IMG/VR virus record: IMGVR_UViG_3300025110_000088
Coordinates: 1-28,593 of that record
Strand: one strand, 5' to 3'
DNA from: a virus
DNA: 28,593 bases
Below the pieces are notes generated by a model that was not told the DNA's origin, made no database searches, and saw only the letters and a program-made list of their open reading frames with translations. Both the position numbers and the translations under genes were made by a program. This document shows, one piece after another, positions 1-28,593 of the stretch (position 1 is the first letter of the stretch; every line of letters begins with the position of its first letter).

Positions 1-125
1 CTATTATAAAACCACAAGGACTTGATAAGAGTGACCTTGTACCTTTACTCACAAAAGCATTGCAAGAACAACAAGCCACAATAGAAGCATTGACAGCTAG
101 AATAGTAACACTGGAGAACGCATAA
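1..125 (+). CDS. Tail fibre protein, C-terminal fragment (probable S74 chaperone end)
   Basis: Only the last 40 codons are in the window; the gene begins upstream. The frame ends with a helical, coiled-coil-like tail (LLTKALQEQQATIEALTARI, then VTLENA) and a TAA that overlaps the next start (TAATG at 123-127). The tail closely resembles the end of the next gene (IQELKAENTALTNRITALENA), which has a recognisable S74 intramolecular chaperone domain. In that family the C-terminal helices help a trimeric fibre fold and are released by self-cleavage. I infer that this is a paralogous fibre or spike subunit; its receptor-binding part is not visible. Confidence 0.75.
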   Translation, partial: IIKPQGLDKSDLVPLLTKALQEQQATIEALTARIVTLENA

Positions 126-1198
126 TGACTAGAGCATCAGATACAGCAAGATTATTAGGAGCAGGTGCTACCATATTAGATGGTACAACTATAAGTACTG
201 CTGATAATACTGCACAGTTAACTTTAACATCCACTGATGCAGATGCTAATGTGGGCCCTGTCTTAGATTTACAAAGAGATAGTTCAAGTCCTGCTGATAA
301 TGATGTATTAGGTATAGTAAATTTTAAAGGCGAAAATGATGCTAGTGAAGTCATAGATTATGCTTCTATAAATGCCTATATATTAGATGCGTCAGATGGA
401 ACAGAAGATGGTAGGGTAATCCATAGATTATACAAAGATGGCACAAATATAAATCTTGTTGATATGAAATCAAGCGAAGTTGTTTTCAATGAAGATAGCC
501 AAGATATAGACTTTCGTGTTGAGTCAAATGGAAATACTCATGCTTTATTTGTACAAGGTGGTAGTAACTTTGTTGGTATAGGAAATTCATCACCTAATGA
601 TTTTGGAAGTACTGCCGCTGATTTAGTTATAGGAACAACATCAGGTGAACATGGTATGACCATTGCTACTGGCACTGGTAATAGTGCAAGAATTCAATTT
701 GCTGATAATACAGCTTCTCCATTTAGAGGTGCTATTGAATATGCTCATAGTAATGACCATTTATTCTTTTATACTGCAGGTTCACAACAGTTAAAGATTA
801 CTAATAATGGTAATATCCAAAGTCCACCCACAGCAAGTAACACAGTAAGTTCGTCTGCTAATATGTTTATTACTTCTGGTGGTGAGTTTGCAAAATCAAC
901 TTCATCAAGAAGATTCAAGAATACTATTAATGATGCTACACATGGATTAACAGAGTTATTGCAATTAAGGTCAGTAACATATAAAGGCAACAATGATGGC
1001 GATATTGTGTTTGGTGGATTAATTGCAGAAGAAGTGCATGATGTAGGATTAACAGAGTTTGTTCAATATGATGATGAGGATAGACCAGAATCATTACATT
1101 ATACACATATGGTTGCCCTATGCATTAAAGCTATACAAGAACTCAAAGCCGAAAACACAGCATTAACAAATAGAATAACAGCCCTAGAGAACGCATAA
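125..1198 (+). CDS. Tail fibre/spike protein with C-terminal S74 intramolecular chaperone
   Basis: This 357-aa protein starts at an ATG overlapping the previous stop. Residues 1-250 are Ser/Thr/Asp/Gly-rich with short repeated beta-like segments, as in fibre shafts and heads. Residues from about 255 to the end match the peptidase S74 (endosialidase chaperone) pattern. The cleavage-site serine and lysine lie in STSSRRFKNTI (S260/S261, K265), followed by GLIAEEVHDVGL and a final coiled coil (ALCIKAIQELKAENTALTNR). In this family the chaperone trimerises the fibre and then cleaves itself off before the serine. The protein probably binds the host surface. Its short length suggests a small fibre head or a second fibre attached to the preceding one. 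Confidence 0.85.
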   Translation: MTRASDTARLLGAGATILDGTTISTADNTAQLTLTSTDADANVGPVLDLQRDSSSPADNDVLGIVNFKGENDASEVIDYASINAYILDASDGTEDGRVIHRLYKDGTNINLVDMKSSEVVFNEDSQDIDFRVESNGNTHALFVQGGSNFVGIGNSSPNDFGSTAADLVIGTTSGEHGMTIATGTGNSARIQFADNTASPFRGAIEYAHSNDHLFFYTAGSQQLKITNNGNIQSPPTASNTVSSSANMFITSGGEFAKSTSSRRFKNTINDATHGLTELLQLRSVTYKGNNDGDIVFGGLIAEEVHDVGLTEFVQYDDEDRPESLHYTHMVALCIKAIQELKAENTALTNRITALENA

Positions 1199-1199
1199 T

Positions 1200-1433
1200 A
1201 TGGAAATGGATGCAATGTTATTCTGGAACATAATCCTGACTATGGTTGTACTACCATTCGGTTGGGCATTTAACAAGATGTTCCAAGAGGTCAAACGTAT
1301 ACAGATACTCTTGAACAAGACACGAGAAGACTATGCACGTAAGGATGATGTAAAAGATGATATGCACAATCTTATGGATGCACTCAAAAGATTAGAAGAT
1401 AAGTTGGATAAAGTATTAATAGGAAATAGATAA
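1200..1433 (+). CDS. Small one-TM coiled-coil protein, holin-like candidate
   Basis: This 77-aa protein has one strongly hydrophobic N-terminal segment (about residues 6-26, LFWNIILTMVVLPFGWAF). A charged helical region rich in Lys, Asp and Glu follows and looks like a coiled coil (about 28-73). The topology resembles XhlA/hemolysin-type small membrane proteins and some phage holin partners, and a position right after the fibre genes is common for lysis genes. No endolysin is adjacent, so a lysis role is inference. The start lies one base after the fibre stop (TAATATG), and its own stop overlaps the next ATG, so the three genes are probably translationally coupled. Confidence 0.6.
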   Translation: MEMDAMLFWNIILTMVVLPFGWAFNKMFQEVKRIQILLNKTREDYARKDDVKDDMHNLMDALKRLEDKLDKVLIGNR

Positions 1434-3673
1434 TGGCTTATTATCCTTTTCAAATGTCTGGTCAAGGTCCTACTTTTGCAAAACCATATACTAAAGAAGG
1501 TAAACAATACTTTGGATTCTATACACAGCCTGATGGTAGAGTTGCATTTTTAAGAAAGGTAGCAAGTGATCCTGATTCTAAAGATACGAAAACTGTTGCA
1601 GATTATTTAGATCCAAACACTAAATTTTATCCTCAAGATCCGAACGTAGCTTTAGATCCCCAAAGTAACTTCAAAACTATACGAGACTTTGCAGAAGATA
1701 GAGATGGATATTTACCTGACGGTAGTTTAATAGGTTATCGAGGGGGTCAACACAGAATATACCCTGCAATGACGTATCAAGGTTTAAAAGAATTTCTTGA
1801 CAAAGGAAATCCAAAGCCAGTTAAACCAGTTGAAAAACAAACGTATCGAGTAAACGAAAAAGAAAGTAATCCTATGAATATATCCTCACCCGGATTTGAT
1901 CCAAAATATGAAGGCACAGATCAACAATCATCAGGACAACAAAATAGAATACCTACCTTTGATTATCTGTATGGACAAACACCCCCACCTGCATTTTTGG
2001 GTGGAGATCCTGAACCTTTTTACAGACCTAAACCCGGTGAAACATTATATAGAACAGACCAAGCAGCTATGGCTGAGAATCCAAATTATCCGGGTTTATT
2101 GGCAAGAAGTGCCGTTGAGCCTAGACAAGGTGGTCAATATGCAATGACTAATACAGGCGAAAGAGTAACAGTTCCTATAGGTTTCTTTGGTACTCCTGAA
2201 GGTGAAAATAGATTTAGTGCAACAATAGATCAAAGAACTGCACCGTATACACCTGAAACACCCCCACCCCAAGAAACAGTATCTCCACAGACTCCAACAC
2301 CCCAAGAAAGTAGACAGATGGTAGAAACACCTCCAACAGATCCCCCTGTTACAGGGGAAAAACTTATAGAACGTTTGGGCGAACAAGCTCAAGGAACTCA
2401 ACAAACTATTCCTCAAGCAGGTCAAATAACAACTGCACCTCAAACGATAGCACAAAATGAATTGCTAACTGCACCCACAGGGTTGCAAACAGTAGGTATG
2501 CCAACAGCTTTAGCGTCTAAAGATAATCTCGCTGTACCAACATCAACTAAAACAGTCGCAAACACTTACGGTGCTAATCTTGTTGGTAATACACCACTTG
2601 CCATTGCTGCTGAAGGTAAATTAGCCAGTGAATCTCTTATTGGAGATGTACAAGGTGCAGTATCAGCAGAAGCTCAAGTTATGGGACAAACAGAAGATTT
2701 AGATCCTAAAGCATCTGTACAATATCAACTAGCACAATTGTATGAAAGTTTAGAAGAAGGTAAACCTTTACCTGCATGGGCTGCACCTGCTGTGAGAGCA
2801 GTGAGTGGTATCATGCAACAAAGAGGTCTTGGTTCGTCAAGCATGGCTTCTGCAGCCATAACTCAAGCCATATTTGAAGCAGGTATACCCATAGCAAAAG
2901 CCGATGCAGACAGATTTGCAGCCATACAACTACAAAATTTAAACAACAAACAACAGGCAACGTTGCAAAATGCCATGACTTTTGCTGCTATGGATAAAGC
3001 AAATCTTGATGCACGAATGACTGCGGCCGTAAATAATTCTAAATCATTTTTATCTATAGACATGGCTAACCTCGACAATAAACAAAAAACTCAATCTATA
3101 GACTATCAAGGTAAACTACAAGCTTTACTTACTGACGCAGCTTCACAAAATGCGTCTGGTCAGTTTAACGCAAAATCTCAAAACCAACTCGATGAATTTT
3201 TTGCAGAACTTGATGGACAAATACAACAGTCCAATGCAAATAGATTGGCTGCAACAGAACAATTTAACGTAGATCAAGTAAATGCTAACGCAAGATATGT
3301 ACAAGGTTTAAACGATCAAAGAGAACAATTTAACTTGAACATGCAAACACAAATAGATCAGTCTAACGCTGTGTGGAGAAGAAATATAAATACAGCGAAC
3401 ACTGCCGCTCAAAACGAAACAAACAGACAAAATGCACTTAACACTTTAAATGTGAGTCAATCGGCACTAAATGCACTATGGCAAAGATACCGAGACGAAG
3501 CATCGTGGTTATTTACATCGTCTGAAAGTGCGAAGCAAAGAGAACATCAATTAGCTTTAACAGCTATGGAAGTATCTGCACAGACCGATATGTATGATAT
3601 GAAAAGTGAAAATGATATGTATGGTGCATTAGGGGGAGCAACGTTAGCAGGAATATTTGGATTATTAGGATAA
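1433..3673 (+). CDS. Large Pro/Gln-rich structural protein (probable internal virion or tail-associated)
   Basis: I do not recognise this 746-aa protein by family. The N-terminal part (1-150) is aromatic and polar (MAYYPFQMSGQGPTFAKPY). Residues 150-350 are rich in Pro, Gln and Thr and probably disordered. From about 380 it becomes Ala/Gln/Asn-rich and helical, with a recurring QFN motif near residues 577, 610 and 632 in a long predicted coiled coil. The last 20 residues form a Gly/Ala/Leu-rich hydrophobic tail (GALGGATLAGIFGLLG) that could insert in a membrane. Size, low complexity and position among late genes suit an ejected or tail-associated virion component, but this is inference. The start overlaps the previous stop (TAATG). 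Confidence 0.7.
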   Translation: MAYYPFQMSGQGPTFAKPYTKEGKQYFGFYTQPDGRVAFLRKVASDPDSKDTKTVADYLDPNTKFYPQDPNVALDPQSNFKTIRDFAEDRDGYLPDGSLIGYRGGQHRIYPAMTYQGLKEFLDKGNPKPVKPVEKQTYRVNEKESNPMNISSPGFDPKYEGTDQQSSGQQNRIPTFDYLYGQTPPPAFLGGDPEPFYRPKPGETLYRTDQAAMAENPNYPGLLARSAVEPRQGGQYAMTNTGERVTVPIGFFGTPEGENRFSATIDQRTAPYTPETPPPQETVSPQTPTPQESRQMVETPPTDPPVTGEKLIERLGEQAQGTQQTIPQAGQITTAPQTIAQNELLTAPTGLQTVGMPTALASKDNLAVPTSTKTVANTYGANLVGNTPLAIAAEGKLASESLIGDVQGAVSAEAQVMGQTEDLDPKASVQYQLAQLYESLEEGKPLPAWAAPAVRAVSGIMQQRGLGSSSMASAAITQAIFEAGIPIAKADADRFAAIQLQNLNNKQQATLQNAMTFAAMDKANLDARMTAAVNNSKSFLSIDMANLDNKQKTQSIDYQGKLQALLTDAASQNASGQFNAKSQNQLDEFFAELDGQIQQSNANRLAATEQFNVDQVNANARYVQGLNDQREQFNLNMQTQIDQSNAVWRRNINTANTAAQNETNRQNALNTLNVSQSALNALWQRYRDEASWLFTSSESAKQREHQLALTAMEVSAQTDMYDMKSENDMYGALGGATLAGIFGLLG

Positions 3674-3685
3674 AGGAGTTAATCA

Positions 3686-4180
3686 ATGCTTAAAGCTTTA
3701 CTACCTGCATTAGCCTTCTTTGGGTCGGTGGCTTATGCAACGTCAGGAACACCAAGTACAAGAACATCAAGTACAAAAACATCAGGTGGTTTTTTAGATA
3801 GAATTGAACCTAAAGCAGGAGATAGTTCGTTTTCGTCTTTTTCAAAAGGTGTATCTAAATACGCATACGAAGGTTTGTTTGGTAAGGGTGGTTCACTCTC
3901 ACAAGCATCTAACACAACAATACCAAGAAGAATATCTGCACCTGCTGTTGCATCCGTGCAACCAGTAAAAGCAACAGCCACACAATTTTACGTTCCGGGA
4001 TTATCAAACGAAAGACTTATGAGTAAAGCACAAGTCGCTGCAGGCAATCCGATGATAAACGCTATATTTGGTAAGGCTATGCAATACAATCCACGTGTAG
4101 GTAGAAACATAAATCTTGCAAAAGCAGGCAATCTTAAAAATATAAAATCACGAATTAGTCCAAAGCAGGTGTACGCATGA
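3686..4180 (+). CDS. Hypothetical protein with N-terminal signal-like segment
   Basis: This 164-aa protein has a strong AAAGGAG site 7 bases before its ATG. It starts with a short hydrophobic stretch (MLKALLPALAFFGSVAYATS) that looks like a signal peptide or membrane anchor, with AYA near residue 18 as a possible cleavage site. A Ser/Thr-rich region and a basic C-terminus follow. No catalytic motif is visible. It lies between large virion proteins and its stop overlaps the next start (ATGA), so I infer a minor virion or host-interaction protein. The protein is basic, unlike its acidic downstream neighbour. Confidence 0.65.
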   Translation: MLKALLPALAFFGSVAYATSGTPSTRTSSTKTSGGFLDRIEPKAGDSSFSSFSKGVSKYAYEGLFGKGGSLSQASNTTIPRRISAPAVASVQPVKATATQFYVPGLSNERLMSKAQVAAGNPMINAIFGKAMQYNPRVGRNINLAKAGNLKNIKSRISPKQVYA

Positions 4181-4737
4181 TGCAACAACCCCCACCAGAT
4201 ACTAGCGTAGAAGCACTAGATAGATTTAACAGACCACCTCCGGGTCACAGTTTGACTGGCCCTCAAGGTAAATGGTCATGGGAAAAGCCACCACGTTTTG
4301 CTGATCCTGAAGAAGCAATTGATTTTATAATGGATCAGATAGAAGTGCCGACAGTGCAAAATGATATGCTATCACTTATGGTGGCAGGTATATCCATAGA
4401 AGAAATAGTAGACAGTGTGGGTATAGGTGGTTTTGCAACAGGACATTTTAATCCTGACGTTGCAGAACTTATCAAAGCTCCTATTGCTGTGTATCTTGCA
4501 GGTCTAGCTATAGAAAATGATATACAACCGAAGATGTTCAACACCAAAGACGGTATGCCACGTGAAGAGGGCAATGTTGATGAAGCACAAGTCATGAACA
4601 TCATGCAAGATCGTTCACCAGAAACATTGCAAGTCATGGCTGAAATGGAAGGTGAACAAGAACAGATTGAAGATAAATCTTTTCTTTCACCTAACCTTGA
4701 TGACAAACCTGTACAAGAAAAAATAGAAGAGGTATAA
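4177..4737 (+). CDS. Conserved acidic hypothetical protein, late structural cluster
   Basis: This 186-aa acidic protein starts in a 4-base ATGA overlap with the previous gene. The N-terminus is proline-rich (QQPPPDTSVEALDRFNRPPP) and continues GHSLTGPQGKWSWEKPPRFADPEEAIDFI. From memory, a PGxSLT...WExPP...DPEEA signature recurs in unassigned structural-cluster proteins of marine phages. The middle (about 65-120) is helical with mild hydrophobicity, and the C-terminus is Glu/Gln-rich (EMEGEQEQIEDKS). It may be a chaperone, scaffold-like or internal virion protein. No enzyme motif is visible and the function is unknown. Confidence 0.7.
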   Translation: MMQQPPPDTSVEALDRFNRPPPGHSLTGPQGKWSWEKPPRFADPEEAIDFIMDQIEVPTVQNDMLSLMVAGISIEEIVDSVGIGGFATGHFNPDVAELIKAPIAVYLAGLAIENDIQPKMFNTKDGMPREEGNVDEAQVMNIMQDRSPETLQVMAEMEGEQEQIEDKSFLSPNLDDKPVQEKIEEV

Positions 4738-4738
4738 T

Positions 4739-6559
4739 ATGGGATTTACACCATTTAAAGCGTTTGTAAAAGGTGGAGCAGAGTTCGCTCAAAAGGTTGC
4801 ACTTGCTCGGCTAGAGGGTGAGTATGAACTTAAAAAAGCAACAGGAATTGCAAAAGCAAAAGCAGATGCAGCAAACGTAGGCAGATTGACACATTTTAAA
4901 GCAGGCAACGTAGACTTGACGTTTACCAATTCTGACGCTAAAGATGCTTCTGCTCGTAATCAAGGTAACATAACAGATATGTATACTGTTTTAGGATCAG
5001 ATAATTATCAAAAGTTTATAAATGCCGCTAAAAAAGAAACAAGAGGAGCAGAAAAGATAAGATCGCTTAACACGTTTTTAATAGGTAGAGTTCAACCATT
5101 TATAAAAGATAGTGCAATTGAAGAAAAAATTGGTGATGCCGTTAAGATTGTTAAGCATGAAGATATAACTATTCCGTATAGCCAATCTTTAGAGAAAGGA
5201 TACGGAAGAGAGTTTATGGAAAATGTTATAGCACCTTCATATAAAGTAGAGTATGAAAGATTCCAAAGAAAGTATCCTAAAAAATTAGGGTTATTATCTG
5301 ATAAAAAACTTACATCAGACGGTTATGTTCAATACTCTCACATACCGTATTTAACGCAGGACATATATAATTCTGAAGATGGAAGATATATAATACAACA
5401 AGCTAATGATGCTGCTAAAAAATTAAATGTTCCATATGAAAAGTTATTAGGATCTTGGCAAACTGGCACAGGTGATGAATTAAAAGATGTAAAAAAACAA
5501 AGAGTGATATGGGATGTGTATGGCAACTTAAAAAAAGTATTACCCCCTAAAGGTATAGATTTGAAAAACATAGGATCTTACACACAATTTATTTCTGCAG
5601 CAAGAAAAACAGCATATGACAGTGGCGTAAGTCCTGATCAGTTTGCTAACATGCTACAAACATTTGTGCCATCTTTCTCAAGCAACGACACAATGCCATT
5701 TATATATACAACAAGTTCTGCTAGAGACGATGCAATAAGAGACGAACATGCCAATCATTTAAAATCAGAATATAAAATAGATCCTAAAGAAGCAGCTATA
5801 AAAGCATCGGCTGCTAATCAGGCCGCAGGAATTGCAGGTAGAATGGTTGTAGAATTTAGAAAAAATCAACAAGTAGTAGGTCAGGGAGCATTACAGCCTA
5901 CAGTTTCTGGTGTGGCTAAATCAATAGAGGGATTCTTTGGAAGCACAGGTATATTTGCAGGATTTGGAAATTTAACAGCTTGGTTGACGGATAAAAATGG
6001 TTTTAATCAAAATCAAGTATCACGAAGTAGGTTACAAAACACATTAGCTCAATATCAAAAACAATTTGATGAAAAGGATGCCACTGGTCAATTAACTTCT
6101 AATGCACGAAAAGCTCGTATTGAATTTATGAAATTTAATTTAGCTTACGCTATGGCTTCTGCGTTTCAAGGTGGCACAGGTGGTAGAACAATATCTGATC
6201 AAGATATTGAAAACATGATGGCAGCCATGAAGTTTGAATATGATAGTAGTGAAGATATAATAATTGAATCTTTGCAGACTATTCAGTCTGTTATGAAAGA
6301 TGTTGCAGTAATACAAGATGGATATAGAAAAGGTGGCAAAGCTGCAGGCGTATCATATTTACTTGAAAAAACAAATGAAGCTTTTGGTGTTGATTTTTCA
6401 TCAGGAGGTAATTACGCAGACTACGCTGTTTCTAAGTTACAAGGAAAGGTAGCAAAAGCAGGTAAATTTAACGTACAAAATAAAACAATTAAAAATCCAA
6501 ATTATATTTCAAAACAACAAACACCAAACGTTCCAAAGTTTATAACAGTTCCAAAGTAA
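4739..6559 (+). CDS. Large structural/internal virion protein candidate (606 aa)
   Basis: The gene begins one base after the preceding stop. The protein is basic and mostly helical. An Ala/Lys-rich amphipathic N-terminus (GAEFAQKVALARLEGEYELK) leads into a mixed helical body. There is a Gly/Phe-rich segment near residues 395-420 (GFFGSTGIFAGFGNLTAWL) that could touch a membrane, and a Lys/Asn-rich C-terminus. It shows no lysozyme, transglycosylase, capsid or terminase motif. Its position between the 186-aa protein and the 1595-aa protein suggests a set of internal virion proteins delivered with the DNA, analogous in layout only to the T7 gp14-gp16 group. Confidence 0.65.
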   Translation: MGFTPFKAFVKGGAEFAQKVALARLEGEYELKKATGIAKAKADAANVGRLTHFKAGNVDLTFTNSDAKDASARNQGNITDMYTVLGSDNYQKFINAAKKETRGAEKIRSLNTFLIGRVQPFIKDSAIEEKIGDAVKIVKHEDITIPYSQSLEKGYGREFMENVIAPSYKVEYERFQRKYPKKLGLLSDKKLTSDGYVQYSHIPYLTQDIYNSEDGRYIIQQANDAAKKLNVPYEKLLGSWQTGTGDELKDVKKQRVIWDVYGNLKKVLPPKGIDLKNIGSYTQFISAARKTAYDSGVSPDQFANMLQTFVPSFSSNDTMPFIYTTSSARDDAIRDEHANHLKSEYKIDPKEAAIKASAANQAAGIAGRMVVEFRKNQQVVGQGALQPTVSGVAKSIEGFFGSTGIFAGFGNLTAWLTDKNGFNQNQVSRSRLQNTLAQYQKQFDEKDATGQLTSNARKARIEFMKFNLAYAMASAFQGGTGGRTISDQDIENMMAAMKFEYDSSEDIIIESLQTIQSVMKDVAVIQDGYRKGGKAAGVSYLLEKTNEAFGVDFSSGGNYADYAVSKLQGKVAKAGKFNVQNKTIKNPNYISKQQTPNVPKFITVPK

Positions 6560-6570
6560 AAGGTTAATTT

Positions 6571-9500
6571 ATGGTACAAACTCAAAATAAATCAGCGTTT
6601 CCTGATACCAAAATAGAAGAAGATGTTATAACTAGAGGTCCTAAAGGCGTTCTAGGAATAATAGACGAGTCTGTTGGATTTACTGATGAGTCCAAAGAAT
6701 CTGTTAGATTTGGTGATCAACCCGGACAAGTTATTGTTAATCCACTAAATGTTAACAGAGTATTTAATTATGGTGAGTATTATGATGAGGACTTTTTTGT
6801 TCAAAATAATGATATAGAGGGTATGCTTTTAGGTAATAATCAAGCTATGGAGTTTGATAAAAATATGTCTTACGAAGATAAGATAGATTTATTTAACCAG
6901 TACCAACCTAAAATATTATTTGGAAGAAGTGATACAGAGCTTGACACAGATGGCACAAAGAAAACAACAGGCATATACAATGTTGATGAAAGAATAGATA
7001 CAATTCTACGAAGCAACATAGAAGAAAAGATACAATCTGAAATGGACAAGGGTGTTCGCCCAACTATTCTTCCTAATCCATTTACCGAAGCACCTGCACC
7101 TTTCAGTATGGAATACTATAAAAAAGATCCTAAAACAGGAAGGTTACTGCCTAGCTACCAAGAAAGTCCGGGAAGAAGAGCAAAAGAGTTTCTTAGATTT
7201 TTAGATCAAAGCTTTCCTAACATGGGTGGCAAAACAAAAGCAAGCTTAGTTAACAGAAATATATATGGTAGAGTTGACCTTAATTTTAAAATGCCTGATG
7301 AAAAAGAAACAGATACAGCAGGTTCAGGACTAGTATTAGGGGAGAAGTTAGTAACTCTTGCAACAGATATACCACGTGCTATAGGCGACTTGATTATAAC
7401 AGGCATTGGTGCAGGTGGTGAATTAGCTTATGATGGCTTCAAGAATCTGTATAATTTAGCTAGTAGAGAAGCCACATTTAAAGATCAATATCAAATGATG
7501 TATCAAGGTGATGGTTGGTATGTACCTAATCCTTTTGCTGAAAAAGGTAGAGATTTAATCAGATCCTTTTTAGGTCCTGACTCAGCAGAAGTGTATCAAA
7601 AGAGATTAGCACAAGACAATATACTTGTGACTAAAGAGCAGGCAAACAAAATACTGAACTACACTTCTGATGCTGCAGATGCCGTAACTGTAGTTACACC
7701 TCAACTTTTAGGTGAAGCCACAGCAATTGCTAATATTACTAAAAAGGGTGCAAAAAAGTTTTACGATGATTTTAAATTGTATCAGTCAAATAATAAAAAT
7801 CTAAAAGGTCCTGAATTAGTTCAAAGTTTTCTCGATGAACGAAGATCAAAACTACCTATATACGGTAGATTAAAAGACTTTCTTAATAAAAATAAATTGA
7901 AAGAGGGTGCTGACTTAGCAGAGTCTGCAAAACCTGTTGAACAACGTAGCTTAGTAATAGAAGCAAACGATAGACTAAAAAGTAAACGAGGAGAGTTAGC
8001 TGATGCTATAAAACTAAAACGAGCAGAATATCAATCTCTTGATCCTCAAGCAAAAGCAGTTATGACTCCCCTGCTTAAAAAAGAATATTTAAACACGGAA
8101 GAAGTATTTAAATTAAAAGCAGAAGTAACAGAAGCTGAAATGCTTGTTCGTATGGCAGAACAGACAAGTGCCGTGCCTAAATACATGAGAGATATGTTTA
8201 AAGATACGACATATTTTGCTACAATCGCTGCAGTAACTGGGCAACAATTAAATACAAGTTTTGGTGTAGATCCTCAAGTAGGTTATCTTGTAGGGATGGG
8301 AACTTTGATGGTTGCAAATTTTACGCAGGGAAGCAATTTGTTGGGTATGCGTTCCTATCTAGAAAATAGACATGCGTATAATCAGACTAATATACTTACT
8401 GTGTTAAGAAAGAGTGGTGCTTTTGAAGAAGGCACAACAAGTCAAGATGTCTTGGCCGCACTAAGAAATCCAGTCCTTGATGGTGTTAATCCACTAACAG
8501 GTAAGAAGTTTACTTCAAGTGAAAGAAAATTAGCTCTCGACTTATCAAAAAGAATAAATTCTTTAGCTCCAGAAATAAGAGATCAAGTAGTTGCAAATAT
8601 AGTGTACTATAAAGACATGAGAAAATCTCTAGCAAAAGCAGGAATACCTGATGAGTTACTAGAGACAAGTTTTGCTGATATGTCTGGTCTTGCTCTTTTT
8701 GATGCCCTAGAAGATTCTTTTTATTATTCTGTAAGTCAGTCAAAAGCGTTTGATAAAGGAACACAAGAAACTTTCTTATCATTACAAAACAGTCGTACTA
8801 AACTCATGCAATCTCTTGAAGGTCATTTAAATAATATTTTAGGTTTAAATATAGACAAGAACAATCCTGCAATTGTTGAATTTACAGGTAAGATATCAGA
8901 AGCTTTAAGTGATACAAAATTAAAAGGAGATGAGTTAAGATCAGTCGCAGATGCCTACGTTAAATCTAAAGCTCAACTTTTACAGTCTTATTTACATGGA
9001 CATGATATAAAAGGTGTTCAAGATTCTATTACAGCAGAATATGGCGATGTCATGGAAATGGCTGATTCATTATTAGATGACACCCTAAAACTATCTCTAC
9101 TGGGTGACATGAAATCTGTGCAACAAAGCAGACAAAATTTAAAATTAATTGAAGATAGTATACATAAAGAATTTCACGCAACCATAGCAAATCAAAGATC
9201 TGTAATTAATGATAGATCAGGAAAAATTCCTAGTGTCAATGAAATTGATTTAGCTAAATACAATGACGAAAATGCTTCGTTAGGTAGATTGGCTATCATG
9301 AGTAGAAAGATGGCTAAAGCAAGAGCTAGATTACCATTTCAAGAATTTGATTTGAAATACGGAAATCAATTTGGAACTGACGCATCAGAGTTAGGTCTTA
9401 AAATACTTGATGACGTAACAGCAGGAGACAGAGCAAGTAAAGGTTTAGCTAGTCAACTAATGGCAAGTGGGGATGAAGCTAAAATATTCTCTGTTTTAAA

Positions 9501-11358
9501 TAGTGGTGCTAGAAAAACAATAGATAAAATTATAGATGAAACAGGTAATCTTGAGTTTAGAACACAATATATGGATGAGATACGTGATAGTTTACCTGAT
9601 GCTTTAAAAAATAAACCCATCACAGATTTAGACATAGTTGCATATGCTATAAGAAATGACAATTTACCTGTGGGGATAGCTTTAAGTATGGATGAAACTT
9701 TACGGTTGTATTCTGCTTTAAGTGCAAAATCATACAAAGCACATAGATCTAACAATACAGGAGTTTCACAAACTTATGGAGAATACGCAAAAGCTGCAGA
9801 TAAATTATTTGACAAGGTGGTTGATGCAAGAGGAGTTCCTATAGCAGACGATGCGTTAAAGCAGATAAATGATGAACTCATAAACATGAGATTAACTTAT
9901 CAAGATGAATATACCACACCTTATTTGACAAAAAACACAAATGTATCACGTTGGACAAACCCTGAAAGTGCAACAGTTGTGAGAAGAAAAGGTGAAGTTG
10001 AGGTGATTCGTGACAACGCACAGACTCCGGGTGGTAAAAAATGGTCATCAGGAAATGAGCCTAACACTTGGTTTGATTTACAAAAAGTATCAAACATGAG
10101 TGAAGGTGACATCGTTAACAGACGTAGAGATTTACTACAAATGTATGGTAGATACGATAAAAATGTTGATGGTTATGTTATAGATCCCAACGGTGAAGTA
10201 TTTAAAGGTTTGAGAGAAATATCTGGTATAAAATTTGAAAGAGAAGTTAGAAGATTGCAGTCTGAAATATCTGACCCAATTCAACTTCGAGATGCCATAG
10301 ATAAATTAAGAAAAAATACAGAAACTTTATTTAGAACCTCTGATGATGTTAACGCTTCCATCGCATTTGATTACAATGAGAGCATGGATATAATGACAGA
10401 GTTAGGATCACGAATACAACGTGATGCAAAACTTAAAGCAGCTCATAAAAAAGAATTTATAGATTCTGGATTACAAAGAAATTTAAGAAAAGATGCTGCG
10501 ACAGTGTACACATCCATGAGAAATGCAAATGAAAAAGTAAAAATGCTACAAGACATAGGTGGTGTGCAGAGTGGTGCAGCGTTCTTTGATAAGTTTATTT
10601 CAAAGCCAGATGGATTACAAGAGTTAAAAGCTTTAAAGACAGCAATGACTTCTGTGCAAAACAAAAATAAATTACCGACAATGACTGCAAAAGAGTTTGA
10701 TGATTATGTTAAAGAAATTGTATCCACTCACATATCTAGAACTGTAATCAAACCAACAGGAACTACTACAATAATTCCTACTACAGATAAGAATGGTAAA
10801 ACAGTTTACAAAGCTGTTAAAGATACAAATATGGATACAGATGCTCTCACTAAATTTTTAGATGGCGAGGGATCTGACGTATTAATTGCTAACTTAAAAC
10901 AATCAGGATATATAGATGATGATCATCTAAAGAATCTAAGACGCATAAACACCTTCATGGCTAATAGAAAAAGACAAGTTGGTAGACGAACAGGTGACAT
11001 AAGAATTACTGGAGAGCCAAGAGGATTATCAGTTGAAAGTTATATCAGTAGATTTTATTCTATATCAAGACAAGTAGTTAGTCCGAAGTATGTTGCAACG
11101 GAAGCTCTTATACAAAACATAAGAATGTCCGAGCATAGGATGCTAAAAGAGATGATTACAAATCCTAAAGTTGCAAGTATAATGGCTGACCTTATTGTTG
11201 ATGGTAAAAAGTTTACAGAAGAACAAGAACTTAGACTGAAAGAAGTTCTAACTGTGATGGCTGCCAATGCTATGGCTTCAGGTGCTATAACTGCAGAAGA
11301 TGAGATGAAGTCTGGTCAAAAATTACCAACATACGATCTATCAAAATTCAAACAATAA
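6571..11358 (+). CDS. Giant internal virion/ejection protein candidate (1595 aa)
   Basis: This is the largest gene in the window. It is preceded by AAAGGTTAATTT 5' of the ATG. The 1595-aa product is charged and largely helical. One clear hydrophobic stretch lies at about residues 548-590 (FATIAAVTGQQLN, then VGYLVGMGTLMVANF), and a Gly-rich hydrophobic patch lies near 270-280 (AIGDLIITGIGAGGELAY). No N-terminal transglycosylase-like motif (Glu-Ser plus GLMQ) was found, in contrast to T7 gp16. Size, helical repeats and position at the end of the late block fit a protein ejected into the cell envelope during DNA entry. This is inference from layout, since no family was recognised. Confidence 0.65.
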   Translation: MVQTQNKSAFPDTKIEEDVITRGPKGVLGIIDESVGFTDESKESVRFGDQPGQVIVNPLNVNRVFNYGEYYDEDFFVQNNDIEGMLLGNNQAMEFDKNMSYEDKIDLFNQYQPKILFGRSDTELDTDGTKKTTGIYNVDERIDTILRSNIEEKIQSEMDKGVRPTILPNPFTEAPAPFSMEYYKKDPKTGRLLPSYQESPGRRAKEFLRFLDQSFPNMGGKTKASLVNRNIYGRVDLNFKMPDEKETDTAGSGLVLGEKLVTLATDIPRAIGDLIITGIGAGGELAYDGFKNLYNLASREATFKDQYQMMYQGDGWYVPNPFAEKGRDLIRSFLGPDSAEVYQKRLAQDNILVTKEQANKILNYTSDAADAVTVVTPQLLGEATAIANITKKGAKKFYDDFKLYQSNNKNLKGPELVQSFLDERRSKLPIYGRLKDFLNKNKLKEGADLAESAKPVEQRSLVIEANDRLKSKRGELADAIKLKRAEYQSLDPQAKAVMTPLLKKEYLNTEEVFKLKAEVTEAEMLVRMAEQTSAVPKYMRDMFKDTTYFATIAAVTGQQLNTSFGVDPQVGYLVGMGTLMVANFTQGSNLLGMRSYLENRHAYNQTNILTVLRKSGAFEEGTTSQDVLAALRNPVLDGVNPLTGKKFTSSERKLALDLSKRINSLAPEIRDQVVANIVYYKDMRKSLAKAGIPDELLETSFADMSGLALFDALEDSFYYSVSQSKAFDKGTQETFLSLQNSRTKLMQSLEGHLNNILGLNIDKNNPAIVEFTGKISEALSDTKLKGDELRSVADAYVKSKAQLLQSYLHGHDIKGVQDSITAEYGDVMEMADSLLDDTLKLSLLGDMKSVQQSRQNLKLIEDSIHKEFHATIANQRSVINDRSGKIPSVNEIDLAKYNDENASLGRLAIMSRKMAKARARLPFQEFDLKYGNQFGTDASELGLKILDDVTAGDRASKGLASQLMASGDEAKIFSVLNSGARKTIDKIIDETGNLEFRTQYMDEIRDSLPDALKNKPITDLDIVAYAIRNDNLPVGIALSMDETLRLYSALSAKSYKAHRSNNTGVSQTYGEYAKAADKLFDKVVDARGVPIADDALKQINDELINMRLTYQDEYTTPYLTKNTNVSRWTNPESATVVRRKGEVEVIRDNAQTPGGKKWSSGNEPNTWFDLQKVSNMSEGDIVNRRRDLLQMYGRYDKNVDGYVIDPNGEVFKGLREISGIKFEREVRRLQSEISDPIQLRDAIDKLRKNTETLFRTSDDVNASIAFDYNESMDIMTELGSRIQRDAKLKAAHKKEFIDSGLQRNLRKDAATVYTSMRNANEKVKMLQDIGGVQSGAAFFDKFISKPDGLQELKALKTAMTSVQNKNKLPTMTAKEFDDYVKEIVSTHISRTVIKPTGTTTIIPTTDKNGKTVYKAVKDTNMDTDALTKFLDGEGSDVLIANLKQSGYIDDDHLKNLRRINTFMANRKRQVGRRTGDIRITGEPRGLSVESYISRFYSISRQVVSPKYVATEALIQNIRMSEHRMLKEMITNPKVASIMADLIVDGKKFTEEQELRLKEVLTVMAANAMASGAITAEDEMKSGQKLPTYDLSKFKQ

Positions 11359-11368
11359 GGAGAACTAG

Positions 11369-11668
11369 ATGACACCTAAACAAAAGAAATTTGCTGCACT
11401 AGCACCCCCATTCAACAAAGCCACTCAAGCTGATAGAATAGCAGGTGCTACAGGCAAAACATATAATAATGGACAACGCCCATCTAAAATGTATGGTGGT
11501 GGTATGGCTATGAGAAAACCTATGATGATGGGTGGACTTGCTGAAAAGAACAGAAGCCAAAACAATATGACACCCAAAGCCAAAGACTCAATGGGCATGA
11601 TGACTGAACAAAAGAAGTTTGGTATGGGTTACAATCTTGGTGGTGCGATTAAAAAGTTTAAAGGCTAA
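11369..11668 (+). CDS. Small basic Met/Gly/Lys-rich protein, last late gene
   Basis: This 99-aa protein is very basic and low in complexity. A conserved-looking N-terminus (MTPKQKKFAALAPPFNKATQ, then ADRIAGATGKT) precedes Met/Gly runs (MYGGGMAMRKPMMMGGL) and a Lys-rich tail. An AGGAG site precedes the start. Short proteins beginning MTPKQKKFAALAPP recur, as I recall, next to structural genes of marine phages with no assigned role. DNA binding or packaging in the head is a possibility from the charge only. Its TAA overlaps the stop of the convergent gene on the other strand. Confidence 0.7.
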   Translation: MTPKQKKFAALAPPFNKATQADRIAGATGKTYNNGQRPSKMYGGGMAMRKPMMMGGLAEKNRSQNNMTPKAKDSMGMMTEQKKFGMGYNLGGAIKKFKG

Positions 11669-11886
11669 ATATAGTTTCGTGATCCACTCATTATATCATC
11701 TGCACTCTTCCTAAGATACCGAAGCAGTGATGCTACCTGACTTGTGCCACTATACATAGGCAACCCAGTATTCAATTCTCGTTCGAGATCGTCAGGGGTA
11801 ACTGCTTCGTAGTTCATCTCCACATTCCCCTCTTTATTTAAAAATACTTCTAATGAAAATAGTTTCGCTTTAGTTTTTGATATCAT
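11665..11886 (-). CDS. Hypothetical protein, last gene of the replication block
   Basis: This 73-aa protein (MISKTKAKLFSLEVFLNKEG...) overlaps the end of the upstream gene by 17 bases. It has a short beta-like start and a helical C-terminal half (SQVASLLRYLRKSADDIMSG) but no recognisable family. Its TAG stop shares bases with the TAA of the convergent late gene. Coding is supported by operon packing and by a normal composition. Function unknown. Confidence 0.55.
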   Translation of the reverse strand: MISKTKAKLFSLEVFLNKEGNVEMNYEAVTPDDLERELNTGLPMYSGTSQVASLLRYLRKSADDIMSGSRNYI

Positions 11887-12355
11887 GGCAAGGACTCAAT
11901 TGACTTATCTGTAAGTTATAACAATCAGCTTTAAACGTGTAGCCGTTGTTGTAATCAATATCCCCTTTTCTGTATAGGGTGGCTTCTTTGTAAAAGCTTT
12001 GTTTGGATATGCCACCAAGAATCCAAGCTTTACTTAAATCTGTTAGTATGCGAACAAACACATACGCATCACAGTCTTGTTTAGTTCCATGCAACGCTAC
12101 GGAACAATCATAGTTTGGTCTAGGCTTAGAGTTACAACGTTTAGTTTTAACATCTATTCTCATACCATCCTTAACAAGATCGTAATCGTATGTATTCATC
12201 TGCTCTGCTTCAATACTATCAGCAACAATTATCTCACCTATCGCACCTACAACGTTGCTAGTGCCACCTGTAATACTTCCCTGCAATATGCCCACAGTAG
12301 AAGCTTTTTCCCTCGCACGGTTCATATAATCATTGTTGATCGGTATCTCTATCAT
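11870..12355 (-). CDS. PD-(D/E)XK-like nuclease/hypothetical
   Basis: This 161-aa protein begins with an ATG overlapping the ribonucleotide reductase stop (TAATG). Residues 37-72 have the spacing of a PD-(D/E)XK fold: GAIGEIIVAD with E41, then YDYDLVKDG with D59, then RIDVKTK with D68 and K70. The remainder is beta-rich with several Cys. Related phage and restriction-type proteins cut DNA, but only these motifs support a nuclease here. A role in host DNA degradation or DNA processing would fit its neighbours. It could also be an inactive structural relative. Confidence 0.6.
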   Translation of the reverse strand: MIEIPINNDYMNRAREKASTVGILQGSITGGTSNVVGAIGEIIVADSIEAEQMNTYDYDLVKDGMRIDVKTKRCNSKPRPNYDCSVALHGTKQDCDAYVFVRILTDLSKAWILGGISKQSFYKEATLYRKGDIDYNNGYTFKADCYNLQISQLSPCHDIKN

Positions 12356-14283
12356 TAGCTTGAACTCAAGTCCACGACTTCACAGGCATCTGCTGTACAG
12401 GCTAACTCACGAGATCCACTCGTATTATCTTCCTTTTCATACATAGAGAACTTAGTCCAGTCGAGTGACGATGGTACACGCCCATTCCATTCGAGATATT
12501 CATCTGCATCTATGTCCTGATAAGGAGCTTGTTGGTAGGTGTGATCAGAGAATGGTAAGAACGATACCCCTGATGCAATATCAAAGTTATCATACAACCA
12601 TGCACCCACTTCCATCCACTCTTCTTCCTTTACAGAAATAGTAACAGACGGTTTGTGTTCACACCAATTAAGTGCATAGACTTTCCATAGCTCTAGTTGT
12701 TCTATTGCACTCATCTCTGTCCTAGTGATAGCACCACTAGGGGATTTCATTGGAAACGAAAAGACAGTAACACTATCAGGTTTTGTGATATCAGGTTCGT
12801 ACGGTATATTCTCTTCTTTCATGAATTGTGTAAGTGGATCTTTGTTATCACCACGTACAGTTCTTACATAAAAAGGATTGTGTCTAGCGTGTATACCTGA
12901 CGCTGAATCAGTAAGTTGCGATACAGTACCACTTGGCTTTACACATGTAATAGCCGTACTTCTAGGTATGCCAATCTTTTCTGCATATTCTTTGTTTGTA
13001 TCTATTGCAACTTGTTTCATTTCTTGTAACCAAATCTTTGAATCGACTTGTCTAGCCAACACATAATTATCCATGATACCAGTTAATGAAACGCCTAGCA
13101 AGCGTTCTTCTTCAGTATTTGTTTTCCATATCTTTCGTAAGTATTTTAAATCTGTAAGAGTAGATTGGAATGTACCCAAGATAGTTGCAATCCTTACTTT
13201 GGATCGTAAGCTTAACAGGTCATCACTTTCACGAACTACAACTTCAGATAGATTACAGAATTGATATGGTCTAAGTATAATCTCACTACATGGATTAGTA
13301 CCCCACATGTGTCCTGTCTGTCGTCTGCCGTTCTTAGCTACCTGATCATCGGCAGCCTTACGGTTGAACATACCACGTTCACCTGACTTGGACTCATACA
13401 GAGCTAACCATTCTCTCATATAGGTTTCCATAGCAGGCTTACCTTTGTAGGCTACAGAGTTGTTTGCCAATGCTCTTTGACCATTTGCGTTCCACCATTC
13501 TCCTGCCTTTGCATGAGCCATCTGATCATCATTCAAGTTAGATAGACTAATCAATGCAGATCGTCTCACTCCACCAACAACAACAACCTCACCAACTTTG
13601 CACATAATATCGTGGCACTCTATAGGAAATAGCTTTCTGCCTTTTGCACTTTTGAACTTATCTATTGTGAACTTAAATAAATTGACCAACGGATCAGCAC
13701 CTGATGCTCTACCACCCATGACCTTTAGTCTTGCACCTGCAGGTCTTACATTAGATACATCCCAAGATGGTATCATTCCTGAATAGAGTAGTGCAACAAG
13801 TTCACGAAATGCTTTTGCCCATCCTGCTTTGCTATCATCTACTACAATAACAACGTCAGAGTCTTGCATGTTCTCACTGATAATGGGTAGCTTGTCTACA
13901 TTCTCACGTTCAACACTAAATCCTACACCTGTGCCACACATAAGTATGTACATCGCTTCATCGAAAGATCGTGGACTATCTACAGGTAAATAGCTACAGT
14001 TGTAACCACATACGTTATCTCTTTTCAATGCCTGTCCTGCTGTCATCAAAGCTCTCATAGATGGCATAACACTAAGGTTGGTTATGTACTCTTCTATGGC
14101 TTGTTTATCTACCTTACTTATCTTGTAGTTGTGCTTTTCAAGTAAAGCTTCTTCCATAAAATTTATGTATCTTGAAACTGTCTCACCCCAGTTTTCTCTT
14201 CTTCCTTCTTCATCAAGCCAACGAGCATATCGTGATTTGTGTATGAACTCTTGGTATGATGTAGGTAGCATATTAGACGACAT
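12355..14283 (-). CDS. nrdJ: Class II (adenosylcobalamin-dependent) ribonucleoside-triphosphate reductase
   Basis: This 642-aa monomeric reductase converts ribonucleotides to deoxyribonucleotides for phage DNA synthesis, using vitamin B12 coenzyme. It matches the Lactobacillus leichmannii RTPR type. The redox cysteine is in GYNCSYLPVDSPRSF (C96). The active-site loop GTNPCSEIIL has C332 and E334, and the second redox cysteine lies in QFCNLSEV (C343). The C-terminal electron-relay pair is Cx4C in ELACTADACEVV (C629, C634). It is somewhat shorter than the roughly 740-aa bacterial enzyme. There is no separate radical-generating subunit nearby, as expected for class II. A GGGGAAG site precedes the ATG, two bases after the DUF3310 stop. 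Confidence 0.92.
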   Translation of the reverse strand: MSSNMLPTSYQEFIHKSRYARWLDEEGRRENWGETVSRYINFMEEALLEKHNYKISKVDKQAIEEYITNLSVMPSMRALMTAGQALKRDNVCGYNCSYLPVDSPRSFDEAMYILMCGTGVGFSVERENVDKLPIISENMQDSDVVIVVDDSKAGWAKAFRELVALLYSGMIPSWDVSNVRPAGARLKVMGGRASGADPLVNLFKFTIDKFKSAKGRKLFPIECHDIMCKVGEVVVVGGVRRSALISLSNLNDDQMAHAKAGEWWNANGQRALANNSVAYKGKPAMETYMREWLALYESKSGERGMFNRKAADDQVAKNGRRQTGHMWGTNPCSEIILRPYQFCNLSEVVVRESDDLLSLRSKVRIATILGTFQSTLTDLKYLRKIWKTNTEEERLLGVSLTGIMDNYVLARQVDSKIWLQEMKQVAIDTNKEYAEKIGIPRSTAITCVKPSGTVSQLTDSASGIHARHNPFYVRTVRGDNKDPLTQFMKEENIPYEPDITKPDSVTVFSFPMKSPSGAITRTEMSAIEQLELWKVYALNWCEHKPSVTISVKEEEWMEVGAWLYDNFDIASGVSFLPFSDHTYQQAPYQDIDADEYLEWNGRVPSSLDWTKFSMYEKEDNTSGSRELACTADACEVVDLSSS

Positions 14284-14284
14284 T

Positions 14285-14584
14285 TTAATCTTCCCCTTTT
14301 TTTATTGTTTGAATTAAACGGTTTAAGTACCACTTTGCTTTTTCTAAATCTTCTACACCATTCTTGTATTTATATCTACATAAATATTTAAGAATGTTGC
14401 CTTGAAGATACGCTTCAAATCCACCACCTGTGACGGACTCTATCATGTCTATAGTCTCTATGCCTGCTTTGTTGTAGTGGGCAGGACTATTAACCATGTC
14501 CTCTTTGTCTTTTCCTGACAGATATTTAATTTCGTTCTCTGTCTCTTTTAGTTTCTGTCTCATGTATTCCATATGCCTTAACAT
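14285..14584 (-). CDS. DUF3310 protein (small phage 'nucleotide kinase-like' family)
   Basis: This 99-aa protein has the DUF3310 signature: VNSPAHY, IETIDMIES, then QGNILKYLCRYKYKNGVEDL and EKAKWYLNRLIQ. The family is common in phage replication clusters and is often labelled nucleotide kinase-like, but its biochemical role is not established. The N-terminal 30 residues form a charged helix that precedes the domain. The ATG overlaps the upstream stop (TAATG), and the gene ends two bases before the reductase start, which fits a nucleotide-metabolism pair. Confidence 0.85.
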   Translation of the reverse strand: MLRHMEYMRQKLKETENEIKYLSGKDKEDMVNSPAHYNKAGIETIDMIESVTGGGFEAYLQGNILKYLCRYKYKNGVEDLEKAKWYLNRLIQTIKKGED

Positions 14585-14931
14585 TATTTGTTACCAAAAT
14601 CAACTTTAATTACGTTGTCTTTATATTTTACTGTCTTGCCTTCTTCATCAAGTATCTCACCAAATATTCGTCTAGTTACATAGTTGTATGCAATTTCTGA
14701 TGTACCAAAGTTAAATACTTCTTCACTCTTACCCATAAGCAATCCAACAAGACCTTCGTGTATTACTGACCCTACAGAGTGATCAGCTTCAGACTCGTAC
14801 TGTCTTTCTGTCGTATCGTATGCACTCATCTTGAACTTATCGTCACCGACATCTGTAAGTATAATATAGTAGTGACCTTTTTGCAAATTCATTTTCTTTG
14901 CAAATTCTATTGCGTCTTCTTCACTTTCCAT
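14584..14931 (-). CDS. Hypothetical protein between endonuclease I and DUF3310
   Basis: I do not recognise this 115-aa acidic protein by family. It has an alpha/beta appearance: an N-terminal helix (EDAIEFAKKMN), beta strands (GHYYIILTDVGDDKFKMSAY), and a helical segment with a hydrophobic core (VIHEGLVGLLMG). The start overlaps the end of the endonuclease gene by 11 bases and has GGAG about 11 bases upstream. Position suggests a replication or recombination accessory factor, which is inference only. Confidence 0.6.
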   Translation of the reverse strand: MESEEDAIEFAKKMNLQKGHYYIILTDVGDDKFKMSAYDTTERQYESEADHSVGSVIHEGLVGLLMGKSEEVFNFGTSEIAYNYVTRRIFGEILDEEGKTVKYKDNVIKVDFGNK

Positions 14932-15295
14932 TTTTGTACCACTCCACAGGTATTGTTTTCTCTGCCCACCTGAAATCGTTCTTGTTGCACCAATCAGCGT
15001 AGGTTGTTTTACTACCTTTGTAAATTTTATTTCGTGCGTTCATAAATACAAATCGTATATCAAGATCTTTGTGTTGTTGCTTTACCAAAGCCATCTTTAC
15101 TCTGTCTGCTTTATCTAAGTGACCCTTTGCTTCTACATATATACCACTCTCGACTATATAGAAATCAGGAGTGTATGTTCTAGGCTTGGGTATGTAAATA
15201 AACTTCTTTGATTCATACTCAAACTTAACTTTGTTCTCAGCCAAACCTTTTGCAAGATGCAACTCAAAGCGTGATCTGTATTTCATTCTGTTCAT
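14921..15295 (-). CDS. Endonuclease I (Holliday-junction resolvase, T7 gp3-like)
   Basis: This 124-aa protein resolves branched DNA and helps degrade host DNA in T7-type phages. All four metal-site residues of T7 endonuclease I have equivalents: E11 in RSRFELHLAKGL, D44 in TYTPDFYI, then E55 and K57 in GIYVEAKG. The downstream pattern LDIRFVFMNARNKIYKGS, TYADWC and IPVEWYK also matches. I chose the ATG at 15295 because it forms an ATGA overlap with the preceding stop and places the first catalytic Glu as in T7. A longer frame reaching 15409 would run through the neighbouring gene and is not needed. Confidence 0.9.
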   Translation of the reverse strand: MNRMKYRSRFELHLAKGLAENKVKFEYESKKFIYIPKPRTYTPDFYIVESGIYVEAKGHLDKADRVKMALVKQQHKDLDIRFVFMNARNKIYKGSKTTYADWCNKNDFRWAEKTIPVEWYKNGK

Positions 15296-15678
15296 ATTTT
15301 CTTTTTCAACCCTAAAGACTGTAGTCGTTTTTTTACATACCCTGCCAGTTTGGGGGATTGTTTTTCTAGTATAAGAAGTTCTTCTGTTAATCCAAGTATC
15401 GGAAGGCATATTACTTTACCCTGATCGCTAACGTAGTTTATTGTTTGAAATTGATTTTCTATTTTTACTATATCTCTTTTTTCAGTGTGAGAGGTGAGAG
15501 TTCCGTTGTTCGAGAAGTTTTCACGAAGAGTAAGGGGAATACCTCTATCATGTTGACGTAAATGAACAACGTCTCTCCCACCACCTGTCTCCACATGGGA
15601 GTCTATATAAACGTGGTACAAGTCCTCGTTTAATCCTAAAAGATCTATATGAAATTGATGAACATAAATGATTGCCAT
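15292..15678 (-). CDS. Hypothetical protein
   Basis: I recognise no family in this 128-aa protein. It starts in a TAATG overlap with the exonuclease gene and ends in an ATGA overlap with endonuclease I, so it is embedded in a coupled operon. Residues 1-60 contain several His and Asp (HQFHIDLL, HVETGGGRDVVHLRQHDRGIP), suggesting but not proving metal binding. The C-terminus is a Lys/Leu helix (PKLAGYVKKRLQSLGLKKKI). A DNA-metabolism accessory role is inferred from its neighbours. Confidence 0.6.
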   Translation of the reverse strand: MAIIYVHQFHIDLLGLNEDLYHVYIDSHVETGGGRDVVHLRQHDRGIPLTLRENFSNNGTLTSHTEKRDIVKIENQFQTINYVSDQGKVICLPILGLTEELLILEKQSPKLAGYVKKRLQSLGLKKKI

Positions 15679-16568
15679 TATAGCGATTTCCTCTTCAATT
15701 TAGAGTACCATACTTGAGGTGGCTGTTTAGCTTTTGATGTTATCTTATCGTGTGATACTGCATCTTTCCAACAGTGTGCTTTGTACCCACACATAGTACA
15801 CGGTCTAGGTAACAATTTGTTTCCTGTCCTGACTTCTTGACCATCTTGTTTGTACACCTCAAATATATCCTTGAAGGGTACTTTGAACTCAAGTGATTCA
15901 TCTGTCAACACTTTAATTCGTTCTTTGGCATCTGCCATATATTCTTTTCTGTCGTCTGTTTGCCAATCAGGTGCTTCAACCACAGTGACTTCGCCACTTG
16001 ATTTGTTTATGACAATCCAACCACCAAACGGTAATCCTGTTGCTTCCCCATACAAATGCCCTTGCATGATATAGCCAAATGGGTCATCCTCTTTTATTTT
16101 TTCGTATCCACCGTAACCTGTATACTTAAACTTGTATGCCCACTCACTTGCAGACTTTATATCCCAAACCTTATCTTGTCCAAACTCATCACGTATAATC
16201 AAATCCAACGTGCCACTTACATTTGTACCATCTATGTTTAGACTAACGGCTTTCTGTTTATCTACGATATCAACGCCTGCCTGTTCTAACACAAGAACAG
16301 CTATGGCTTCTACAATATCCCCAAACAGAAACCTGAATAGCATATTGTATTGTACCTCTTGTTCAATGCCTTTCTTCTCAAGGAGTTGTTGACACAGAGG
16401 TCTACCAAGACCTGACATTCTGATCTTGTACTGTCTTTCTTTATTTAATTGTGTAGTAACGGAATCTCTGCAGGAATCTGCAAAGTCTAAAACGGCTTCA
16501 GGGGGAATTGAAACTTCCCCCCTACTTGCACGTTCCATGTAGTCTTGTATTTTAAACAGGAGAAGCAT
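15678..16568 (-). CDS. RecB/Cas4-like PD-(D/E)XK exonuclease with probable Fe-S cysteines
   Basis: This 296-aa protein (from the ATG at 16568) has the order of a RecB-family nuclease. E87 lies in FGDIVEAIAVL, D122 in VSGTLDLII, D136/K138 in VWDIKSASEW, and a QxxxY motif in IMQGHLYGEA (Q169, Y173). Near the C-terminus CTMCGYKAHCW gives CxxCx5C (C257, C260, C266). With C59 in GRPLCQQL this makes the four-cysteine arrangement of Cas4/AddB iron-sulfur nucleases. It is probably the phage 5'-3' exonuclease, in the role T7 gives to gp6. The start is uncertain: an in-frame TTG at 16598 is possible, and neither start has a good ribosome binding site. It overlaps the upstream gene. Confidence 0.82.
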   Translation of the reverse strand: MLLLFKIQDYMERASRGEVSIPPEAVLDFADSCRDSVTTQLNKERQYKIRMSGLGRPLCQQLLEKKGIEQEVQYNMLFRFLFGDIVEAIAVLVLEQAGVDIVDKQKAVSLNIDGTNVSGTLDLIIRDEFGQDKVWDIKSASEWAYKFKYTGYGGYEKIKEDDPFGYIMQGHLYGEATGLPFGGWIVINKSSGEVTVVEAPDWQTDDRKEYMADAKERIKVLTDESLEFKVPFKDIFEVYKQDGQEVRTGNKLLPRPCTMCGYKAHCWKDAVSHDKITSKAKQPPQVWYSKLKRKSL

Positions 16569-17403
16569 TGAAATCGTCTGCCAAGCTTTCTTCTCCAACC
16601 ACTACCTGTAGCTTTGCAGAATCTCTATTCTGATCTAGTACAGATTGATTGGCTGCCTTGACTGTATCGGCAAACTTTTTCATTAACTCCTTATCTTCTA
16701 CAGATATATCAGTTTCACTTTGAAGAGTTGGAACAGGTGTCCAATATGTAACCGATCCCTTCTTCTGTTTAGCCGTACCCATATTGATCCAACATTTCTG
16801 CATGATCTTTTTCTGTTTGGTTAGGCTATCAATAAAATTCCTCATCGGAACAAACCCTGACTTCTTAAAGTATGCAACAACAGGATGACCATCAATTTTG
16901 ACTGCTTCCTTATTACCCTTGACGAAATCACCTGATATCACACAGTACAACACTTGATTGCATACTGCCATTCGTGATCTTAACTTAGAGGGATCATCAT
17001 CTTTAAGTTTCTCTTCATCTGCCACAGATAGACGACCACACTTGTTGCCACCTTCTGTATCAGGAAAGTCACCTGACAGAGTTGGTTTCTGTACAGACTT
17101 ACAAGAAAAAGTTCCTTGCTCCTGATCAAACACACTCCATTCATAGGTTCGTAAGATTGGTCTAATTCTTACTGTCTTGGCGTAGACCATTTCGCCTTCA
17201 TACATCATCTTCCAATCGCCACGTGTTAAGGTAGCACCATCTTCAGTTTCCATATCGTAGTTTATGTTTAGTCTTGAAAGTCCTTGATTTGATTTCTGTG
17301 TCGAAGTCTGACCAGTCAATGCCATCAAAGATTCCATGTCGTCACTACTAAAAGAGCCAACGATGTTGTCAATTTCAGTATTCATAGTTTGTATGTTTTC
17401 CAA
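16552..17403 (-). CDS. Candidate ssDNA-binding protein (replication block, unassigned family)
   Basis: This 283-aa protein lies between the polymerase and exonuclease genes, where T7-type phages often encode a ssDNA-binding protein. It has a disordered Ser/Thr/Gln-rich N-terminus and a beta-rich middle (TRGDWKMMYEGEMVYAKTVR, then IRPILRTYEWSVF). Conserved-looking Cys/Gly patches (GGNKCGRLS, CNQVLYCVISGD) follow, and the C-terminus is acidic (GEESLADDFNASPV). An acidic C-terminal tail is usual in such proteins, but no OB-fold signature can be proven by eye. A TTG start at 17403 is favoured because AAGGA sits 8 bases upstream; the ATG at 17385 has only a distant GGA. Function is inferred mainly from context. 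Confidence 0.62.
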   Translation of the reverse strand: MENIQTMNTEIDNIVGSFSSDDMESLMALTGQTSTQKSNQGLSRLNINYDMETEDGATLTRGDWKMMYEGEMVYAKTVRIRPILRTYEWSVFDQEQGTFSCKSVQKPTLSGDFPDTEGGNKCGRLSVADEEKLKDDDPSKLRSRMAVCNQVLYCVISGDFVKGNKEAVKIDGHPVVAYFKKSGFVPMRNFIDSLTKQKKIMQKCWINMGTAKQKKGSVTYWTPVPTLQSETDISVEDKELMKKFADTVKAANQSVLDQNRDSAKLQVVVGEESLADDFNASPV

Positions 17404-17448
17404 TTTAAATATCCTTTTCTATCTATTTAAGGTTAACGTAATCAGAGG

Positions 17449-18978
17449 TTACAGATCTACTTCAGATAAGTCAAGCCAATTTTTACCTATTTTTAATTCA
17501 ATACCTACAGGCATGTCGTATTCTATGCCATACCTACGTTTCGTCTCACTTGGCAGACACAACATTGCTTCCGATAATACATCGATACACTGTTGCTTTT
17601 CACTTGGATGAACATCAAGCACTATTGAATCGTGTACTGTGTTGCAAATAACCGACTGCATTTTGAGTTCTCTCATCTGTCTATCTAGCTCTACCAACGC
17701 AATAGGCAATAGATCAGCCGTAGCGAACCCCTGAACAGGGTAATTACAAATAGCAGTACGATTGGTAGCTGAACCCCACTCTGTCCATCTAGCGTCAGGA
17801 AAACAGTATTCTCTTCCTGACGGTAATTTTATAATTTTTGTAGTCACGGCTTGTTTCTCAAGTTCTTTGTGCCACTCACTTACCTGTTCATACTTCTCTT
17901 TGAATCTTCTGTAGTATGCCTGTTGACTTTGTGTACCACTCACACCACCATACAACGGTTTGAATGTGTGTGCCTTTGCTTCCTGTCTAGAGCAGCCAAT
18001 GATAGATGCAGTGTAGCTGTGAACATCTGTGCCTTTCTTTACATCATCGTATACTTGGTTATCCTTTGCAAGAAAGCCTGCCACTCTGAACTCTAACTGT
18101 GAGTAGTCACCCTCAAGTATAAACCCATCGTCAAATCTACTTTCGACAACCTTACGTATAGCAAACGTAGAACCACGTGGCATGTTTTGAAAATTAGGAT
18201 TACGACTAGATAGCCTGCCTGTTGCTGTTACACATTGCATAAACTCAGGATGAATGAAGTTGTAGTCATCAACATTGTTTTTCATTCCCTCTACAAAGGT
18301 AGACAGATAAGTACGAAGAGCATTGTAGCGAACATAGGCTTCACAAAACTCACGTGCATCACCACTTAGTTCAGATAGCCTATCTTCTAGGGTCACCTTA
18401 TCTGTCTTGAAACCTGCTGATGCTGTGTCTCTTGGTGTACGAGGTATGATTTTAAAACCTGCCACCTCGCCTGTAGATGTATAGACTACACCTTTACCCT
18501 CACAGATTTTACATATTCGTTTAGCTTTACCAACACTGCCATCTTTCTTGAGAGGTGTTATCCTACCTGATCCACGACAAGTTTCACATTGACGACCAAT
18601 TGTTTTGTAAACTATGTCAGTCATACGTCTTACATATTGTACAAAGTCTTTGTTCTTCATACGTGTACGCATCTTAGGTTTGATTGTATTGCCACGCATC
18701 TCGTGTCCAAGATTGAATGTGAGTGACCAAAGAGATTTATCTTTTACCTTTCGTGAGTAAAGCAACACACTTTTATCATCAGGACTTGCAAGATTGATAG
18801 GAGTATCTCCCATTGCGTTCTTGGCTAGTCTGTTCAGCTTAGTTTCCAACATGGTCATCTCATCCATGTATTGTTTTTCAATCTGTTCTAAGGTATCTGT
18901 ATTTATCTTTAGTCCGTTGTGTTCTATCCTAGATAGCGTGTTCGTCATCTCGAACGACAGTTTTAGTGTTTGTTTCAT
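17449..18978 (-). CDS. Family-A DNA polymerase (polymerase domain only) with DnaJ-type zinc finger
   Basis: This 509-aa protein is the replicative polymerase without its proofreading domain, which is the preceding gene. Motif A is DYSQLEFRVA (D291). Motif B is RQEAKAHTFKPLYGG (K335, with F339 at the position of E. coli F762). Motif C is CNTVHDSIVLDV (D450, with HDS in place of the usual HDE). Between the start of the polymerase domain and motif A there are two CxxCxGxG motifs (C131/C134 and C156/C159), a partial DnaJ central-domain zinc finger, as recalled for phage HMO-2011. It sits in the thumb region, near where T7 polymerase carries its thioredoxin-binding insertion. GAGGAA six bases before the ATG supports independent initiation. 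Confidence 0.93.
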   Translation of the reverse strand: MKQTLKLSFEMTNTLSRIEHNGLKINTDTLEQIEKQYMDEMTMLETKLNRLAKNAMGDTPINLASPDDKSVLLYSRKVKDKSLWSLTFNLGHEMRGNTIKPKMRTRMKNKDFVQYVRRMTDIVYKTIGRQCETCRGSGRITPLKKDGSVGKAKRICKICEGKGVVYTSTGEVAGFKIIPRTPRDTASAGFKTDKVTLEDRLSELSGDAREFCEAYVRYNALRTYLSTFVEGMKNNVDDYNFIHPEFMQCVTATGRLSSRNPNFQNMPRGSTFAIRKVVESRFDDGFILEGDYSQLEFRVAGFLAKDNQVYDDVKKGTDVHSYTASIIGCSRQEAKAHTFKPLYGGVSGTQSQQAYYRRFKEKYEQVSEWHKELEKQAVTTKIIKLPSGREYCFPDARWTEWGSATNRTAICNYPVQGFATADLLPIALVELDRQMRELKMQSVICNTVHDSIVLDVHPSEKQQCIDVLSEAMLCLPSETKRRYGIEYDMPVGIELKIGKNWLDLSEVDL

Positions 18979-19525
18979 ATAATTCCTCGAATGTTAAGCC
19001 AAAGGCTTCTAGTTGTTTTACTGCAACCTGTTCAGTTGCGACTACATCGGCAATGCCGTATTCTTCTACTATCTCTGCAGGTATGTCATAGAATGTCTTA
19101 CCATCTTTGAGATACGGTTTAACCAAATCTACTTCTTTTTGAGTAACCTCATATCGTTTTGCAAGAGACTCAAGTGACAAAGACCAACGCCTACCTTTTG
19201 ATCTTAGGTATTCTGCTACCATCGTATCGTACAGAACTCCATCGTAAGTAAAGCCACATGATCGCAACCATGTTATGTCAAACTTGATGTTTTGTCCAAT
19301 CAGAACATCTGCCTTGTCCAAATCTTTTTGTATCAAGTTTACAATATCTGACTCATAATTGTACTCACTATCTTTGTGATAGAAAAACTTATAGTTAACG
19401 TGATCGTTTAACAACCACTTCCAACCTATTGATACTAATCGATTATTGAAGTAGGGCAATGCAGTAGTGCCACCCCCCTCTTTGTCTCGATGTGTAGTTT
19501 CTACATCTAAAGTTAACACGTTCAT
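18929..19525 (-). CDS. DnaQ-like 3'-5' exonuclease (proofreading half of split PolA)
   Basis: This 198-aa protein carries the exonuclease domain normally fused to family-A polymerases. Exo I is LTLDVETTH (D7, E9), Exo II is LIGQNIKFDITWL (N79, D83) and Exo III is EEYGIADVVATE (Y156, D160). The start at 19525 is chosen because TGATG overlaps the helicase stop and the exonuclease core begins immediately; an in-frame ATG at 19579 would only add a segment overlapping the helicase. The end overlaps the polymerase gene by 50 bases in another frame. The two halves probably assemble as a proofreading polymerase. Confidence 0.9.
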   Translation of the reverse strand: MNVLTLDVETTHRDKEGGGTTALPYFNNRLVSIGWKWLLNDHVNYKFFYHKDSEYNYESDIVNLIQKDLDKADVLIGQNIKFDITWLRSCGFTYDGVLYDTMVAEYLRSKGRRWSLSLESLAKRYEVTQKEVDLVKPYLKDGKTFYDIPAEIVEEYGIADVVATEQVAVKQLEAFGLTFEELYETNTKTVVRDDEHAI

Positions 19526-20751
19526 CAATAATATATCCCCCTTGAAATATCTATTTGGGCATTGATCATACCATGCCACCCATTGATCTTGTTCTTAGAT
19601 ATACAGATGTGTCTTACTATATTGTCTATCTCACTCGATCCTGTCTTGCCTATACCTATAATAATGTCAGCTTCACCTGCCTTACCTGTCTTGGAATTGT
19701 CAAGCATAGCATAATCTATAAACTGTCTGTCGTGTGCATCGTAACTTGCTTGACTTACTGCCCACACAAGACACACGTTTCTTTTGGCTATCTCTCTTGC
19801 AGACACGTAAGTTTCCTTCAAACGTTCATCTCCACGATTGTACTCACCACGTATTCTGAATTTGTCTAGCTGATCACAGAACATGACATCAGGTTTGTTC
19901 AGCTTGGCATACTCATCTACCTCTTCTACAGATGTACCCACCGAATCCATGATAGTCAGGTAAGGTTCTATCTCTGTCTTGTATCTATCTAGGAGACTAA
20001 ACCTCTGTGCTACCATCTCTTCCTTTGTCAGTTCAAAGTATGATTGAATGATACGTAATTTAATTCGTTTAGCAGGTTCTTCGTTTGCCCAATACACAAC
20101 CTGAAACCCCTGCCGTATGTACGATGATGCAAGAAAGCAACAGAACGTTGTCTTACCTACTTCAGGTCTTGCAAACAAGATACCTAAGTTGCCACGATCT
20201 AAACCTTTGATGTTCTCATTTATTAAGTTGAATGTGAATGGGAAATCATTGTCACCTGCTTCTTCAGATAACAGTTCGTTCAAATCTTTGTCAACAATGG
20301 TGTAGGTTGTTTTGTCACCTATCCTACCATCATCTACACTTTCGATAAGTTTCTTTAACTCACCGAACTCATCACTGTCACCAGTGAATATGTCTAATGC
20401 TTTCTCTCCTATCTGTCTAGCTTTGTCTCGCAGCCACAGGTTGTTTACAATGTCACTATGTAACTCATCGCTTTCATTTGGTGCAACGAGTTGTACAATC
20501 ATATCCTGTACACGATTCCTAGCTGAATCAGGCATGGCAGGATTACGATCATTAAATATTGTAGACAGTTCAGGAACAGACAGACTACGATCATACTTGG
20601 TATGTGAATATACTATCGTATCAAATATATCTTTTAGTTCATTGTCGAACATAGTTCGATCAATTTTATTTTTTACTTTATTGAAGAAATCAATATTGAG
20701 ACAAAAACCTAGTACTTGTCTGTCAATCGATATAACGCCTGATGAACTCAT
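19525..20751 (-). CDS. Replicative DnaB-like helicase
   Basis: This 408-aa RecA-fold hexameric helicase unwinds DNA at the fork. Walker A is FARPEVGKTTF (K200), a variant with Ala for the first Gly. The catalytic Glu lies in YWANEEPAKR (E225), Walker B is DVMFCDQLD (D293), and a sensor-like VWAVSQAS and C-terminal KNKINGWHG follow. The N-terminal 150 residues form a helical domain resembling the DnaB N-terminal region. The primase is a separate gene upstream, unlike fused T7 gp4. A GGGGAAAG site precedes the ATG, which overlaps the primase by 29 bases. Confidence 0.92.
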   Translation of the reverse strand: MSSSGVISIDRQVLGFCLNIDFFNKVKNKIDRTMFDNELKDIFDTIVYSHTKYDRSLSVPELSTIFNDRNPAMPDSARNRVQDMIVQLVAPNESDELHSDIVNNLWLRDKARQIGEKALDIFTGDSDEFGELKKLIESVDDGRIGDKTTYTIVDKDLNELLSEEAGDNDFPFTFNLINENIKGLDRGNLGILFARPEVGKTTFCCFLASSYIRQGFQVVYWANEEPAKRIKLRIIQSYFELTKEEMVAQRFSLLDRYKTEIEPYLTIMDSVGTSVEEVDEYAKLNKPDVMFCDQLDKFRIRGEYNRGDERLKETYVSAREIAKRNVCLVWAVSQASYDAHDRQFIDYAMLDNSKTGKAGEADIIIGIGKTGSSEIDNIVRHICISKNKINGWHGMINAQIDISRGIYY

Positions 20752-21505
20752 TTCTTTCCCCTTTTTCCATATCTTTCAAATCCTTGTTCAAAACAATTAA
20801 CTTAGTTGGAACGTAGTTCCGTAACTTTCTTATCATCATGTATGCCTTAGACGTTGCATCTTTGTCAAGTGCTACATAAACTTTCTTAAATCTTTTTATC
20901 ACATCCATATGTTCATTAAGTAATGTCGTTCCCATCAAGGCTAGTCCTGTTACCAAATTGGATACTGCACAGGCTGAAGGGCAATCTTCCACAACAAAAC
21001 AGTTGTCACTATTACCACACACATAAGGATGTTTGCTATTGCCATATCTTCTCCACTTAGGTTTGTATCCATTCAAACTACGACCTGTTCCGTCAATCAC
21101 TTTATTGTCACTCTTGACAAGATAGACTACTCTTTCTTGTTGAAAGTCATATCTTATGTCAGCCAATCCATTTAGGTAAGCATCAAGTGATCCTACTTTC
21201 TTTACATACGCTTCTGCTTCTTTACTACGTGAAAGCGACACAAACGTGTCAGGTATAACAAAATCATTTGTCACTTCAGATTTTGTCACTCGTTCTTTAA
21301 ATGCAACCTTTGAGTTCTCCTTAGTCAGTTGCACTCCTGTAGATCCCTTAGTGTGACAGTCAGCATGAAAGCAATACCATAGTCTTTCAAATCCTGTATC
21401 AGTTACACTAAAGGTGTTACTCCTATGACAAACAGGGCAATCACCCCTATAACGCCCATAAGAAACAACGTGTAAATTTCCCACATAATTCTTTACCCAT
21501 TCCAT
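20723..21505 (-). CDS. DNA primase (zinc-binding + TOPRIM)
   Basis: This 260-aa primase is the first gene of the leftward replication block. The N-terminal zinc site is DCPVCHRSN plus WYCFHADCH (C23, C26, C50, with C45/H47 nearby). The TOPRIM core is FVVEDCPSACAVSN (E173), then VYVALDKDATS (D214, D216) and KDLKDM (D242, D245). Length and layout match the stand-alone primase half of T7 gp4-like systems, here with the helicase in its own gene. The ATG lies almost at the predicted transcription start, and I see no ribosome binding site in front of it. Confidence 0.92.
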   Translation of the reverse strand: MEWVKNYVGNLHVVSYGRYRGDCPVCHRSNTFSVTDTGFERLWYCFHADCHTKGSTGVQLTKENSKVAFKERVTKSEVTNDFVIPDTFVSLSRSKEAEAYVKKVGSLDAYLNGLADIRYDFQQERVVYLVKSDNKVIDGTGRSLNGYKPKWRRYGNSKHPYVCGNSDNCFVVEDCPSACAVSNLVTGLALMGTTLLNEHMDVIKRFKKVYVALDKDATSKAYMMIRKLRNYVPTKLIVLNKDLKDMEKGERNEFIRRYID

Positions 21506-21512
21506 TTAGAAA

Positions 21513-21541
21513 TCATTACTACGCAACAAAATTATTGTCAA
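21513..21541 (-). promoter_or_regulatory. Leftward promoter of the replication block
   Basis: On the - strand there is a perfect TTGACA (21541-21536), a 17-base spacer and TAATGA (21518-21513), a weak -10. The predicted start would be about 21506, next to the primase ATG at 21505, giving a leaderless or nearly leaderless transcript. It faces away from the rightward promoter at 21555-21583. Confidence 0.55.
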
Positions 21542-21554
21542 CATAAAAAATAAT

Positions 21555-21583
21555 TTGACGTAATTTTAAATACGTGGTATGTG
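21555..21583 (+). promoter_or_regulatory. Rightward promoter of the accessory block
   Basis: TTGACG (21555-21560), a 17-base spacer and TATGTG (21578-21583), preceded by TGG as in an extended -10. The -10 is poor, so the call rests on the -35, the spacing and the divergent-gene context. Transcription would start near 21590, which excludes the in-frame ATG at 21579 as a start for the first gene. Confidence 0.45.
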
Positions 21584-21610
21584 TGTGAAACCCTTTGGGA
21601 GAACACACAC
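21581..21610 (+). promoter_or_regulatory. Hairpin over the ribosome binding site of the first accessory gene
   Basis: GTGTGTG (21581-21587) pairs with CACACAC (21604-21610), enclosing a CCC-TTT-GGG mini-stem (21591-21599). The GGGAGA that would act as ribosome binding site for the ATG at 21612 is partly inside this structure. As DNA the same symmetry could be an operator for the ribbon-helix-helix protein encoded immediately downstream; both readings are inference. Confidence 0.5.
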
Positions 21611-21611
21611 T

Positions 21612-21839
21612 ATGACTAGACCAAACAAACTATTTAAAGATACCACGTCATACAATTTGACGATAGAAAAAAAAGATTACGAAGAACTAAAAAAGTACTC
21701 GACAAAAGAATCTGATACGTTTAACATGCAAGTAAGTATTGCAGATTTAATTCGTACATCTGTCAAATTATATTTAGAGGATTTACATAAAGCGTATGGA
21801 AAAGAAACAAACCAAGACAAGCATACAACAAAGAAGTGA
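21612..21839 (+). CDS. Ribbon-helix-helix (Arc/MetJ-type) DNA-binding regulator
   Basis: This 75-aa protein reads as a ribbon-helix-helix dimer unit: a strand (TSYNLTI), helix A (EKKDYEELKKYSTKE), a turn, and helix B (SIADLIRTSVKLYLEDLHKA). The strand would enter the DNA major groove. The basic tail (TNQDKHTTKK) may add DNA contact. The ATG at 21612 is preferred over one at 21579 because GGGAGA lies 9 bases upstream and the upstream ATG falls within the promoter. As the first gene next to a divergent promoter, it probably controls that promoter and itself. Confidence 0.75.
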   Translation: MTRPNKLFKDTTSYNLTIEKKDYEELKKYSTKESDTFNMQVSIADLIRTSVKLYLEDLHKAYGKETNQDKHTTKK

Positions 21840-22068
21840 TGGTATGTGGATAGTTGACGCTAAGTTGTCAGCCGTACGTATAGGATTACAAGATAAGGAA
21901 TTTGTCAAAAAAGGACACAACACAGATTATCGATTGTGGATAACCTGTTTTGTCGCCAAGACAAAAAATGCTTGTGTTGATTGGCTAAGAGACAATATGG
22001 CTATGCTAGATAAGCGAAGCCAGAAGTACTCTGTTAATGTCAGGCAACATAAGGAAAGCACTAACTAA
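21796..22068 (+). CDS. Small hypothetical protein
   Basis: This frame encodes 90 aa from an ATG at 21796 (44-base overlap with the regulator) or 74 aa from an ATG at 21844. Neither start has a clear ribosome binding site; AAAGAAG lies before the second. The segment RSDGMWIVDAKLSAVRIG, then VAKTKNACVDWLRDN, has the look of a small beta-beta-alpha unit but no family is recognised. The 3' end of the gene forms the left arm of a hairpin (22054-22095). Confidence 0.6.
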   Translation: MEKKQTKTSIQQRSDGMWIVDAKLSAVRIGLQDKEFVKKGHNTDYRLWITCFVAKTKNACVDWLRDNMAMLDKRSQKYSVNVRQHKESTN

Positions 22069-22163
22069 CTTTTCCTTTCATAAGTTGGTGCTTTCATAAG
22101 CTCATATTTCTCCTTACGTTAAAGAGGGGAGCAACCTTAAAAAGTTGCTTCTCTTTTTTTTTT
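22054..22163 (+). ncRNA. Candidate 3'-UTR regulatory RNA with anti-ribosome-binding-site loop
   Basis: A 12-bp stem (22054-22065 with 22084-22095, one wobble) encloses an 18-base loop containing CTTTTCCTTTC (22069-22079). That is the exact complement of GAAAGGAAAAG, the ribosome binding site found at 23378 and 26315. Shorter forms of the site precede six more genes of this block. A 25-base linker then leads to an intrinsic terminator with a T-run. The layout of loop-exposed pyrimidine anti-RBS plus terminator is that of a base-pairing small RNA. It could instead just be a coincidental pyrimidine-rich 3' UTR. A competing pairing (22051-22058 with 22071-22078) would hide the loop. Confidence 0.35.
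22121..22163 (+). terminator. Intrinsic terminator after the first two accessory genes
   Basis: AAAGAG...AGCAAC (22121-22135) pairs with GTTGCTTCTCTTT. The stem is about 12 bp with a small GG bulge, the loop is CTTAAAAA, and about 10 T residues follow. This is the clearest terminator in the window. It isolates the regulator gene pair from the methyltransferase operon, which has its own promoter immediately downstream. Confidence 0.85.
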
Positions 22164-22164
22164 G

Positions 22165-22194
22165 TTGACAGATAGTTTTAGTTAGTTGTATAAG
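22165..22194 (+). promoter_or_regulatory. Promoter of the methyltransferase operon
   Basis: TTGACA (22165-22170), an 18-base spacer and TATAAG (22189-22194). It directly follows a terminator and precedes the methyltransferase gene by about 55 bases, which supports function. The predicted start is near 22201. Confidence 0.75.
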
Positions 22195-22201
22195 TTTCCC
22201 T

Positions 22202-22216
22202 GAGTGATATACACTC
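22202..22216 (+). promoter_or_regulatory. Inverted repeat at the transcription start (operator candidate)
   Basis: GAGTG-ATATA-CACTC, a perfect 5-bp inverted repeat, begins at the predicted start of the 22165 promoter. A repressor bound here would block the promoter; in RNA it would be a small 5' hairpin. The binding protein is unknown; the ribbon-helix-helix protein upstream is a candidate by position only. Confidence 0.4.
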
Positions 22217-22250
22217 CTATACTAAGAACAGTTAAATGAAAGGAAATAGT

Positions 22251-23405
22251 ATGAATTGGCTTAACTTATGTAGTGGTGGCGAGATAGGTCGCCAAGCAGT
22301 AAAAGAGTTGGGGTTACCTGTAACTAATTGGTTTAGTTCTGAGATAGATAAGTTTGCTATCAAGGTAGCTCAAGATAATCACAGAGATATAATTCATATA
22401 GGTGACATAAGAGATGTCATTGGTATAACAAGAAACTTACCTATGGATGTTATTCTATGTGGGTCACCTTGTCAGGGATTTTCTGTGGCAGGCAAGGGGT
22501 TAAATTTTGAACATCCTCAATCGAAGTTGTTTTTTGATTTTGTCAAGATATACAAATACCATTACGAACGGTTTCCTCAATGTAAGTTGTTGTTTGAAAA
22601 CGTACGTATGAAAAAAGAATGGCAAGACATTATTCTAAGTACACTACAAGAGATCAATCCTAACTTGAAACTTTACATGATCAATTCATCTATTGTATCT
22701 GCACAGAATAGACTACGTATGTACATAACAGATTTTGAGTTCGACATACCTGAAGATAGAAATGTCAAACTTCGTGACATAATAGAGTGTGGTTGTGTGG
22801 ATAGGGAAAAGTCATATTGTCTAGATGCAAACTATTGGAAAGGTGGTAACTTGAAAATGTATTTTGAGAAGTCACGTAGACAGTTGGTATTTGGAGATGG
22901 TTGCAAACAAGTTGGGATAGCTGATCTGAATGGACATGACATACTAAAGCGTGTCTATTCTATCGAGGGCAAGTCACCTACATTGAATACGTGTAATGGT
23001 GGTAATCGAGAACCTAAAATTGTCTGTGGGGATAAACCTTTGAAGTCAGCATCAATCACAGGTCGTAGACTAGACAGACAAGGCATACGTAAGGATAATG
23101 ATCTAACTGTTCCAATTACCCAAACCTTAGAAGTATCTGATTCTGATAAGTCACGGTGCTTATCTACATTGACTAAGGATACAGTTGTATCGCCTTTGCC
23201 AAAAGGTAGGTATCCTGATGCTTATGGAGAAAACGCTTTACATTGGAGAAAGCTTACTGTAAAGGAATGTTGTCGGTTACAAACGTTACCTGATGATTAC
23301 TGTAAGTCAGTTAGTAATAGTCAAGGCTACAAAATACTTGGGAACGGTTGGACTAACGAAGTCATTAAGTTTATATTGAAAGGAAAAGCTAATGAAAGTA
23401 AGTAA
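22251..23405 (+). CDS. DNA (cytosine-5) methyltransferase
   Basis: This 384-aa enzyme transfers a methyl group from S-adenosylmethionine to C5 of cytosine. Motif I is LNLCSGGEIGRQA, motif IV is LCGSPCQGFSVAGKG (catalytic C74), motif VI is LLFENVRM (E116), motif VIII is SAQNRLRMYITD, and motif X is YKILGNGWTNEV near the end. The variable target-recognition region lies about residues 170-330. No restriction partner is adjacent, so it is an orphan, probably protecting phage DNA from host restriction. The start at 22251 is chosen because GAAAGGAAA (22238-22246) is its ribosome binding site; an upstream in-frame ATG at 22236 overlaps that site. Confidence 0.93.
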   Translation: MNWLNLCSGGEIGRQAVKELGLPVTNWFSSEIDKFAIKVAQDNHRDIIHIGDIRDVIGITRNLPMDVILCGSPCQGFSVAGKGLNFEHPQSKLFFDFVKIYKYHYERFPQCKLLFENVRMKKEWQDIILSTLQEINPNLKLYMINSSIVSAQNRLRMYITDFEFDIPEDRNVKLRDIIECGCVDREKSYCLDANYWKGGNLKMYFEKSRRQLVFGDGCKQVGIADLNGHDILKRVYSIEGKSPTLNTCNGGNREPKIVCGDKPLKSASITGRRLDRQGIRKDNDLTVPITQTLEVSDSDKSRCLSTLTKDTVVSPLPKGRYPDAYGENALHWRKLTVKECCRLQTLPDDYCKSVSNSQGYKILGNGWTNEVIKFILKGKANESK

Positions 23406-24111
23406 ATTAATTCACGATCTACATGAAAAGGTAGAAAACCTAGAAAAAGAAAAAATTGATCTGAGAAAAAACCAAGATCAAGATGATCTGAATAGAAGAT
23501 TAAGCTCTGCTAGAATAGGTAACGTTATACATGAACGTACTATTGAAGATTTGAAAATGGAGAACGAAAGTTATAAAAGAGAAAATGTCGAGCTTAAGAG
23601 TAAATTAAAAGAAAGTAGTGAGTTTAATGTTGGTAACGTAAATAATAACGAAAAGATGAAAAGGTTAGCCTATCTAGAAAAGCACGTTGCTCAACACAGG
23701 TATGTCTTTAGTGAAATACCTAACACACCTGAAAATTTAAAGATGGTAAAGTTAATGAAGAAACACATCAACAAGAACAGATACAATCTACGTTGGCGAG
23801 GTCAATATCTTGTTGACGGTGAAAATTGGAAACACTACACAGATGGACAACCTTTGTCGAAGTCTAAATGTATTCGTGTCTACATAGATAGCATAGCAAA
23901 TAATGTCAGTAGCATTGAAGGATTCAATTCAGACGAAGTAGATACAATCATGGATGCTTTGAATTGTTGGGAAAATGAGTTGTCAGTAGATCACTACAAG
24001 AGTGACACAGTAACACAGTTGCTTAACTATTTTGAATCTATGCGACTACACCTTGATAACTCTGTAACTTGTCAAACAAAAGAAAGGGTAAATATTGTCA
24101 CACCAAATTAA
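23392..24111 (+). CDS. Coiled-coil hypothetical protein
   Basis: This 239-aa protein has about 80 N-terminal residues of charged heptad-like helix (HDLHEKVENLEKEKIDLRKN, then MENESYKRENVELKSKL). A Lys/Asn-rich middle with aromatic residues follows (NRYNLRWRGQYLVDGENWKH), then a helical C-terminal region (SDEVDTIMDALNCWENEL). It overlaps the methyltransferase end by 14 bases and has GAAAGGAAAAG four bases before its ATG. No family recognised; oligomerisation through the coiled coil is likely. Confidence 0.65.
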   Translation: MKVSKLIHDLHEKVENLEKEKIDLRKNQDQDDLNRRLSSARIGNVIHERTIEDLKMENESYKRENVELKSKLKESSEFNVGNVNNNEKMKRLAYLEKHVAQHRYVFSEIPNTPENLKMVKLMKKHINKNRYNLRWRGQYLVDGENWKHYTDGQPLSKSKCIRVYIDSIANNVSSIEGFNSDEVDTIMDALNCWENELSVDHYKSDTVTQLLNYFESMRLHLDNSVTCQTKERVNIVTPN

Positions 24112-24286
24112 TGATAGTATCGTAGACTGTATAAATGACGAATGGGATGACATGACACGTGACCTTAAAGATTGGCTTGAAACTCACAAGAAAACAGATG
24201 AGATTGCTGATAGAGTTAATTGGGCATTTACCTATCTAGAAAACAAATGGAAACAAGAAAGGTTTGACAGTTATCCTGATAGCTGA
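24095..24286 (+). CDS. Small acidic protein with TTG start
   Basis: This 63-aa protein (SHQINDSIVDCINDEWDDMT...) is acidic and helical and rich in Trp (WDDM, DWLETH, VNWAFTYLENKWK). A TTG start at 24095 is favoured because AAAGGG (24083-24088) lies six bases upstream and the codon overlaps the preceding gene by 17 bases. The only in-frame ATG (24152) would remove a third of the protein and has no ribosome binding site. No family recognised. Confidence 0.55.
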   Translation: MSHQINDSIVDCINDEWDDMTRDLKDWLETHKKTDEIADRVNWAFTYLENKWKQERFDSYPDS

Positions 24287-24322
24287 TAACAAGTATCTAA
24301 ACAGACAAAGGAAAGGAAACAT

Positions 24323-24886
24323 ATGTCTAACACAGATAGAGTAAGAGCTTATTATAATCTGCACAAGAAGTGCTTTTCTGTACAGGATTACAAAACAGGA
24401 TTGGTCGTGGAACACACAGATAGTTTGTTTTTTACCAATGCCATGTTTGTTGTCAGGAAGTCAGGTAACGAGAAAGTCAAAAGGGAGGGCAGAAAGAATG
24501 TCCACGCTTTTGTCAATGGTATTCGCCAACCTAAACCACCACTAAGTTATCATGGATATCTTTGGGTTAAATATAATCCACATACAATGGACTTTTTTCA
24601 TTACAGAAGAATTGTCAACGGTGAACCTAAATACCTTGAAGTTGATAGGCATTGGATAGGTAATGTCTATTTGTCTATGGTTGATGGTCATCCATGTATC
24701 TATGCAGATATCGATAAATTGTCAGGCAAAATATTGTCAGCTTCTGCCTTAAATAAAGAACCATTAATGGTAACCAAAGATGAAACTACCATTAAAAGGA
24801 TTTATTCAGGTGGTGAATTTTCAATGGAATTTTTAAGAAAAAAACAAAAGCAAATAAAAAATAAAAATAAACTTCTTGCAATCTAA
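24323..24886 (+). CDS. Conserved hypothetical phage protein (187 aa)
   Basis: The protein begins RVRAYYNLHKKCFSVQDYKT, then GLVVEHTDSLFFTNAMFVV and GRKNVHAFVNG. This NLHKKCFSV...KNVHAFV pattern is one I recall from many unassigned phage proteins. The central part is rich in Tyr, His and Trp (YHGYLWVKYNPHTMDFFHYR). The end is an extremely Lys-rich tail (RKKQKQIKNKNK), suggesting nucleic-acid contact. GAAAGGAAA (24311-24319) precedes the ATG. Function unknown. Confidence 0.72.
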   Translation: MSNTDRVRAYYNLHKKCFSVQDYKTGLVVEHTDSLFFTNAMFVVRKSGNEKVKREGRKNVHAFVNGIRQPKPPLSYHGYLWVKYNPHTMDFFHYRRIVNGEPKYLEVDRHWIGNVYLSMVDGHPCIYADIDKLSGKILSASALNKEPLMVTKDETTIKRIYSGGEFSMEFLRKKQKQIKNKNKLLAI

Positions 24887-24944
24887 TCTAGATAGTTTAG
24901 AAGATTATGTACGTTCAATTTTAATTTAACTGAAAGGAAATAAA

Positions 24945-25955
24945 ATGAACTATATAGTAAATGACTTCAATCATGAAGTAAGAACTCATAAAGATTTTAG
25001 GGATGTAAGTTTTTATGAAGATAATTCCAAAATAACTAAAGTTGATCTTCAGGCATTAATTCCTGTTCCAAATGGTGATGCTTATTCTCATGAAGTAACT
25101 TCACCTTTTGATCTAAAAGGTTATTTTGGTTTGTACAATTCTAGTCTAGATAAGTTATTAAAAACTCGACCTGTTTCTAATACTTATCAGCTTGTACCTC
25201 ATCATGAATTGTTTAACGAACAAGCTAAAATACTTGGGCAATCTGATTTACCTTTAGAAAATATTACTGTAAAAGATCAGCTTTATAAAGACGGTTTACA
25301 AGCTCATCGAACTATATTTTTTCATGATCTAGAAACTACCGTATCCAATAATAAAGATAAGGTTTTATCTAGAATTGATATATTTAATAGTTGTGATATG
25401 TCGTGGAGCTTTCAAGTTTTTTCAGGTGCGTATCGTGATCTATGTAGAAATACTTTAGTCTTTGGTGGTCAAAAAGCGTATCATCAACAAGCTAAACATA
25501 CACGTAATTTATCCACTACTGCTCTAATGACTAAGGCAAGTATTGGTTTGGAATTTTGGAATAACCAAAAAGAAACAATGTTGAATTGGAGAGCGAAAGA
25601 TATGTCGCCTGAACAGTTTGGCAACATCCTTAAACAAACTATTTGTAAAAAGAAAAGTAAATCAGCAGAATTAAATTTAACTAATCCTGTTAATGAAACT
25701 AAGATGAATTATTTACTTGATAGGTTTGAAAAAGAAACACCTGATCTAGGTAAAACTATGTGGGCAGGCTATAATGCTTTAACGCATTGGGCAACGCATA
25801 CTGATGAAACTATCGAAAAAGAAATCGATAATAAATTAGTTAAAATTAGATCAGGTAAATCAACTGCTGATGTTCCAAGCGTTCAAAGAACACGCAATGA
25901 CGAAGTAAGACAAGTTATTGAGTGTGAAAGTTGGCAAGAGTTGGAGTGTGCATAG
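24945..25955 (+). CDS. DUF932 family phage/plasmid-like protein
   Basis: This 336-aa protein has features of the DUF932 (phage/plasmid-like) family: YQLVPHHELFNEQAKIL near residue 60, a paired strand region with FFHDLETTV, and the central NSCDMSWSFQVFSGAYRDLC, then RNTLVFGGQKAYHQQAKHTRN. The C-terminal part is helical and charged. DUF932 proteins are widespread on phages and plasmids, have no settled biochemical role, and often sit near replication or anti-defence genes. GAAAGGAAA (24933-24941) gives the start. The TAG stop is immediately followed by a possible 26-aa membrane peptide or promoter. Confidence 0.8.
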   Translation: MNYIVNDFNHEVRTHKDFRDVSFYEDNSKITKVDLQALIPVPNGDAYSHEVTSPFDLKGYFGLYNSSLDKLLKTRPVSNTYQLVPHHELFNEQAKILGQSDLPLENITVKDQLYKDGLQAHRTIFFHDLETTVSNNKDKVLSRIDIFNSCDMSWSFQVFSGAYRDLCRNTLVFGGQKAYHQQAKHTRNLSTTALMTKASIGLEFWNNQKETMLNWRAKDMSPEQFGNILKQTICKKKSKSAELNLTNPVNETKMNYLLDRFEKETPDLGKTMWAGYNALTHWATHTDETIEKEIDNKLVKIRSGKSTADVPSVQRTRNDEVRQVIECESWQELECA

Positions 25956-25985
25956 TTGACTAGTTTAATCGCAACAATTTATAAG
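25956..25985 (+). promoter_or_regulatory. Candidate promoter upstream of the zinc-ribbon gene
   Basis: TTGACT (25956-25961), an 18-base spacer and TATAAG (25980-25985): the same -10 and spacing as the promoter at 22165. It lies in the 102-base gap before the 85-aa zinc-ribbon gene and is followed by a long hairpin. Confidence 0.5.
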
Positions 25986-26036
25986 ATAGTCATGATCATT
26001 TTTTTGATCGTGATTATCTCATTAATACTTGGTTAA
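25956..26036 (+). CDS. Possible 26-aa membrane peptide (alternative: promoter plus hairpin)
   Basis: A TTG codon directly abutting the DUF932 stop opens a 26-codon frame (LTSLIATIYKIV, then MIIFLIVIISLILG) ending in TAA. It reads as one transmembrane helix. GGAG lies about 11 bases upstream of the TTG. An internal ATG at 25992 would give a 14-aa hydrophobic peptide. The same bases contain a promoter-like TTGACT-18-TATAAG and a 15-bp hairpin, so the frame may be accidental. Confidence 0.3.
   Translation: MTSLIATIYKIVMIIFLIVIISLILG
25984..26019 (+). repeat. 15-bp inverted repeat with T-rich loop
   Basis: AGATAGTCATGATCA (25984-25998) pairs with TGATCGTGATTATCT (26005-26019) with two G-T wobbles around a TTTTTT loop. 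No T-run follows, so it is not a typical terminator. It begins at the edge of the candidate -10 element and could be an operator, or a stable 5' RNA structure on the downstream transcript. Confidence 0.6.
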
Positions 26037-26057
26037 TTTATTTTGAAAGGAAAACCT

Positions 26058-26315
26058 ATGAAAGATAATCATATAGATAAATCCAAAATTCATGTTTGTG
26101 TTATTTGTGCAGAAACAATTAAACCAAAGTTTTTGGGTTTGGATAAAGAGGGCAACAAACATTATTGGTACGACGGTAACAATGCGTTACCTGTTGCTGA
26201 TGGCAAGTGTTGTGACGGTTGTAACAAAAGTGTTGTTATACCTGAACGAATGACACAAATACTGATGTCAAGACTTAACGTAGGTATTGACGATAATTTT
26301 AATAAACTGTTATAG
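26058..26315 (+). CDS. Zinc-ribbon hypothetical protein
   Basis: This 85-aa protein has HVCVICAET (C14, C17) and DGKCCDGCNKSVV (C51/C52, C55), a four-cysteine zinc ribbon. Between them lies KHYWYDGNNALPVADG, a pattern I recall from many unassigned phage proteins ending in CCDxCN. The start is set by GAAAGGAAAA (26045-26054); an in-frame TTG at 26043 overlaps that site and is not the start. It could bind nucleic acid or serve as a protein adaptor. Confidence 0.72.
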   Translation: MKDNHIDKSKIHVCVICAETIKPKFLGLDKEGNKHYWYDGNNALPVADGKCCDGCNKSVVIPERMTQILMSRLNVGIDDNFNKLL

Positions 26316-26329
26316 AAAGGAAAAGTTTA

Positions 26330-26668
26330 ATGAATAGTTTAAATATAGATAATCAAATAGATGCAATCAAAGAAGTGTCAAGTAACGCATTGACCAAACA
26401 CGGTTTTAGCCGTAGTCGTCAAAGGCTTTTTGACTTGTCAAAAGAACTTGACCAATCATGGCAAAATTACAAGGCAATTGTCGACAAAAACGCTTTACCT
26501 GAGTTTGTCGTATTTACGCTTAGTCAATCAACAAATGGATTAAAATTAAAATCTATTTCTAGACGTTCTGCAATCCCTGTTTCTGAATTATGTTTGATAC
26601 TTTCGAGACTAATTATAACAAGTAAAATATCTTGGAATAAAGAAACAAAATTGTACAAAAAAAAATAA
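26330..26668 (+). CDS. Hypothetical protein, possible winged-helix C-terminus
   Basis: This 112-aa basic protein has a helical N-terminal half (SRQRLFDLSKELDQSWQNYK). Its C-terminal part, FVVFTLSQSTNGLKLKSISR then RSAIPVSELCLILSRLI and TSKISWNKETKLYKKK, has the helix-turn-helix plus wing rhythm of a winged-helix domain. That reading is by eye only. GAAAGGAAAAG (26315-26325) precedes the ATG and begins inside the previous stop. It is the last gene before the terminator at 26702. Confidence 0.6.
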   Translation: MNSLNIDNQIDAIKEVSSNALTKHGFSRSRQRLFDLSKELDQSWQNYKAIVDKNALPEFVVFTLSQSTNGLKLKSISRRSAIPVSELCLILSRLIITSKISWNKETKLYKKK

Positions 26669-26669
26669 C

Positions 26670-26699
26670 TTGCATTAAATAAAAATATCATTTTATAAT
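26670..26699 (+). promoter_or_regulatory. Possible promoter overlapping a terminator
   Basis: A consensus TATAAT (26694-26699) sits 18 bases after TTGCAT, a weak -35. The predicted start (about 26706) lies inside the hairpin of the following terminator, so any transcript would begin within it. The -10 may be fortuitous in this AT-rich gap. Confidence 0.35.
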
Positions 26700-26701
26700 C
26701 A

Positions 26702-26731
26702 GGCTAGGTTAAGAATTAACTTAGCCTTTTT
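26702..26731 (+). terminator. Intrinsic terminator after the 112-aa gene
   Basis: GGCTAGGTTAA (26702-26712) pairs with TTAACTTAGCC (26716-26726), 11 bp with one wobble, loop GAA, then TTTTT. It lies 34 bases after the preceding stop and 24 bases before the next ATG. Confidence 0.75.
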
Positions 26732-26755
26732 ACGTTTATGAAAGGATTTCTTAAA

Positions 26756-27268
26756 ATGGAAACAAAAACGTATTTAATTAAAACTAAGTTTGACTATTCA
26801 ACAAAAGAACTTGTTCAAGTTGACGGTAATAATTTAACTATTGAATTCAAAATAATGGATAAGTACGCATTAATTGAAATAGTTGGAAGATTAAAAGATC
26901 GAACAGTTGAAGAGTTTAAACATCAAATAATTTGTAATAAAAATCAGGTTATTCAAATGTTGCCAAACGTTAATGATCAAGTTGAAAAGTTTGATCAGCG
27001 TATAAATGAAAATGTTGATCGTGTGCATTTTGATCAGGTTTTTAAAAATGATTATCAGCTTGGCTTACATGGTCAATTAAATGAAGATGAATATATTGAT
27101 CCTAAAGTAATATTTAATACTAAACATTTAATAAGAGATACTTTTAAAACTGATGTATTAAAAGAATTACAAGAGTTAATTTCTGATGTTTTAGCTAATA
27201 GGGAAGACAGCCAAAAAGGAACACAAATTGACCTTGAAGATTTAATATCTGAAAAGGAGGGGTCATAA
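26756..27268 (+). CDS. Hypothetical protein (170 aa)
   Basis: I do not recognise this protein. The N-terminal half alternates strands and charged turns (TYLIKTKFDYSTKELVQVDG, then NNLTIEFKIMDKYALIEIVG). The C-terminal half is helical and acidic (LKELQELISDVLANREDS, DLEDLISEKEGS). The start at 26756 is preferred to the ATG at 26738 because GAAAGGA (26740-26746) overlaps the latter and serves as ribosome binding site. Its stop overlaps the next small gene (TAATG). Confidence 0.62.
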   Translation: METKTYLIKTKFDYSTKELVQVDGNNLTIEFKIMDKYALIEIVGRLKDRTVEEFKHQIICNKNQVIQMLPNVNDQVEKFDQRINENVDRVHFDQVFKNDYQLGLHGQLNEDEYIDPKVIFNTKHLIRDTFKTDVLKELQELISDVLANREDSQKGTQIDLEDLISEKEGS

Positions 27269-27390
27269 TGGGATACTTTTTAAAAGAACTTTTGGATCTT
27301 TTCAAATGGATGTGTTGTGGTTTTACTCTTGCTTATTGCTTGGCATCTTATCACGGTTTGGATACAAGCTTTTCAAGTTTGTGGGGTTAA
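27268..27390 (+). CDS. Small membrane peptide (40 aa)
   Basis: The gene starts with the ATG of a TAATG overlap. AAAAGGAGGGG, the strongest ribosome binding site in the window, lies six bases upstream. The product MGYFLKELLDLFKWMCCGFT, then LAYCLASYHGLDTSFSSLWG, has an amphipathic helix followed by a short hydrophobic stretch with three Cys, typical of a small membrane protein. Function unknown. Confidence 0.6.
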   Translation: MGYFLKELLDLFKWMCCGFTLAYCLASYHGLDTSFSSLWG

Positions 27391-27392
27391 TC

Positions 27393-27599
27393 ATGGCTTA
27401 TTATTTTAGTTGTAGGGAATGTGATAGTACTAGTTTATTTGATAACGGTGTTATTACTAAAGTTAATCCTATTGAAGATTACCACCTTTTACAAAATGTA
27501 AGGGGTGGTTATATTAATACAAACGAAAATGAAACCGTTATTTGCAAATCTTGCATATCAAAAAAGGTAAGATTAAAAGGTAATTATATAATAATATGA
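27393..27599 (+). CDS. Small zinc-ribbon protein
   Basis: This 68-aa protein has two CxxC pairs (C7/C10 in FSCRECDS, C51/C54 in VICKSCISKK), a short zinc ribbon with Lys-rich end. The ATG at 27393 is preferred, two bases after the preceding stop and with GGGG at 27383-27386 upstream. A longer in-frame ATG at 27306 would overlap the whole membrane-peptide gene in another frame. Probably a nucleic-acid or protein adaptor; family not recognised. Confidence 0.62.
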   Translation: MAYYFSCRECDSTSLFDNGVITKVNPIEDYHLLQNVRGGYINTNENETVICKSCISKKVRLKGNYIII

Positions 27600-27610
27600 A
27601 AGGAAATAAA

Positions 27611-28000
27611 ATGAATTATCCATCAAGTTTAAACAGTAATGTAAGAGCAAATAAAACTATGTTTAGTAGTAATTTAACTCTTGAAGATATACCTCATAGA
27701 GATCATAAGCTTAGAGAAATTGCAAAAGTTGAGAATATGAAAAGCAACCGTTCAGGTAAACCAATTGCAAATCAATTTGTTATTACTTTACAAAATGGAA
27801 TTGAGATCTTTCAATCGTATGATACTATTATTGCAATTAAAGCAAATGGTGAGACTTACCTTGATTATGAATGTTGGGATTATAGCAATACTACTTCAAG
27901 ATATCGAAAAGTATTTCTTGGTGAAGATACCAAAACAACAAGAAATAAAATAGATCAAGGTAAATATATTCTTGAATATCTAAACCAAAAGCTTTATTAA
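27611..28000 (+). CDS. Conserved hypothetical phage/plasmid-type protein (129 aa)
   Basis: The central and C-terminal parts read FVITLQNGIEIFQSYDTIIA, then LDYECWDYSNTTSRYRKVFL and GEDTKTTRNKIDQGKYIL. I recall this YDTIIA...WDYSxTTxKYRxxFLGE pattern from a family of unassigned phage and plasmid proteins. The start is set by GAAAGGAAA (27598-27606); an ATG at 27596 overlaps that site. It is the last gene before a terminator and the non-coding region. Function unknown. Confidence 0.7.
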   Translation: MNYPSSLNSNVRANKTMFSSNLTLEDIPHRDHKLREIAKVENMKSNRSGKPIANQFVITLQNGIEIFQSYDTIIAIKANGETYLDYECWDYSNTTSRYRKVFLGEDTKTTRNKIDQGKYILEYLNQKLY

Positions 28001-28021
28001 TACTTTAAAGGTTACCTCCCC

Positions 28022-28056
28022 AAAAGCACTTTAGATTAGTTTCTAAGGTGCTTTTT
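28022..28056 (+). terminator. Intrinsic terminator at the end of the accessory block
   Basis: AAAAGCACTTTAGA (28022-28035) pairs with TCTAAGGTGCTTTTT (28042-28056), about 14 bp with one G-T wobble and a six-base loop, followed by CTTTTT. It closes the rightward operon 21 bases after the last stop codon. Confidence 0.85.
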
Positions 28057-28281
28057 CTTTTTATAGCCTGATATATCCTTAAATGATTGTTTTGTTTACG
28101 TATTCGCCTTAAATGGTGTTTGGCGTATTGCTCGCAATAGTGATAGTAAAGGGTTATATCAAGGGTTAGTTATACAAGTTATAAAAATGTCAATGCAAGT
28201 TTGGGCGTGTGCGTGCGTGCAAAGTTATTATCAAGGGTTAAACGTTAAAGGTATCGTCAAACGTCAACCGTTAGCCTTTGG

Positions 28282-28298
28282 TTATCTGTTACAGGTAA
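28282..28298. promoter_or_regulatory. Operator-like palindrome 1
   Basis: TTATCTGTTACAGGTAA is a 17-bp imperfect palindrome (7 of 8 pairs) with a single-base centre. It resembles a second palindrome at 28370-28387, with the same right half ACAGGTAA. Confidence 0.45.
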
Positions 28299-28369
28299 TG
28301 GGGTTGGCAAGTGCCACTGGGGGGTACTGGGTACTTGTATGCAATGTCGCCATATTTTTACGGAAATGA

Positions 28370-28387
28370 GTTACTTGTACAGGTAAC
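28370..28387. promoter_or_regulatory. Operator-like palindrome 2
   Basis: GTTACTTGTACAGGTAAC is an 18-bp palindrome with one mismatched pair. Its spacing from palindrome 1 is 89 bases, or about 8.5 helical turns. Such paired sites usually bind a dimeric repressor or initiator. Confidence 0.5.
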
Positions 28388-28505
28388 GGTGCATCCCTTT
28401 GGGATAGCGTAGTGGGAAGGAGGGGGGGTATAGTGTATTTCCCCGGAGGTTCTACTCCGATTGTATCCATCTAATGCTATTCTGTCAATAAAATAATTAT
28501 TTTTC

Positions 28506-28534
28506 TTGACGTATTCGTGCTAAGTACCTATTAT
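28506..28534 (+). promoter_or_regulatory. Rightward promoter at the window end
   Basis: TTGACG (28506-28511), a 17-base spacer and TATTAT (28529-28534). Transcription would start near 28541 and leave the window. An ATG at 28563 opens a frame that continues past the end, but it has no clear ribosome binding site, so I do not call the gene. Confidence 0.65.
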
Positions 28535-28593
28535 AAAAGTAACAAAGCATCAATTAAAGCACATGCAACCAAACATATCGTATAACAACAGTG

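Follow-up and report, generated by a model that had tools for sequence, protein, structure and literature searches.

Separate, overlapping exonuclease and polymerase genes in a clade of HMO-2011-type phages: a probable two-subunit proofreading DNA polymerase

A clade of HMO-2011-type phages carries its 3'-5' exonuclease and its family-A DNA polymerase as separate genes; the split form is confined to this single clade, both parts are under selection and their active sites are intact. We consider it very likely that the two products form a two-subunit proofreading DNA polymerase, derived from the HMO-2011-type chain by one fission, probably made by coupled translation and re-assembled from its parts.

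Exonuclease and polymerase genes of the locus

The stretch of DNA analysed here (the window) is a 28,593-base IMG/VR virus record from an HMO-2011-type phage. The feature under study, two intact frames, occupies positions 17449-19525 on the minus strand. The exo gene (18929-19525, minus strand, ATG at 19525) encodes a stand-alone 3'-5' exonuclease subunit of 198 aa, and the pol gene (17449-18978, minus strand) a family-A DNA polymerase subunit of 509 aa devoid of exonuclease domain; both assignments draw on Pfam, PHROG and structure models. The pol frame is +1 relative to exo, and from the ORF coordinates the exo tail and the pol N-terminus overlap out of frame over 50 nt (18929-18978, minus strand), just as the original prediction had it, while the placement given there, 18929-19525, takes in the exo frame and omits pol. 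The GAGGAA ribosome-binding site which had been proposed for the pol ATG is indeed present at 18983-18988 (minus strand). It lies within the exo frame, 4 nt before the pol ATG, with its GAGG core 6 nt before it.

Upstream in the same operon are a DnaB-like helicase (19525-20751, minus strand; PF03796, phrog_19) and a DNA primase (20723-21505, minus strand; phrog_47, E 2e-19), which gives the order primase-helicase-exo-pol on the minus strand. The overlap is 1 nt between helicase stop and exo start and 29 nt between the primase and helicase genes; tight overlaps of neighbours are thus the norm in this operon. Elsewhere in the window, a plus-strand module contains a 1595-aa ORF (6571-11358), for which no match in phage records at E 1e-5 and no PHROG family was found.

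With Pfam, the exo frame matches DNA_pol_A_exo1 (PF01612, E 1.2e-8) and the pol frame DNA_pol_A (PF00476, E 6.9e-53) together with DnaJ_CXXCXGXG (E 0.00039, scoring under the curated cut-off of that family). On the fused-polymerase profile phrog_17, exo corresponds to positions 670-828 and pol to positions 841-1236. Exo also matches phrog_403, annotated 'DNA polymerase exonuclease subunit' (E 2.5e-13), with phrog_17 scoring higher. The AlphaFold2 model of exo (pLDDT 90.6, residues 191-198 at the C-terminal end being poorly predicted) has the Klenow exonuclease domain as its best structural match (Z 17.2), and that of pol (pLDDT 89.4) aligns over residues 1-505 with Klenow 520-928 (Z 32). In these structural alignments residue 1 of exo corresponds to Klenow 349, and residue 1 of pol to Klenow 520, Taq 424 and T7 210. 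Since the modelled pol begins at Klenow 520 and the modelled exo at Klenow 349, the cut is, according to the models, at the boundary between exonuclease and polymerase domains; the earlier proposal of a split at the natural domain joint thus agrees with the Klenow 520 / T7 210 boundary.

The catalytic residues of the exonuclease, in motif I (D7, E9; 19499-19507), motif II (D83; 19277-19279) and motif III (Y156 and D160; 19046-19060), all on the minus strand, are invariant in 43 aligned exonucleases, split and fused. Motifs A, B and C of the polymerase, also on the minus strand, are conserved in 47 aligned pol sequences: D291, L295 and E296 are invariant in motif A (DYSQLEFR; 18085-18108), R331, K335 and F339 are invariant and Y343 nearly so in motif B (17950-17988), and V448, H449, D450 and S451 are invariant in motif C (VHDS; 17626-17637). 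Pol residues 131-163 (18490-18588, minus strand) carry the DnaJ-like CXXCXGXG zinc repeats that are the hallmark of HMO-2011-type polymerases (PMC9038755), including CETCRGSG and CKICEGKG. The zinc-binding cysteines 131, 134, 156 and 159 are invariant in the same 47 sequences. These repeats belong to the pol chain, about 130 residues past the Klenow-520 boundary, and may fall in the thumb, where T7 has its thioredoxin-binding loop.

The split in relatives and its phylogeny

Among its closest relatives, all at 36-49% identity, the window pol comes nearest to those of Pelagibacter phage HTVC033P (48.8%) and HMO-2011 (41.9%), followed by Roseobacter CRP phages; the same phages give the best matches of exo, and the ribonucleotide reductases of the window and of HMO-2011 share 67.5% identity. 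The polymerases of HMO-2011, HTVC033P and the CRP phages share with the window the CXXCXGXG repeats and the order primase-helicase-exo/pol. However, the cultured phages HTVC033P, HMO-2011 and CRP-3 encode exonuclease and polymerase as a single CDS of 678-705 aa, where the window has one chain of 198 aa and another of 509 aa, and an exonuclease-DnaJ-polymerase arrangement has been described for all reported HMO-2011-group phages (PMC9038755).

A first comparison took in the locus of the window together with the relatives that its exo and pol retrieved, 152 loci with both parts in all. The same +1 frame relation was present in 152 of 152, and 79 distinct joints were read from them, with the exo stop past the pol start. 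Once later scans with fused queries had been added, there were 208 fused loci (187 distinct joints) and 183 loci initially classed as split, with frame +1. Once false cases were removed and one locus (L356) was added, the final split set from IMG/VR comprised 182 loci and 131 distinct joints, all on metagenome contigs picked by similarity, so that these frequencies are not estimates of abundance. A pol start codon is present at each of the 131 distinct split joints (ATG 123, TTG 7, GTG 1), and exo and pol overlap by 14-68 nt in 128 of them. A host for the split clade was not found, the closest loci on bacterial genome contigs (40-48% identity) being fused or cut by the contig end.

In a tree built on clusters at 90% identity, all 27 clusters of one clade are split, with no fused member (SH-aLRT 100), and a smaller tree under a mixture model recovers the same clade (support 99/100). 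In both trees it branches among the HTVC033P, CRP-3 and HMO-2011 groups, and its deepest members, L375 and L360, already carry the overlap. The comparison of homologous genomes at the joint, which had been suggested as a check, thus opposes a clade split throughout to cultured relatives that are fused. The split looks like one old event in the HMO-2011-type group, as far as the sequences tell. Since family-A polymerases are generally fused and fused groups surround the clade, we infer that the fused form is ancestral and that the change went from fused to split, the outgroups sitting on long branches in both trees.

Could a sequencing or assembly indel have interrupted a gene that is truly continuous? 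Isolated single-contig cases of this kind do exist in this gene. Two contigs, L230 and L317, were at first counted as split and show an internal frame break, probably an indel; in a third one, L100, the break is inside the exonuclease and is also probably a sequencing or assembly indel. But L317 and L230 are isolated and have fused sisters, whereas the arrangement of the window recurs in 131 distinct joints, always with a start codon, in a clade without fused member, and the probability left to an indel is negligible.

Within the subgroup of the window, pairwise dN/dS values for exo lie at about 0.05-0.2 and those for pol at about 0.02-0.1, some pairs being saturated. Judged by these ratios, strong purifying selection acts on exo and pol alike.

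Translation and assembly of the two chains

As well as two subunits, the original prediction had envisaged a programmed frameshift that would also make a fusion. In fact the frames overlap and pol is +1 to exo, as +1 ribosomal frameshifting requires to yield a fused exo-pol chain. Yet no conserved slippery site with a fixed stop in the overlap was found across the split clusters. The distance from pol start to exo stop varies over the 14-68 nt given above, and the commonest in-phase 7-mers, GCCTTTG (15 of 25 clusters) and TTTGAGG (14 of 25), are not recognised slippery sites. The commonest exo stop is a TGA formed by conserved Leu-Glu codons of pol read in the exo frame, and the position of the stop looks like a by-product of these codons. 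Moreover, in two relatives both genes are intact and other coding DNA lies between them: 0.4 kb in L356 and, in L392 (1091-2349), about 1.26 kb in which several small ORFs are found. As this DNA separates exo from pol, fusion by frameshifting is impossible there. The variable stops, the lack of a shared recognised slippery motif and the two inserts speak, at the level of sequence, for separate initiation of the two chains and against a frameshifted fusion, which we regard as very unlikely.

The insert of L356 (2617-3009) is an endonuclease VII/HNH-like ORF (phrog_1035, E 2.5e-22) situated exactly between exo and pol, as a homing endonuclease would be. Interruption by a homing endonuclease or an intron was also considered for the window and rejected: its genes overlap, and an intervening element of that kind was seen in this relative only.

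Every split cluster has a start codon near the homologous pol position, preceded in nearly all by a purine-rich site. Anti-SD pairing energy averages -5.9 kcal/mol at the joints that are split and -2.1 at those that are fused, a contrast that opposes one clade to the rest. Tested against synonymous recodings of the exo codons, the pol ribosome-binding site proved no stronger than expected (median p 0.41); because this test is not significant, we claim no selection on the site.

We propose that the ancestor was a single-chain exonuclease-DnaJ-polymerase of HMO-2011 type and that this chain was cut once, at the domain boundary, through a frame change which would have left pol at +1 to exo. The pol half would then have a start codon and a ribosome-binding site of its own, both within the last part of the exo gene, and exo and pol would be translated in turn from the primase-helicase-exo-pol operon. 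Their translation would be coupled, probably through the overlap, and the two chains would most likely re-associate into a Klenow-like proofreading enzyme.

That exo and pol assemble into one enzyme is suggested by their shared operon, by the selection on both and by precedents. Natural fission of phage replication enzymes has been described for the family-B polymerase gene 43 of T4-like Aeromonas phages and for nrdA of Aeh1 (PMC2988022), and in both the halves assemble and are active; those of the split polymerase of Aeromonas phage 25 co-purify (PMC2988022). These enzymes belong to families other than that of the window. In addition, a homing endonuclease or intercistronic sequence separates their parts, while the window has neither.

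Alternatively, exo could be a free-standing nuclease uncoupled from pol, employed for instance in recombination or nucleotide recycling, and pol would copy DNA without proofreading. The chains are separate, and the exo fold also resembles stand-alone nucleases such as NrnC (Z about 15). The top structural matches, however, are exonuclease domains of polymerases, with phiVC8 DpoZ (Z 16.5) after Klenow, the best PHROG of exo is the fused-polymerase family, and exo directly overlaps pol in nearly all joints (128/131). We therefore judge an uncoupled nuclease unlikely. The two-subunit polymerase, already put forward in the original prediction, is supported by the clade-wide split, the separate starts, the catalytic residues, the purifying selection and the joint at the domain boundary.

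Other split polymerases

A separate exonuclease subunit is already known. In the LUZ24 group and in phiEco32, the 3'-5' exonuclease has its own gene, distinct from that of the family-A polymerase (PMC3517423), so that the premise from which the split was first noticed, exonuclease and polymerase in one chain in family-A phage polymerases, is true in general but has these published exceptions. The exonuclease subunits in the LUZ24 and phiEco32 records, 169 and 185 aa long, are encoded beside primase/helicase genes, with the pol gene elsewhere. As in the window, where the neighbour is the helicase, the exonuclease stands alone next to replication genes and the family-A polymerase lacks that domain. 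The cut is also alike on phrog_17: exo ends at 826 in phiEco32 and pol starts at 836 in both phiEco32 and LUZ24, compared with 828 and 841 in the window. The two genes are nevertheless apart in these phages, whereas those of the window overlap: in LUZ24 other genes fill the roughly 2.3 kb between them, and in phiEco32 the distance is about 8 kb. Since the LUZ24 and phiEco32 polymerases group together outside all HMO-2011-type sequences (mixture-model tree, on long branches), the split of the window is probably independent of theirs.

What is new is that the two genes overlap, and that a clade of HMO-2011-type phages is built in this way; in the literature searched, we found no description of an overlapping split in this group. 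HMO-2011-type phages are reported to be a dominant and widespread group of marine phages (PMC9038755), of which a whole clade would replicate with a naturally split polymerase. To enter the phylogeny of a published survey, a polymerase had to be longer than 540 aa and reach a coverage of at least 80% (PMC9038755). With such filters a pol chain of 509 aa would be lost, and HMO-2011-type diversity is therefore probably undercounted. Related fused and split forms, together with a cut exactly at the domain boundary, can also serve to test the value of a covalent link between proofreading and synthesis.

In the Zobellviridae ICP2 and MEP401 (PMC10580990), a related marine-phage polymerase is likewise in two reading frames. 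The cut there is inside the polymerase domain, the exonuclease remaining together with the N-terminal part of the polymerase, unlike in the window; in MEP401 a small ORF lies between the polymerase parts. In two CRP-3-like contigs, L339 (2407-4590) and L352, the break falls within the exonuclease domain, after motif II and before motif III, and stop and start codons overlap there in an ATGA-type arrangement. In L339, motif III and the polymerase are carried by a second chain of 591 aa, while L352 has a later frame break as well and may be damaged.

More speculatively, proofreading could be a dissociable subunit whose dose relative to pol is set by translational coupling, making fidelity tunable or exo exchangeable, and in HMO-2011-type phages and their relatives among the Zobellviridae the polymerase gene could have been cut repeatedly at different places: between exo and pol, within exo in L339 and probably also in L352, and within pol in ICP2 and MEP401. 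We put this wider idea forward as a rather doubtful one.

Finally, in Alcaligenes phage vB_Af_QDWS535 (L468, 1955-3870) the family-A polymerase is likewise divided between two neighbouring genes; these overlap by 1 base, and the cut falls inside the polymerase domain.
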